Of a stretch of 64,000 nucleotides of DNA, positions 1-64,000 are shown in pieces. Each line of letters starts with the position of its first letter. Position 1 is the stretch's first letter. Made by a program: the position numbers and the translations under genes. Below the pieces are notes generated by a model. The model was not told where the DNA came from and did no database searches. It was given only the letters and a program-made list of their open reading frames with translations. Source of the stretch: an uncultured Pelagibacteraceae bacterium (GTDB taxonomy: Bacteria; Pseudomonadota; Alphaproteobacteria; Pelagibacterales; Pelagibacteraceae); NCBI GenBank assembly GCA_902611145.1, contig CACLYO010000004.1, positions 1 through 64,000 of the forward strand, given 5' to 3'.

Positions 1-215
1 AAAAAATAATAAAAATATTAGAAACGAAAATTAAACCAGCAGTAGCAAGAGATGGTGGTGATATAAAATTTGTAGCATTTAAAGAAGGTATTGTTACGGT
101 TCAATTACAAGGAAGTTGTTCAGGTTGTCCTAGTTCAACTATAACTTTAAAACGAGGGGTTGAAAATCTTTTGACCCATTACATTCCAGATGTTAAACAA
201 GTAGAAGCTATTTAA
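1..215 (+). CDS. NifU-like C-terminal domain (Nfu) Fe-S carrier, 3' end only
   Basis: Only the last 70 codons lie in the window; the frame begins at base 3 and stops with TAA at 213-215. The translated end reads [13 protein letters not shown], then the CSGCPSS motif and [10 protein letters not shown]. This is the Nfu/NifU C-terminal domain, whose CxxC binds a transient 4Fe-4S cluster for delivery to apoproteins. In alphaproteobacteria this gene often stands just upstream of the tsaB-fur-miaB cluster, which is the case here. The N-terminal Nfu domain lies outside the window. The family call is firm; the precise paralogue is not. Confidence 0.88.
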
Positions 216-217
216 CT

Positions 218-1372
218 ATGCCAATTATCAAAATATTTAATAAAAAAAAAATAAATCTTTCAATATTAAAAAAAATTTTATTAGAAAAAGGATTTACCAT
301 TAAAAAGAAAAAAAATTTTTTTCATTTTGATAGTTTAAAGAGTTTATATTATACTTCGATTTTTAGTTTTATTATTATTTTATTTTCATTTTTTTTACCG
401 TTATCATTAAATTTTAAAAAAGATATTATGGTAGCAAGAACTACTATTGAAAATAACTCTAAACAGAATTTTCAAAAAGTTTTGGAAGGAAAAAAAATTG
501 TAAAAAATAAAAATGAAAAAATTGATGATGGCTTAGATTTAAAAAGTTTATTTGAAGATATTTTTTTATTTGAACAGGTTCCGACGGACACTGTAAGGTT
601 AAGTGCCTCTACAATTAAACAACTATTTAAAGAAACTAATTATAATTTGGATGAAGTAAGAAGGAAGGGCTTGGTAAAACCGATTAAGCTTTCATTATTA
701 CCAGGTGAAATGAAAAAAATTGAAAGTACTAAAAAAAAGAAAAATTTATTTATACAAATTGTTCTTCCTCTTATTATAGAAGAAAACAACAGAATTAAAT
801 TAGATAGAAAAAAATTATTTGCTATTTTAAATAGAAGCAATAATACAAATGCAGAAAAAAAATGGTTAAATTTAAAATTTAAGCAGTACGGCGTTTTAAA
901 AAAAGATTTATCAACTTTAAAAATTAGAATGGATGAAGTACCGATATCTTTAGCCATTGCTCAAGCAGCAAAAGAAACTGGATGGGGAACCTCTAGATTT
1001 GCAATAGAAGGTAATGCACTTTTTGGTCAATGGACTTGGTCTGGTGATGGAATTAAACCTGCAGGGATAAGTACTGATGAATCAACTCATAAGGTAATGA
1101 AATTTAAAGTTTTAAAAGCATCAGTAAGAGCTTATCAAAGAAATTTAAATACACATGGTAGCTACAGAAAGTTTAGATCAGTAAGAGCAGAAATGAGAGA
1201 CAATAATGAGGAATTAGATAGTTTAATTCTTGCAGATTATTTAGACAAGTATGCTGCTACTGGAAAAGAATACACTGTAATACTTAAAAAAATTATTGAA
1301 CAAAATGCTTTAAAAGACTTTGATAAGGTAAAATTATTACCTTCAAGTATTCAATTAAAAAATTTAATTTAA
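218..1372 (+). CDS. Bax-like glucosaminidase-domain peptidoglycan hydrolase
   Basis: The protein has 384 residues with a short cytoplasmic N-terminus, one hydrophobic segment at about residues 44-64, then a basic, probably periplasmic linker. The C-terminal third (about 220-375) is a glucosaminidase domain. It contains AQAAKETGWGTSRFA, with the catalytic glutamate expected in AAKETGWG, followed by NALFGQWTW and a YRKFRSV region. Bax and related proteins cut N-acetylglucosaminyl bonds in the cell wall. ATG follows the nfu stop by two bases, so the two genes are probably co-transcribed. The end overlaps the convergent deacetylase by 9 bases. The family is clear, the exact cell-wall role is inferred. 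Confidence 0.85.
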   Translation: MPIIKIFNKKKINLSILKKILLEKGFTIKKKKNFFHFDSLKSLYYTSIFSFIIILFSFFLPLSLNFKKDIMVARTTIENNSKQNFQKVLEGKKIVKNKNEKIDDGLDLKSLFEDIFLFEQVPTDTVRLSASTIKQLFKETNYNLDEVRRKGLVKPIKLSLLPGEMKKIESTKKKKNLFIQIVLPLIIEENNRIKLDRKKLFAILNRSNNTNAEKKWLNLKFKQYGVLKKDLSTLKIRMDEVPISLAIAQAAKETGWGTSRFAIEGNALFGQWTWSGDGIKPAGISTDESTHKVMKFKVLKASVRAYQRNLNTHGSYRKFRSVRAEMRDNNEELDSLILADYLDKYAATGKEYTVILKKIIEQNALKDFDKVKLLPSSIQLKNLI

Positions 1373-2422
1373 TTTAACTGAAAATTGTAATCCAAACCAT
1401 CTCCATCCTTCTTTATCATTTAAGGAACAATTAATTCTTCCCCTTCTAAATAAAAAATTTTCTCTAAAATTAACAAATAATTTATTATCAACGATTTTTA
1501 TATTGGATTTTTCCCATTTGTTTCCTTCATCAGAAAAACAATTTATTTTATTTAAATTTTTTTGATTTTTAAAGAATTCTACAACTAATTTGGGAGGGTT
1601 ATTATTAAGTATATATTTATCTTCTGGTGTAATACTTTTATATTGCAAAGGTAATAAATCTATTAAAAATGTGAACCTTTTTAAATCTCCATATTTTTCG
1701 TTAATTGGGAATCTTGGAAGTTCATAAATATTTTTATTTAAATCAATTACACCTGAGTGTTGTCCAAATCCGTATTTAAATTTTTTTTTAATATAGTTTA
1801 TTTGTTCTAAACTATACTCACCAAATGGATAAGAAAAAAATATAGGATTATATCCAAGTTCTTTTTCAAATATTTCTATTGATTTATTTATATCCTTTTT
1901 AAAATTTTCAAAAGTTAAATTTAACAAATAATCATGACTATGAGAGTGGTTTCCAATAAAAGCAAATTTTTCTTTTTCAATTTCTTTAATTTGTTCCCAT
2001 GACATATATCCATTTTTACCCACAGGTTCAGTTGAAACAAATAATATAAATGGAATTTTGTTTTCTTTTAAATAAGGCCAAGCGTGATTATAAAAAGAGC
2101 TAAATGCATCATCAATAGTAATTAAAACTTTCTTTTTGGTTTTTGGATTGTTAAAATTTAAATCAAAATCTTTTGGATTTTCAAAACTATATTTTTTATC
2201 TTTTATAATATTGATTTGTTTTTTAAATATATCCATTTTTATATTTGTAGAAGGATATTTATCTTCATTAAATCTATGATACATTAATGAAATAGTTCCT
2301 AAATCATCAGAATAATATTTACTATCATTTTGCTCTGCATTAGAATTGTTAGAAAAAAATACTAATATTATGAATAGTTTAGTTATTGATGCCACAAGTA
2401 CTAAAATTTTTTTAGTGATCAT
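1364..2422 (-). CDS. Secreted polysaccharide deacetylase (NodB-like, CE4)
   Basis: 352 residues. A signal peptide covers about 1-29 (hydrophobic run ending at SNNSNAEQ). The NodB domain (about 45-235) shows the metal-binding variant LITIDDAFSS (usual TFDDG), the HSHSH motif in IGNHSHSHDYL, and YPFGEYS. Such enzymes remove N-acetyl groups from envelope or extracellular glycans. About 110 C-terminal residues form a second domain that I do not recognise. Its 5' end overlaps the divergent tsaB start by 53 bases; a GTG at codon 10 would still leave a signal peptide and a smaller overlap. Substrate unknown. Confidence 0.82.
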   Translation of the reverse strand: MITKKILVLVASITKLFIILVFFSNNSNAEQNDSKYYSDDLGTISLMYHRFNEDKYPSTNIKMDIFKKQINIIKDKKYSFENPKDFDLNFNNPKTKKKVLITIDDAFSSFYNHAWPYLKENKIPFILFVSTEPVGKNGYMSWEQIKEIEKEKFAFIGNHSHSHDYLLNLTFENFKKDINKSIEIFEKELGYNPIFFSYPFGEYSLEQINYIKKKFKYGFGQHSGVIDLNKNIYELPRFPINEKYGDLKRFTFLIDLLPLQYKSITPEDKYILNNNPPKLVVEFFKNQKNLNKINCFSDEGNKWEKSNIKIVDNKLFVNFRENFLFRRGRINCSLNDKEGWRWFGLQFSVKLN

Positions 2423-2798
2423 AAATAGTAAAAATATTTATACTAGTACACACGAAAATAGTAAAAGTAATTATGATAAATTAATCATATTCATTAATGA
2501 TTTTCTAAAAAATAATGAAATTTCAATTAATAAAATTGACCAAATATATGTAAATAGAGGACCAGGAAGTTTTGCAGGTATTAGAAATTCACTATCAATA
2601 GTTAAAGGTATTCATTTAAGTAAAAATATTGATTATTTTTGTTTTAGTTATTTTGATTTTTTAGACAAAAAACCTAAAAATATTAAATATTTATTGAAAA
2701 AAAATACAATTAAAACGCCAAAATGGATTGATATACCAAGTTTATGTAATAAATATAAAATTAAAAAAAATTTGATAAAACCACTTTATGTAAGTTAA
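2370..2798 (+). CDS. tsaB: TsaB, shortened t6A-biosynthesis subunit
   Basis: TsaB pairs with TsaD to make threonylcarbamoyl-adenosine-37 in tRNAs reading ANN codons. The start is placed at the ATG at 2370, giving MNSLVIDAT, the first strand of the actin-like fold; an in-frame ATG at 2346 would add eight unconserved residues. The family motif NRGPGSFAGIRNSLSIVKG is at about 65-85. The protein has only 142 residues, whereas TsaB is usually 210-230. The N-terminal lobe and the C-terminal KPLYVS tail (family ending PLYLR) are both kept, so the missing part is internal, in the C-terminal subdomain. rimI, often next, is absent and fur follows after 8 bases. Confidence 0.8.
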   Translation: MNSLVIDATSTKIFLVIINSKNIYTSTHENSKSNYDKLIIFINDFLKNNEISINKIDQIYVNRGPGSFAGIRNSLSIVKGIHLSKNIDYFCFSYFDFLDKKPKNIKYLLKKNTIKTPKWIDIPSLCNKYKIKKNLIKPLYVS

Positions 2799-2806
2799 AA
2801 TATATT

Positions 2807-3214
2807 ATGACAGATATAGAACAAAAATGTATTTCAAAAGGAGTAAAACTTACTGGACAGAGAAAAATAATAGCACGTGTTATGTCTGAAGCAGAAGATC
2901 ATCCAGATGTGGATGAATTATATAATAGAGTAACAAAAATAGATTCAAAAATAAGTATTGCAACAGTTTATAGAACTGTAAAACTTTTTGAGGAAGCGGG
3001 AATTTTAGCTAAACATGATTTTAAAGGTGGTAAAGCTAGATATGAAGAGATAAGCGAAAGTCATCATGATCATTTAATTGATGTTAAGACTGGTGAAATA
3101 ATTGAATTTGTAGATGATGAAATTGAAAAACTACAAAAAAAAGTTGCAGAAAAATATGGCTATGATTTAGTTGATCATAAACTTGAACTTTATGGAATTA
3201 AAAAAAAAACTTAA
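2807..3214 (+). CDS. fur: Fur family metalloregulator (alphaproteobacterial Fur/Mur type)
   Basis: 135 residues: a winged-helix DNA-binding half (KLTGQRKIIARVMSEAEDH, ISIATVYRTVKLFEEAG) followed by the dimerisation half with HHDHLIDVKTGEIIEF. The CxxC zinc site found after HHDHL in Escherichia coli Fur is replaced by DVKTG. That is the pattern of the alphaproteobacterial Fur/Mur group, where the protein often answers to manganese while Irr handles iron. A second Fur-family gene in this window (18158) is an Irr. The miaB start follows the stop by 3 bases. Fur versus Mur function cannot be decided from sequence alone. Confidence 0.88.
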   Translation: MTDIEQKCISKGVKLTGQRKIIARVMSEAEDHPDVDELYNRVTKIDSKISIATVYRTVKLFEEAGILAKHDFKGGKARYEEISESHHDHLIDVKTGEIIEFVDDEIEKLQKKVAEKYGYDLVDHKLELYGIKKKT

Positions 3215-3217
3215 TTA

Positions 3218-4558
3218 ATGTCAAAAAAAGTCTTTATCAAAACTTTTGGTTGTCAAATGAATGAGTACGATTCAAATCGTATCATCGATGTAGTTAAAAA
3301 AATTGGATTTGAAAAAACAAATGTAATTGAGGATAGTAATTGTTTTATTTTAAATACATGTCACATTAGAGATAAAGCTAAAGAAAAAGTCTATCATGAA
3401 ATTGGAAGGTTAAAGAAGAGATTTAAAGAAAAAAGAAAACCTATTGTGATAGTTGCAGGTTGTGTTGCGCAAGCTGAAAATAAAGAAATGCTGAATAGAG
3501 AACCCTACATTGATCTTGTTATTGGACCTCAATCATATCATAAAATAAATAACACAATTTTAAATTTTATAGAAAACAAATCAAGAAATGAAATTACAGA
3601 TTTTGACTCAATATCTAAGTTTGATTATTTAAGTAAGATTAAAAATAAAAAAAGTAAAGTGTCATCTTTTTTAACTATCCAAGAAGGTTGCGATAAGTTC
3701 TGTCATTTTTGTGTTGTTCCATATACGAGAGGACCAGAATATTCTAGGCCATTTTATCAAATATTAGAGGAAGCAGAAATTTTAGTAAAAAAAGGTGCAA
3801 AAGAAATTATTTTGTTAGGTCAAAATGTAAATGCTTATTCATATTTTGATAAAAATAAAGAATTTAGATTGTCTAATTTAATTATGTCTTTAGAAAAAAT
3901 TAGTGGATTAGATAGAATACGATATACCACTTCTCATCCAAGAGATATGACAGATGATTTAATTGAATGTTATTCAAAATCAAAAAAATTAATGCCATTT
4001 GTACATTTACCAATTCAGTCTGGCTCAAACAAAATTCTTAAATTAATGAATAGAAAACATAGAGTAGAAGATTATATTTTAGTTTATGAAAAGCTAAAAA
4101 AAATAAATTCGAATATAGAATTTTCTAGCGATTTTATTGTTGGTTATCCTGGAGAAAACGATGATGATTTTAAAGATACTTTTGAATTAATAAAAAAAAT
4201 TAAATTTGTAAATTCTTATTCTTTTATTTTTAGCCCTAGGCCAGGAACAACAGCTGCAAATTTGAAAATGATAGATGAAAAAGTTCTTAAACAAAGATTG
4301 AAGATAATCCAAGAAAGATTATTCCAGTACCAAATAGAAAAAAATAAAAGTTTAGAAGGTAAATATATAGATGTTTTAGTTGAGAATGAAATTAATGACC
4401 AAAATAAATTATTTGCTAGAAATGATTATATGACTTCAGTAATATTTGATGGAAGTAAAAATTTAATTGGAAAAGTAGTTTCAGTTAAGATAAAAAATAG
4501 TAATCAAAATAGCTTATTTGGAGAAATTGATTTGAACAATAAATTTATAGCAGCGTAA
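3218..4558 (+). CDS. miaB: tRNA 2-methylthio-N6-isopentenyladenosine-37 synthase
   Basis: Radical-SAM methylthiotransferase that adds the 2-methylthio group to i6A-37 of tRNAs reading UNN codons. The N-terminal UPF0004 domain carries three cluster cysteines (FGCQMNEYDS at Cys12, LNTCHIRDKA, AGCVAQAE). The radical-SAM triad CDKFCHFC lies near residue 160, followed by VVPYTRGPE. HLPIQSGS and a C-terminal TRAM domain complete the family layout. At 446 residues the length is normal. It lies in a tight cluster, with phoH two bases downstream. Confidence 0.96.
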   Translation: MSKKVFIKTFGCQMNEYDSNRIIDVVKKIGFEKTNVIEDSNCFILNTCHIRDKAKEKVYHEIGRLKKRFKEKRKPIVIVAGCVAQAENKEMLNREPYIDLVIGPQSYHKINNTILNFIENKSRNEITDFDSISKFDYLSKIKNKKSKVSSFLTIQEGCDKFCHFCVVPYTRGPEYSRPFYQILEEAEILVKKGAKEIILLGQNVNAYSYFDKNKEFRLSNLIMSLEKISGLDRIRYTTSHPRDMTDDLIECYSKSKKLMPFVHLPIQSGSNKILKLMNRKHRVEDYILVYEKLKKINSNIEFSSDFIVGYPGENDDDFKDTFELIKKIKFVNSYSFIFSPRPGTTAANLKMIDEKVLKQRLKIIQERLFQYQIEKNKSLEGKYIDVLVENEINDQNKLFARNDYMTSVIFDGSKNLIGKVVSVKIKNSNQNSLFGEIDLNNKFIAA

Positions 4559-4560
4559 AC

Positions 4561-5562
4561 TTGAATAGAATTCAAAGTAAAATTAATACTAATTTAAAAT
4601 TTGTATATTCGGACAATAACACTCTAAGTGTAATATTTCAAAATAATGATTTACTAATGGGAGTTCTTGGTGAATTTAATAAGAATCTTAAAGAGCTAGA
4701 AAAATTAACTGACACAAACTTATATTTTAGAGGAAATTCTATTATTATTAAAAGTTTACCTAAAAAAAATGAAATTGTTAAAAATGCAATTCAGTTTTTA
4801 TCTGATCAATTTATAAACAATGGATCTATAGAAAAAAAAGATATAATCTCATCCATAAATAAATTTATGATTGATGAAAATAATAGTTACAGTAAGAATA
4901 TTGAGTATATAATAAAAACTCCAAAAAAATCTGTAATTCCAAGGTCAGAAAAACAAAAAAACTATGTAAGAGCCTTAAAAGAAAGTGAAATTATTATTTC
5001 TACGGGTCCGGCTGGAACTGGAAAAACTTTTTTAGCAGTAGCCGTTGCATTAACTATGCTTTTAGAAAAAAAAATTGAAAGAATAATATTATCGAGACCT
5101 GCTGTTGAAGCTGGTGAAAGACTTGGCTTTTTGCCTGGTGACATGAGAGAAAAGGTAGATCCATATTTAAGACCTTTATACGATTCTTTATATGATTTAT
5201 TGGATTATGAAAAAATACAAAAAAAAATTGAAATTGGAGATATAGAAATTGCCCCGCTAGCATTTATGAGAGGTAGAACTTTAAAAAATTCATTTGCCAT
5301 TTTAGATGAAGCACAAAATGCAACGGATACTCAAATAAAAATGTTTTTAACAAGAATAGGAGAAAATTCAAAAATAGTAGTTAATGGAGATCCATCACAA
5401 ATAGATTTACCTAACAAATCTTTATCTGGTCTTAATAGATCAAAAAAATTATTAGGCCACTTAAAAGAAATTTCAGTTGTTGATTTTGATCATTCTGACG
5501 TAGTCAGACATCCTTTGGTTTCCAAGATAGTAAAGGCTTATTCAGATCAAAAAAATGATTAA
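4561..5562 (+). CDS. phoH: PhoH-like ATPase
   Basis: 333 residues, starting at TTG two bases after the miaB stop; no ATG lies near the expected start. The PhoH ATPase core begins around residue 120 (RSEKQKNYVRAL). It has the Walker A motif STGPAGTGKTFLAV, the family block SRPAVEAGERLGFLPGDM, and the Walker B-like AILDEAQNAT. PhoH-like proteins are predicted RNA-associated ATPases, and the tie to YbeY (8-base overlap here) points to rRNA or RNA processing. The biochemical role of this family remains unsettled. Confidence 0.93.
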   Translation: MNRIQSKINTNLKFVYSDNNTLSVIFQNNDLLMGVLGEFNKNLKELEKLTDTNLYFRGNSIIIKSLPKKNEIVKNAIQFLSDQFINNGSIEKKDIISSINKFMIDENNSYSKNIEYIIKTPKKSVIPRSEKQKNYVRALKESEIIISTGPAGTGKTFLAVAVALTMLLEKKIERIILSRPAVEAGERLGFLPGDMREKVDPYLRPLYDSLYDLLDYEKIQKKIEIGDIEIAPLAFMRGRTLKNSFAILDEAQNATDTQIKMFLTRIGENSKIVVNGDPSQIDLPNKSLSGLNRSKKLLGHLKEISVVDFDHSDVVRHPLVSKIVKAYSDQKND

Positions 5563-6010
5563 TGCTGAAATTGTAATTGATTCCGTTAATTGGAAAAAAA
5601 AATTAAAAAATACTAATTTATTTTTTAATAAAATTTTAAAAAGCTTCCCAAAAAAATACCATTTTAAAGGAAAAAATGTAATTTTAACAGTTTTGCTTTC
5701 AAACAATAAAAAAATAAAACAACTAAATAAAAAATTTAGAAAAAAAAATAAACCAACTGATATTTTATCTTTTCCCTTTGGAAAAAAAATTTCAAAAAGT
5801 ATAGTATATTTAGGTGATATTATTATAAGTTATGATTTTATAAACAAACCAAACTCATTAAATATTTTTCAATTTAAAGACAAATTAGCTAAAATTTTTA
5901 TACATGGATTTCTTCATCTAGTAGGATTTGATCACATAAAAACTTCAGAATTTAAAAAAATGAACAAAGAAGAATTAAAAATTTATAATTTGGTTAAAAA
6001 AAAATTTTGA
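5555..6010 (+). CDS. ybeY: Endoribonuclease YbeY
   Basis: 151 residues with the zinc signature HGFLHLVGFDH (HxxxHxxxxxH) near the C-terminus, preceded by NKPTDILSFPFG and YLGDIIIS, which are typical of YbeY. The enzyme is needed for 16S rRNA 3'-end maturation and ribosome quality control. It overlaps phoH by 8 bases, and its TGA stop overlaps the TTG start of lnt by 3 bases. The corC/hlyC gene that often separates ybeY from lnt is missing. Confidence 0.93.
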   Translation: MINAEIVIDSVNWKKKLKNTNLFFNKILKSFPKKYHFKGKNVILTVLLSNNKKIKQLNKKFRKKNKPTDILSFPFGKKISKSIVYLGDIIISYDFINKPNSLNIFQFKDKLAKIFIHGFLHLVGFDHIKTSEFKKMNKEELKIYNLVKKKF

Positions 6011-7560
6011 ACAATTTACTTAAAAATAAATATTTTAGTTATATATATATTGCTGGACTGGGAGGCATAACCTCATTTAGCTTGCCTCCTTACAATTATT
6101 TTATAATTAATTTTTTTACTTTATCTTTATTTTATTTATTTATAATAAATTATAAAAATCATTTAAAAAAAAAAATCGATTATTTTAAATACGGATGGAT
6201 TTTTGGATTTGGTTATTTTGTTTTAAGTCTTTACTGGATTGTTATATCTTTAACTTTTGATCAAAATTTTAATTTTTTAATTCCTATAGCATTATTCTTA
6301 ATACCAAGTTTTGTTGCTATATTTTATGGATTACCTTTGTATTTTTTTTCTTACTTTAAGAATTTCAATAATATAGCTTTGGTATTAATTTTTTCTGTTC
6401 TTTTCAGCTTTTTTGAATTTATTAGAGGCAGTATATTGACTGGATTTCCATGGAATCTGTTTGCATTTTCTTTTTCAAAAAATTTGAGTTTTATACAAAT
6501 CTTATCTTTAATTGGAACATATAGTTTTAATTTAATATGTATAAGTTTTTTTCTTGTTCCAGCTGTATTTATTTTAAGAAAATCTAAATATGATATTTTT
6601 TTTTGTATAATTTTTATTTTTTTTATTATTGGTATTATATTTTTTGGAGAAAAAAGATTAAATTCAGAACATGATAAATTGACCAAAGATAAAAAATATT
6701 TAATAAAGGTGATTTCATCAAAAATTAGTATTAATAGATTTTATAATAATGATAATGAATATGAGATATTAAATGATTTAATAGATTTAAGTAAACCAGA
6801 TAAGTCGATTCCAACAATTTTTATTTGGCCAGAGGGAATGTTAACATCAACCAATTTAAAAGATATACATTATTATAAAGATCTTTTTCAATTAAATTTT
6901 AGCAATAAACATCTGATTATTTTAGGTATAAATGATATAAAAAAAGATAGTAATTTAAAAATTTATAATTCATTAGCTATTGTCGATAATAATCTTAACG
7001 TACTAAATTATTATCAAAAAAATAATCTCGTTCCATTTGGTGAATTTCTACCAATGGAGAATTTTTTAAGAAAAATTGGATTAAAAACTATTACTAACAA
7101 CTATCAATCTTTTTCAAGAGGAAAAGAGAGAAAAGTTATAAGTATAAAAAATCAAAACTTTGATTTGAGCTTTTTACCTTTAATTTGTTATGAAATTATT
7201 TATTCAGGTAAACTAAAAAAAACAGATAATTTTGATTTTATAATTAATATTTCAGAGGATGGTTGGTTCGGGAACTCTATTGGCCCAAACCAGCATTTTG
7301 CCCATTCTATTTTTAGAGCTGTAGAAGAAGGTAAAAATATAATTAGATCCACAAACAATGGAATTTCTGCTTTTATTGGTCCAAAGGGTAATATTATTGA
7401 CAAAACTGAGTCAACTCAGAGTGGTGTTTTAGAAATTAGAAACTTTAAGAACAATAAAGAAACTTTTTTTTCAAAAAATGGGAACAATATATTCTTTTAT
7501 TTTTTATTATTTTATATTACTTTGATTTTTTTTTTAAAAATAAATAGGGAGATTAAATGA
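6007..7560 (+). CDS. lnt: Apolipoprotein N-acyltransferase
   Basis: 517 residues, starting at TTG inside the ybeY stop. The N-terminal half (to about 215) has six or so membrane segments. The periplasmic nitrilase-fold half carries the catalytic triad in IWPEGML (Glu), [10 protein letters not shown] (conserved loop after the Lys strand) and PLICYEII (Cys). One last membrane helix ends the protein. Lnt adds the third acyl chain to outer-membrane lipoproteins, such as the LptM-like one encoded at 31949. Its stop overlaps the metK start (ATGA). Confidence 0.94.
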
Positions 7561-8720
7561 AAAAAGATTATTTGTTTACAAGTGAATCAGTTTCAGAAGG
7601 CCATCCAGATAAAGTATGTGATAGAATTTCAGATATGGTAGTTGATACTTATTTAGGTTTAGAACCTCAATCAAGAGTAGCCTGTGAAACTTTAACAACT
7701 ACAAACAAGGTTGTATTGGCAGGTGAAACTAGAGGACCTGAAATTAAGAAAGATGAATTAATATCAAAAGTTAGAGATTGTATTAAAGATATTGGTTATG
7801 ATCAGGAGGGCTTTACTTACAAGGAAGCAACTAAAATTGAATGTCATTTACACTCTCAATCAGCTGATATAGCAATGGGAGTTGACTCCTCAGGAAACAA
7901 AGATGAAGGTGCTGGGGATCAGGGAATAATGTTTGGTTATGCATGTAATGAGACTAATGTACTTATGCCAGCTCCTATTCATTTCTCACATAGAATTTTA
8001 AGATTAATGGCTGAAGATAGAAAATCTGGAAAGCTCAAAGGAATAGAACCAGACTCTAAAAGTCAAATTACTATAGAGTACAAGGATGGCGTACCAAAAG
8101 CTGTAAAATCAGTAGTGATTTCTACACAACATTCCAAAGATGTTAACCTAGCTCAAGTAAAAGAACTTTGTATGCCATATATTGAAAGATCTATACCAAA
8201 AAATTTATTAGGAAATCTTGATGAAAAAGAAATATATATTAATCCAACGGGAAATTTTGTAATTGGCGGACCGGATGGAGATAGTGGATTAACTGGAAGA
8301 AAAATAATTGTTGATACATATGGTGGTGCTGCACCTCATGGTGGTGGTGCATTTTCTGGAAAAGATCCAACTAAAGTTGATAGATCAGCAGCTTATGCAT
8401 CACGATATTTGGCTAAAAATATTGTAGCATCAAAAATTGCTGACAAATGCTTAATACAATTAGCTTATGCAATTGGTGTATCCAAACCATTATCTATCTA
8501 TGTTGATTTATTTTCTAATGATGAGGAAAAAAATAAACATGTAGAAAAATTGATTAATGAAAACTTCGATTTAAGTCCTAGAGGCATAAGAGAAATGCTT
8601 GGTTTAAATAAACCTATTTATGAAAAGTCAGCTGCTTACGGTCATTTTGGTAGAGACCCAGAGTCAAATGGTGCATTTTCATGGGAAAATACTGATAAAG
8701 CTTCAGTATTTAATAAGTAA
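7557..8720 (+). CDS. metK: S-adenosylmethionine synthetase
   Basis: 387 residues, full length. It shows the N-terminal [18 protein letters not shown], the hexapeptide-like [12 protein letters not shown], and the phosphate-binding [18 protein letters not shown]. The enzyme makes S-adenosylmethionine from methionine and ATP, the methyl and radical donor used by MiaB and UbiE in this window. It is translationally coupled to lnt by an ATGA overlap. There is no leader and hence no SAM riboswitch in front of it. A strong terminator follows at 8777. Confidence 0.98.
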
Positions 8721-8776
8721 ATAAAGTTGAAAATATAAAAAAAATACATATATTCACCTTACATTATTGAAATTTC

Positions 8777-8803
8777 AAAATGGGCTTCGGCCCATTTTTT
8801 TTT
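8777..8803 (+). terminator. Intrinsic terminator after metK (UUCG tetraloop)
   Basis: A perfect hairpin AAAATGGGC-TTCG-GCCCATTTT followed by more T residues. The loop is the extra-stable C(UUCG)G tetraloop. It lies 57 bases after the metK stop and 12 bases before the nusA start chosen here, so it separates the two transcription units. It is one of very few convincing intrinsic terminators in the window. Confidence 0.9.
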
Positions 8804-8814
8804 GGAAAGAACAA

Positions 8815-10368
8815 ATGCTAAATAGAAGAGCAGATAAATTAGAATTATTGAGGATAGCAGAGGCTGTTGCTCTTGAAAAATCTATTGATAAAGAACTTAT
8901 TATAAATTCAATGGAAACGGGAATAGCAAAAGCTGCAAAATCTAAATTTGGACAGGATAATGAAATTGAAGTTAAAATAAATAGAGATAATGGAGATATA
9001 GGAATATTTAGAAAACTTTTAATAGTTGAAAAACCTGAAAATATAAATACTGAAATTAGCCTAAAAGAAGCTGCAACTTTAAATGAAGAAAACAAAGGCA
9101 AGAATATTGGAGATATAATTCTTCAACCTTTACCATCATTTGATTTTGGAAGAATTGCTGCTCAGACTGCTAAACAAGTAATTAGTTTTAATGTTAGAGA
9201 GGCTGAGAGAGAAAGACAGTATAATGATTTTAAAGATAAAAAAGATAGTATTTTAAGTGGAATTGTTAAAAGATTAGAATTTGGTAATGTAATTGTAGAT
9301 CTTGGAAGAACAGAAGCAATAATTCAAAAAAATGAACTAATCCCAAGAGAAAATATTAAAGCAGGAGATAGAATTAAAGCATATTGTTATGATGTAAGAA
9401 GAGAAACAAGGGGACAACAGATTTTTTTATCAAGAGGACATCCAAAATTTATGGAAAAATTGTTCATACAAGAAGTTCCAGAAATTTACGATGGATTGAT
9501 AGAGATTATATCATCAGCTAGAGATCCAGGTAGCAGAGCAAAAATTTGTGTTAAGGCAATTGATACTTCGTTAGATCCTGTTGGTGCGTGTGTTGGAATG
9601 AGAGGAAGTAGAGTCCAAGCTGTCGTAAACGAACTACAAGGTGAAAAGATTGATATTGTAAACTGGTCCGAAGATCCTGCAGTTGTTGTGTCAAATTCAT
9701 TATCTCCAGCAGAGGTACAAAGAGTTAATGTTGATTTAGATAATAAAAAGTTAGATGTAATATTAACAGAGGATAATTTAAGTAAAGCAATAGGTAGAAG
9801 AGGTCAAAATGTTCGACTAGCCACAAAGTTAATGAATTATGAAATTAATATAATGACTGATCAAGAAGATTCTGAAAAAAGACAAAATGAATTTAAAGAA
9901 AAAACTGAAAATTTTGTTAAAAATTTAGAGCTTGACGAAACATTGGGGCAATTGCTAGTTGCAGAAGGATTTTCATCAATTGATGATATTAAAGATTCTA
10001 AAATTGAAGCATTGACTAAAATAGAAGGTATTGAAGAAGTTACAGCTAAAGAATTAATAGAAAGAGCGAAAGAATTTTATCAAAAAGACCAAGAAGAAAT
10101 TTCAAATAAAATAAAAGATTTAGGGTTGGATAATAATCTCATTAAACATGAAGGTTTAACACCTGGCATGTTAGTTACACTGGGGGAACAAAAAATTTTA
10201 TCACTTACTGATTTTGCCGATCTTGCATCAGATGAGTTAACAGGTGGATATGATGTAGTAAAAGGTGAAAGAATAAAAATTAAAGGATATCTTGAAGATT
10301 TTGCGCTATCTAAAAATGAGGCAGATGAATTAATAATGTCTGCAAGAAACAAAGTTTATAAAGATTGA
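8815..10368 (+). CDS. nusA: Transcription termination/antitermination factor NusA
   Basis: 517 residues from the ATG at 8815, with GGAAAG five bases upstream as a ribosome site. The longer in-frame start at 8767 is rejected because it would translate through the metK terminator hairpin. Domains in order: N-terminal RNA-polymerase-binding domain, S1 (about 120-190), two KH domains (GMRGSRVQAV; AIGRRGQNVRLA), and two C-terminal helix-hairpin-helix repeats (about 375-510). NusA binds nascent RNA and RNA polymerase. rimP, which precedes nusA in most bacteria, is absent. Confidence 0.96.
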   Translation: MLNRRADKLELLRIAEAVALEKSIDKELIINSMETGIAKAAKSKFGQDNEIEVKINRDNGDIGIFRKLLIVEKPENINTEISLKEAATLNEENKGKNIGDIILQPLPSFDFGRIAAQTAKQVISFNVREAERERQYNDFKDKKDSILSGIVKRLEFGNVIVDLGRTEAIIQKNELIPRENIKAGDRIKAYCYDVRRETRGQQIFLSRGHPKFMEKLFIQEVPEIYDGLIEIISSARDPGSRAKICVKAIDTSLDPVGACVGMRGSRVQAVVNELQGEKIDIVNWSEDPAVVVSNSLSPAEVQRVNVDLDNKKLDVILTEDNLSKAIGRRGQNVRLATKLMNYEINIMTDQEDSEKRQNEFKEKTENFVKNLELDETLGQLLVAEGFSSIDDIKDSKIEALTKIEGIEEVTAKELIERAKEFYQKDQEEISNKIKDLGLDNNLIKHEGLTPGMLVTLGEQKILSLTDFADLASDELTGGYDVVKGERIKIKGYLEDFALSKNEADELIMSARNKVYKD

Positions 10369-10378
10369 AAGATGAATT

Positions 10379-12595
10379 ATGGAAAAGAAAAAAACGAAAT
10401 TAACATTATCTGGAAACCTAAAGAAGTCTATAAGTAATATTGAACGTGCTAAGTCACATGGAAAAAATGCAGTACTAATTGAAAAAAAGAATAATAAATT
10501 TAATAATAAAAGAACTTTTAATACTTTTTCAAAACCTTCATCAAATTTTAAAACAGATCGTAGCGGATATAAAACTAAGCTACCAACACTAACAAAGCCT
10601 ATATCTACTTCGAGTGATTATGAAAAAAGAAAGCTTGCAGAACAAAGAGCAACAAAAAGACTAAAAGATGATCCTGAAAAAAGAGATAATAAAGGAAAGA
10701 TTGGTTCTAAGAGAAGAGAATTGAAACTTACTATTTCTAGAGCTTTGAGCGGTGATGAAGAAGGAAGAACAAGAAGCCTAGCAGCATTAAAACGTGCAAA
10801 GCAAAAAGAAAATAGAACAGTACAAAAAGATCATTCTAGAGAAAGTCTAAAACCAGTCAAGAGAGATGTTAATATACCAGAAATAATAACTATCAGAGAG
10901 CTTGCAAATAGAATGGCAGAACAATCAAGCAATATAATAAAACATTTATTAGGTATGGGCGTAACAGCAACTATTAATCATTCAATAGATTCAGATACTG
11001 CAGAATATTTAGTTAAAGAATTTGGACATAACCCCATTAAAGAGAAAAAAGCAGAAGAAATAATAAAAAAAATTAAAGAAGTTAAATCAGAAAATTTAAA
11101 AAATAGACCACCAATAGTAACTGTAATGGGTCATGTTGATCATGGAAAAACTTCTGTATTGGATAGTTTAAGAAGTACAAATGTAGTTTCAGGAGAATTT
11201 GGAGGTATTACACAGCACATTGGCGCTTATCAAATAAGTAAAAATTCTAACAAAATAACTTTTATTGATACTCCTGGCCATGCAGCATTTACGGAGATGA
11301 GAGCAAGAGGTTCTAAACTAACAGATATTGTAGTTTTAGTAGTTGCAGCAAATGATGGTGTAAAACCTCAAACAATTGAGTCAATAAAACATGCTAAAGC
11401 AGCAAAAGTTCCTATAGTTGTTGCAATTAATAAATGTGATTTGCCTGATGCAGATCCACAAAAAGTTAAAAATCAATTATTAGAACATGAACTTATAGCT
11501 GAAGAATTATCTGGAGATACATTAATGGTAGAAATATCTACTAAAACAAAAAAAAATTTAGATAAATTGATAGAATCTATTATTTTACAAGCAGAACTTT
11601 TAGATTTAAAAACAGATTTCAAAACAAAAGCTACAGCGATAGTTTTAGAATCTAAGATTGATATAGGAAGAGGACCAATTGCCAATATAGTTATAACTAG
11701 TGGAACTTTAAAAAAAGGAGACTATTTTGTTAGTGGATTAAAATGGGGAAAAGTAAGAGCAATAATAAATGATTTAGGAAAAAATATTGACGAAGCATTG
11801 CCATCTTCGCCCGTAGAAGTATTGGGAGTAAATGGTGCTGCAAAATCTGGAGATGATTTTTTAGTTTTAGATAGTGAAAAGGAAGCTAAATCTCTTAGCG
11901 AAGTTAGAGTTGAAGAGTCTAAACACGGTAAAAATCCATTAATTTTTGTAACTCAAGAGTCTGCTTTTAAGGATAAGGTTTCACAGGAATTAAATATAAT
12001 AATAAAATCAGATGTACATGGATCAACTGAGGCAATTAAAAATGCAATTATTCAAATCAAACACGATGAGATAAAACCCAAAATCATCTTATCAGACATA
12101 GGCATGATAACTGAAACAGATGTTTCTTTAGCTAAAGCTTCAGAGGCTGTTTTAGTAGCATTTAATGTTAAACCTACAAAGGAAGCAAAAAAACTTGCTG
12201 AGAAAGAAAAAATTTTTATTTCAACATATAACATTATTTATGAAGTTATAGATTTTATAAAAAATAAAATGTCGGGTAAGTTAGCGCCAGATATCGAGGA
12301 AAAAGTTATTGGTTCAGCTGAAATATTAGAAATTTTTAAAGTTTCAAAAGTTGGAAAGGTTGCAGGTTCAAAAGTTATGGAAGGTGAAATTTTTAATGAT
12401 TCTAATGTAAGATTGATTAGAGATGGTGCAATAATTTATAACGGAAAAATTGGTTCAATTTTTAGAGAAAAAAATCAGGCCAAACAAGTAAGCGAAGGTC
12501 TAGAGTGCGGAATAACTCTTAAAGATTTCAGTGATTTTCAAAAAAAAGATATAATTGAGGCCTATAATTCAAAAATAACAGAAAGAGTGGTATGA
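10379..12595 (+). CDS. infB: Translation initiation factor IF-2
   Basis: 738 residues: a basic, low-complexity N-terminal region (about 1-160), an IF2-N module (about 165-215), then the GTPase with G1 [10 protein letters not shown]3 DTPGHAAF and G4 NKCD, then the domains that bind initiator tRNA. IF-2 places fMet-tRNA on the 30S subunit. It follows nusA by 10 bases; the small ylxR gene that often sits between them is missing. Its stop overlaps rbfA (ATGA). Confidence 0.97.
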
Positions 12596-12975
12596 GAAGC
12601 AAAAAATCTAGTAGACCTGTTACGCAAAGACAATTAAGAGTTGGCGAGATGATAAAACAAGCTCTGGGAGTAATTTTTGTAAGGGGTGAAGCTAAATTAC
12701 CAAATTTAGATACTAATAACATAACTGTAACAGAAGTTAGGATGAGTCCAGATTTAAAAACAGCTAAAGCATTTGTTTTGCCATTAGGAGGAAAGAATGC
12801 TACTGAAGTGATAGATATTTTAAAAGAATTCTCATATATGGTTAGAAAAGTTTTATCAAAAAAAATTGCAATGAAATTTTTACCAAAATTGCTATTTGTT
12901 AAAGATGAATCATTTGACTATGCAGAAAAAATTGAAAATTTAATAAAACAAACTAATAGACAGGAAAAAATATGA
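12592..12975 (+). CDS. rbfA: Ribosome-binding factor A
   Basis: 127 residues with the KH-like RbfA fold. Visible are QRQLRVGEMIKQAL near the N-terminus, the conserved VTEVRMSPDLKTAKAFV, and KFLPKLLFVKDESFDYA near the end. RbfA assists 30S subunit maturation and 16S rRNA 5'-end processing. Both ends overlap neighbours by ATGA, indicating coupled translation with infB and rpsO. truB, usually the next gene, is absent. Confidence 0.94.
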   Translation: MRSKKSSRPVTQRQLRVGEMIKQALGVIFVRGEAKLPNLDTNNITVTEVRMSPDLKTAKAFVLPLGGKNATEVIDILKEFSYMVRKVLSKKIAMKFLPKLLFVKDESFDYAEKIENLIKQTNRQEKI

Positions 12976-13220
12976 TAAAAAAAGCTAAAGAGCTTGCAAT
13001 ACACGAAAAAGATACTGGTTCTTCAGAAGTACAAATTGCATTACTAACTGAGAAGATAGAAAATCTTTCAAAACATATGAAGCAATCTAAAAAAGATAAA
13101 CATTCTTCATTAGGTCTTTTAAAAGCAGTAAATAAAAGAAAAAAATTATTAGATTATTTAAAAAAGAAAAAAATAGATTCTTACAAAGAAGTTATAAACA
13201 AATTAAATATAAGGAAGTAA
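12972..13220 (+). CDS. rpsO: Ribosomal protein uS15
   Basis: 82 residues, slightly shorter than the usual 88-89 because the N-terminus is trimmed. It has the family blocks DTGSSEVQIALLTEKI, LSKHMKQSKKDKHS and RKKLLDYLKKK. uS15 binds the central domain of 16S rRNA early in 30S assembly. It sits directly before pnp, which begins right after the stop, as in many bacteria. Confidence 0.97.
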   Translation: MIKKAKELAIHEKDTGSSEVQIALLTEKIENLSKHMKQSKKDKHSSLGLLKAVNKRKKLLDYLKKKKIDSYKEVINKLNIRK

Positions 13221-15293
13221 ATGTTCAAAGTTAATAAGAAAGAAATAGAAGTAGACGGAAAAAAAATTAGTTTAGAAACAGGAAAGATAGCAAGGCAAGC
13301 AGATGGTGCAATAATAGCTCGATGTGGAGAGACAGTTGTTATGGCAACAGTAGTTGGTGCTAAAAAAGTAAATCCTGAAGTAGATTATTTTCCATTATCA
13401 GTAAATTACCAAGAAAAATATTATTCTGCAGGAAAAATACCTGGAGGCTATTTTAAAAGAGAAGCAAGGCCAACAGAAAGCGAAACACTTATCTCAAGGT
13501 TGATTGATAGACCTATAAGACCTTTGTTCCCAGATGAATTTAGAAATGAAGTACAACTACTTCCTACAGTTATTTCTTATGATAAAGAAAATGAATCTGA
13601 TATTTTATCAATAATTGCATCTTCAGCTGCACTTGCCATTTCAGGAATGCCATTTATGGGTCCTGTAGGAGCTTCCAGAGTTGGTTTTATTGATGGGAAA
13701 TATGTTTTAAACCCTTCAAAAAAAGAATTAGAAAAATCAAAACTAGACTTAGTGGTTGCTGGAACTAAAGAAGCAGTTTTAATGGTTGAATCAGAAGCAA
13801 ATGGTTTAAGCGAAGAAGAAATGTTAAAGGCCGTAAAATTTGGCCATGAAAATTTTATTCCAATCATTAAAATGATAGAAGATCTTGCAAAAGATTGTAA
13901 AAAACCTGACTGGATAATAGAAAAAAAAGATCTCACAGTGATAAAGAAAAGATTAGATAAAGAATTTACTAGTGAATTAAAAAAAGCTTTTTCAATAAAA
14001 GATAAACAAGAAAGATCTAATCTTATATCTGATATAACTGAGAGAGCAAAAAAACTTTATGAAGATGATGAAAATATTTCTGAGTTGGATGTCAATTATG
14101 AGTTAAAGAATTTAGAAAAAAAAATTGTAAGAACAGATATTATCAAAAATAAAAAAAGAATAGATGGTAGAGGGTTAGCAGATGTGAGACCTATAGAGTG
14201 TGAAGTTGGAATTTTACCAAGAACTCATGGGTCAGCTCTATTTACTAGAGGTGAGACACAAGCAATTGTTACAACAACACTTGGTACCTCAGATGATGAA
14301 CAGAGAATTGAGACATTAGATGGGTTAGTTAGAGAAAGATTTATGCTTCATTATAATTTTCCTCCATTTTCTGTAGGTGAAACTGGTAGAATAGGAACAG
14401 GAAGAAGAGAAATAGGACATGGAAAATTGGCATGGAGGGCTATTAAATCATCTTTACCTCCAAAAGAAAGTTTTCCTTATACATTTAGAATTGTATCAGA
14501 AATTACAGAATCTAATGGATCATCTTCAATGGCAACAGTTTGTGGAACTTCACTAGCATTGATGGATGCTGGGGTTCCAATAAAAGAACCAGTAGCTGGT
14601 ATTGCAATGGGATTAATAAAAGAAGGAAAAGAATTTAGTGTTTTATCAGACATTTTGGGAGATGAAGATCACCTTGGAGATATGGATTTTAAAGTTGCAG
14701 GAACGAAAAATGGAATAACGTCACTTCAAATGGATATAAAAATTACAGGAATAACATTTGAAATAATGGAACAAGCTTTAAATCAAGCTAAAGATGGAAG
14801 AATTCACATATTAGGCGAAATGAATAAAGCTTTAGATAAATCGAGGGCAGAAGTTGGTAAACATACTCCAAAAATGGAAAAAATAACCGTAGATAAAAAA
14901 GATATTGCTACTGTAATTGGAAAGGGTGGCGCAACTATAAGAGAGATAGTTGAAAAATCTGGAGCTAAAGTTGATGTCAATGATGAAGGAGTTGTAACAG
15001 TTGCTGCACCAGACGAAGACTCTAGAAATATTGCTCTACAATTTATCAAAGACCTTACAGCTAAAGCTGAATTAAATAAAATCTATAACGGTAAAGTTAT
15101 GAAAATTATGGAATTTGGAGCATTTGTAAATTTTCTAGGAAAACAGGATGGTTTAGTTCATATTTCTGAGCTTGCTGATAAGAGAGTTGCAAAGGTTACT
15201 GATGTAGTTAAAGAAGGCGATGAAGTTAAAGTTAAGGTTATTGGTTTTGATAGAGGCAAAGTAAAATTATCTATTAAACAAGCTGTTGCGTAA
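13221..15293 (+). CDS. pnp: Polynucleotide phosphorylase
   Basis: 690 residues: two RNase PH domains (first with [19 protein letters not shown]; second with [16 protein letters not shown] and [15 protein letters not shown]), a KH domain ([16 protein letters not shown]) and a C-terminal S1 domain ([19 protein letters not shown]). The enzyme degrades RNA 3' to 5' with phosphate and joins the degradosome. ATG immediately follows the rpsO stop. It closes the nusA-pnp unit; I see no clear hairpin after it, only the end of the convergent small ORF. Confidence 0.98.
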
Positions 15294-15307
15294 ATAATTC
15301 TTATTGA

Positions 15308-15457
15308 TTATTTAATTTTGTATTTGATTCTACTAATTAAAAAAATAGCTAATGCACTTAAGACAGCGAATACCTCAAGTGCATGTCCTGAATTTCCCAA
15401 AAGTAATTGAACAAAATAAAATATAATACAAACTACAAACCAAACTAATATCAACAT
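15308..15457 (-). CDS. Small two-helix membrane ORF, 49 aa, frame-linked to the upstream ORF
   Basis: ATG at 15457 overlaps the stop of the ORF at 15457-15570 (TAATG). The product has a first hydrophobic helix (MLILVWFVVCIIFYFVQLL), a short loop GNSGHALE, a second helix (VFAVLSALAIFLI) and a basic tail. It could be translated alone by coupling, or be the C-terminal half of an 87-residue protein if the ribosome or polymerase slips by -1 in the A10 tract just upstream. It is last in the fabA-fabB-fabI minus-strand unit. I do not recognise a family. Confidence 0.5.
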   Translation of the reverse strand: MLILVWFVVCIIFYFVQLLLGNSGHALEVFAVLSALAIFLISRIKYKIK

Positions 15458-15570
15458 TATTTTCTGTTTTTTTTTTCTCTTTTTAATTTTCTTTTTTCCT
15501 TAAAGGAAAGTTTTGCTTTTTTCATTACAGATGAGTCTTTAAAAGATTTACCGCTATATCTTTTAGACAT
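15457..15570 (-). CDS. Small basic ORF, 37 aa, downstream of fabI
   Basis: ATG follows the fabI stop by 4 bases, so translation coupled to fabI is likely. The peptide begins MSKRYSGKSFKDSSVMKK and is Lys/Arg-rich to the end. Its last codons run through ten A residues (T15467-T15476 on the plus strand), where the heptamer A-AAA-AAC occurs in frame. A -1 shift there joins it to the hydrophobic ORF at 15308 to give a basic head plus two membrane helices. Function unknown; coding is supported by placement and codon pattern, not homology. Confidence 0.5.
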   Translation of the reverse strand: MSKRYSGKSFKDSSVMKKAKLSFKEKRKLKREKKNRK

Positions 15571-15574
15571 AAAA

Positions 15575-16360
15575 TTAAGTTATGTTTTTTGGATCAGGCA
15601 TCCCTACTTTATTATATCCGGCATCTACATAGTGAATTTCACCAGTAACACCACCTCCAAGGCTACTTAATAGATATAAAGCTGAATTCCCAACATCATA
15701 GATATCTACGTTTCTTTTTAAAAAAGAATGGTCTTCATTCCATTTATAAAGAAATTTAGCATCTCCAATTGCAGATGCTGCAAGAGTTTTAATTGGTCCT
15801 GCACTTATTGCATTTACTCTAATTCCCTTTGCTCCTAGGTCTCTTGCCAGGTATTTAACACTTGCTTCAAGTGCAGATTTACAAACACCCATTACATTAT
15901 AATTTGGAATAGCTTTATTAGATTCGTAAGTTAAAGTGAGCATACTTCCACCTTTATTCATAATTTTAGAGGCTTCTTTTGCAACCTCAGTAAATGAAAA
16001 GCATGAAATTAACATACTTCTTAAAAAATTTTCTCTAGTAGTATTTAAGTATTCACCTGATAATTCAGATTTGTCTGAAAATGCAACTGCATGAACAACA
16101 AAATCGATTTGATTCCATTTTGATTTTATATCTTCAAAAAGTTTCGTTACTTCTTCTTTTTTTTCAACATCACAGCTAAATGTAACGTTGGATTTAAGTT
16201 TTTCAGCTAATGGAATAACTCTTTTTTTTAAAGCATCTCCTAGATAGGTAAATGCTAATTCTGCTCCTGCTTCAGCTAATTTTTGTGAAATCCCCCAAGC
16301 AATAGATCTTTCATTAGCCACCCCCATGATTAATCCTTTTTTTCCTTTCATTAAGCTCAT
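15575..16360 (-). CDS. fabI: Enoyl-[acyl-carrier-protein] reductase (NADH)
   Basis: 261 residues of the short-chain dehydrogenase fold. The N-terminal GVANERSIAWGIS nucleotide loop is typical of FabI. The catalytic Tyr-x6-Lys appears as YNVMGVCK, followed by the conserved LARDLGAKGIRVNAISAGPIKT. It reduces trans-2-enoyl-ACP, the last step of each elongation cycle. It is third in the fabA-fabB-fabI minus-strand operon, three bases after fabB. Confidence 0.96.
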   Translation of the reverse strand: MSLMKGKKGLIMGVANERSIAWGISQKLAEAGAELAFTYLGDALKKRVIPLAEKLKSNVTFSCDVEKKEEVTKLFEDIKSKWNQIDFVVHAVAFSDKSELSGEYLNTTRENFLRSMLISCFSFTEVAKEASKIMNKGGSMLTLTYESNKAIPNYNVMGVCKSALEASVKYLARDLGAKGIRVNAISAGPIKTLAASAIGDAKFLYKWNEDHSFLKRNVDIYDVGNSALYLLSSLGGGVTGEIHYVDAGYNKVGMPDPKNIT

Positions 16361-16363
16361 AAA

Positions 16364-17575
16364 TTAAACCTTTTCGAAGACTAAAGTTGCGTTAGTTCCA
16401 CCAAATCCAAAACTATTAGACATAATAGCATTTAAAGTTACATCTTTTTCGACTTTTGTAATTATTGGATATTTTTTTGCCTCTTCATCCATATCGTTAA
16501 TATTAATTGAAGCAGAAATAAAATTATTTTTCATCATAATTAAACTATAAACTGCCTCATGTACCGAAGTTGCTCCTAAAGAGTGACCAGAAAGAGATTT
16601 TGTAGAACTTATTTTAGGCACATTATCTTTAAAAACTTCTCCAACCGCCTTTAATTCAGTTATATCACCTACTGGCGTTGAAGTTCCATGTGTATTTAAA
16701 TAATCAATTTTATTTTTACTTGTATCTAATGCCATTTTCATGCACCTCACTGCACCTTCTCCTGAAGGAGCTACCATGTCGTAACCATCAGATGTAGCAC
16801 CATAACCAGTTAACTCAGCATAAATTTTTGCTCCTCTTGCTTTTGCATGTTCATATTCTTCAAGTACTAAAACACCACCACCACCTGAAATTACAAATCC
16901 ATCTCTAGTTTTGTCATATGGTCTAGAGGCTTTTTCTGGTGTATCATTGTATTTTGAGGATAAGGCAGTCATCGCATCAAACATTGCTGACATTGCATAG
17001 TGAACTTCATCGCTACCTCCAGCAAATACAATATTTTGTTTTCCAAGTTGGATTAATTCCATTGCATTTCCAATACAATGACCACTAGTAGCACATGCAG
17101 AACTAATAGTATAATTTACTCCTTTAATTTTGAATGGTACTGCCAGTGTTGCTGATGCTGTACTCGACATTGTTCTTGGAACAATAAATGGTCCCATTTT
17201 TTTTGGACTTTTTTCTCTTGTTTTATCTGCTGCTAAAATTACATTTTGAATAGAAGGGCCTCCTGATCCCATAATCATACCAGTTGAAATATTACTTACA
17301 TCATTTTCCTCTAAACCTGAGTCTTTAACAGCTTCAGCCATAGAAATATAATTATATGCTGATCCAGGGCCCATGAATCTTATAAATTTTCTATCAACAT
17401 AATCTTCAAGTTTAATATTCGGTTTACCATGAACATTACTTTTTAGGTTATATTCTTTGTATTCTTGAGAGAATGTAATTCCAGATTTTGAATTTAATAG
17501 TGACTTATAAACTTCTTCTTGATTATTTCCTAAACAAGATACAACTCCAATACCAGTTACAACTACTCTTTTCAT
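16364..17575 (-). CDS. fabB: 3-oxoacyl-[acyl-carrier-protein] synthase I
   Basis: 403 residues, thiolase fold. The catalytic cysteine lies in [10 protein letters not shown] and the two histidines in [11 protein letters not shown] and [11 protein letters not shown]. The C-terminus has [14 protein letters not shown]. FabB condenses malonyl-ACP with unsaturated acyl-ACP and works with FabA to make unsaturated fatty acids. Its ATG overlaps the fabA stop by one base (TAATG). The fabA neighbour favours FabB over FabF. Confidence 0.95.
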
Positions 17576-18078
17576 TATTTAAATAATCCCACTTTTAAAT
17601 TTTCAGCAGAATAAATTTTTTTTCCATCTGCTTTTAGTGTACCATTAGCTAATCCAACTGTTGTTCCTTCTTTTACTAAAACTCTTTTCATATCAATTTC
17701 GTAAGTTGCTAATTTAATATTTTTTAATACCTCTCCAGTAAATTTTACAGAACTTACTCCTAAAGCTCTTCCTCTTCCTGGATTTCCAAGCCAACCAAGA
17801 TAAAAACCTACTAATTGCCACATTGCATCTAAACCAAGACAGCCTGGCATAACAGGATCATCTTTAAAGTGACAATTAAAAAACCAAAGATCTTCTTTTA
17901 TATCTAATTCAGCTTTCAAAAATCCTTTTTTAAAACTTCCCTTATCTTCTCTAATTTCACTAATTCTATCAAACATCAGCATAGGTGGTAAAGGGAGTTT
18001 TGCATTTCCAGGGCCAAAAAGCTGGCCATTTCCACAGTTAATTAGGTCTTCATAGGAGTATGATGATTTTTTTTCCAT
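17575..18078 (-). CDS. fabA: 3-hydroxydecanoyl-[acyl-carrier-protein] dehydratase/isomerase
   Basis: 167 residues, hot-dog fold. The active-site histidine is in [13 protein letters not shown] and the aspartate in [17 protein letters not shown]. FabA dehydrates and isomerises the C10 intermediate to start unsaturated fatty-acid synthesis. It heads the minus-strand operon with fabB and fabI and diverges from irr across 79 bases, the same arrangement as in rhizobia and other alphaproteobacteria. Confidence 0.95.
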
Positions 18079-18157
18079 AGATATAGACCTTTAATACTTT
18101 ATTTATTAATATTAGAATATACAAATCGCTTTCAATTGTTATAAATTAGGCAAAAAA

Positions 18158-18574
18158 ATGAATAATAACAATATTTTTATTGAAAAATTGAGATCTGCAG
18201 GTCTAAGACCAACCATACAAAGAATTAATATATGTAAAGTACTATTTGATCGTAAAAAAACATTTCATTTTACTATCAACCATTTAAAGACACTTTTACA
18301 AGAAAAAACAGATCAAAAAATTTCACAGGCAACAGTTTATAATACTATTAATGCCTTAACAAAAAAAGGTCATTTAAAAGAGATTTCAATAAATAGCGAA
18401 AAAAATTATTTTGATACAAATATAACTAGTCATCATCATTTTTATAATGAAAGCACAAAGGAACTAATAGATTTGCAAGATAGTGATATTGGTAAGATTA
18501 ATATAAAAAAACCCTTACCAGGAAAAAAAATAAAATCTATTGAAGTTTTAGTTAAAGTTGCAAATAATAACTAA
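18158..18574 (+). CDS. irr: Irr, heme-responsive iron regulator (Fur family)
   Basis: 138 residues. The winged helix (LRPTIQRINICKVLF, ISQATVYNTINALTKKGHL) is followed by SHHHFYNESTKELIDL. The HHH motif replaces the HHDH metal site of true Fur proteins and is the Irr heme/metal site. Irr represses heme use when iron is low and is degraded or inactivated through heme. Its place opposite fabA is the usual alphaproteobacterial one. A likely Irr box lies 62 bases downstream in front of katG. No heme regulatory CP motif is seen at the N-terminus. Confidence 0.88.
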   Translation: MNNNNIFIEKLRSAGLRPTIQRINICKVLFDRKKTFHFTINHLKTLLQEKTDQKISQATVYNTINALTKKGHLKEISINSEKNYFDTNITSHHHFYNESTKELIDLQDSDIGKINIKKPLPGKKIKSIEVLVKVANNN

Positions 18575-18635
18575 AATCAAATATTACGAAATAATTAAAT
18601 TATTGAATGTGACAACTCGGCAATATTGACTCTAC

Positions 18636-20898
<2,263 letters not shown>

Positions 20899-20902
20899 AA
20901 TA

Positions 20903-21352
20903 TTATTTTATAATTCCAAAAGTATTGCCTTTTTGTATCCATCCAATATATTTGTCTGTTGATACTTTGCACCACTTTTTTTTACACTTTTTAACCAATA
21001 AAAGCCTTCCACTTTGTAAATTAACTATTGGTTTTGAATTTTTAGTAGATCCTTCAAATAGAATTCTATCAGACTGAATTATTAAAGATTTTGATTTCTT
21101 AAGTTGCGAAATATGTATCCATCCACTATTTTTTTTATGATCTATTATTTTTCTAAAGTTTTCTTTTTTATCTATAACTTTTATTGGTAAAAAAGCTTTT
21201 TTGTAAATAAATTTCACTGGATAATCACGACTAGGTCCAAATCTAACATTTACTTTAGAGTATTTTAACATCATAAAATAATCTTTTTCAACAGCAAAAG
21301 AATTAGATATTAGATTTAAAAATAAAATCAAAAAAATTATTTTTTTTTGCAT
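20903..21352 (-). CDS. Secreted SH3-domain protein
   Basis: About 149 residues from the ATG at 21352 (an alternative ATG two codons earlier is at 21358). A signal peptide (QKKIIFLILFLNLISNSFA) is followed by two bacterial SH3 (SH3b-like) repeats: VNVRFGPSRDYPVKF...GWIHISQL and a second half ending KWCKVSTDKYIGWIQ. Such proteins bind envelope glycans or act as periplasmic scaffolds. The start overlaps the moeB/thiF-like gene end, suggesting coupling. The function is not known beyond the fold. Confidence 0.75.
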   Translation of the reverse strand: MQKKIIFLILFLNLISNSFAVEKDYFMMLKYSKVNVRFGPSRDYPVKFIYKKAFLPIKVIDKKENFRKIIDHKKNSGWIHISQLKKSKSLIIQSDRILFEGSTKNSKPIVNLQSGRLLLVKKCKKKWCKVSTDKYIGWIQKGNTFGIIK

Positions 21353-22095
21353 ATACAATTTTTCTTTTTTAAAAATTTTACTTTCCTAAAATTAAGATTT
21401 AATAAATCTATTATTAATATTGAGCTATTTAAATTACTATCTAACTTTAAAATTTTTTTTAATACTTCATTAGCTTGAATATTTCCAACTATTCCTGCAA
21501 CTGGACCTAAAATACCTTCTGACTCACAATCTAGAAATTCGTCTGATATATCTCCTTGATAAAAACATTTAAGACATGATGTTTTTTTGTTATTGAAATC
21601 AAAGGAAAATATATGTCCATCAAATTTACTTATAGCACCTACTATTAGTATTTTTTTGTATTTAAATGAATATTCATTAAGTAAAAATTTTGTTTTAAAA
21701 TTGTCCGATCCATCTACAACTATATGAAATTTTTTAATAATTTTTTTAATATTTAATTTTGTAATTTTTTCTTTAAAAATAATTGTTTTTGTTTCAGGAT
21801 TAATTAATTTTATTCTTTCCTTTAAAATTTTTACTTTAGACTTATCTACATCTTTTGAGGTAAAAAAGGATTGACGGTGAATATTGGAGAGACTAACTTT
21901 ATCATCATCAATAATACCAATAGTACCAACTCCTGCTCTGCATAGAGCGTCTGCAACTGGGCATCCAAGTCCACCACTACCAACTATTAAAACTTTTGAT
22001 TTTAAAATTTTTTCTTGTCCAACTGCTCCGATATTTTTAAGAATTATTTGCCTAGAGTATCTTTCAATTTGTTTTTTGCTTAAAATGTTTTTCAT
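21337..22095 (-). CDS. moeB: MoeB/ThiF/HesA-type adenylyltransferase
   Basis: 252 residues of the E1-like Rossmann family: GSGGLGCPVADALCRAG nucleotide loop, GIIDDDKVSLSNIHRQ, and the catalytic-loop region CESEGILGPVAGIVG. Zinc cysteines are seen in CLKCFY and the C-terminal CICK. These enzymes adenylate the C-terminal glycine of a small sulfur carrier (MoaD or ThiS). Neither carrier is in the window, so moeB versus thiF cannot be settled; the symbol is a best guess. It overlaps dut by 4 bases. Confidence 0.78.
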   Translation of the reverse strand: MKNILSKKQIERYSRQIILKNIGAVGQEKILKSKVLIVGSGGLGCPVADALCRAGVGTIGIIDDDKVSLSNIHRQSFFTSKDVDKSKVKILKERIKLINPETKTIIFKEKITKLNIKKIIKKFHIVVDGSDNFKTKFLLNEYSFKYKKILIVGAISKFDGHIFSFDFNNKKTSCLKCFYQGDISDEFLDCESEGILGPVAGIVGNIQANEVLKKILKLDSNLNSSILIIDLLNLNFRKVKFLKKKNCICKKK

Positions 22096-22529
22096 TTTCC
22101 TGTAGATCCAAAACCACCTGAACCTCTGAAAGTATTTGGCAGCTCATCTACTTCTTCAAAATTCATTTTTAAAACTGGCATCAAAACCATTTGAGCAATT
22201 CTATCATTATTATTTACTATAAATTCTTTATTTCCGTGATTAAAAAGAATTATTTTTAACTCTCCTCTATAGTCACTATCAATTGTTCCAGGTGAATTTA
22301 ATACACCAATGTTTGATTTTGCAGCCAATCCAGACCTTGGTCTTATTTGAATTTCAACATCATTAGGTATTGCTATTGAAATCCCTGTTGGAATTATTGC
22401 AGAACTATTTGAAGAAACTTTTATGGGATTATCTATAAAAGCCATTAGATCCATACCAGATGATCCTTCAGTTTTATAAATTGGCAACTTAACTTTTGGA
22501 TCAAGTTTTTTAATTAAAACTTTAACCAT
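22092..22529 (-). CDS. dut: Deoxyuridine triphosphatase
   Basis: 145 residues with all five dUTPase motifs: GSSGMDLMA, RPRSGLAAK, GVLNSPGTIDSDYRGEL, NDRIAQMVLMP and the P-loop-like RGSGGFGSTGK at the C-terminus. The trimer hydrolyses dUTP to dUMP, keeping uracil out of DNA and feeding dTMP synthesis. It follows coaBC by 4 bases, a pairing common in proteobacteria. Confidence 0.97.
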   Translation of the reverse strand: MVKVLIKKLDPKVKLPIYKTEGSSGMDLMAFIDNPIKVSSNSSAIIPTGISIAIPNDVEIQIRPRSGLAAKSNIGVLNSPGTIDSDYRGELKIILFNHGNKEFIVNNNDRIAQMVLMPVLKMNFEEVDELPNTFRGSGGFGSTGK

Positions 22530-22533
22530 TTAA

Positions 22534-23733
22534 TTAATTAATTTGTTCAATTACTCTCTTTACTATTTCGTCAGCTATTACTGATTTTTCAACTTTTAGA
22601 ATTTTTTCTTTTTTCATATTTTTATAAAAAATAGAAATTTCGTTATATTCAGAATTAAATCCAATATTAGCATTAGATATATCATTTGCTATAATCCAGT
22701 CACAATTTTTTTCTAATAGTTTTTTTTGTGAATTTTTTTCTAAATCACTTGTTTCAGCAGCAAAGCCAATAACCAACTTAGGTCTAAGCGAATTATGTTT
22801 AGAAATATGCCCTAAAATATCAACATTTTTTTCTAAAGTTAAATTTAAATTATCTTGCTTTTTTATTTTTTCAGTTTCTATTTTATTAACTTTATAATCT
22901 GCTACTGCTGCTGAAAAGATAGCAACATCGGCTGGAAGGTTTTTAAGAGTTGCATCTAACATTTCTTCTGCTGAATTTACTCTAATTGTGTTTATCCCAG
23001 GAATCTGGTCTAGATTTGTAGGGCCAGAAATTAATGTAGTATCAAAACCATTATTTTTTAATGATTTTGCAATTGCATAACCTTGTTTTCCACTAGATTT
23101 ATTAGTTATATATCTTACTGGATCTATATGTTCTAAAGTCGGTCCAGCAGTTACTAAAGCTTTAAATTTTTTATTATTTTTTATATTTTTAAAATTTTTT
23201 TCTATATATGCAATTATTGCTTCTGGTTCAGTCATTTTACCCTCACCATATTCACCACATGCCATATCCCCTATTTCTGGACCGATAATTTCATAACCAA
23301 TATTTTTTATTTTGTTAATATTGTCTTTATTTGATGGATGTTCCCACATTCTTACATTCATAGCTGGAGCTAAAAAAATTTTTTTATTTGAAGCTAACAA
23401 AACTGTAGATGCTAAATCGTCAGCAATTCCAAAAGCAATTTTAGAAATAGTATTAGCAGTTGTTGGGGCTATTAAAATTAAATCTGACCATCTTGAAAGA
23501 GATATATGATCCATTTCAGACTCATTTTTATGATCGAATAAATCTGAGTATACTTTTTCTTGAGAGAGCGAAACTACTGATAAAGGGGTAATAAATTTGT
23601 AGGCATTTTTTGTAAGTATAGTTTTAACTTGAGCATCTTTTTTTTTTAAGAGTCTTATTATTTCTAAACTTTTATATGCAGCGATGCCACCACAAACAAT
23701 TAATAATATTTTTTTGTTTTTAAAAATATTCAT
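22534..23733 (-). CDS. coaBC: Bifunctional phosphopantothenoylcysteine decarboxylase/synthetase
   Basis: 399 residues. The N-terminal CoaC flavoprotein part (about 1-180) has GGIAAYKSLEIIR, the catalytic His in SEMDHISLSRWSD and PAMNVRMWEHP. The C-terminal CoaB part has TAGPTLEHIDPVRYITN and a lysine-containing KKQDNL loop. The protein converts phosphopantothenate and cysteine to phosphopantetheine for coenzyme A. It sits between ubiB and dut, as in many alphaproteobacteria. Confidence 0.97.
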   Translation of the reverse strand: MNIFKNKKILLIVCGGIAAYKSLEIIRLLKKKDAQVKTILTKNAYKFITPLSVVSLSQEKVYSDLFDHKNESEMDHISLSRWSDLILIAPTTANTISKIAFGIADDLASTVLLASNKKIFLAPAMNVRMWEHPSNKDNINKIKNIGYEIIGPEIGDMACGEYGEGKMTEPEAIIAYIEKNFKNIKNNKKFKALVTAGPTLEHIDPVRYITNKSSGKQGYAIAKSLKNNGFDTTLISGPTNLDQIPGINTIRVNSAEEMLDATLKNLPADVAIFSAAVADYKVNKIETEKIKKQDNLNLTLEKNVDILGHISKHNSLRPKLVIGFAAETSDLEKNSQKKLLEKNCDWIIANDISNANIGFNSEYNEISIFYKNMKKEKILKVEKSVIADEIVKRVIEQIN

Positions 23734-23739
23734 GGAGAA

Positions 23740-25308
23740 TTAAAATACTATGAAGCTTAAAAATACAAGCAATAATAATCCAATAATACTTTGATTTCTA
23801 AAGGATTTCATTTCTAGCTCTTTATCTTTTAAAGCTGAATAAGAATTTGAATTTTCAGGTATTTGACCACTTGCTAGGAAAGTTAATGCTTGGTTTGCCT
23901 TATCCATAATTTTTGGAAGTTCTGGAAGTTTTTTTAAAACTTCAGCAGAGTCTTTTAAAGTTTCAGTGAGATTAGAAATTGGATCTTTAGTTTCTTTTAA
24001 CCATTTTTCTAATACTGGTTTTGACGTTTCCCAAATATTAGTATTTGGATTAAGTTTTCTTGCCACTCCTTCAACAACTACCATCGTCTTCTGTAATAAA
24101 AGAAGTTGAGGTTGAGTTTGCATGTTAAATTTTTCTGTTATATCAAACAATTGTTTAAGAAGTTTTCCACCAGAAATATCTTTTACTGACTGACCAAAAA
24201 TAGGTTCACCTATCGATCTTAATGCTTGAGCCAATTCATCAACATTAACATTTTTTGGAACTAATCCTGCTATTACATGAACTTCAGCAACTTTTTTATA
24301 ATCTCTTTGTATAAAACCATACAATATTTCTGCTAGGTAACGTCTGTTAAGTTTATCTAGTCTTCCCATTATTCCAAAGTCTATTGGAACGATTAAACCA
24401 GAATTATCTATAAATAAATTTCCTTGGTGCATATCAGCATGAAAAAAACCATCTCTTACAGCATGTCTCAAAAAATGTTGGATAATATCTGATGAAATTT
24501 TATTTATATTTATTTTTTTTGATTCAATTAACTCTGTTTCACGAATAGAAATCCCATCAACCCAATCTAGTGTTAAAACTTTTTCAGTTGTATAATTCCA
24601 ATAAATCTTTGGAACATAAAAACCAGCATCATTTTTTGTATTTTCTGCAAATTCATTAGCTGCAGCGGCTTCAAATCTTAAATCCATTTCATGATTTGTT
24701 ATTTCTTTTAAAAGAAAAACAACTTCTACCAATCTGAGTCTTTTTGTTTTTGCAATAATATTTTCAACAAAAAAAGCTAAAAGCATTAAAGCATCTATTT
24801 CATCATTGAATGTTTTTTTAATATTTGGTCTTAAAATTTTAATTGCAATATCTTTAACTGTGCCATTATCATTTATTTGAGCTTTATGAACCTGAGCTAT
24901 TGATGCTGCAGCAACTGGTTCACTAAAATTAATTATTGATTTATATAAATTTTCTCCAAAATCTTCTTTTAAAATTTTTTTCGCTTCGGAAGTTGCAAAT
25001 GGAGGAAGTCTGTCTTGCAACTTTTCAAGTTGTTTTGAAATTTTTTCACTTATTATATCAGGCCTGGTTGCTAAAAATTGTCCTAACTTAATAAATGTGG
25101 TTCCCATGCCTTCGATTGAATTGCATAGTTTTTCCTCATCACTTAATTTTTCATTTTCGATTTTTTTTCCAAAAAAAGAGATAGAAAAAATTCCAAAAAA
25201 AAATTTTATAAATAAAGGTAGGTCATGAAGCTTAGAAACTATTTTAATGGCATCAGATAGTGCAATTTTTCTTGCTATTTTAAATAATATGAAAATTTTT
25301 TTTATCAT
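23740..25308 (-). CDS. ubiB: UbiB atypical kinase for ubiquinone synthesis
   Basis: 522 residues from the ATG at 25308, which overlaps the ubiE stop by one base; a longer in-frame start would run inside ubiE and is not used. The KxGQ signature of the family is in TTFIKLGQFLATRP, and kinase-like HADMHQGNLF and PIDFGIMGRL follow. The C-terminus has a hydrophobic helix (SIIGLLLLVFLSFIVF) that anchors the protein to the membrane. UbiB is an ATPase/kinase-like protein required for ubiquinone production in aerobes. Confidence 0.95.
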   Translation of the reverse strand: MIKKIFILFKIARKIALSDAIKIVSKLHDLPLFIKFFFGIFSISFFGKKIENEKLSDEEKLCNSIEGMGTTFIKLGQFLATRPDIISEKISKQLEKLQDRLPPFATSEAKKILKEDFGENLYKSIINFSEPVAAASIAQVHKAQINDNGTVKDIAIKILRPNIKKTFNDEIDALMLLAFFVENIIAKTKRLRLVEVVFLLKEITNHEMDLRFEAAAANEFAENTKNDAGFYVPKIYWNYTTEKVLTLDWVDGISIRETELIESKKININKISSDIIQHFLRHAVRDGFFHADMHQGNLFIDNSGLIVPIDFGIMGRLDKLNRRYLAEILYGFIQRDYKKVAEVHVIAGLVPKNVNVDELAQALRSIGEPIFGQSVKDISGGKLLKQLFDITEKFNMQTQPQLLLLQKTMVVVEGVARKLNPNTNIWETSKPVLEKWLKETKDPISNLTETLKDSAEVLKKLPELPKIMDKANQALTFLASGQIPENSNSYSALKDKELEMKSFRNQSIIGLLLLVFLSFIVF

Positions 25309-26012
25309 TATATTTTCCAGCCTGAATGAACTGCAACTATGCCACCACTTAAATTTCGATATGAACAATTTTTAAAGCCACATATTTTCATACAATCAAT
25401 CAACTCTTCTTGGTTTATAAATTTATTAATACTTTCAATTAAGTATTCGTAAGGATCTTTTTTTCCTAATACTATGTTTCCAATTATTGGTATAAGTTTT
25501 GAATAATTTTTATAAAGAAAATTTAAGTTAGAATTTTCAATTTTAGAAAATTCTAAACAAAGAAATCTACCACCGGGTTTTAGAACTCTATATGACTCTT
25601 TTAGAGATTGATTAATATTCTTAGTATTTCTTAGACCAAAGCTAATTGTATAGTAGTCAAAAGAATTTTTTTTAAAACTTAGTTTTTCGGCATTTTCTAA
25701 ATGCCAAGATATATTTTTAATACTATTAAATCTTTTTTTTCCTTGATCTATCATTTTTTTATTTGGATCAACATTAAAAACTCTACCTTTATATTTAACA
25801 GCATCTAAAAAAATTTTTCCTATATCCCCGGTTCCACACCCAACATCTATTAGTTTTTTATTTAAACTTGGAGACATCATCATAACAAAATGCTTTTTCC
25901 ATATTCTATGAATACCCAAGGACATAAAGTCATTCATTAAGTCATATTTATCGTAAACATTATTAAAAACTTTTTTAACCTTACCTTTTTGATTTTGTAA
26001 AATTTGTTTCAT
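25308..26012 (-). CDS. ubiE: Ubiquinone/menaquinone C-methyltransferase
   Basis: 234 residues, class I methyltransferase. Conserved parts are VFNNVYDKYDLMNDFMSLG, the SAM loop LIDVGCGTGDIGK, YTISFGLRNTKN and RVLKPGGRFLCLEFSK. It methylates the benzoquinol ring with S-adenosylmethionine. It heads the ubiE-ubiB-coaBC-dut chain and diverges from mutM across 38 bases, the classical alphaproteobacterial order. Confidence 0.97.
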   Translation of the reverse strand: MKQILQNQKGKVKKVFNNVYDKYDLMNDFMSLGIHRIWKKHFVMMMSPSLNKKLIDVGCGTGDIGKIFLDAVKYKGRVFNVDPNKKMIDQGKKRFNSIKNISWHLENAEKLSFKKNSFDYYTISFGLRNTKNINQSLKESYRVLKPGGRFLCLEFSKIENSNLNFLYKNYSKLIPIIGNIVLGKKDPYEYLIESINKFINQEELIDCMKICGFKNCSYRNLSGGIVAVHSGWKI

Positions 26013-26050
26013 GGTATTTAATTTTTTTATAGAGAGTAATATAGTATCAA

Positions 26051-26914
26051 ATGCCAGAATTGCCAGAAATAGAAATAGTTAAACAATCACTCTATAAAAA
26101 CATAAAATTTAAAAAAATAAAAAAAATTATTGTAAAAAATAGGAATCTTAGATTTAAATTAGCTAGTAATTTTAAAAATATTTTGAATAATAAAAAAATT
26201 GTAAATATTTCACGTTTTTCTAAATATATTATAATTAATTTAGAGAATTCTTATTTTTGTATATTTCATTTAGGTATGTCAGGTACAATACATATAGTTA
26301 AAAAAAATAATAAAAATTTGATAACTAATGTTAGTTTCTATAATTCACCTTTAATTCCAAAAAAACACAATCATATAGAATTTTTTTTTAATAATTTAAA
26401 AGTAATTTACAATGATCCTAGAAGATTTGGATTTTTTAAAATTTTTTCAAGTCAAAGAAAACTTTTTAATTATTTTAATAGATATGGGCCAGAACCATTT
26501 GACAAAAAGTTTAATATAAATTACTTAAAAAAAAAATTAAAAGGTAAAAGTAAAAATATTAAAAACTATTTATTAGATCAAAAATTTGTTTCAGGAATAG
26601 GAAATATTTATGCAAACGAAATATTATTTTTTTGTAAAATAAACCCATCATTAGAATCAAAAAAATTATCATTAGAGAATTATAAAAAATTAATTTATTA
26701 TTCAAAATACATTTTAATATCAGCTATTAAAAAAGGTGGATCCACAATTAAAAATTTCACTAATACGAATGGAAAATTAGGATCTTTTCAAAAAAATTTT
26801 AACGTTTATCAACGAGAAAATTTAAAATGCTTAATTAAAAATTGTTGTGGGATAATTAAAAAAAAAAAAATTTCAAATAGATCAACTTTCTATTGTAATA
26901 TGTGTCAAAAATAA
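26051..26914 (+). CDS. mutM: Formamidopyrimidine-DNA glycosylase
   Basis: 287 residues starting MPELPEIEIV, where Pro2 is the catalytic amine and Glu3 the proton donor. DPRRFGFF, the H2TH region (LLDQKFVSGIGNIYANEILF) and a C-terminal zinc finger (CLIKNCCG to CNMC) are all present. It excises oxidised purines such as 8-oxoguanine. The Lys/Asn-rich composition reflects extreme AT bias; the enzyme appears complete. Confidence 0.96.
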   Translation: MPELPEIEIVKQSLYKNIKFKKIKKIIVKNRNLRFKLASNFKNILNNKKIVNISRFSKYIIINLENSYFCIFHLGMSGTIHIVKKNNKNLITNVSFYNSPLIPKKHNHIEFFFNNLKVIYNDPRRFGFFKIFSSQRKLFNYFNRYGPEPFDKKFNINYLKKKLKGKSKNIKNYLLDQKFVSGIGNIYANEILFFCKINPSLESKKLSLENYKKLIYYSKYILISAIKKGGSTIKNFTNTNGKLGSFQKNFNVYQRENLKCLIKNCCGIIKKKKISNRSTFYCNMCQK

Positions 26915-26926
26915 TCAATTAATCAG

Positions 26927-26955
26927 TTGACCATACTTAATTCTGCGGCTATACC
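26927..26955 (+). promoter_or_regulatory. Sigma-70-like promoter for rpsT
   Basis: TTGACC (26927-26932), a 17-base spacer and TATACC (26950-26955). The predicted start of transcription, near 26962, is only about four bases before the rpsT ATG, so the mRNA would be almost leaderless. No purine-rich ribosome site lies upstream. Its presence argues against the in-frame TTG at 26927 being a start codon. Confidence 0.4.
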
Positions 26956-26965
26956 TCCACAAAAA

Positions 26966-27226
26966 ATGGCAAATATAAAATCAGCAATTAAAACTATAAG
27001 AAGAATTTCAAGACAGACGAAAGTAAATAAGTTTAGAAAAAGTAGATTCAAAAATGCTATTAAGAAAATGAATGTTTTAATTGAAAAAAAAAATAAAAAG
27101 GACGCTTTAATCTACCTTCCAAAGCTAAATTCTGAAATAATGAAGATTGCTAAGTCAGGAATAATCAAGAAAAGAAATGCTTCAAGAAACCTGTCAAGAA
27201 TAACAAAAAAAATAAATTCTCTCTAA
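26966..27226 (+). CDS. rpsT: Ribosomal protein bS20
   Basis: 86 residues from the ATG at 26966, giving MANIKSAIKTIRRISRQ, the normal bS20 N-terminus; an in-frame TTG 13 codons earlier adds unconserved residues. The protein is highly basic, all-helical and binds 16S rRNA. rpsT between mutM and dnaA is common in alphaproteobacteria. Confidence 0.95.
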   Translation: MANIKSAIKTIRRISRQTKVNKFRKSRFKNAIKKMNVLIEKKNKKDALIYLPKLNSEIMKIAKSGIIKKRNASRNLSRITKKINSL

Positions 27227-27250
27227 CAACTTTAGAGTGTTATTTAATTT
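27224..27250 (+). terminator. Probable weak terminator of rpsT
   Basis: The rpsT stop forms one arm of a hairpin: TAACAACT-TTAG-AGTGTTA with a single bulged A, followed by TTTAATTT. It is short and AU-rich, but the best candidate between rpsT and dnaA. Confidence 0.4.
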
Positions 27251-27508
27251 ACAACTTAAGATTTGCACTAAATAAAAGGTAATTTTTTTTTTTATTACTA
27301 GATATAGTTTTTATTTTTTAAAACTAGTTTTCAATAAGTTTTTTAAAAAAAATAAATTTTCTCTTCACTTTAAAGTTTAAAATTAATTCTCTTCCAGATT
27401 TAATTTAAATTAAAAATACACTCGCAGATTTTATTTTTTTTCTTATTTTTTAAAAATGTTGTTGATTAAATATTTTAAAAGCCTTATCTCAATTTCATTT
27501 TAAAATTC
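27227..27508. other. Non-coding 282-base dnaA leader
   Basis: The longest intergenic stretch in the window, over 80% A+T. A loose promoter-like pair, TTGATT (27462-27467), 17 bases, TATCTC (27485-27490), stands before dnaA. I looked for DnaA boxes (TTATCCACA) and found no good match, the nearest being TTATCTCAA at 27484-27492. An origin here is therefore not supported by boxes, though its place between rpsT and dnaA keeps it possible. Confidence 0.4.
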
Positions 27509-28921
27509 ATGGAAAATAAAAATTTAATTAATAAACATCAGGTAACTAAAATTTCTTGGGAAAAAATTCAAACTGAAATGAAAGAAAAGTTTGGAAAAGA
27601 TATTTTTGAAAGTTGGTTAAGAAAAATTAGTTTTGTTGAGGAGTTTAATAACTATGTTTTACTATCAGTTTCTACACGTTTTATAAGAGACTGGATTACG
27701 TCAAGATATCTAGATCAAATTTTACAATTAGTTAAATCTTTCAAACCAGAAATAAATAGAATCGAACTTTCTTTAGATGAAAATAAACAAGAAATTAAAA
27801 ATATTACAAATGTTAAAAACATAAATTTTTCTAAAGATAAAGATAACGTATCATTTATTAAAGACTTTTTTTTTCAGTATAACAGAATAGATCCTAATAG
27901 AAATTTTGATAACTTTATTACTGGATCAAGCAATAAACTTGCTTTTGAAGCATCTAAAAAGGTATCTGAAAACATTTCTCATTATAATCCTTTATATATT
28001 TATGGAGGTGTAGGCATGGGAAAAACACACTTATTAAATTCAATTGGTTTAAAACTTAAAAATAAGAATAAAGTTATGTTTATTTCTGCTGAAAGATTTA
28101 TGTATCAATTTGTTAAATCAATAAAATCAAATGATATGGTAAAATTTAAGGAATATTTTAGAAATGCTGATGCTTTATTGATTGACGATATTCAGTTTAT
28201 GAATGGAAAAGAAGCTATGCAGGAAGAGTTTTTTCATACATTTAATGCATTATTGGAAAAAGACTCTCAAATAATAGTGTCTGCTGATAGACCTCCAAAT
28301 AAACTTACTAGAATGCAAGAAAGAATAAAATCTCGATTTTCAGGAGGCTTGGTAATTGATATTCAACAATCAGATTATGAATTAAGACATAAGATTATAA
28401 AACTTAAAACTGATGAGTTGAGAAAATATTATTCTAATCAGCTGAATATCTCTGAAGAAATACAGAAATTTTTAAGTATAGAAATAAAAAGTAGCATAAG
28501 AGAGCTCATAGGTGCATTAAATCGAATAGTATCGTTTTCAAGAATTTATAATAAAACACCAAATTTATCAGAAACAAAAATAGTTCTTAAAGATTTACTT
28601 AATTTATCAGAGAACAGGGTAACAATTGACTTGATACAATCTTTGGTGTGTAAATTTTATAAAATTTCTAAAACTGAAATGTTATCTTCTAGAAGATCAA
28701 GGTATTTAGTAAGACCTAGACAAACTGCTATTTATTTAACAAAGATACTAACTTCTAAGTCTCTACCAGAAATAGGAAGAGATTTTTCTAATAGAGATCA
28801 CACAACCGTTATTCATTCAATTAAAACAATTGAAAATTTAAAAAAAAATGATCCAGAACTTTGTAACAATATAGACAGTTTAAAAAATCAGATTTTATAT
28901 AATAAATCGAATGAAATTTAG
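27509..28921 (+). CDS. dnaA: Chromosomal replication initiator DnaA
   Basis: 470 residues: domain I (to about 90), linker, AAA+ domain with Walker A GGVGMGKTHL and Walker B ALLIDDIQFM, sensor region and the C-terminal helix-turn-helix with the signature NRDHTTVIHSIKTI. DnaA-ATP opens the chromosome origin. The stop lies 11 bases inside dnaN, so the two are translationally linked. Confidence 0.98.
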   Translation: MENKNLINKHQVTKISWEKIQTEMKEKFGKDIFESWLRKISFVEEFNNYVLLSVSTRFIRDWITSRYLDQILQLVKSFKPEINRIELSLDENKQEIKNITNVKNINFSKDKDNVSFIKDFFFQYNRIDPNRNFDNFITGSSNKLAFEASKKVSENISHYNPLYIYGGVGMGKTHLLNSIGLKLKNKNKVMFISAERFMYQFVKSIKSNDMVKFKEYFRNADALLIDDIQFMNGKEAMQEEFFHTFNALLEKDSQIIVSADRPPNKLTRMQERIKSRFSGGLVIDIQQSDYELRHKIIKLKTDELRKYYSNQLNISEEIQKFLSIEIKSSIRELIGALNRIVSFSRIYNKTPNLSETKIVLKDLLNLSENRVTIDLIQSLVCKFYKISKTEMLSSRRSRYLVRPRQTAIYLTKILTSKSLPEIGRDFSNRDHTTVIHSIKTIENLKKNDPELCNNIDSLKNQILYNKSNEI

Positions 28922-30023
28922 CGTTAATCAGAAGGACCTCCAACAATCATTAAGTTATTGCCAAGGTGTAATTGAAAAAAGAAGTACTTTACCAATATTA
29001 TCTAATGTCTTAATTGATGCAAGTAATTCTAAACTAAAAATAACAGCAACAGATCTTGATTTAATCTTTATTAATGAGATTAAGAATGTAGAGATAATTG
29101 AAGAAGGTAAAACAACAACAGTTTCTTCAACAATCTATGATATTATTAGAAAATTTTCTTCAGGTAAAAAAATAAATTTTGAATTAACTAAAGAAAATAA
29201 AATTCATCTTGAGTCAGAAAAATCTATATTTAATTTAAACTGTCTTGCTGCTACAGAATTTCCAATAACCGAAGAAAATTTTAACACAAACGAATTTGTT
29301 ATAAAATCTAAACAACTATTAAAATTACTAAATAAATGTAAGTTTTCTGTTTCTAATGATGAAACTAGACATTATCTAAGTGGTATTTATTTTCATCAAA
29401 CAAATATGGACGATAAATATTTTTTAACTGCTGTTGCTACTGATAGTCATAGAATGTCTGTTTCTAAAATTTTGTTAAAAGACAAAATACAATTTGAACC
29501 TATAATAATGCCAAAAAAAACTATTTTCCAAATTTGTTCTCTTTTAGAAAATTATGATGGTGATGTAAAAATTTCTAATCAAAAATCGAAAATAAAATTT
29601 GAGTTAGAAAATAGTATTTTAATTTCAAAGCTTATTGATGGAAAGTTTCCAAATTATATTCAGGTAATTCCAAAAAATAATAAAAAAAAACTAGAAGTTG
29701 ATTTAGACTTATTTTTAAGCTCTGTTGATAGAGTTGCATCTGTTTCATTAGATAAGAAGGATGGAGTAAAATTTGACCTAGTTAAAGATAAATTAAACCT
29801 TTCAGTAAATAATTCAAGTAGTGGAGATGGAAAAGAATCACTAAGTGTAAAATTTGATCATGAATTAAATATTAGTTTTAATTCTAGATATTTAATTGAT
29901 ATTGCTTCAGAACTTGATGGAAATAAAATAGAAATTTTTTTAAATGATACTGGCTCGCCAGCTTTAATTAAAGATCCTTCAGATTTTGACAGTATATATG
30001 TTGTTATGCCTATGAAAGGTTAA
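28911..30023 (+). CDS. dnaN: DNA polymerase III beta sliding clamp
   Basis: 370 residues, three clamp repeats. Recognisable parts are QGVIEKRSTLPILSNVLIDA, TATDLDL, and the C-terminal YVVMPMKG that closes the protein-binding pocket. The clamp rings DNA and tethers polymerase. It begins inside dnaA. recF, often the next gene, is absent: a convergent acyltransferase gene overlaps the dnaN stop by 4 bases instead. Confidence 0.98.
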   Translation: MKFSVNQKDLQQSLSYCQGVIEKRSTLPILSNVLIDASNSKLKITATDLDLIFINEIKNVEIIEEGKTTTVSSTIYDIIRKFSSGKKINFELTKENKIHLESEKSIFNLNCLAATEFPITEENFNTNEFVIKSKQLLKLLNKCKFSVSNDETRHYLSGIYFHQTNMDDKYFLTAVATDSHRMSVSKILLKDKIQFEPIIMPKKTIFQICSLLENYDGDVKISNQKSKIKFELENSILISKLIDGKFPNYIQVIPKNNKKKLEVDLDLFLSSVDRVASVSLDKKDGVKFDLVKDKLNLSVNNSSSGDGKESLSVKFDHELNISFNSRYLIDIASELDGNKIEIFLNDTGSPALIKDPSDFDSIYVVMPMKG

Positions 30024-30721
30024 GAAATACTATCTAACTCTTTATAAATAGAGTTTTGTAAAATTTCTAAAAATTTTTTTGAGTCTATACCAGCATCAAT
30101 CGGTTTTAAAATTGAAACTGTTAAAGTTTTATTAGCTATTAGTTTTCCAGTTTTTGGCCAAATAGTTCCAGAATTTATCGCAACTGGCTGGCATTTGATA
30201 TTTAAAGTTTCATAAATTCTTGAGGCACCTTTTTTAAATTGTGATCTATCATCAGCCGCAACTCTTGTTGCTTGAGGAAAAATAATAATTGGTCTGTCTG
30301 TTGATTTTATTGACATTTTTATTTTTTCATAAAAATGAAGATTTTCTTTGTTAATTTTATTTCTATCAATAGATATAGATTTTATTTTTTTTAGATACCA
30401 ACCAAATATAGGTATTGAAAGTAATTCTTTTTTTAAAATAAATATTGGTGAATTAAATATAGTCTGTAAATAAAAAGTTTCAAACATTGATTGATGTGAG
30501 CATGCAATAAAAAATTTTTCATTTCTAATTAAATTCTCATTGCCCTTAATAACTATTTTAGTAGATAAAAAAAACTCCAAGCAAAATCTTGACCAATGAC
30601 CCATCATTTTTCCGCCAAATAAAACTATTTTTTGAGGTAAAAAAAAAGCTGGTAAAAATATTATACAAATTAAAATGATTCCAATGTAAAAAAAAATTGA
30701 AAAAAAAATATTTCTAATCAT
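30020..30721 (-). CDS. plsC: PlsC-like 1-acylglycerol-3-phosphate acyltransferase
   Basis: 233 residues, with an N-terminal membrane helix (about 3-28). The acyltransferase motif I appears as CSHQSMFET, with Glu where NHx4D usually has Asp, and motif III as IFPQATRV in place of FPEGTR. Both variants look like those in alphaproteobacterial PlsC relatives. The family makes phosphatidic acid or acylates other lysolipids. In relatives a plsC often lies between fur and miaB; here that slot is empty. Exact substrate uncertain. Confidence 0.8.
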   Translation of the reverse strand: MIRNIFFSIFFYIGIILICIIFLPAFFLPQKIVLFGGKMMGHWSRFCLEFFLSTKIVIKGNENLIRNEKFFIACSHQSMFETFYLQTIFNSPIFILKKELLSIPIFGWYLKKIKSISIDRNKINKENLHFYEKIKMSIKSTDRPIIIFPQATRVAADDRSQFKKGASRIYETLNIKCQPVAINSGTIWPKTGKLIANKTLTVSILKPIDAGIDSKKFLEILQNSIYKELDSIS

Positions 30722-30734
30722 TGTTTATAAAAAA

Positions 30735-31949
30735 CTAAATAATATTATTAAGTTTTTGTCTTTTTAAAATTACTCTTAAAGAAGATTTATTAATCATTAT
30801 TTCAGGTGCTTTTGTTCTTAAATTATAATTTGATGATAAGGCCATTCCATATGCACCAACATCATGAATTGCCAAAATATCTTTTTCATTTATTTTTTGA
30901 TATTTTTTTAAAGATAAAAATTTATCGGTACTTTCACATATCGGACCAACAAAATCATGTATTTTATTTATTATTTTATTATTTTTTTTTATTGGGATGA
31001 TTTGATGTGTCGAGCCGTATAAAGCTGGTCTCATTAAATCATTCATTCCAGCATCTAAAATTATAAAGTTTTTCTTTTTATTTTTTTTAATATAGATAAT
31101 CTTTGTAAGAAGTACTGCTGTATTAGCAATAATAGATCTACCAGGCTCAAAAATAATTTTAACATTATTTTTTTCTAGAAATTTTTTAATTATTAAATTG
31201 TATTTTTTATAATTAAGAGATTTGGTTTCATTATTATATTTTATTCCCATTCCACCACCTAAATCTACAAAATCAAACTTATGCTTTGATTTTTTGATTA
31301 TTTTTTCAATCACAGCAATCATTTTTTTATATGGTCGATAATCAGTTATTTGACTGCCAATATGAACGCTTAGACATTTTATGTTTAAATATTTAGAGTT
31401 TTTAAATTTTCTTAAAATTTTTAAAAAAGTTAAGTCTGAAACACCAAATTTATCTTCATCTTTACCAGTAGAAATTTTTTTAAGTGTTTTTGCATCTATA
31501 TTTGGATTAAGCCTTATTCCTATATCAATTTTTTTTTTTTTGTTTTTAGAAATTTTTTCAATTTCATTAATTTCGCTTTCAGATTCAGCATTAATTAGTA
31601 AAATATTTTTTTCAATAGCAAATTTAATTTCATCAAAAGTTTTGCCAACACCAGAAAAAACTATTTTTTTTGGATCTATTCCTGCTTTAAGAGCAATTAA
31701 AAGTTCACCTTTTGAAACTACGTCAGCTCCTATTCCAAATCTTTTTATTTCTTTTAAAATTTGAAGATTAGAATTAGATTTTACAGAAAAGCATATTAAA
31801 GGATTAATTGATTTAAAATTATTTTTAAAACTTTGAATATTATTTTTTAATATATTTAAAGAATAACAATATGATGGAGTTCCAAACTTTCTCGCTATAT
31901 TTTTAGCTTCAATATTTTCTATATATAATTTTTTTTTTTTAAAATTCAT
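30735..31949 (-). CDS. lysA: Diaminopimelate decarboxylase
   Basis: 404 residues, alanine-racemase-like barrel plus beta domain. The PLP lysine lies in CFSVKSNSN, and HIGSQITDYRPY, DLGGGMGIKY, EPGRSIIAN, CESTDKF and GAYGMALSSNYN are all typical. It makes lysine from meso-diaminopimelate. Its start overlaps the stop of the small lipoprotein gene (TAATG), which links it to argH-lptM. Confidence 0.97.
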   Translation of the reverse strand: MNFKKKKLYIENIEAKNIARKFGTPSYCYSLNILKNNIQSFKNNFKSINPLICFSVKSNSNLQILKEIKRFGIGADVVSKGELLIALKAGIDPKKIVFSGVGKTFDEIKFAIEKNILLINAESESEINEIEKISKNKKKKIDIGIRLNPNIDAKTLKKISTGKDEDKFGVSDLTFLKILRKFKNSKYLNIKCLSVHIGSQITDYRPYKKMIAVIEKIIKKSKHKFDFVDLGGGMGIKYNNETKSLNYKKYNLIIKKFLEKNNVKIIFEPGRSIIANTAVLLTKIIYIKKNKKKNFIILDAGMNDLMRPALYGSTHQIIPIKKNNKIINKIHDFVGPICESTDKFLSLKKYQKINEKDILAIHDVGAYGMALSSNYNLRTKAPEIMINKSSLRVILKRQKLNNII

Positions 31950-32068
31950 TACACAGTTTTTACTGAGTTAATAATTTTTGTTGATTCTTTATATTCGGGG
32001 TCACCTTTTTTTCCACATGAAAAAACTATTATAGAACAAAATAAAATAATAATTATTTTTTTAATCAT
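31949..32068 (-). CDS. lptM: Small lipoprotein, LptM/YifL-like
   Basis: A 39-codon ORF between argH and lysA. The product begins with a signal helix (MIKKIIIILFCSIIVFSC) whose lipobox VFSC gives a lipidated cysteine at residue 18, followed by GKKGDPEYKEST. The CGxKGxxxxP pattern is that of the LptM (YifL) lipoproteins that help assemble the LPS translocon LptD/E, and argH-lptM-lysA is a frequent order in proteobacteria. It overlaps argH by 8 bases and lysA by one. Confidence 0.75.
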   Translation of the reverse strand: MIKKIIIILFCSIIVFSCGKKGDPEYKESTKIINSVKTV

Positions 32069-33458
32069 TTAATTCTTTTTTATATTTCTTTATCATTTTC
32101 TTTATATTCTCAAAAGAAGTTCCTCCATAAGATTTTTTTGAATTTACTGCATTTTTTAAGTCAAAAACATTTAAAATATCTTTATCCAGCTTACGATCTA
32201 TAGTTCTAATTTCTTCGAAGTTTAGTTCATCCAATCTTTTATTCTTTTTTTCTGCAAGATTAACTATTTTTGCTGTTACTTGATAAGCTTTTCTAAAAGG
32301 ATAATTCATCTCTTTAACCATATAATCGGCTAAATCAGTTGATGTTATGTATCCACTTTCGGCGAGTTCAAGCATCCTTTTTTTATTTACAACAAAATTT
32401 TTTAGAATTTCTCTTAAAATTTGCAGAGAATATTTTATTTGATCGAATGAATTAAAAACTAACTCTTTATCATCCTGCAAATCTTTAAAATATGAAAGTG
32501 GTAAACCTTTTAATATTGTTAACATTGAGAATAAATTACCAAATGCATTTCCTGTTTTACCTCTTAAAAATTCTAAAGGATCAGGATTTTTTTTTTGTGG
32601 CATTATAGATGAACCAGTTACAATTTTATCATTTAATGTTATAAGTTTAAATGCATCAGAGTTCCAAATTATGAATTCTTCTGAAAATCTTGATATATGA
32701 ATTGAACAAACTGATACAGAATATAAAAAATCTAAAACAAAATCTCTATCTGAAATAGTGTCAATCGAATTATTTGTAGGTTTATTAAATTTCAATTTTT
32801 TTGTGGTGTAATTTCTATCGATATTAAAAGATGTTCCAGATAGAGCAGCAACACCTAAAGGATTTTCCATTAGATTTTCTAAATTATTTTTAAATCTTTT
32901 CTTATCTCTTCCAAACATTTCCATATAAGCTAAAATATAATGAGCAAATGAAATAGGTTGTGCATTTTTTAAATGTGTAAATCCTGGCATTATAGTATTA
33001 ATATTTTTTTCTGCATTTTTTATTATAATTTTCATTGTTAAGTTTAACTCTTTTATAATTTCTTTAGTTGAGTCTCTTAGCCATAATTTAAAATCAGTTA
33101 GCACCTGATCATTTCTAGATCTTGCTGTATGCATATATCCTGCATCTTCACCAATTATTTCAAATAATCTTTTTTCTATACTCATATGAATGTCTTCATT
33201 TTTTTCATTAAAAAAAAATTTTTTTCTTTTTATTTCATTAAATATTTTATTTAGTCCCCAAACAATTTTATTTTTTATAGATAATGATATAATTTTTTGT
33301 TTATAAAGCATTTCAACATGAGCAATTGAACCTCTTAAATCTTCCTTAAAAAGTCTTTTATCTATTCTTAACGAACTACCTACTTTTTGAAAAATATAAG
33401 AAGTATCTTTATTTATTCTAGAGCTCCAAACTGGTTTATTGTTTTTATTTTTACTCAT
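32061..33458 (-). CDS. argH: Argininosuccinate lyase
   Basis: 465 residues of the fumarase/aspartase superfamily, with the signature GSSIMPQKKNPDPLEF. Also visible are HTARSRNDQVLTDFKLWLR and PGFTHLKNAQPISFAHY. It splits argininosuccinate to arginine and fumarate. It heads the argH-lptM-lysA operon and diverges from tlpA with only 23 bases between start codons, so promoters must lie inside the genes or overlap. Confidence 0.97.
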   Translation of the reverse strand: MSKNKNNKPVWSSRINKDTSYIFQKVGSSLRIDKRLFKEDLRGSIAHVEMLYKQKIISLSIKNKIVWGLNKIFNEIKRKKFFFNEKNEDIHMSIEKRLFEIIGEDAGYMHTARSRNDQVLTDFKLWLRDSTKEIIKELNLTMKIIIKNAEKNINTIMPGFTHLKNAQPISFAHYILAYMEMFGRDKKRFKNNLENLMENPLGVAALSGTSFNIDRNYTTKKLKFNKPTNNSIDTISDRDFVLDFLYSVSVCSIHISRFSEEFIIWNSDAFKLITLNDKIVTGSSIMPQKKNPDPLEFLRGKTGNAFGNLFSMLTILKGLPLSYFKDLQDDKELVFNSFDQIKYSLQILREILKNFVVNKKRMLELAESGYITSTDLADYMVKEMNYPFRKAYQVTAKIVNLAEKKNKRLDELNFEEIRTIDRKLDKDILNVFDLKNAVNSKKSYGGTSFENIKKMIKKYKKELND

Positions 33459-33481
33459 GATATGTAAATATACATTTTAAA

Positions 33482-34012
33482 ATGAAATTATTAACCTATA
33501 AATTTTTATTAGTTATTTTTTATTTGTTATCAACAGTTATTTCTTACTCAACCGAGCAACCAAATTTTAAAAATCTAATAGTTTATAATGAAGCTAAAAA
33601 ATTAAAAAATATTGAATTTAAAAACAACTTTAATGAAATAATTAAACTTAATGATTATAGAGGTAAATTAGTCATTTTAAATTTTTGGGCTACTTGGTGT
33701 GCTCCGTGCAAAAAAGAAATGCCACATTTAGATACACTTCAGTCTATTAATAAATTAGAAAATCTTAAAATTTTTCCAATAAATGTTGGAAAAGAAAAAA
33801 TTGAAAAATTAGAAAAATTTTTTTTAGAATTAAAAATTAAAAATCTAGATATATATTTTGATGACTCTGTAAAACTGGCAAATTTGTTTTCTTTAAGAGG
33901 TATACCAACTTCGGTCATAATAAATAAAAATGGTGAAGAGTTTGCAAGAATTATGGGCTCACTAAACTTTACTGATAAAAAATTTGTTGAATGGTTAAAG
34001 AAATATAATTAA
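33482..34012 (+). CDS. TlpA-like periplasmic thiol-disulfide oxidoreductase
   Basis: 176 residues. A signal peptide (about 1-23) is followed by a thioredoxin fold with the redox motif [17 protein letters not shown] and the cis-proline loop [10 protein letters not shown]. TlpA proteins reduce periplasmic disulfides, for example during cytochrome c or oxidase assembly. The argH-divergent place is conserved in alphaproteobacteria. The partner protein is not shown by the context. Confidence 0.9.
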
Positions 34013-34041
34013 TTTTTTTAATATAAAATAATTAAAATATT

Positions 34042-34701
34042 ATGAAATTCTCTTTGAATACTAAAATTATAGAACCAGATAATAATGAGAATATAGATTA
34101 TGCAATAATTTTACTTCATGGATACGGTGGAGATGGTCAAGATATTAGTATGCTTACATTAGGCTGGAAAAGATTTTTAAAAAATACAGTTTTTTTATGT
34201 CCTGACGCTAGAGAGTCTTGCGCTGTAAATCCTGCAGGATATCAGTGGTTTGATTTAAGCAATGATGACCCAAAATATATTCTTGAAGAGTCTAAAAAAG
34301 CAGAAATAATTTTATTAAAATTTTTAGAAGAGGTAAAAAAGAAATACAATTTAAAAAATTCTAAAATTGTTTTATCAGGTTTTAGTCAAGGCTGTATGAT
34401 GTCTATTAATTTAGGTTTAATAAGTTCTGAAAATTATAATTGTATAATTGGTTTTTCTGGAAAAATTATTGATAAAATAGATTTAGAAAAGAGAAAAATT
34501 TCTAGTACTAAAATGTTACTCATTCACGGCGAATTAGATGAAATAGTATCACCATCTAGCTTATTAGAAGCAAAAGATTTTTTGATTAGAAATAATGTAG
34601 AAATAGAAACAAGTATGATAAAAAACTGTGGGCATCATATTTCGGTAGATGCCTCAAGTCTTGCATTAAATTATATAAAAAATAATTTATTTTTACAGTG
34701 A
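34042..34701 (+). CDS. Phospholipase/carboxylesterase family hydrolase (YpfH-like)
   Basis: 219 residues, alpha/beta hydrolase. The oxyanion region ILLHGYGGDGQD, nucleophile serine in LSGFSQGCMMS, acid in IHGELDEIVSP and histidine in NCGHHIS form a complete triad. The family includes carboxylesterases and lysophospholipases acting on small acyl esters. No signal peptide, so cytoplasmic. Substrate not predictable from sequence. Confidence 0.88.
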   Translation: MKFSLNTKIIEPDNNENIDYAIILLHGYGGDGQDISMLTLGWKRFLKNTVFLCPDARESCAVNPAGYQWFDLSNDDPKYILEESKKAEIILLKFLEEVKKKYNLKNSKIVLSGFSQGCMMSINLGLISSENYNCIIGFSGKIIDKIDLEKRKISSTKMLLIHGELDEIVSPSSLLEAKDFLIRNNVEIETSMIKNCGHHISVDASSLALNYIKNNLFLQ

Positions 34702-34768
34702 AATTTTAATTTAATTTTTTTTGAAATTATTGATTAATAAAATTTTTTAAGTTAATCTATTATTTATT

Positions 34769-35335
34769 ATGAGTATGATTGATCAAAATACTTCTTTAGA
34801 AAAGTGTCCTGCATTGGTTTTAAACGCAGATTACAGACCTTTAAGTTATTATCCCTTGTCATTATGGAGTTGGCAAGACTCAATAAAATCAGTTTATTTA
34901 GATAGAGTTTCAATTGTAAATTACTATGATAAAATTATTCACAGTCCATCTTTTAGCATGAAACTACCAAGTGTTATTGCGTTAAAAAGTTTTATAAAAC
35001 CTTTATCAAATCCAAACTTTACAAGGTTTAATGTATTTTTAAGAGATAAGTTTAGTTGTCAGTATTGTGGAAGTAACAAAGAATTAACATTTGATCATTT
35101 ACTTCCAAGATCTAAGGGTGGAAAAACTGATTGGGATAATGTTGTAACTGCATGTTCAAGTTGTAATGTTAAAAAAGGTGGAAGGTTATTACAAAAATCT
35201 GGCATGATCTTAAACCAAAAACCTTATCAACCTACAACAGAGGATCTTCATAAAAATGGAAAAAACTTTCCACCAAATTTCTTGCATAAAAGTTGGATTG
35301 ATTATTTATACTGGGATGTAGAGTTAGAACCTTAA
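34769..35335 (+). CDS. HNH endonuclease family protein
   Basis: 188 residues. The C-terminal HNH domain has two zinc CxxC pairs (CQYCG, CSSCN) around DHLLPRSKGGKTDWDNV, where His and Asn match the catalytic motif. The N-terminal half (CPALVLNADYRPLSYYPLSLW) is conserved in a housekeeping group widespread in alphaproteobacteria and cyanobacteria, so it is not evidence of a mobile element. The role is probably in DNA repair or processing but is unproven. The start may be the ATG two codons later. Confidence 0.85.
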   Translation: MSMIDQNTSLEKCPALVLNADYRPLSYYPLSLWSWQDSIKSVYLDRVSIVNYYDKIIHSPSFSMKLPSVIALKSFIKPLSNPNFTRFNVFLRDKFSCQYCGSNKELTFDHLLPRSKGGKTDWDNVVTACSSCNVKKGGRLLQKSGMILNQKPYQPTTEDLHKNGKNFPPNFLHKSWIDYLYWDVELEP

Positions 35336-35869
35336 TTAAACTTTTTCAGATATATTTATTGCTATTTTAGATCCAGTTTTAATTATCTTATCTAATAAAG
35401 AATATAGCCCTTTTTTTGTAGCACCTTCGTTGTAAGCAATGTTTTTATGATGTAGTTCGTCCTCTCTAAATTTAATTATTTTATTTTTAAGCTCCTTTTC
35501 ATCCGATTCAATTTGTTGGATTTGATTTTGATAATGTTTATCTATTACCTCTTCAACAGAAGCAGTACAAAGCATTGCAGCTTTTTTTCCTAATATAGTT
35601 GAACCAAAACCGAGACTCACACCAAGTAAATCCCATAATGGTAAAAATTTTGTGGGGTTAATATTTCTTTTTTTAATTTCATTTTCGAAATAATTGGCAT
35701 GCTCTTTTTCATGTTCCATCATTTCTTCTATTTTTTTTTTTAATTCATCATTTTTTATAAAAGTATTTAGAGCTAATAATTGGCCTTCATAAATTTTTAT
35801 AGCTCCCCTTTCGCCAGCATGATCAACTCTTATGAATTCCTCAATTTTATTTTTATTACTTTTTTTCAT
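35336..35869 (-). CDS. coq7: COQ7-type demethoxyubiquinone hydroxylase
   Basis: 177 residues, ferritin-like di-iron carboxylate protein. Ligands are seen in DHAGERGAIKIYEG, MEHEKEHANYF, SVEEVIDKHY and REDELHHKN, the paired E...ExxH pattern of COQ7. It hydroxylates demethoxyubiquinol at C6, the mitochondrial-like alternative to flavin UbiF. It works in the same pathway as ubiE and ubiB. The 5' end overlaps dsbB by 14 bases. Confidence 0.95.
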   Translation of the reverse strand: MKKSNKNKIEEFIRVDHAGERGAIKIYEGQLLALNTFIKNDELKKKIEEMMEHEKEHANYFENEIKKRNINPTKFLPLWDLLGVSLGFGSTILGKKAAMLCTASVEEVIDKHYQNQIQQIESDEKELKNKIIKFREDELHHKNIAYNEGATKKGLYSLLDKIIKTGSKIAINISEKV

Positions 35870-36338
35870 AATTTATAAATATTCTAAAAGTTATAATTGA
35901 AAAAAATAAAGAAATAAGAGTATTTATTGTAGCAAGTGAAAAACCAAAAAATCTAAAATCAACATCTTTACAACTTATTCTAGCATTATTTAGTTCTTTT
36001 AATAAATCTTCTTTAGATAAATTATTAGTATTTTGTTTTATATCACAAACAGCCGATTCTTTTATAAAACCTTGTTCTATTCCAAAGTGATAAAATGATA
36101 ATAAAGTTGCTAATAAAAAAATTATACTCAACAAGAGAAAAACATTTTTTTCTAAATTTTTGAAAATTAAAACTAATACAATTAAAATTATTGCCAAAAT
36201 ATAAGGTATTCTCTCAAATAAACATAAATTACAAGGTTTATGACCTAAAATATATTCAATAAAAAAAGCACCTATTAAAGCAAAAATACTAGAAAATAAA
36301 ATAATATTAATTTCAATTTTTTTTTTCAATTGAGACAT
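35856..36338 (-). CDS. dsbB: DsbB disulfide bond formation protein
   Basis: 160 residues, four membrane helices. The first redox pair is CNLC in KPCNLCLFERIPY, and the second pair lies in the periplasmic loop (VCDIKQ and RISCKD). DsbB passes electrons from DsbA to ubiquinone. It lies between a DedA-type gene and coq7, with overlaps suggesting one unit. The distances between the cysteines are normal. Confidence 0.9.
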   Translation of the reverse strand: MSQLKKKIEINIILFSSIFALIGAFFIEYILGHKPCNLCLFERIPYILAIILIVLVLIFKNLEKNVFLLLSIIFLLATLLSFYHFGIEQGFIKESAVCDIKQNTNNLSKEDLLKELNNARISCKDVDFRFFGFSLATINTLISLFFSIITFRIFINYEKK

Positions 36339-36339
36339 T

Positions 36340-36936
36340 TTATTTTAAAATTAAATAAATTATTAAAAAAATAATTACTATTGTAATACCTAAAGCTGAT
36401 GACCATAGAGTACCTTTTTTTTTCATAAAATTGGCAAAAGTTTCTCCAAATTTAGCAGATAAAAAAGATACTATAAAAAATCTTAAACCACGCGCTATTA
36501 GAGAAGTAATTAAAAAAATAAATATATTAAAATTTATTAAACCACTTGTAATAGTGAAAACTTTAAAAGGCAAAGGAGTAAATCCTGCCAAAAAAAGGAT
36601 TCCCAACCAAGTATACATGCCACTTCCTTGGGATAAACTTACTTTTAGTTTTATTACTTTTTCTTCATAACCATAAAATTCAACAAGATTCATTCCTAAG
36701 TCTGCTAATGCAAAACCAATAAAATATCCAAACAATCCACCTAGAACAGAAAATATAGTGGCATAAAGAAATATTTTTAGATAACTTTTACTTTTAGCTA
36801 TTGCCATCGGTATAATCATCACATCTGGAGGTATTGGGAAAAAAGAACTTTCTATGAATGAAACTATAGATAGATACAAGTTAGCGCTCTTGTGAGAAGC
36901 AAGTTTTAAACATTTATCATACAATTTACTGAACAT
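36340..36936 (-). CDS. DedA/YqaA family membrane protein
   Basis: 198 residues, about five hydrophobic segments, with SNARE-associated (VTT) domain features such as FPIPPDVMIIPMAIA, GGLFGYFIGFAL and FLAGFTPLPFKVFTITSG. These proteins are thought to be lipid flippases or transporters, including undecaprenyl phosphate carriers. YqaA-type DedA proteins beside dsbB occur in alphaproteobacteria. The function is inferred from family only. Confidence 0.85.
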   Translation of the reverse strand: MFSKLYDKCLKLASHKSANLYLSIVSFIESSFFPIPPDVMIIPMAIAKSKSYLKIFLYATIFSVLGGLFGYFIGFALADLGMNLVEFYGYEEKVIKLKVSLSQGSGMYTWLGILFLAGFTPLPFKVFTITSGLINFNIFIFLITSLIARGLRFFIVSFLSAKFGETFANFMKKKGTLWSSALGITIVIIFLIIYLILK

Positions 36937-37004
36937 TTTTTGGTTTTAATACAATTTAAGTTTTTATACTATTTAATATTATAATAAAAATTTATGCAAA
37001 CAAA

Positions 37005-37089
37005 GGGCGAATGGCGGAACTGGTAGACGCGCACGACTCAAAATCGTGTTTCGCAAGAAGTGAGAGTTCGATTCTCTCTTCGCCCACCA
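37005..37089 (+). tRNA. tRNA-Leu (anticodon CAA)
   Basis: Acceptor stem GGGCGAA pairs with TTCGCCC. The anticodon arm CACGA-CTCAAAA-TCGTG gives CAA. There is a long class II variable arm (about 37056-37069), a T arm, and an encoded ACCA 3' end. The total is 85 bases with CCA. It reads UUG leucine codons. The acyl-CoA synthetase ATG is only 7 bases further on, so 3' processing must precede or compete with translation. Confidence 0.95.
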
Positions 37090-37096
37090 AAAGATT

Positions 37097-38803
37097 ATGA
37101 ATTTAAGTAATATAAATAATTTAGTTGAACTATTTTTTAAGCAGTATGAAAAACAAAAAGGTAAAAAAAAAGTATTATTATCATCCTTGAAAGATAAAAA
37201 TATAAATTTTACTTGGGAAAACACTTATCAAGCTATCAATATTTTATCTGAAGAAATAAAAAAAAATGTAACTAAAGGTGATAGATGCTTATTGGTTTCA
37301 GAAAATAGGCCAGAATGGTTTATTTCTGATCTATCTATTATGTTATCAGGATCAATAACTGTTCCAGCATACACTACTTATGCAGAGAGAGATTATGAAT
37401 ATATTATCAATGATTGCTATCCATCAGTTGTTTTCGTATCAAACGATGAACAATTTAAAAAATTAAAAAATATAATCAAAAATAAAAACTTTATAAAAAA
37501 AATCTTTTCTTTTGAAAAACTATCAGATATTGAGGAAGACAATTATATAAATGTAAATAATTTGTTTTCTAAATCAACTGACGAAAATAATAATTCTAAA
37601 ATTGAAATAACTCGAAAAGATCCTGCTTGTATAATTTATACATCTGGAACACAAGGTAATCCAAAAGGAGTTATTTTAAGTCACGGTGGAATTTTGAATA
37701 ATTGTGAGGGAGCCATTGAAATTTTAAAACCATTGATAAAAAAAGATCAAACTAGATTTTTGACTTGGCTACCTTTATCTCATTCATATGAACACACAGT
37801 TCAATTTGTACAAATTACTGTCGCAGCTAGAGTATTTTATGCAGAGAGTATTGAGAAGTTAATAAAAAATATGAATGACTGTAGTCCAGAAATTATGACA
37901 GCTGTTCCAAGATTTTATCAAAATCTTTATCAAAAAATAAATGCAAGTTTTAATAAAACAACAGGAGTCAAAAAAGTATTGATTCAAAAAATGCTAAATC
38001 TTGGACTTAAAAAAATTAAAAAAGAGTCATTAAATTTCATTGAAAAAATCCAAGATGAAATTTTGGATAAAATTATAAGGAAAAAAATAAAGGCTCAATT
38101 TGGTGGATCTTTAAAAACCTTCGTTTCAGGAGGGGGAGCTCTTGATAAGGAAGTAGGTTTTTTCTTAAATGCAATAGGTTTACCTACCCTACAGGGTTAT
38201 GGGCTTACAGAAACGTCCCCGGTAGTGAGCTGTAATCCAATAAATGATATTAGAGTAGAAACCGTTGGACCTCCATTTAAGGGAAATGAGGTAAAAATTG
38301 CAGAGGATGGAGAGATCTTAGTTAAAGGTGAAAATGTTATGCTTGGATATTGGAATAATAAAGAGGAAACAGACAAAGTATTAAAAAATGGTTGGCTTCA
38401 TACAGGAGATATAGGAGTCTTTGAAAATAATTACTTAAAAATAACTGATAGAAAGAAAGATATTTTGATTACACCAGGAGGAGATAATATTTCACCATTA
38501 AAAATTGAAAATGAATTAATTAATTCTGAAATAATTGATCAAGCAATTGTTTATGGAGATAATAAACCTTATCTTGTTGTGTTGTTAGTTCTTAATGATG
38601 AAAAAAAATCTTCATCAGAAGAAGAAATTAAAAAAGAAATTGCAAAAGTTAACAAAAAATTATCTAAAATAGAAAATATTAAAAAGTTTTTTACAATTAA
38701 TGAAAAATTTTCAATTGAAAATGGAATGTTAACACCAACATTAAAGTTAAAAAGATTTAAAATTATACAAAAATACAAAAATTCTTTTGAAAAACTTTAT
38801 TAA
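37097..38803 (+). CDS. Long-chain acyl-CoA synthetase (AMP-forming)
   Basis: 568 residues of the ANL superfamily. Phosphate loop IIYTSGTQGNPKGVILSHGG, A5 QGYGLTETSPVVSCNP, and A8 HTGDIGVFENNYLKITDRKKD are present, with the terminal lysine in LTPTLKLKRFKI. It activates fatty acids to acyl-CoA at the membrane. Chain-length preference cannot be read off. It starts 7 bases after tRNA-Leu, sharing its transcript. Confidence 0.92.
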   Translation: MNLSNINNLVELFFKQYEKQKGKKKVLLSSLKDKNINFTWENTYQAINILSEEIKKNVTKGDRCLLVSENRPEWFISDLSIMLSGSITVPAYTTYAERDYEYIINDCYPSVVFVSNDEQFKKLKNIIKNKNFIKKIFSFEKLSDIEEDNYINVNNLFSKSTDENNNSKIEITRKDPACIIYTSGTQGNPKGVILSHGGILNNCEGAIEILKPLIKKDQTRFLTWLPLSHSYEHTVQFVQITVAARVFYAESIEKLIKNMNDCSPEIMTAVPRFYQNLYQKINASFNKTTGVKKVLIQKMLNLGLKKIKKESLNFIEKIQDEILDKIIRKKIKAQFGGSLKTFVSGGGALDKEVGFFLNAIGLPTLQGYGLTETSPVVSCNPINDIRVETVGPPFKGNEVKIAEDGEILVKGENVMLGYWNNKEETDKVLKNGWLHTGDIGVFENNYLKITDRKKDILITPGGDNISPLKIENELINSEIIDQAIVYGDNKPYLVVLLVLNDEKKSSSEEEIKKEIAKVNKKLSKIENIKKFFTINEKFSIENGMLTPTLKLKRFKIIQKYKNSFEKLY

Positions 38804-38914
38804 ATTAATTTAATTAAATATTGTTTATTAATCGCTATTTATCTAACTTTTTTAAGTATTTTAAAAAAAATAAAAAAAATATTTTTTTTTAAAAATTTGT
38901 AATTAATTAAATGT

Positions 38915-38943
38915 TTGACATAAGTTAATAAAAAAAATAAAAA
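38915..38943 (+). promoter_or_regulatory. Promoter for the polybasic mini-gene
   Basis: A perfect -35 TTGACA (38915-38920), 17 bases, then TAAAAA (38938-38943). The expected transcript start, near 38950, is just before the palindrome at 38955. This is the best -35 element I noticed in the window. Confidence 0.5.
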
Positions 38944-38954
38944 TAACACTAATA

Positions 38955-38972
38955 ACGAATCAATTGATTCGT
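38955..38972. repeat. 18-base perfect palindrome in the leader of the mini-gene
   Basis: ACGAATCAATTGATTCGT reads the same on both strands. It lies between the predicted transcript start and the ribosome site, so it could be an operator for a dimeric regulator or a mature-end RNA hairpin. Confidence 0.65.
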
Positions 38973-38994
38973 AAAATAAAACAGGGAGCTAAAG

Positions 38995-39066
38995 ATGGCT
39001 AAAAGAAGAAAAAAAGCTAAGAAAAAAGCTAAGAAAAAAGCTAAGAAAAGAAGAAGAAGAAGATAG
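38995..39066 (+). CDS. 23-residue polybasic peptide (MAKRRKKAKKK...)
   Basis: A complete, independent small gene: AGGGAG six bases before the ATG, 23 codons, TAG stop, then a strong terminator. The peptide is made only of Lys, Arg and Ala after Met, with three KKAK-type repeats encoded by the 12-base unit GCTAAGAAAAAA, and an R5 tail. Composition resembles the tails of histone H1-like proteins or the shortest r-proteins, so nucleic-acid binding is the natural guess. No known family recognised. Independent signals on both sides make it a real gene rather than a chance ORF. Confidence 0.75.
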   Translation: MAKRRKKAKKKAKKKAKKRRRRR

Positions 39067-39077
39067 TTTCTTTTTTA

Positions 39078-39118
39078 AAAACGCTTCTCATAACTTTTGT
39101 GTGAGAAGCGTTTTTTTT
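39078..39118. terminator. Bidirectional intrinsic terminator
   Basis: Stem AAAACGCTTCTCA (39078-39090) pairs with TGAGAAGCGTTTT (39102-39114) across an 11-base loop and continues into T residues. The complement strand also ends in T, so it can stop both the mini-gene (plus) and the carD operon (minus), whose stop codon is at 39118-39120. Confidence 0.88.
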
Positions 39119-39936
39119 TATTCTGTTCTTTCTACAGTTTCCTCTTCAATTTGATTTTCAGGATTAGGATTAGTTGGTGGTTTTTTTGCTTCTATAGTTT
39201 GTTTTTGATCTTCTAAATTTCTTTTTAGTGCTTTATTTAATTTTTTTTGAGTATCTTCTGTAGACTGATTTAAAATAATTTGAAATTCAGACACAATTCT
39301 TTCATATGCTTTTTCAAATAGTTGTCTTTCACTATAGGATTGATCAACCATTATATCATCACCTTTATTTAAATCTCTAACTACTTCAGCTAGTTCATAA
39401 ATTTTACCTGAGGTAATTTTCTGTTCATACTCTTGTGCTCTTCTACTCCACATAGATCTTTTAATTTTGGGTTTACTCTTAAGAATAGAAATAGATTTAT
39501 TTACCTGATTTATAGTTGCCAGTGGTCTCAAGTGTGATTGTTTATTAATTGGTAATAGTCCAATAGCCTTATCTTTTTCAAATTTTATATCGTAGCATTG
39601 TACTTCTATGCCACCAATCATTTTTGTACTTATTGAAAGAATTTGACCCACTCCATGTTTAGGGTAGACAATATAATCTTTTGGCTTAAATTGTTTTTTT
39701 TCTGTTTCTTGTTTTTTTATTTTTTTTATTTCAGGTTTTAACTCATTTTGTTTTGTAATTCTTAAGACGCTAGTTTTTTCTTTTATAGTTTTAGCTGTTT
39801 TTAAATTTTTTTTAGTTTTTTTAATTTTAATTTTATTTTTTTTAACTTTACTCAAAGTTTTCTTAATCTTTTTTTTTGAAATTTTTTTGCTTTTAAAGGT
39901 TTTCTTTAAAATATTTTTCAAATTTATTTTCTTCAT
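39118..39936 (-). CDS. CarD/CdnL-type transcription regulator with Lys-rich N-terminal extension
   Basis: 272 residues. A basic, Lys-dominated segment (about 1-90, of low complexity) precedes the RNA-polymerase-interaction domain [15 protein letters not shown] and the DNA-binding helical part. The C-terminus (about 250-272) is Pro/Asn/Glu-rich. CarD proteins bind the polymerase beta subunit and stabilise open promoter complexes. Typical alphaproteobacterial members are about 160-190 residues, so the extension is unusual. The start lies 44 bases inside fdxA; no other ATG lies between it and the CarD domain. Confidence 0.85.
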
Positions 39937-40219
39937 TTTCGTATTTTTTATGGTCTTCTGGTGGTTCTTTTTTTTCAGTTATGTTCGGCCAAATTTCCGA
40001 ATACTTAGTGTTTAGTTCTAACCACTTATCACTTCCCTCTATCGAGTCAGGAACTATAGCACCTATTGGACATTCAGGTTCACAAACGCCACAATCTATA
40101 CACTCATCAGGTTTAATTACAAGCATATTTTTTCCTTCATAAAAACAATCAACAGGACAAACTTCTACGCAATCCATTAATTTACACTTTATGCATTTGT
40201 CATTAACCAGGTATGTCAT
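39893..40219 (-). CDS. fdxA: 7Fe ferredoxin FdxA
   Basis: 108 residues. Cluster cysteines appear in [17 protein letters not shown] (3Fe-4S and part of 4Fe-4S) and [16 protein letters not shown]. The long C-terminal part ([18 protein letters not shown]) is typical of the alphaproteobacterial 7Fe FdxA next to carD and a Suv3-like helicase. Electron carrier; partners unknown. It overlaps carD by 44 bases and the TerB-like gene by 4. Confidence 0.93.
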
Positions 40220-40644
40220 TTGTTAAATTTTTTTTTTATTTTCTCTTTGATATTTCCAACAATCTTATTGTCAAGGTATAGTAAACCAGTTAATCGTCTC
40301 ATAAAATTTGATTCGTACATATCTAAGTTATTATCTGAATATATTATACTCCATAATGTCTCAATTATTTTTATTTTGAAATTTTCATCACTATTTTTTA
40401 TTTCTTTAGTAAATTCTAATATTTGGTTTGAATTAGACTCAGTATTTTCGGCTTTTTTGAATATTTTTTCTAAATCTATTTCATTAACTCCTAATTTAAT
40501 TAAAGTTGCTTTTATAATTTTTTTTTCTATATCTGAATAGTTTTCATCTATTTTTGCTGCATGTATTAAAAGTGCAGCAGTTTTTACATACAAATTGTAT
40601 TTATTTGACTCATTATCTTTATTTTTTGAAAAAAAACTAAACAT
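40216..40644 (-). CDS. TerB-like protein
   Basis: 142 residues, all-helical. The conserved start is [22 protein letters not shown], an acidic TerB-domain signature that binds metal in relatives. Tellurite resistance is not implied. In other alphaproteobacteria this slot between the Suv3-like helicase and fdxA commonly holds an S4 RNA-binding gene; here it is replaced or lost. Its start overlaps the helicase stop by one base. Confidence 0.7.
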
Positions 40645-43130
40645 TATTTAAAATTTATCTCACTTAGAACTTTGAATGGATTTTCATTATTTATTTTATT
40701 ATTTTTTCTAGAAATAAATTGTTTTTTTATTTTTTTATTAGGTAAATATTTAAAATATAAATCATTATCTTTTGTAAATGTTTTATAATTCATCTTTTGA
40801 ATTAATTTTGTAAAATCATTTTTATTACATCCAAGCAAATTAAGCATTTCAGCATTTAATTTAATTTCTTTATTTTGGTTTGAATCCATAATTTTTAAAA
40901 AAAGTCTTTCTAAAATATCAATTCTTACATAGTACTTATCAAAATTTTCAAATCCACATATAAGCATAAAATTAGGATTAATATTTTTTTTATCTTCAAA
41001 AAAATTAAGTCCAAATTTAGGGGGCTCTAAAGTTAAATACTTTTGATGATAATTTTTCCAAAGTAAAACTCTAAGAGATACTGCATTTGGTTTAAATAGT
41101 CTGTGTAAAAAAATATGATATCTACCAAATTTAACACCCATTGTTCTTAAAATTTTTCTTTCATCTTGGTTTAAAAATTTAATGAAATTAATAACGTTGT
41201 CTCTTTTTATTACTCCATTGTTTTCATATAATTGGTAAGCTAATGCTCTAACAGATGTATTTGTTTCTTTTATATTTTTAAGATCTATTAGATTTTTTAA
41301 ATCATCGTTAATTTTTTTATTTATCCAACTATTTAAGTATTCAATTAATTTTAATTGATCGTCATTATCAACCATATCATCAATTATTAATTTTATTTCT
41401 GGTTTAAGATAATTTTTACCAGGAGTTAAATTAGCGATAGGAAAATTATTCCAGTAGATTTTGGAATCATTTTTTAAATCAATTAATCCATTTTTTTTAA
41501 TTTGTTCAATTCTTTTTAAAATTTCTGGACCAATAGTTTGTCTGGCTGCTTTTTTTAAGGATTTAATATCAGTATCAAGCGCTCCTATTTTTAAGTCTAG
41601 TTCTAACTTTAGTCCTTTTAATTGTCCTATGAATTGATTGTTAATCATAACTCTTTCATTATTTAAAATTTTTGTGTCAAAAGAAATATCTTGCTTTAAT
41701 CCTTTTGCCAAAACACTTGCTCTTCTGTCAATAAAGCTTTTAGTTAATTCTTCATGTAATTTTTCAGATAATTTATCTTCAAGGCTTTTTGTTCTTTCAA
41801 TCCAATAATCTTGGTTTTCAACCCAATTGATTTTATTTGAAACATAGGACCATGTTCTTACATTTGCTATTCTATTGGAAAGAGAGTCTACATTTCCATC
41901 TAATTTATCAAGAGAAGATAATTGCTGTTTCATATATACATTAGCTATCCTTCCAGGTTTATTTTTTAAAAAATTAAAAACTTTTTTTACGATTTGAATA
42001 TGATGACCATAAGTTTTTTTTACAAAATCAGGAATTTGGCAACATTCCCATAATAGTTCTAGTTCATTTTTGTTGTTATCAATTTTTAAATTTTCAAAAT
42101 CTTTTAAAAGATATTTAAGTACTTTTTCATCTTCACATTCATGTATTCTTCTAAGCCATTTTTGATTTGGCCTTTCATCTAAAGATTTAATTAAAGTAGT
42201 TTTATTGTTAAAATTTAAATCTGAATTTCTCCAAAAAATAGTATTTATCTCTTCAAATTTATGCTTTTCTAATAGTTCAACTTCTTCAGAATTAATTTCT
42301 GAACAATCTCCTGTAATACCAAAAGTACCATCATTTAAATATCTACCAGCTCGTCCAGCAATTTGTCCAATTTCAGCTAGATTCAATCTCCTTAATTTTT
42401 TTCCATCAAATTTTTTTAAATTAGAAAAATATACATTATCTAAATCCATATTTATTCCCATCCCAATTGCATCTGTGGCTACTAAGTAATCTACATCTCC
42501 AGACTGATAAAGTTCAACTTGAGCATTACGAGTTTTTGGACTTAAAGATCCCATAACTATCGCGGCACCACCTTTTTGCCTTCTAATTAGTTCAGCGATT
42601 GCATAAACTTCTTCAGCAGAAAAAGCTATAATAGCTGTTTTTCTTTCAATTCTAGAAATTTTTTTATATCCAGAGTAAGATAGCTTAGATAATCTTTCTT
42701 TGTTTATATATTCAATATCTCCATCTAATTTATTAATTATATTTTTCATAGAATTTGAACCCATAAACATTGTTGTTTTTTCACCTCGTAAATTTAAAAG
42801 TCTATTTGTAAAAATATGACCTCTTTCATGATCAGAACACATTTGAATTTCATCTACCGCAACAAAGTCTAAATTTTTATCAATAGGCATTGATTCGACA
42901 GTGCAGAGATAATATTTTGCACTTAAAGGTATTATTTTTTCTTCTCCTGTAATTAATGCAACTTTTTTTGGATCAATTCTTTTAATAATTTTGTCGTAAA
43001 CCTCTCTAGCAAGAAGTCTTAATGGAAAACCAATCATACCACTATCAAAAGCAAGCATCGTTTCTATTGCATAAAAGGTTTTTCCAGTATTTGTGGGTCC
43101 AAGAACAGCTACAATTTTATTTTTTTTCAT
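40644..43130 (-). CDS. Suv3-like DExH RNA helicase
   Basis: 828 residues. Walker A GPTNTGKTFYAIETM, DEIQM (DExH-like Walker B) and SNSMKN lie in the first RecA-like domain; AIGMGINMDLDNVYFSN and QIAGRAGRY form the second. The remaining half has a Suv3-type C-terminal region (LPLQ-like core lost or diverged) and a basic end. Suv3 helicases unwind RNA, in mitochondria alongside RNA decay enzymes, and the bacterial relatives have the same layout. The gene heads the helicase-TerB-fdxA-carD chain. Confidence 0.88.
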   Translation of the reverse strand: MKKNKIVAVLGPTNTGKTFYAIETMLAFDSGMIGFPLRLLAREVYDKIIKRIDPKKVALITGEEKIIPLSAKYYLCTVESMPIDKNLDFVAVDEIQMCSDHERGHIFTNRLLNLRGEKTTMFMGSNSMKNIINKLDGDIEYINKERLSKLSYSGYKKISRIERKTAIIAFSAEEVYAIAELIRRQKGGAAIVMGSLSPKTRNAQVELYQSGDVDYLVATDAIGMGINMDLDNVYFSNLKKFDGKKLRRLNLAEIGQIAGRAGRYLNDGTFGITGDCSEINSEEVELLEKHKFEEINTIFWRNSDLNFNNKTTLIKSLDERPNQKWLRRIHECEDEKVLKYLLKDFENLKIDNNKNELELLWECCQIPDFVKKTYGHHIQIVKKVFNFLKNKPGRIANVYMKQQLSSLDKLDGNVDSLSNRIANVRTWSYVSNKINWVENQDYWIERTKSLEDKLSEKLHEELTKSFIDRRASVLAKGLKQDISFDTKILNNERVMINNQFIGQLKGLKLELDLKIGALDTDIKSLKKAARQTIGPEILKRIEQIKKNGLIDLKNDSKIYWNNFPIANLTPGKNYLKPEIKLIIDDMVDNDDQLKLIEYLNSWINKKINDDLKNLIDLKNIKETNTSVRALAYQLYENNGVIKRDNVINFIKFLNQDERKILRTMGVKFGRYHIFLHRLFKPNAVSLRVLLWKNYHQKYLTLEPPKFGLNFFEDKKNINPNFMLICGFENFDKYYVRIDILERLFLKIMDSNQNKEIKLNAEMLNLLGCNKNDFTKLIQKMNYKTFTKDNDLYFKYLPNKKIKKQFISRKNNKINNENPFKVLSEINFK

Positions 43131-43284
43131 TTCAATGTTTTGTGTCTAAATATTTTGAACCACTATATGTTGTTGTAGTCCAAGAACAAAAATAGACTAA
43201 AACAGGTCCGAATCAGATCAAAAAAAGTTCTCATTTTTAAGATTTAAATTAATTAATTTTTTTTTAAATTTAATTGTAACATAT

Positions 43285-43310
43285 AAATAAAAATTATCTA
43301 CCAGGGTAGA
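43285..43310 (-). terminator. Possible weak terminator of the thioesterase gene
   Basis: On the minus strand TCTAC-CCTG-GTAGA followed by TAATTTTTATTT, placed 11 bases after the stop codon. The stem is only five pairs, so the call is tentative. Confidence 0.4.
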
Positions 43311-43321
43311 AGCTCATAGAA

Positions 43322-43720
43322 TTAAGCTTTTAATATTTTCCAAACTCCAGATGCTGAGGCGATTATTTTATTATTACATTTTAAGTGACAGATGACAAAT
43401 ACCATTGACTTTGTTTTCTTCAAAATTTTAACAAAACCTAAAATTTGATCACTTTCTTTTGTTGGACTTATATATTTTATATCTAATGAAACTGTTACAC
43501 AAGAATTAGTATTAGTAGATCTGTGAACTGCTGTACCTGATCCAGCATCAATTAATGAAGCTATATATCCACCATGAGTTATACCTGCTTTATTTAAATG
43601 ATTTTTATTTATTGTTGATTTAAATTGATATTCATTTTCTGAAATAATTTTAAATAAAAGACCACCATTATGTTTCATGAATCCTGGTTTTATACTTATT
43701 TGTTCAAATTCTTCTGGCAT
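43322..43720 (-). CDS. PaaI-type hot-dog thioesterase
   Basis: 132 residues with the hot-dog motif HLNKAGITHGGYIASLIDAGSG and VSLDIKYISPTKESD, followed by the SGVWKIL end. The family hydrolyses acyl-CoA thioesters, often aromatic or medium-chain. Neighbours (tRNA-Arg, thiolase) give little substrate guidance. Function inferred from fold. Confidence 0.85.
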   Translation of the reverse strand: MPEEFEQISIKPGFMKHNGGLLFKIISENEYQFKSTINKNHLNKAGITHGGYIASLIDAGSGTAVHRSTNTNSCVTVSLDIKYISPTKESDQILGFVKILKKTKSMVFVICHLKCNNKIIASASGVWKILKA

Positions 43721-43823
43721 TATTACTAAATGATTATTGTAAATATTAACAAAATAAGTAAAACAATCAAAAAGAAATAAATAACTGCATTTTGTAAAGA
43801 TACTTTCATAAAATTTATACTTT

Positions 43824-43900
43824 TGGTGCGCCTGCTAGGAGTTGAACCCAGAACCTCCTGGTCCGTAGCCAAGCGCTCTATCCAATTGAGCTACAGGCGC
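43824..43900 (-). tRNA. tRNA-Arg (anticodon ACG)
   Basis: Read on minus: acceptor GCGCCTG with CAGGCGC, D arm GCTC/GAGC, anticodon arm CTTGG-CTACGGA-CCAGG giving ACG, T arm CTGGG-TTCAACT-CCTAG, then discriminator A and encoded CCA (43824-43826). The 77 bases include CCA. A34 needs deamination to inosine by TadA to read CGU/CGC/CGA. Confidence 0.96.
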
Positions 43901-43975
43901 TATTTTTTAATTATTAATATATATACTTATATTTTTTAATGTAATTTTTCAAATTAGGAATTATTGTACTTATAT

Positions 43976-45097
43976 ATGCAAAAAAATTCTAAAGATGTAG
44001 TTATTGTATCTGCTTTAAGAACAGTTATTGGAAAATATAATGGTATATGGGCTAAAATTGAGGCTTATAATTTAGGAAAATCTGTAATTCAAAATATTTT
44101 ATCTCAATCAAGAATGAATAAATCATCAATTGATGAAGTTATTATGGGTCAAGTTTTAACAGGAGGAACAGGGCAAAATCCAGCGAGACAGGCAGCTAAG
44201 GGTGCAGGCATACCAGATGAAAAAACAGCATATATTATTAATCAAGTATGTGGTTCAGGTTTAAGAGCTATCGTTTCAGGATATCAATCAATTTTATTAA
44301 ATGATTCAAAAATTGTTATAGCTGGTGGACAAGAAAATATGTCATTTTCAAATAAAGACAATATGCTTCAAGATGGTTTAGTAGATGCATTTAACAACTA
44401 TCATATGGGAGTTACAGCCGAGAATGTTGCAGATAAGTGTAACATTTCTAGAAAAGAACAGGATAATTTTGCTTTATCTTCTCAAACAAAAACACAAGAA
44501 GCAATAAAAAATAAAAAATTTAAAGATGAAATAATAGATGGTAAGTCTAATAAAAATTTTTTGGATGAACATCCTAGGTCCGATGTTACAATTGAAAGTT
44601 TATCAAAGCTTAAACCTGCATTTAAAGAAAATGGAACTGTAACAGCTGGGAATTCTTCAGGTATAAATGATGGGGCAGCTGCGGTTTTAATTATGACCAG
44701 AGAAGAGGCTGAAAAAAGAGATCTAATCCCTTTGGCAAAAATTGTTTCTTGGGCAACTTCTGGTGTTGATCCTGCATTAATGGGTTTGGGTCCAATACCT
44801 GCATCAAAAAAAGCTTTAGAAAAAGCTGGTTGGGAGATAAAAGATTTAGATCTAATTGAGTCAAATGAAGCTTTTGCTGCTCAAAGTTTAGCCGTTATAA
44901 AAGAACTAAAAATTCCAATAGAAAAAGTTAATGTAAACGGTGGGGCAATTGCTCTTGGTCATCCCATAGGAGCTTCTGGTTGTAGAATAGTTGTCACATT
45001 ACTCCATGAGATGAAAAGAAGAAGTGTTAAAAGAGGAATGGCAACTCTATGTATTGGTGGAGGAATGGGAATTTCAATGTGTTTAGAACAAGTTTAA
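43976..45097 (+). CDS. Acetyl-CoA acetyltransferase (thiolase)
   Basis: 373 residues from the ATG at 43976 (MQKNSKDVVIVSALRT); an ATG 4 codons earlier is possible. Catalytic cysteine in NQVCGSGLRA, His in GGAIALGHPIGASG, and the second Cys in LCIGGGMGISM. It condenses or cleaves acetoacetyl-CoA. It is slightly shorter than the usual 390 residues because of a contracted central loop. PhbA/AtoB type is likely. Confidence 0.92.
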   Translation: MQKNSKDVVIVSALRTVIGKYNGIWAKIEAYNLGKSVIQNILSQSRMNKSSIDEVIMGQVLTGGTGQNPARQAAKGAGIPDEKTAYIINQVCGSGLRAIVSGYQSILLNDSKIVIAGGQENMSFSNKDNMLQDGLVDAFNNYHMGVTAENVADKCNISRKEQDNFALSSQTKTQEAIKNKKFKDEIIDGKSNKNFLDEHPRSDVTIESLSKLKPAFKENGTVTAGNSSGINDGAAAVLIMTREEAEKRDLIPLAKIVSWATSGVDPALMGLGPIPASKKALEKAGWEIKDLDLIESNEAFAAQSLAVIKELKIPIEKVNVNGGAIALGHPIGASGCRIVVTLLHEMKRRSVKRGMATLCIGGGMGISMCLEQV

Positions 45098-45276
45098 TTT
45101 TTTGTAAAAAAATAATTTTTATTTAAAATTATCATTTGAATCCAATTTCTTGCATCTAAATCATTTAAATTTTTAGATTTTTTAAATTTTTTAAGCAATA
45201 AGCTAAGCATAATTGGCCTATATGACATCTAAGCTTGTCCAAAAAAGGATTAAAATGTGGTAAAATTAAACAAGTA

Positions 45277-48200
45277 ATGACAAATCAATTAAATGTACCC
45301 GATATTGGAGATTTCGAACAAGTTGAAATTGTTGAAGTAATTGTAAAAGTAGGAGAAAAAATAAAAAAAAATGATCCAGTAGTTACTTTAGAAAGTGACA
45401 AATCAAGTGTTGAAGTTCCATCAGAAATAGAAGGTGTTGTTTCAAACATAAATGTAAAAGTTGGTGATAAAGTTTCAAAGGGTGATTTAATTTTAGAGGT
45501 AAATGCTGAACAAAAAAATGATCCTGAAGAATTAAAAGTTAAAAAAGAAAAAATACCTAAAGATACAGAGAATTTAATTAGAGAAGCTGAAAAATCGATA
45601 GAAAAAAAAGAGGAAATAGTTGATACACCAATTAAAATTGCTTCAGAAAAATATAATTTATCAAAAAATAGTGAAGATATTGATTCAACTGAGACAAAAG
45701 AATGGATAGATTCAATTTCAGCAGTATTAGAAACAGACGGAAGTAAAAGGGCTCAATTTTTAATTAAACAACTAATTGAACATTCTTATAAACAAGGATC
45801 TGATTTAGTTCTTTCTCGAAATACTCCATATATAAATACAATATCTCCAGACAAAGAATCAAAATCACCAGGAGATCAAAATATCGAGAGAAAAATTAGA
45901 TCTTTGATCAGGTGGAATGCTGCAGCAATGGTTGTTAGAGCAAATAAAAAATTTCCCGAATTAGGAGGGCATATAGGAACATTTGCATCTGCAGCCACTC
46001 TTTATGATGTAGGAATGAATCATTTTTGGAGAGCAAAGAATAATAAATTTGGAGGAGATCTTATTTATTTTCAAGGACATAGTGCTCCAGGTATGTATGC
46101 TAGAGCTTTTTTAGAAGGTAGATTAAATGAAAAGCAGTTAGATAAATTTAGGCAAGAGGTAAAACCAGGTGGCCTGTCATCTTATCCTCATCCATGGTTA
46201 ATGCCAAATTTTTGGCAGTTTCCAACTGTATCGATGGGTATAGGGCCAATGCTAGCTATTTATCAAGCTAGGTTTATGAAATATTTAATTAATCGGGGTT
46301 TAATTAAAGATCAAAATAGAAAAGTTTGGGCTTTTATTGGAGATGGTGAGACCGATGAACCAGAGTCACTAGGTGCAATTGGTTTAGCAGCTAGAGAAAA
46401 ATTAGATAATTTAATTTTTGTAGTTAACTGTAACTTGCAAAGATTAGATGGACCTGTAAGAGGAAATGGCAAAATTATTCAGGAGTTAGAAGGGATTTTT
46501 AGAGGGTCTGGTTGGAATGTCATAAAAGTAATTTGGGGGTCATATTGGGATCAGTTATTAGCAAAAGATAAAACTGGTCATTTAGTTAAATTAATGAACG
46601 AGACAGTTGATGGAGAGTACCAAGCTTACAAAGCTAGAAATGGGCTATATGTGAGAGAAAAATTTTTTGGCAAATACCCCGAAACAAAAGAATTAGTATC
46701 CACCTTATCAGACAAAGATATATGGAGGTTGAATAGAGGTGGTCATGATCCACACAAAGTTTATGCGGCATATGATCAGGCTTCAAAAAATGTTGGAAGT
46801 CCAACAGTTATTATAGCAAAGACTATAAAAGGGTATGGAATGGGTAAATCAGGAGAAAGTGTTAATACAACTCATCAGCAAAAAAAAATGGATACTGACG
46901 ATTTGATGTATTACAGGGATAGGTTCGATGTTCCTTTGACTGACAAGCAAGTTCAAGAAATTCAGTATTTTAGACCAGATGAAAACTCTCCAGAGATAAA
47001 ATATTTGAAGGAAAGAAGACTTAATTTAGGCGGTTTTATTCCAGAAAGAACAACTTATGCTAAACCAATTAAGGCTCCACCAAAAGATATTTTTGACTCT
47101 TTAAAAGCATCAACTGGAAAAAAAGAAATGTCCACAACAATGATTTTTGTTCGATTATTAACAAATTTACTAAGAGATAAAAATGTTGCTCCAAGACTTG
47201 TTCCAATAATTCCTGACGAAGCAAGAACTTTTGGAATGGAAGGTTTTTTTAAAAAAATAGGGATTTATGCACATGAGGGTCAAAAGTATGAACCAGAAGA
47301 TTCAGAACAATTAAGTTCTTACAGAGAAGATAAAAAAGGACAAGTTTTAGAAGAAGGAATCAACGAAGCAGGATCAATGTCATCATGGATTGCAGCGGGT
47401 ACAGCTTATTCAAACCATGACATTGAAATGATACCAATATATCTTTTTTACTCAATGTTTGGATTTCAAAGAACAGGTGATTTTAATTGGGCTGCAGGAG
47501 ATAGTCAGTCTAGAGGTTTTTTAATAGGAGCAACTTCTGGCAGAACTACACTCGCTGGGGAAGGGCTACAACATCAGGACGGTCATAGTCATATGCTGGC
47601 TTCTACTATACCCAATTGTATATCTTATGATCCAACATTTGGTTATGAGCTGGCAGTAATTTTTAGAGATGGATTAAAGAGAATGCATGAAAAAAAAGAA
47701 AATATTTTTTATTACATAACAACAATGAATGAAAATTATTCTCATCCAGAAATGCCAAAAGATAAAAATTGTGAAGAAGGGATATTGAAAGGGATGTATA
47801 AAATTAAAGAATTTAATAAATATAAAAAAACAAAAATACAATTAATAGGCTCTGGAACTATATTAAGGGAAATTATCGCTGGCGCAGAAGTTTTGCAAAA
47901 TGAATATCAAATAGACAGTGAAGTATGGAGTGTTACAAGTTTTAATGAATTAAGAAGAGACGGCATGGAAACCGAAAGATACAATCTTTTAAATCCAGAT
48001 AAAAAACAGAAAGTTTCATATGTTGACAAATGCCTTGGAAGAACAGAAGGACCAATTTTAGCTGCATCCGACTATATGAGAAGTCATTCGGATCAAATAC
48101 GCCCATATATCAAAAAAAGTTTTTATTCATTAGGTACTGATGGATTTGGCAGAAGTGATACAAGAGAAAATTTAAGAAAATTTTTTGAAGTAGATAAAAA

Positions 48201-48324
48201 ACATATCGTAACTTATGCACTTAGTATTCTTTCTAAAGAACAATTAATAGCATCAAAATATGCTCAAGAGGCGATAAAAAAATATAATATAGAAACTGAA
48301 AAACCGTTTCCAAGTAAATTATAA
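45277..48324 (+). CDS. aceE: Pyruvate dehydrogenase E1 (homodimeric AceE type) with an N-terminal lipoyl domain
   Basis: 1015 residues from the ATG at 45277. Residues 1-75 are a lipoyl domain (PDIGDFEQVEIVEVIVKVG) with the lipoylated lysine in ESDKSSVEVPSE. A charged linker of roughly 75 residues, rich in Lys, Glu and Asp, follows. The remaining about 865 residues are AceE (E. coli AceE is 887), with the thiamine-diphosphate motif AFIGDGETDEPESLG continuing to VVNCNLQRLDGPVRGNG. AceE normally has no lipoyl domain. The neighbouring E2 lacks one, so the domain seems to have moved here. Two hydrophilic codon-poor upstream alternatives (TTG at 45235) are not preferred. Confidence 0.9.
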   Translation: MTNQLNVPDIGDFEQVEIVEVIVKVGEKIKKNDPVVTLESDKSSVEVPSEIEGVVSNINVKVGDKVSKGDLILEVNAEQKNDPEELKVKKEKIPKDTENLIREAEKSIEKKEEIVDTPIKIASEKYNLSKNSEDIDSTETKEWIDSISAVLETDGSKRAQFLIKQLIEHSYKQGSDLVLSRNTPYINTISPDKESKSPGDQNIERKIRSLIRWNAAAMVVRANKKFPELGGHIGTFASAATLYDVGMNHFWRAKNNKFGGDLIYFQGHSAPGMYARAFLEGRLNEKQLDKFRQEVKPGGLSSYPHPWLMPNFWQFPTVSMGIGPMLAIYQARFMKYLINRGLIKDQNRKVWAFIGDGETDEPESLGAIGLAAREKLDNLIFVVNCNLQRLDGPVRGNGKIIQELEGIFRGSGWNVIKVIWGSYWDQLLAKDKTGHLVKLMNETVDGEYQAYKARNGLYVREKFFGKYPETKELVSTLSDKDIWRLNRGGHDPHKVYAAYDQASKNVGSPTVIIAKTIKGYGMGKSGESVNTTHQQKKMDTDDLMYYRDRFDVPLTDKQVQEIQYFRPDENSPEIKYLKERRLNLGGFIPERTTYAKPIKAPPKDIFDSLKASTGKKEMSTTMIFVRLLTNLLRDKNVAPRLVPIIPDEARTFGMEGFFKKIGIYAHEGQKYEPEDSEQLSSYREDKKGQVLEEGINEAGSMSSWIAAGTAYSNHDIEMIPIYLFYSMFGFQRTGDFNWAAGDSQSRGFLIGATSGRTTLAGEGLQHQDGHSHMLASTIPNCISYDPTFGYELAVIFRDGLKRMHEKKENIFYYITTMNENYSHPEMPKDKNCEEGILKGMYKIKEFNKYKKTKIQLIGSGTILREIIAGAEVLQNEYQIDSEVWSVTSFNELRRDGMETERYNLLNPDKKQKVSYVDKCLGRTEGPILAASDYMRSHSDQIRPYIKKSFYSLGTDGFGRSDTRENLRKFFEVDKKHIVTYALSILSKEQLIASKYAQEAIKKYNIETEKPFPSKL

Positions 48325-48325
48325 T

Positions 48326-49240
48326 ATGTCTGAAAGAAAAAGTAGAGTTCCAGCAAGTCCAAAAGTTAGAAAATTTGCAAGAGAATTAGGTTTAGATATT
48401 AACCAAATTATAGGAAGTAAAAGAGAAGGAAGAGTAATAGAAAATGATGTTAAAAACTTTGTTAAAGAAAAAACTTTTCAAAAATCTTTTTTAGAAAAAA
48501 ACAAAACTAAAAATGAATTTTCACATTCTGATTTTGGAGAAGTTGAAGTAAAAGATATTCCAAGAATAAAAAAACTTACTGCAAAATATCTTACAAATTC
48601 TTGGACAACAATACCTCATGTAACAAATCATGATGAAGCTGATGTAACTGAAATGGAAAAATTTAGAAATTCTCTTAAAGATTTTTATACTGGAGAAAAG
48701 AAAAAAATAACTCCATTAGCTTTTATAATAAAAGCAGTAACATCAGCACTTAAAAAATTTCCATCATTTAATTGTTCAATAGATAGTATTGAAGATGGTA
48801 AAATGACATTAAAAAAATATTTTCATATTGGTATAGCGGTTGATACTGAACATGGATTAATGGTACCTAAAATAAGAAATGTTAATAAAAAAAAAATTGG
48901 AGAAATTAACAATGAACTAAAAATAGTAAGTGATAAATGTAAAAAATTAAAAATTGATAAAAAAGAATTTTTTGGAGGCTCAATGACCGTAACAAGTTTA
49001 GGTGGTATTGGTGGATCATTTTTTACTCCAATAATTAACTATCCTGAGGTTGCAATCTTAGGAATTGGAAAACTAAGGAAAAAACAGGTTTTCATAAATG
49101 ATAAGTTTGAAGCAAGAATAATGCTTCCTTTATCACTATCTTATGACCACAGAATAATAGATGGTGCTGAAGCAGCAAGATTTAATAATGAATTAAAAGA
49201 AAATCTTGGAAAAAATTTTGCTTATAAGTTAGCTATATAG
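48326..49240 (+). CDS. aceF: Dihydrolipoamide acetyltransferase E2 lacking a lipoyl domain
   Basis: 304 residues. It opens with the peripheral-subunit-binding domain (ASPKVRKFARELGLDINQI, then KREGRVIENDV), followed by a linker and the catalytic domain with SYDHRIIDGAEAARF, where His and Asp are the acetyltransferase residues. E2 proteins usually have one to three N-terminal lipoyl domains; none is present. It starts 2 bases after aceE, so both are co-translated. No E3 gene follows. Together they would work only if E1's lipoyl domain reaches this catalytic core. Confidence 0.88.
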   Translation: MSERKSRVPASPKVRKFARELGLDINQIIGSKREGRVIENDVKNFVKEKTFQKSFLEKNKTKNEFSHSDFGEVEVKDIPRIKKLTAKYLTNSWTTIPHVTNHDEADVTEMEKFRNSLKDFYTGEKKKITPLAFIIKAVTSALKKFPSFNCSIDSIEDGKMTLKKYFHIGIAVDTEHGLMVPKIRNVNKKKIGEINNELKIVSDKCKKLKIDKKEFFGGSMTVTSLGGIGGSFFTPIINYPEVAILGIGKLRKKQVFINDKFEARIMLPLSLSYDHRIIDGAEAARFNNELKENLGKNFAYKLAI

Positions 49241-49245
49241 GCTAT

Positions 49246-50133
49246 ATGTCAAAATCCTTATCACTGATCAGCGCACTTATATGTACTTTGATTTGGGGAA
49301 CTACTTTTATTGCCCAAGATACAGGTATGGATAAAATTGGTCCTTTTATATTTAATGGAACAAGATTTTTTGTTGGATTTTTAGCTTTAGTACCTTTTTT
49401 TTTAATTATAGAAAAAAAAAATTTTAAAAAAATAATTAATAAAAATAAAAAAAAATTTTTGTATTTATCAATATCTATAGGGTTTTTTTTGTTTTTTGCA
49501 TCAGCTCTACAGCAAATATCATTATTATATACCGACGTAGCTAATGCAGCTTTTTTTACAATTTTTTATGTGCCTATGGTGCCTTTATTGGTTTTTATAT
49601 TATATAAAAAAAAAGTTCATTGGAGTGTTTGGCCATCAGTAATTCTTTGTGTTATGGGTGGATATTTATTAACTAATTTTTATGATGCAGCAGTAAGATT
49701 AGGAGACTTATTAGTAGTTATAGGAGCAGTATTTTGGAGCTTGCATATTATATTTATTGGAGAAATAGTTGAGGATTTTGATTTGCCAATTACTGTAGGT
49801 TTAATACAAACTTTTATTGTATCTTTACTATCATTTATTATTGGTATTACTTATGAAGATCTTATAATTGAAAATATTTTAAATGAAACTTATGAGATAT
49901 TATATGCTGGTATTCTTTCGGGAGGATTTGCTTTTGTACTACAAATTTATGCGCAAAAAAATATAAATCCTGCACCTGCAGCTATTATTTTTTCTTTAGA
50001 GGGTGTCTTTGCTACTATTGCAGCATGGTTTATCCTCAATCAAATTTTAAATATTAATAATATTTTAGGATGTGGTTTTATTTTAGCAGGTGTATTATTA
50101 TCACAATTGATGCCAAAAATAAAAAAAACTTAA
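49246..50133 (+). CDS. EamA/DMT-superfamily transporter
   Basis: 295 residues, about ten membrane helices in two repeats, each with an EamA domain. N-terminal LICTLIWGTTFIAQDTGMD and the second-repeat motif PAPAAIIFSLEGVFATIAAW are characteristic. Members export or import small metabolites or amino acids; no substrate is suggested by the neighbours. The end overlaps the convergent uppP by 4 bases. Confidence 0.88.
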   Translation: MSKSLSLISALICTLIWGTTFIAQDTGMDKIGPFIFNGTRFFVGFLALVPFFLIIEKKNFKKIINKNKKKFLYLSISIGFFLFFASALQQISLLYTDVANAAFFTIFYVPMVPLLVFILYKKKVHWSVWPSVILCVMGGYLLTNFYDAAVRLGDLLVVIGAVFWSLHIIFIGEIVEDFDLPITVGLIQTFIVSLLSFIIGITYEDLIIENILNETYEILYAGILSGGFAFVLQIYAQKNINPAPAAIIFSLEGVFATIAAWFILNQILNINNILGCGFILAGVLLSQLMPKIKKT

Positions 50134-50897
50134 GTATATATTATCAAAAATAGTATTGCAGACAGAATTATTCTGTAAATAACAAATGTATTTAAAGTAA
50201 ATTTTTTAACAAATATTAAAAAATATTTAATTGTTAAATAAGAAAAAATAAAAGACAAAAAAACTGAAAGTAATACAATAAGATTTAAATCTATATTTTT
50301 ATCAACTAAACTTTTTAAACTTAAAAAACTAGCACCTGCAATAGCTGGTATAGACAAATAAAAAGATATTTTAGTTGAATCGTACCTACTAAAATTTAAA
50401 AATCTTCCAGCTGTAATTACAATGCCTGATCTACTCACTCCAGGTATTAAAGCTAATATTTGAAATACTCCAATTATTAAAATAGATTTTAATTTTAAAT
50501 CTGTTTCAATTTTTTTATTATTTTCGAATTTATCAGCAATATACAAGAGCAATGCGAATATTAAAGTGGTCCATGCAATAACTTCTATATTTCTAAAATA
50601 ATTAATTAATCCAGTTTTATAAATTATTGCTCCTAAAATTATCAAAGGCAACGAACCAAAGATCATAAGAAAAAATAAATTTCTATTATTAACTATTTCT
50701 TTAAGTTCATTTCTAAAATAAAATATTATTGCCAATAATGAACCTAAGTGTAAACCTACATCTATTAGTAAAGATTGTGATTTAAATTTATAAATTTCTG
50801 AAACTAAAAACAAATGTGCAGAGGAACTTACAGGTAAAAACTCAGATATACCCTGCACTAATGATAGTATTAATATTTCAAGAAAATTTGAGATCAT
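50130..50897 (-). CDS. uppP: Undecaprenyl-diphosphatase
   Basis: 255 residues, seven to eight membrane helices. The two signature regions are LVQGISEFLPVSSSAHL and IPGVSRSGIVITAG, containing the conserved glutamate, serine and arginine of the BacA/UppP active site. It recycles undecaprenyl pyrophosphate to the monophosphate carrier used for cell-wall synthesis. Confidence 0.95.
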   Translation of the reverse strand: MISNFLEILILSLVQGISEFLPVSSSAHLFLVSEIYKFKSQSLLIDVGLHLGSLLAIIFYFRNELKEIVNNRNLFFLMIFGSLPLIILGAIIYKTGLINYFRNIEVIAWTTLIFALLLYIADKFENNKKIETDLKLKSILIIGVFQILALIPGVSRSGIVITAGRFLNFSRYDSTKISFYLSIPAIAGASFLSLKSLVDKNIDLNLIVLLSVFLSFIFSYLTIKYFLIFVKKFTLNTFVIYRIILSAILFLIIYT

Positions 50898-51073
50898 TAA
50901 AAATTAATTTGGTAAACTAAATATACTTAAAATAAAGCAATAACATGCAGTAATAACACATATGCAAAAAGGGAATTAATTAAGGTTTTACGGTAATTTT
51001 ATAAATAATAGGTAAATATTACTGTCCTAATTACAGTTTATATGTTGATTTCATTGATATATAAAATGAAAGT

Positions 51074-52513
51074 ATGACTGATAAAATGTTAAAATTTGTA
51101 AATATAAGCCAAGAAAACCCCCTTAAAAGGGATACTGAAGATAGAAAAGATGATTTTAAGGAAATTTATGATGAATTTATTAATGAAAAAGCTAAAGAGC
51201 AGTCTAGCAGATGTTCTCAGTGCGGAGTTCCTTTTTGTCAAGTTCATTGTCCTCTAAGTAATAACATACCTGACTGGTTAAAGTTAACCGCTGAAGGACG
51301 TTTAGAAGAAGCATACCATTTAGCACAAAGCACAAACAACATGCCTGAAATTTGTGGAAGAATATGTCCACAAGATAGGCTTTGTGAGGGTAATTGTGTA
51401 ATTGAACAGTCTGGTCATGGAACAGTAACAATTGGATCGGTTGAAAAATTTATAACTGAAAATGCTTGGGCAAATAATTGGATAAAACCAATTGAAATAA
51501 AAAATGAAATTAAACAAAGTGTAGGAATAATTGGTGCTGGACCTGCAGGCTTAGCATGTGCTGAAGAACTAAGAAAATCAGGTTATCAAATAACTATTTA
51601 TGACAGGTATGATCGTGCAGGAGGTCTTTTAATTTATGGAATTCCTAATTTTAAGTTAGAAAAATATGTTGTTAATAGAAGAACCAAATTACTTAAAGAA
51701 AGTGGAATAAAATTCATTCAGAATTTTGAAGTAGGAAGAGATGCATCACTTGATGATTTAAGAAAAAAACATGATGCAATTTTAATTTCGACTGGGGTTT
51801 ATAAAGCTAGAGAGATAAATTTGCCAGGAAAAGATTTAAAAAACATTTTTCCAGCTATGGAATTTTTAACTGCATCTAATAAAAAAGGTCTAGGAGACAA
51901 AGTTGATTTATTTGATAGTGGAGTATTAAATGCAGAAGGAAAAGATGTTATTGTAATTGGTGGAGGGGATACTGCAATGGATTGTGTCAGAACAGCTGTT
52001 AGGCAAAATGCTAAATCAGTGAAGTGTCTTTATAGAAGAGATAAAGAAAATATGCCTGGATCAGCAAGAGAAGTTTCTAATGCAGAAGAAGAAGGTATAG
52101 AATTTATTTGGCTATCAAGCCCAAAAGAATTCAGTGGGAAGGAAAAAATAGAAAATTTAATTATAGATAGAATTAAGTTAGGAAAACCAGATGAAAGTGG
52201 AAGAAGTAAACCTGAAATTATAGAAAATTCTCAATTTAATTTGAAAGCAGATATGGTCATTAAAGCACTAGGTTTTGATCCTGAAAATTTGCCTAAATTA
52301 TTTGGAATTGAAGATTTGCAAGTTTCAAGATGGGGAACAATAAAAACAAATATTGATACAATGGAAACAAATCTTACTGGTGTTTTTGCTGCAGGTGATA
52401 TTGTTAGAGGGGCATCTTTAGTAGTATGGGCGATTAAAGATGGAAGAGACGCAGCTCTAAGCATTAAAAAATTTCTAGAGACGAAAGTAATTAACAAAGA
52501 GAAAGTGGCTTAA
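51074..52513 (+). CDS. gltD: Glutamate synthase small subunit
   Basis: 479 residues. N-terminal Fe-S cysteines in CSQCGVPFCQVHCPLSN and ICGRICPQDRLCEGNC, FAD motif GAGPAGLACAEEL, NADPH motif GGGDTAMDCV. It supplies electrons from NADPH to GltB. The 176-base region in front (50898-51073) has no gene; I noted an ACTGT...ACAGT inverted repeat within it but no firm regulator site. The stop overlaps gltB (TAATG). Confidence 0.97.
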   Translation: MTDKMLKFVNISQENPLKRDTEDRKDDFKEIYDEFINEKAKEQSSRCSQCGVPFCQVHCPLSNNIPDWLKLTAEGRLEEAYHLAQSTNNMPEICGRICPQDRLCEGNCVIEQSGHGTVTIGSVEKFITENAWANNWIKPIEIKNEIKQSVGIIGAGPAGLACAEELRKSGYQITIYDRYDRAGGLLIYGIPNFKLEKYVVNRRTKLLKESGIKFIQNFEVGRDASLDDLRKKHDAILISTGVYKAREINLPGKDLKNIFPAMEFLTASNKKGLGDKVDLFDSGVLNAEGKDVIVIGGGDTAMDCVRTAVRQNAKSVKCLYRRDKENMPGSAREVSNAEEEGIEFIWLSSPKEFSGKEKIENLIIDRIKLGKPDESGRSKPEIIENSQFNLKADMVIKALGFDPENLPKLFGIEDLQVSRWGTIKTNIDTMETNLTGVFAAGDIVRGASLVVWAIKDGRDAALSIKKFLETKVINKEKVA

Positions 52514-55500
52514 TGGACAAATATTTAAAGAATTTAAAATTACTTGAGAAAAATCATGTTTATTCTAAAAAAATGGAACATGATGCTTGCGGTGTAGGTT
52601 TAATTGCTTCAATCGATGGGAAAAAATCTAGAAAAGTTATTGAATACGGAATAGAAGCGTTAAAGGCTGTTTGGCACAGAGGCGCAGTAGACGCTGATGG
52701 AAAAACAGGTGATGGTGCTGGAATACATATTGAAATTTCTTCTGACTTTTTTATTGATAAGATAGAAATGTCTGGACATAAATATGACAACTCAGAAATT
52801 TGTGTAGGAATGATTTTTCTGCCAAGGGACAATTATCCAGCACAAGAGAGTTGTAGAACTTTAGTTGAGAGCGAACTTACAAAAAATAATTTTAGTATTT
52901 ATGGGTGGAGGCAGGTTCCAGTTAATACGGCTGTTTTGGGAGAAAAAGCAGAACAAACTAGACCTGAGATAGCTCAAGTATTATTTAAATGTAATGATAA
53001 AAATACAGTTGGAAAAAAATTAGAAATTAAACTTTATGAGTCCAGAAGAAAAATTGAAAATAGAGCTATAGAAAATCATTTAGAGGATTTTTATATCTGT
53101 TCATTCAGCTCTAAATCAATCATTTACAAAGGAATGTTTCTTGCTGAAGCATTATCTGATTTTTATCCTGACCTTCAAGATCAAAGATTAGTTTCTAGAT
53201 TTGCAATTTTTCACCAGAGATTTTCGACTAATACAGCTCCAAGTTGGGATTTAGCACAACCTTTCAGAGCACTTGCTCATAATGGAGAAATAAACACATT
53301 AAAAGGAAATATTAACTGGATGAAAGTACATGAACAAGAAATGTTTAGTCCTTTATTTAAAAATATGGAAAATATAAAACCAGTTATTCCACCAGGAAAT
53401 TCAGATTCGGCATCTCTAGATAATGTTTTTGAATTGCTAAATATTTCTGGTCAACCAGCACCTTTGGCTAAGCTTATGCTAATTCCAGATGCGTGGTCAA
53501 AAAAAAGTATGGTTCTCCCAAAAGATCACCTGCGATTGTTTAATTTTTTGAACAGTACAATGGAACCATGGGATGGACCAGCAGCCTTAGCAGCTACAGA
53601 TAACGATTGGGTAATAGCAGCTACTGATAGAAATGGACTAAGACCTATGAGATTTACAATTACTAAAGATAAATTTTTATTTGCAGGCTCAGAAACTGGA
53701 ATGATTAATCTTAAAGAAAAAAATATTATTGCAAAGGGCAGATTAGGACCAGGAGAAATTATTGGAGTAAGGATAGAAAGTGGGAAGTTATTCAAGAATG
53801 ATAAAATAAAAAATTTTTTAGCAAAAGAATATAAGCACTTTAATAAACAGATAATTGATCTTGATAAAAAAATAATAATAAAAGATGAAAAACCCTTTTT
53901 TCTAGGAAATGAACTAAAAAAAAGACAACATGCTTTTGGTTATAGTTTAGAAGATTTAGAATTAATTTTGCACCCAATGGCAGAAGATGCAAAAGAAGCT
54001 ACTGGTTCCATGGGTGATGACACACCTCTAGCTGTATTATCAGATAGATATCGACCGCTTTATCATTTTTTTAGACAAAATTTTAGCCAAGTTACTAATC
54101 CCCCAATTGACTCATTGAGAGAAAATAAAGTTATGAGTTTAAAAACAAGATTTGGAAATCTTGGAAATATTTTAGATTTTGATAATTTAACTAAAGAAAA
54201 TATCTATGTTTTAAATACTCCTATTTTATCAAACGCACAATTAGTAAAAATCTCTAAATTTTTTGGAAAAAATTCTACTACAATTGATTGTACGTTCGAT
54301 AAAGGTGAAAATCTTGAAAGTGCGATTGAAAAAATTAAGAAAATTTCTGAGGTTGCTGTTAGAGAAGGTGTTAATCAATTATTGCTTAGTGATAAAAATA
54401 TATCAGAAAAAAGGGTTCCAATACCTATGCTTTTATGCGTAGGAGCTATAAATACTTATTTAATTAAAAATAAACTAAGAGGTTATGTTTCAATAAATGT
54501 TCAAACTGGTGAAGCAATGGATACACATTCTTTTGCAACACTTCTAGGCGTAGGGGCCACAACTATTAATCCTTATTTAGCATTAGATAGTTTGTATCAA
54601 AGATTTCAAAAAAAATTATTTGGAAAATTTGACTATGAAGAATGCATAAAAAGGTACATAAAATCTGTAAATAATGGTCTTCTAAAAATTATGTCAAAGA
54701 TGGGAATATCTGTTTTAAGCTCTTATAGAGGAGGGTGTAATTTCGAAACAGTAGGATTGAGCAGAACAATAGTATCAGATTATTTTCCAGGAATGATATC
54801 TAAAATTTCAGGAATAGGATTATTAGGTATAGAAAAAAAAATTAAAAATATACATTCAGAAGCTTTTGAAAATAGAGATAGTGTTTTACCTATTGGTGGA
54901 ATTTATCGTTATAGAAAAAATGGAGAGCTGCACCAGTATCAAGGTAAATTAATTCATTTACTTCAAAGCGCAGTAACATCAAACTCTTATGATGCATATA
55001 AAAAATATGCAGAAGAAATTTATAATTTACCCCCTATTAATTTGAGAGATTTAATAGACTTTAGAAAAAGGTATTTGAAGTCGTCCATTGATATTTCAGA
55101 AGTAGAGCCATTACAAAAAATACTAAAAAGGTTTGGTAGTGGAAGCATGTCACATGGAGCTTTATCAAAAGAGGCACATGAAACTTTAGCTATTGGTATG
55201 AACAGAATTAAGGGAGCTTCATGTAGTGGCGAAGGAGGTGAAGATGAAAAAAGATTTAATACATTAAAAAATGGCGATAGTGCAAATTCTAGAGTAAAAC
55301 AAATTGCATCTGCTAGATTTGGAGTTACTATTAATTATTTAAACAATTGTAATGAAATAGAAATTAAAATAGCACAAGGAGCTAAACCAGGGGAGGGAGG
55401 ACAACTTCCTGGTTTTAAAGTTTCAGAAGAAATTGCAAAATTAAGACACTCAACTCCTGGAGTCACTTTAATTTCTCCACCCCCACATCATGATATTTAT

Positions 55501-57018
55501 TCGATAGAGGATTTAGCACAGCTAATTTATGATCTAAAACAAATAAATCCAAATGCAAGAATTGGAGTAAAACTTGTTGCATCCTCAGGAATAGGAACAA
55601 TCGCTGCTGGCGTTGCAAAAGCAAAAGCTGATATTATTTTAATTTCTGGACATAATGGCGGAACGGGAGCTACCCCACAAACCAGCGTTAAATATGTAGG
55701 AATTCCGTGGGAGATGGGATTAACAGAAACAAATCAAGTTCTAACTTTAAATAATTTAAGAGACAAAGTAACTTTAAGAACAGATGGGGGAATCAAAACA
55801 GGTCGTGATGTTGTAATTGCTGCAATGATGGGAGCTGAAGAATATGGAGTTGCTACTACAGCTCTAGTAGCTATGGGCTGCATAATGGTCAGACAATGTC
55901 ACTCAAACACTTGCCCAGTTGGAGTCTGCACACAAGATGTTAAACTTAGAGAAAAATTCACAGGTACACCTGATAAAATAGTAAACCTATTCACATTTAT
56001 AGCAACTGAAGTTAGAGAAATACTTGCAGAATTAGGATTTAAATCACTTAATGAAATAATTGGTAGAACAGATTTATTAAAACAAGTTAGCAAAGGTTCA
56101 CCAAATTTAGATGACCTAGACCTTAATCCTCTTTTTGTACAGGCAGACCCTGGAAATAATAAAAGATATTGTGAAAACCAAATTATAAATGAAGTTCCTT
56201 ACACATTAGATCAAAAAATATGGCCTAAAATTGAAACAAAAATAGACAAAAAGGAAAAAATAGAAGAAAAATTTTTAATTGAAAATACAAATAGAGCAGT
56301 TGGAACCAGGATATCTCATTATTTATATAAAAAATATGGAAAAGAAAAATTAAATGATGGATTTTTGAGTTTAAATTTTAAAGGCTCTGCTGGTCAATCT
56401 TTTGGTGCATTTGGTATAAAAGGTTTAAGTCTGGTGATTGAAGGAGATGCAAATGATTATGTTGGTAAGGGACTATCTGGTGCAACGATATCTATAAAAT
56501 TACCAGAGGAAAGTGATTTAGTTTCCCACCAAAACACAATAATTGGAAACACAGTGTTATATGGAGCAACTTCAGGAAAACTTTTTGCCGCAGGAAAAGC
56601 TGGTGAAAGATTTGCTGTTCGAAACTCAGGGGCAATCTCAGTAGTTGAAGGATGTGATTCAAATGGATGTGAGTATATGACTGGAGGTACAGTAGTTATA
56701 CTTGGAGAAGTTGGGGATAATTTTGCAGCAGGAATGACTGGGGGAATGGCCTTTATATATGACGTTAATAAACAATTTTATAAAAAAGTTAATCCAGAAA
56801 CAGTAATTTGGCAAATCCCAGAAACTGAATATTGGATTAATTATCTTAAAAATTTAATCGAGGAGCACTTTGAGTACACAAATTCAAAAATTTCAAAAAA
56901 TATTATTGAAAATTTTAATCAAGAAATTGTAAATTTTTTACAAGTTTGTCCAAAAGAAATGTTAGATAAATTAAATAACCCAATAACACGGAAACCATTT
57001 GTAAAAGAAGTAAGCTAA
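52513..57018 (+). CDS. gltB: Glutamate synthase large subunit
   Basis: 1501 residues. The N-terminal amidotransferase has its nucleophilic Cys in DACGVGLIASIDG after a short propeptide. The central and FMN-binding domains include SGHNGGTGATPQTS, the 3Fe-4S site is in CHSNTCPVGVC, and a GXGXG-type C-terminal helix domain ends the protein. With GltD it turns glutamine and 2-oxoglutarate into two glutamates. Its length is normal for GltB. Confidence 0.98.
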   Translation: MDKYLKNLKLLEKNHVYSKKMEHDACGVGLIASIDGKKSRKVIEYGIEALKAVWHRGAVDADGKTGDGAGIHIEISSDFFIDKIEMSGHKYDNSEICVGMIFLPRDNYPAQESCRTLVESELTKNNFSIYGWRQVPVNTAVLGEKAEQTRPEIAQVLFKCNDKNTVGKKLEIKLYESRRKIENRAIENHLEDFYICSFSSKSIIYKGMFLAEALSDFYPDLQDQRLVSRFAIFHQRFSTNTAPSWDLAQPFRALAHNGEINTLKGNINWMKVHEQEMFSPLFKNMENIKPVIPPGNSDSASLDNVFELLNISGQPAPLAKLMLIPDAWSKKSMVLPKDHLRLFNFLNSTMEPWDGPAALAATDNDWVIAATDRNGLRPMRFTITKDKFLFAGSETGMINLKEKNIIAKGRLGPGEIIGVRIESGKLFKNDKIKNFLAKEYKHFNKQIIDLDKKIIIKDEKPFFLGNELKKRQHAFGYSLEDLELILHPMAEDAKEATGSMGDDTPLAVLSDRYRPLYHFFRQNFSQVTNPPIDSLRENKVMSLKTRFGNLGNILDFDNLTKENIYVLNTPILSNAQLVKISKFFGKNSTTIDCTFDKGENLESAIEKIKKISEVAVREGVNQLLLSDKNISEKRVPIPMLLCVGAINTYLIKNKLRGYVSINVQTGEAMDTHSFATLLGVGATTINPYLALDSLYQRFQKKLFGKFDYEECIKRYIKSVNNGLLKIMSKMGISVLSSYRGGCNFETVGLSRTIVSDYFPGMISKISGIGLLGIEKKIKNIHSEAFENRDSVLPIGGIYRYRKNGELHQYQGKLIHLLQSAVTSNSYDAYKKYAEEIYNLPPINLRDLIDFRKRYLKSSIDISEVEPLQKILKRFGSGSMSHGALSKEAHETLAIGMNRIKGASCSGEGGEDEKRFNTLKNGDSANSRVKQIASARFGVTINYLNNCNEIEIKIAQGAKPGEGGQLPGFKVSEEIAKLRHSTPGVTLISPPPHHDIYSIEDLAQLIYDLKQINPNARIGVKLVASSGIGTIAAGVAKAKADIILISGHNGGTGATPQTSVKYVGIPWEMGLTETNQVLTLNNLRDKVTLRTDGGIKTGRDVVIAAMMGAEEYGVATTALVAMGCIMVRQCHSNTCPVGVCTQDVKLREKFTGTPDKIVNLFTFIATEVREILAELGFKSLNEIIGRTDLLKQVSKGSPNLDDLDLNPLFVQADPGNNKRYCENQIINEVPYTLDQKIWPKIETKIDKKEKIEEKFLIENTNRAVGTRISHYLYKKYGKEKLNDGFLSLNFKGSAGQSFGAFGIKGLSLVIEGDANDYVGKGLSGATISIKLPEESDLVSHQNTIIGNTVLYGATSGKLFAAGKAGERFAVRNSGAISVVEGCDSNGCEYMTGGTVVILGEVGDNFAAGMTGGMAFIYDVNKQFYKKVNPETVIWQIPETEYWINYLKNLIEEHFEYTNSKISKNIIENFNQEIVNFLQVCPKEMLDKLNNPITRKPFVKEVS

Positions 57019-57037
57019 TTTTTAAATATTTAAAAAA

Positions 57038-57793
57038 TTAGATTTCATTAGATACAATTTTATTTAGTTCAAAAATTATTTTTTTTAAATTTTTTTTACT
57101 TGATAAGCTATGATCACCATTTTTTAAAACTATTAATTTTTTATTAGCATTTATAAATAAATTTAATACCTTTTTGGAGTAGTTTACAGGAACAACCTCA
57201 TCTTTACTTCCATGTATCATTGTTATAAAGATTTTTGATTTTAACTTATTACTCAAAACCTTATTTTTTCTTCCATCTTTTATAAGCTGATAAGTAATTG
57301 GATATTCATAATTACCATGTTTTAAATTGTAAATTCCTTTTTTTACAATTTCCTTTTTTACTTTTTTTGAAAATTTATTCCACATAAGTCTTTCTAAGAA
57401 TTCTGGCGCAGATCCAATTCCTAAAAAACCTTTAATTTGTTTGCTAAAATATTTAAATTGTTTTAAAGCAATCCAAGCACCCATACTAGAGCCAACTAAA
57501 ATAAAATTATTTTTTTTTAAAATTTTCTTAATTATTATTTTAGTTTCATTTGACCATTTAGTAATATTTCCTGATGTGAACTTTCCGGATGATTTTCCAT
57601 GCCCAGAATATTCAAGACCAAGAAAACCTAGATTTTTATTCTTGCAATATTTAAGAAAATTTTTAGGTTTTTTACCTTCTAGATCAGACATAAAACCATG
57701 GAGAAAAACTATATAAATTTTATTTTTTGGAATAACCGATAAATACCTTATCTTTTTATATTTATTTAATTTTAAATATTTAAATTTATTCAT
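57038..57793 (-). CDS. Alpha/beta hydrolase (serine aminopeptidase-like)
   Basis: 251 residues. Motifs: FLHGFMSDLEGKKPKNF oxyanion loop, nucleophile in LVGSSMGAWIAL, acid in HGSKDEVVPV, histidine in NGDHSLSS. It is similar in outline to YqiA or BAAT-like cytoplasmic hydrolases. No signal peptide. It converges on gltB with a 19-base gap. Substrate unknown. Confidence 0.82.
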   Translation of the reverse strand: MNKFKYLKLNKYKKIRYLSVIPKNKIYIVFLHGFMSDLEGKKPKNFLKYCKNKNLGFLGLEYSGHGKSSGKFTSGNITKWSNETKIIIKKILKKNNFILVGSSMGAWIALKQFKYFSKQIKGFLGIGSAPEFLERLMWNKFSKKVKKEIVKKGIYNLKHGNYEYPITYQLIKDGRKNKVLSNKLKSKIFITMIHGSKDEVVPVNYSKKVLNLFINANKKLIVLKNGDHSLSSKKNLKKIIFELNKIVSNEI

Positions 57794-57836
57794 ATAAAGT
57801 TTATTTAGATCGTTTGTTAATGTATATTTTACTTGA

Positions 57837-59000
57837 ATGGCATCAAAATTTAAAGTTTTACAGGTAATTCCTAAATTAGGTTATGGTGGCGCTGAAACAG
57901 GTTGTTACGATTTAGCTCACTATCTCAGTGAAGTTGGTTGTAAATCTTATATAATTACAAGTGGTGGTGAATTAATTAAATATATTGATAAAAAAAAAGT
58001 TAAATTAATAAAATTACCAGTTCATAGTAAAAATCCATTATTAATATTAGTTAATAGTATATTAATATCATTTATCATCTTATTTTTTAATATTTCCATT
58101 GTTCATGCAAGAAGTAGAGCTCCAGCATGGTCTTGTTATTTAGCAACTAAAATAACTAGAAGAAAATTTGTAACAACTTTTCATGGTACTTATAATTTTA
58201 AAAATAAAATAAAAAAATTTTACAATTCAATTATGGTAAAATCAGACCTATTGATTGCAGGGTCAAATTTTATTTTTTCTCATATTAATGAAAATTACTC
58301 TAAATATTTAAATTCCAAAAAAAAATTTTTGGTTATATTTAGAGGAATCAATACTGAATATTTTGATCCAGATAATATTAAGCAAGATGATTTAATTAAA
58401 TTAAAGAAACTTTGGACATTGGATAAAAACAAAAAAATTATACTTCTACCTGGTAGATTAACCTCTTGGAAAGGACAAGAGATGTTTATTGAATCATTAA
58501 ATATATTTCGATCTACTAATCCCGAAATTGACTTTACAGCAATAATTCTTGGAACAGATCAAGGTAGGACGGTTTTTAGAAAAAAACTTGAGAATTTAGT
58601 TCAGCAACATGATTTAACAAAAAATATCAAGTTTGTTGACCATTGTGAGAAAATGCCACTCGCTTATTATTTATCAGATGTTGTTGTTTCTTCATCAATT
58701 GAACCTGAAGCATTTGGAAGAGTGTCTATTGAAGCTCAATCTATGAAAAAACCAATTATTGCTAGTAACATTGGTGGATCAAATGAAACAATAATAGACA
58801 ATAAAACTGGCTTGTTATTCGAGAGCGGGAATCCACATTCATTGAGCAATAAACTAAGGGAAGTAATCAAACTTGATACTTTGACATTAGATTTAATGGG
58901 TAATGAAGGAAGAAAAAATGTGTTAAATAGATTTAATATTGAAAAAATGTGTTTTAATACTTATTCAGAGTACAAAAAATTAATTAATGCCAAATATTAA
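57837..59000 (+). CDS. GT4-family glycosyltransferase
   Basis: 387 residues, GT-B fold. The N-terminal half shows VIPKLGYGGAETGCYDLAH. The C-terminal half has PGRLTSWKGQEMFIESLN and the EX7E region EPEAFGRVSIEAQSMKKPI. GT4 enzymes transfer sugars from nucleotide donors, usually for LPS or capsule. Acceptor unknown. It overlaps thrS by 14 bases. Confidence 0.88.
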   Translation: MASKFKVLQVIPKLGYGGAETGCYDLAHYLSEVGCKSYIITSGGELIKYIDKKKVKLIKLPVHSKNPLLILVNSILISFIILFFNISIVHARSRAPAWSCYLATKITRRKFVTTFHGTYNFKNKIKKFYNSIMVKSDLLIAGSNFIFSHINENYSKYLNSKKKFLVIFRGINTEYFDPDNIKQDDLIKLKKLWTLDKNKKIILLPGRLTSWKGQEMFIESLNIFRSTNPEIDFTAIILGTDQGRTVFRKKLENLVQQHDLTKNIKFVDHCEKMPLAYYLSDVVVSSSIEPEAFGRVSIEAQSMKKPIIASNIGGSNETIIDNKTGLLFESGNPHSLSNKLREVIKLDTLTLDLMGNEGRKNVLNRFNIEKMCFNTYSEYKKLINAKY

Positions 59001-60903
59001 ATTACCAGACGGAAATTCGTTAAACTTTGATAAAAAAGTTAATGGGTTTCAAATAGCTGAAAAAATCAGCAAATCTCTTTCAAAACAGGCTTTGATAATA
59101 AGCGTTGATGGAAATTTAAAAGATTTAAATTATGAAATATATCATGACTGTTCAGTAAAAATATATACCGCCAAAGATAAGGAAGGATTAGAAACAATTA
59201 GACATGACACAGCTCATGTTTTAGCTATGGCTGTGCAAGAAATATTTCCTAAGACTCAAGTAACAATCGGACCGGTGATTGATAATGGATTTTACTATGA
59301 CTTTGCAAGAAAAGATCCGTTTACTGAAGAAGATTTACGTAAAATAGAAAAGAAGATGATGGAAATTGTTGATAGAGACGAGCCGACTCACAGAGAAGTT
59401 TGGAAACGTGATAAAGCAATTGAACATTTTAAAAAAGCTGGAGAAATTTATAAAGCAGAAATAATTAAGGCTATTCCAAAAGAAGAAGAAGTTTCAGTTT
59501 ATTTCCATGGAAAATGGCACGACTTATGCAGAGGGCCACATTTAAGTTCTACTGGTAAAATTGGAAAGTATTTTAAACTTACAAAGGTTTCGGGTGCATA
59601 TTGGAGAGGTGACTCAAAAAATGAAATGTTACAAAGAATTTATGGTACATCTTGGCCATCTCAAAAAGAACTTGATAATTATTTAAAAATGATTGAAGAA
59701 GCTGAAAAAAGAGATCATAGAAAGTTAGGTAAAGAAATGGATTTATTTCATTTTAGAGAAGAGAGTCCAGGTTCAGTTTTTTGGCATGAAAGAGGATGGA
59801 ATCTTTTTCAAAAATTAATTGATTATATGAGGTTAAGACAAAAAAAAGCAGGTTATAAAGAAATTAATACACCCGAGATTTTAGATAGAGGTTTATGGGA
59901 AAAATCAGGCCACTGGGAAAAATTTGGTGAACATATGTATACTTCTACGACACCTGATGAAAAAATTTTTGCAATTAAACCCATGAATTGTCCAGGTTGC
60001 GTTCAAGTTTTCAATCAAGGATTAAAAAGTTATAGAGATTTACCTCTTAAAATGTCAGAATTTGGAAAGGTGCATAGATATGAACCTTCAGGTGCTCTAC
60101 ATGGATTAATGAGAGTAAGGGCTTTTACTCAAGACGATGCACATATTTTTTGTACTGAAGATCAAATTACACAGGAGTCTTTATCAGTTACAAATTTAAT
60201 TTTAGATATTTATAAAGATTTAGGTTTTAAAAATGTAATTTTGAAATATTCGGATAGACCAGAAGTAAGAGTGGGTGATGATAAAGTTTGGGACAAGTCA
60301 GAAGCGGCTTTGTTAGAAGCAGTTAAAGAATCAAAATTAGAATATAGTATTAATAAAGGTGAAGGTGCTTTTTATGGTCCTAAAATTGAATTTGTTTTAA
60401 GAGATGCAATAGGTAGAGATTGGCAATGTGGAACTTTGCAGGTGGATTTAAATTTACCGGAAAGACTTGGTGCATCATATGTTGATAAGGATGGATCAAA
60501 AAAAATTCCAGTAATGCTACATAGAGCATTATTTGGATCGCTTGAAAGATTTATAGGAATTCTCATAGAAAATTATGCTGGAAAATTTCCTTTTTGGATA
60601 AGTCCTCTACAAGTAGTTGTCATACCCGTATCAGATGATTTTGATAAATATTCTAAAGAAGTAGCAAATAAGGTTAATAATAGTGGGATAAATTGCCAAG
60701 TTGATTTAAAAAATCACAACTTAAATTATAAAATAAGAGAACATTCATTAGCAAAAGTTCCTATTTTGCTAATTTGCGGAAAAAAAGAAGTTGACAGCAA
60801 CAGTGTAACTATTAGAAAGTTGGATTCTAATGATCAAGAAATTATGAAGTTAGATAAATTTTTAGAAAAATATACCGCTTTAAATCAAGCAGCATCAAAT
60901 TAA
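58987..60903 (+). CDS. thrS: Threonine-tRNA ligase
   Basis: 638 residues: TGS domain (about 1-60), editing domain (HDTAHVLAMAVQEIFP), class II core with MNCPGCVQVF, RYEPSGALHGLMRVRAFTQDD, then a C-terminal anticodon-binding domain. It charges tRNA-Thr. infC begins immediately after the stop, as in E. coli. Confidence 0.98.
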   Translation: MPNIKLPDGNSLNFDKKVNGFQIAEKISKSLSKQALIISVDGNLKDLNYEIYHDCSVKIYTAKDKEGLETIRHDTAHVLAMAVQEIFPKTQVTIGPVIDNGFYYDFARKDPFTEEDLRKIEKKMMEIVDRDEPTHREVWKRDKAIEHFKKAGEIYKAEIIKAIPKEEEVSVYFHGKWHDLCRGPHLSSTGKIGKYFKLTKVSGAYWRGDSKNEMLQRIYGTSWPSQKELDNYLKMIEEAEKRDHRKLGKEMDLFHFREESPGSVFWHERGWNLFQKLIDYMRLRQKKAGYKEINTPEILDRGLWEKSGHWEKFGEHMYTSTTPDEKIFAIKPMNCPGCVQVFNQGLKSYRDLPLKMSEFGKVHRYEPSGALHGLMRVRAFTQDDAHIFCTEDQITQESLSVTNLILDIYKDLGFKNVILKYSDRPEVRVGDDKVWDKSEAALLEAVKESKLEYSINKGEGAFYGPKIEFVLRDAIGRDWQCGTLQVDLNLPERLGASYVDKDGSKKIPVMLHRALFGSLERFIGILIENYAGKFPFWISPLQVVVIPVSDDFDKYSKEVANKVNNSGINCQVDLKNHNLNYKIREHSLAKVPILLICGKKEVDSNSVTIRKLDSNDQEIMKLDKFLEKYTALNQAASN

Positions 60904-61449
60904 GTGGTAGACCAAAAAAAAAATTATTTTCAGAGAAGAAATAAAGACAGAGGGCCTAAGGCAAATAATAGAATAAATTCGCCTGAGGTCCAAGTCATAT
61001 CAAGTAATGGAGAAAATTTAGGAATTTTAAATACAAACCAAGCTATATCTATAGCAAAAGAAGAAGGTTTAGACTTAATAGAAATTTCCCCAAATGCAAA
61101 GCCACCAGTTTGTAAAATAATGGATATGGGTAAATTTAAGTATGATGCTCAAAAAAAAGCTAATAAAGCAAAAAAAAAACAAAAAAAAATTGATCTAAAA
61201 GAAATAAAATTAAGACCTGTGACTGAAGTACACGACTATACGTTTAAAATAAAAAATGCACAAAAATTCTTATCTAAAGGTGACAAGGTTAAATTTACTA
61301 TAAGATTTAAGGGAAGAGAATTACAGCACAAACATTTGGGAAATGAGTTGATGGAAAAGATAAAAGCTGACATATTATCATTGGGTAAAATAGAATTACA
61401 TCCAAAATTTGATGGAAAACAAATGATCATGGTGATTCAGCCTTTGTAA
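60904..61449 (+). CDS. infC: Translation initiation factor IF-3
   Basis: 181 residues. GTG start directly after the thrS TAA. infC often uses an unusual start that allows self-regulation. N-domain (SPEVQVISSNGENLG), a lysine-rich helix linker (about 80-100) and C-domain (KFTIRFKGRELQHKHLG). IF-3 discriminates initiator tRNA and start codon on the 30S. Confidence 0.96.
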   Translation: MVDQKKNYFQRRNKDRGPKANNRINSPEVQVISSNGENLGILNTNQAISIAKEEGLDLIEISPNAKPPVCKIMDMGKFKYDAQKKANKAKKKQKKIDLKEIKLRPVTEVHDYTFKIKNAQKFLSKGDKVKFTIRFKGRELQHKHLGNELMEKIKADILSLGKIELHPKFDGKQMIMVIQPL

Positions 61450-61462
61450 TTAATATTTAAGG

Positions 61463-61491
61463 TTGTAAAATAATTACAATATTTGTATAAG
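61463..61491 (+). promoter_or_regulatory. Sigma-70-like promoter for rpmI-rplT
   Basis: TTGTAA (61463-61468), 17 bases and TATAAG (61486-61491). A transcript would begin near 61498, about five bases before the rpmI ATG, so its leader would be very short. Confidence 0.4.
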
Positions 61492-61502
61492 TTCCGCGAA
61501 AT

Positions 61503-61709
61503 ATGCCAAAATTAAAAACAAAAAGTTCAGCAAAGAAAAGATTTAAAATTACTGCTAGAGGAAAAGTCATAATGGCTCAAGCAGGTAAGAGGCATGGCAT
61601 GATAAAAAGAACTAATTCACAGATTAGAAAACAAAGAGGAACGACAACAATGGCAAAACAAGATAGCAAGATTGTAAAATCTTATATGCCATATAGTTTG
61701 AGAGGATAA
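61503..61709 (+). CDS. rpmI: Ribosomal protein bL35
   Basis: 68 residues, highly basic, beginning [21 protein letters not shown] and containing KRHGMIKR. This is the normal bL35 sequence. It precedes rplT by one base in the usual infC-rpmI-rplT order. Confidence 0.97.
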
Positions 61710-61710
61710 A

Positions 61711-62067
61711 ATGGCTCGAGTAAAAAGAGGTGTAACAAGTCACGCTAAACATAAAAAAGTTTTAAAGGCAGTAAAAGGCCAATGGGGAAGAAGAAAAAAT
61801 ACAATAAGAGTTGCAAGGCAAGCTATGGAAAAAGCTATGCAGTATGCTTATAGAGATAGAAGAAATAAAAAAAGAGAATTTAAGTCTTTATGGATACAAA
61901 GAATTAATGCAGGAGTTAGATCTGAGGGACTGACTTATTCAAAATTTATTAACGGATTGAGTAAATCGGGAATAAAATTAGATAGAAAAATTCTAGCAGA
62001 AATAGCATACGATAACCCTGAAGCCTTTAAAACAATCGTAAAAAAAGCACAATCCGCATTAAATTAA
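61711..62067 (+). CDS. rplT: Ribosomal protein bL20
   Basis: 118 residues with [37 protein letters not shown] and [17 protein letters not shown]. bL20 binds 23S rRNA early in assembly and, in some bacteria, represses its own operon. I see no clear leader structure of that kind here. Confidence 0.98.
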
Positions 62068-62110
62068 TCTTCACTATTGTTTTATTCTAGCGAAGAAATA
62101 ATCTGCAAAT

Positions 62111-63178
62111 ATGTCTGATATTAAAAAAATTAAAGACGAATTTATCAATAAGCTTAAAGAGGATTTAGACCTTAATAGTGTTAATCAAATCAAGACAGAT
62201 TTATTTGGAAAAAATGGAAAAATTTCAAACGAATTTAAAAAACTAGGATCTGTTTCTGCTGAAGACAGAAAAAAATTTGCGTCAGATTTAAATTTAATTA
62301 AAGATGAACTTCAAATTGCAATATCAAACAAAATTAAAGATATAGAAATAAAAGAAATAAATTTAAAACTTCAAAACGAAAAAATTGATGTTACTCTTCC
62401 TGAAAGAAGTTTTTTTCAAGGTAAAATTCATCCAGTTTCTCAGGTAATTGATGAGATATCATCAATTTTTTCAGAAATAGGTTTTAATGTTGAAGAAGGA
62501 CCTGATGTAGAAAATGAATATAATAATTTTACAGCTTTAAATACCCCTGACAATCATCCGGCTAGAGATATGCATGATACTTTTTATTTAGATGTTAATA
62601 AAGAATATTTATTAAGAACACACACATCTCCTGTTCAAGTCCGAACAATGTTAAAAGGAAAACCACCTTTTAAAATAATAGCTCCAGGCAGGACTTATAG
62701 ATCTGATAGTGACCAAACACATGCTCCAATGTTTCACCAAGTTGAAGGTCTTCATATAGATAAAAATATAAATATGGGCCATTTAAAAGGTTGTTTAAAT
62801 TATTTTATAAAAGAATTTTTTGAAGTTGATAAAATAAAAATGAGATTTAGACCAAGCCATTTTCCTTTTACCGAACCATCAGCCGAAGTAGATATAGGGT
62901 ATAAAATAAAAGATGAAAAAATAGTCATTGGCGAAGGTGATAAATGGTTAGAAATTTTAGGTTGTGGGATGGTCCATCCAAATGTTCTTAGAAATGTAAA
63001 GGTAGATCCATCAAAATATCAAGGTTATGCATTTGGAATTGGAATAGATAGATTAGCTATGCTCAAGTATGGAATTAATGACCTAAGATCTTTTTTTGAA
63101 ACAGATTATAGGTGGTTAAATCATTTTGGATTTGATCCACTGGATGTCCCTTCAAGTTACAGAGGTTTAAGCAGATGA
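62111..63178 (+). CDS. pheS: Phenylalanine-tRNA ligase alpha subunit
   Basis: 355 residues. N-terminal coiled coil (about 1-80), then class II motifs: [38 protein letters not shown] and [10 protein letters not shown]-like [15 protein letters not shown]. Heterotetramer with PheT. The stop overlaps pheT by 3 bases (ATGA-type). Confidence 0.98.
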
Positions 63179-64000
63179 AGTTTACAATAGACTGGCTTAA
63201 AGAACATTTAGATACTAATTACGATGATAATAAAATTGTTAACAAATTAACAGATATTGGCCTAGAAGTAGAGAGTTTTCAAAGTCAATTGTCAGAATTA
63301 GATAATTTTATTGTAGCAAAAATATTAAATGCAGAAAAACATCCAAATGCTGACAGGCTTAAAGTATGTGATGTAGATATTGGAAAGAATGAAGTAGTTA
63401 AAGTTGTTTGTGGAGCTGCAAACGCAAAAAAAAATCTTTTAACAATATATGCTCCACCAGGATCTATTATTCCAAAAAATCAAATGAAACTATCTATTAC
63501 TAAAATAAGGGGTGTTACTTCCTATGGAATGCTTTGTTCTGAGTCCGAATTAAATTTATCTAATGAAAGTGAAGGTATTACAGAACTTTCTTCAAAAAAA
63601 TATAATAACCAAGTTGGTAAAAAATATTTTAAGAACAATACTTCAAAAGTAATAGATCTTTCAATAACTCCAAATAGAGCAGATTGCCTTGGAGTAAGAG
63701 GAATTGCTAGAGATTTAGCTGCGGCTGGCACAGGAAAATTAAAGAAATTAGCTTTAAAAAATATAAAAAATTCTGGTCCTCAAAAAATAAATATAAAAAT
63801 TACTAAAGAAAAAAATCAAGGATGTTTAGCTTTTGGAAGTTGCCTAATTAAAGGAGTAAAAAATACAGAAAGTCCAAAATGGCTAAAAGATAAAATTATA
63901 ACATTGGGACAAAAACCAATTTCAGCAATAGTTGATATTACAAATTATGTGATGATAGATTTAAATAGACCACTCCATGCATACGACGCAGATAAAATAG
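63175..64000 (+). CDS. pheT: Phenylalanine-tRNA ligase beta subunit, 5' part
   Basis: Starts at the ATG at 63175, inside the pheS stop, and runs off the window after about 275 codons. N-terminal [13 protein letters not shown], tRNA-binding domain ([19 protein letters not shown]) and the B3/4-like region [18 protein letters not shown] are visible. The rest, with the synthetase-like domains, is beyond the window. Confidence 0.96.

Follow-up and report, generated by a model that had tools for sequence, protein, structure and literature searches.

The programmed -1 frameshift of dnaX takes place at a slippery motif of the A_AAA_AAG type. According to the part of PMC4066793 used here, frameshifting at A_AAA_AAC has been proven for one IS cluster, and this motif is among those that exceed 0.10% frameshifting in E. 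coli with no stimulator present; the same part states that a stimulatory downstream structure is not always present at prokaryotic frameshift sites, and uses conservation of the motif as one criterion for such sites. A different relationship between adjoining genes is termination-reinitiation. One-base overlaps of the form TAATG, TGATG or TAGTG are the commonest prokaryotic overlap after that of -4 nt; they are a standard layout for coupled pairs, and their spacing falls in the range regarded as a sign of termination-reinitiation (PMC10666635, from the portion of the text used here). A screen for frame transitions ascribed some of its clusters to translational coupling rather than to frameshifting, and some possibly to both (PMC3711429, likewise in part). 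Our searches found no literature on programmed frameshifting in Pelagibacter, or on small proteins and overlapping genes in SAR11. One match for ribosomal frameshifting in Pelagibacter concerns, in the portion of that source available, viral ribosomal proteins.

The window, i.e. the entire 64,000-nt stretch analyzed here (G+C 0.274), comes from a SAR11 genome that is 84% complete, its 1.13 Mb being spread over 29 contigs. On its minus strand a fabI-type enoyl-ACP reductase gene (15575..16360; Pfam PF13561) lies 4 nt ahead of ORF1 (15457..15570, minus strand), which codes for a basic protein of 37 residues that begins MSKRYSGKSFKDSS and ends in a Lys/Arg-rich tail, with 17 K/R against 3 D/E over its length. 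The lysine codons of this tail include an A10 tract (15467..15476), whose last six A residues form an in-frame A_AAA_AAC with the C at 15466; the zero frame of ORF1 ends GAA AAA AAA AAC AGA AAA TAA. The stop codon of ORF1 and the start codon of ORF2 (15308..15457, minus strand) share one base in the sequence TAATG (15455..15459), and the pnp gene for polyribonucleotide nucleotidyltransferase (13221..15293, plus strand; Pfam RNase_PH, PNPase, KH_1 and S1) is the convergent neighbor. ORF2 codes for a 49-residue protein with two hydrophobic stretches, for which a single-sequence structure prediction gives a helical hairpin (helices 2-20 and 23-48, mean pLDDT 84). An earlier sequence-only reading of this DNA had described, without naming the strand, the basic ORF behind fabI with its A10 tract and in-frame heptamer, the start of ORF2 within the ORF1 stop codon, the two helices of ORF2, and a gapless joined frame after a single -1 slip. 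Each of these descriptions holds for the window sequence: reading on in the -1 frame after AAC gives 35 + 52 = 87 residues, with 14 open codons ahead of the ORF2 ATG. From composition one may guess that ORF2 acts at the membrane and that the partner of ORF1 is a nucleic acid or the ribosome.

We conclude, with a probability of about 0.94, that these are two independent small genes that follow one another directly downstream of fabI; coupling of ORF2 to ORF1 at TAATG is probable. The two ORFs occur separately, both show conservation of their respective frames, and close relatives retain the overlap. To compare junctions, we assembled 12 loci of the genus, including that of the window, with ORF1 directly before ORF2, and eight from named records, which were taken from the best 80 of the 382 ORF1 matches listed and in which adjacency was judged by pattern; one of the junctions (L166) was added by eye. 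When identical junctions were counted once, these 20 paired loci gave 17 distinct junctions, although some genomes and named records may come from one organism. The comparison used a 250-nt slice, and the product lengths of 47-49 residues obtained in it are bounded by the slice end. Every one of the 17 junctions has an ORF1 of 37 codons, and in 15 of them ORF2 begins with an ATG that overlaps the ORF1 stop by one base. The exceptions are L066, where ORF2 begins one base past the ORF1 stop and thus in a different phase, and L166 (about 2112), which has AAG at the aligned ORF2 start and a closed frame upstream; the latter may use a later TTG start or be a decaying gene. The genes are co-directional, and their spacing (-1 nt with ATG in 15/17, +1 nt in L066) falls within the -8 to +6 nt used to define coupled pairs. 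Such a one-base-overlapping pair is an ordinary arrangement.

The joined frame of the window, by comparison, is poorly kept. After slipping by -1 at the last A_AAA_AAN site or the last two, a ribosome would run into a stop within 0-2 codons in 12/17 junctions, and in L066 it would read eight codons in the wrong phase. Only four of the 17 can be joined by such a slip: the window (L001), L051/L162, L054/L089 and L056. At L088 the ORF1 protein is identical to that of the window, yet the joined frame is blocked. A transcript with one extra A would be read like a -1 slip and would meet the same stops. Hence, most relatives could not translate ORF1 and ORF2 as a single protein.

The ORF1 family is widespread among close relatives. 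It was detected at E <= 0.01 in 89/147 genomes of the family and in 47/53 of the good ones. Among the 89 matches, 25 are weak (E > 1e-6), and four of these contain a stop inside the aligned stretch. Three genomes (G108, G119 and G146) have two matches each, the second in G146 being weak and containing stops. In the class sample it was found in 3/289 genomes, all of them from the same family; the genus, family, order and class samples were all drawn by the search tool. Across ten variants that we selected, 23 of the 37 positions are invariant. The sequence is kept (window 15457-15570; L016-L045, L075-L085, L088-L167) while its location varies: besides fabI, ORF1 is found behind TsaD (L079), before SRAP (L021) and beside other genes. 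Among 116 distinct loci with sufficient upstream DNA, 76 have a same-strand ORF of at least 60 residues ending -8 to +10 nt from ORF1. ORF1 also stands behind fabI without ORF2, as in L045 (G083) and, judged by pattern, in L096, L152 and L165.

The ORF2 family is rarer. Matches were found in 15/147 family genomes (2/53 of the good ones), in 72/399 genus genomes and in 19/197 genomes sampled from the order, where they lie within two genera of the same family. The family and genus tallies, both of which include the source genome, each contain one weak match. That in the family tally (L015, in G030; E 0.0037, 38% identity) lies inside a 492-residue open frame that looks like a Trk-type transporter and was dropped from the loci; the one in the genus tally is a 26-residue match in G162 (E 4.7e-4), outside the loci read. 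We read 43 loci, drawn from the family and genus searches (at most the best 30 of each) minus L015, with L168 and L169 left out. ATG is found at the aligned start in 43/43, and in 27/43 at most three codons ahead of it are open. ORF1 lies within 200 nt upstream in 12/43 loci. The remaining 31/43 are without ORF1, with ORF2 directly behind fabI in 9/43 and elsewhere in 22/43; in L007, for example, it sits between the Maf and shikimate dehydrogenase genes. The DNA beside ORF2 in the other loci of L002-L014 resembles that of L007. Like ORF1, the family (window 15308-15457; L002-L014, L055-L074) keeps its sequence while its location varies.

A renewed search for ORF1 in 22 genomes found a match in 12. 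In 19/22 ORF2 has no adjoining ORF1; ORF1 was found elsewhere in nine of these 19, in five on a contig other than that of ORF2 and in four on the ORF2 contig at a distance of tens of kb. The other 10/19, drafts that are 51-97% complete, gave no ORF1 match. As many of the genomes are incomplete drafts, the absence of either ORF from any one of them carries little weight. Given the presence of ORF2 elsewhere without ORF1, the pair looks less like a split gene than like two genes that came to adjoin in one lineage. Searches of NCBIfam and Pfam gave no match for either protein up to E 1. Against PHROGs, the sole match of ORF2 was phrog_3093, an entry of unknown function (E 0.017), and a phage origin was set aside as no relative of either ORF was confirmed in viral contigs. 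The analysis thus yields two small-protein families without Pfam or NCBIfam match, whose sequences are kept as their neighbors change and which appear so far only in this SAR11 family.

Substitution patterns point the same way. Across 11 paired loci, a set that excludes L066, the ratio of the mean dN to the mean dS is about 0.09 for ORF1 and 0.08 for ORF2. Differences from the window are concentrated at third codon positions in both (31/20/92 at the first, second and third positions of ORF1, and 57/21/121 in ORF2). This pattern indicates that both ORFs are under purifying selection, each in its own frame, and thereby that they are two protein genes.

Taken together with the shared base, these results suggest how the pair may be expressed. 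The fabI gene, ORF1 and ORF2 would be co-transcribed; ORF1 would yield the lysine-rich 37-residue protein, and as TAATG joins its stop to the ORF2 start, a ribosome terminating on ORF1 can probably begin on ORF2 without delay. Such termination-reinitiation would account for most ORF2 translation, which would start at the ATG of ORF2 and give a separate membrane protein, a helical hairpin of 49 residues. Of the options that the sequence-only reading had left open, only that of a coupled pair holds up: the overlap at TAATG recurs across the junctions, and coupling itself is read from it. That reading had named homologs with two clearly separate ORFs and no slippery tract as the finding that would count against a joined product. 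Separate ORFs were indeed found, but most relatives keep the A-rich tract, as lysine codons.

The main alternative holds that a programmed -1 frameshift at the A10 tract, or transcriptional slippage adding one A, joins the two ORFs into a membrane protein of 87 residues whose N-terminus is basic. The X_XXZ_ZZN pattern of a slippery site is present in the zero frame of ORF1 as A_AAA_AAC, the joined frame is open in the window, and all four joinable junctions contain A_AAA_AAN. As A_AAA_AAC is slippery without stimulators in E. coli, background slippage at this locus, at a low level, is possible. However, some A_AAA_AAN is present in 17/17 junctions, whereas the exact heptamer is found in two (L001 and L056) and 13/17 are blocked or out of phase, so that neither the exact motif nor the joined frame is conserved. 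Folds in three spans past the heptamer were no better than those of shuffled sequences (z 0.69, 1.95 and -0.10), and inspection by eye for the motifs listed in the part of PMC4066793 used here revealed no Shine-Dalgarno-like stimulator 6-17 nt before it, the nearest AGGA beginning 28 nt ahead. Inside ORF2 (about 15352-15384) there is a hairpin of 14 bp with a T7 run behind it, which is terminator-like on the minus strand. It was rejected both as a frameshift stimulator and as a terminator, being about 80 nt past the motif and forming in only two (L001 and L051) of the 19 loci folded.

The motif itself also occurs at chance frequency. The window has 59 ORFs that code for 60 residues or more; they contain seven in-frame A_AAA_AAC sites in seven genes, which is not above the mean of 10.1 (range 4-18) from 200 within-gene codon shuffles, and 293 in-frame A_AAA_AAN sites; coding A-runs of at least ten number 18 in the window. 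When the ORF1 protein was back-translated at random with window codon usage, the probability of obtaining A10 was 0.66, that of A_AAA_AAN 0.87 and that of A_AAA_AAC 0.11. The A10 tract looks as expected for a lysine-rich tail at this base composition, and can be ascribed to the lysine codons of ORF1 in a genome of 27% G+C. Slippery heptamers are thus to be expected by chance in AT-rich genomes, and relatives should be tested before recoding is claimed. With 13/17 junctions unable to make the product and both ORFs free-standing elsewhere, we regard a dedicated frameshift or slippage product as very improbable.

A mixed version, to which we give a similarly slight chance, would have slippage at the A-tract yield a little ORF1-ORF2 fusion in the window, L051, L054 and L056, bringing the basic ORF1 to the membrane, while in most other lineages a slip would lead to a stop beside the ORF2 start, with both frames terminating at this point and reinitiation assured in either case. 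A still fainter prospect is that ORF1 is a leader ORF rather than a protein gene, its translation setting the expression of ORF2; its shortness and its overlap with the ORF2 start would fit this role, but its amino acids are conserved (23/37 invariant, dN/dS 0.09) and it is found without ORF2 beside other genes. Least credible is a single gene split by a sequencing or assembly error, which the sequence-only reading had also raised and for which the open joined frame of the window and the error-prone nature of homopolymers in sequencing could be cited, because ORF1 holds 37 codons in 17/17 junctions even though the 12 paired genus loci differ in their longest A-run, which spans 7 to 11, most junctions have a closed joined frame, and both families stand alone elsewhere.

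Two kinds of known system come closest to this arrangement. The window shares the A_AAA_AAC heptamer and an open -1 frame with the A_AAA_AAG and A_AAA_AAC frameshift sites of dnaX and IS transposases; it differs from them in that the motif and open frame are not conserved, no stimulator is seen, and the two ORFs occur independently. As in termination-reinitiation pairs, a stop and a start share one base, and this arrangement is kept in 15/17 junctions; unlike in those pairs, coupling is here inferred from sequence, no complex of the two proteins is known, and either gene frequently occurs without its partner.
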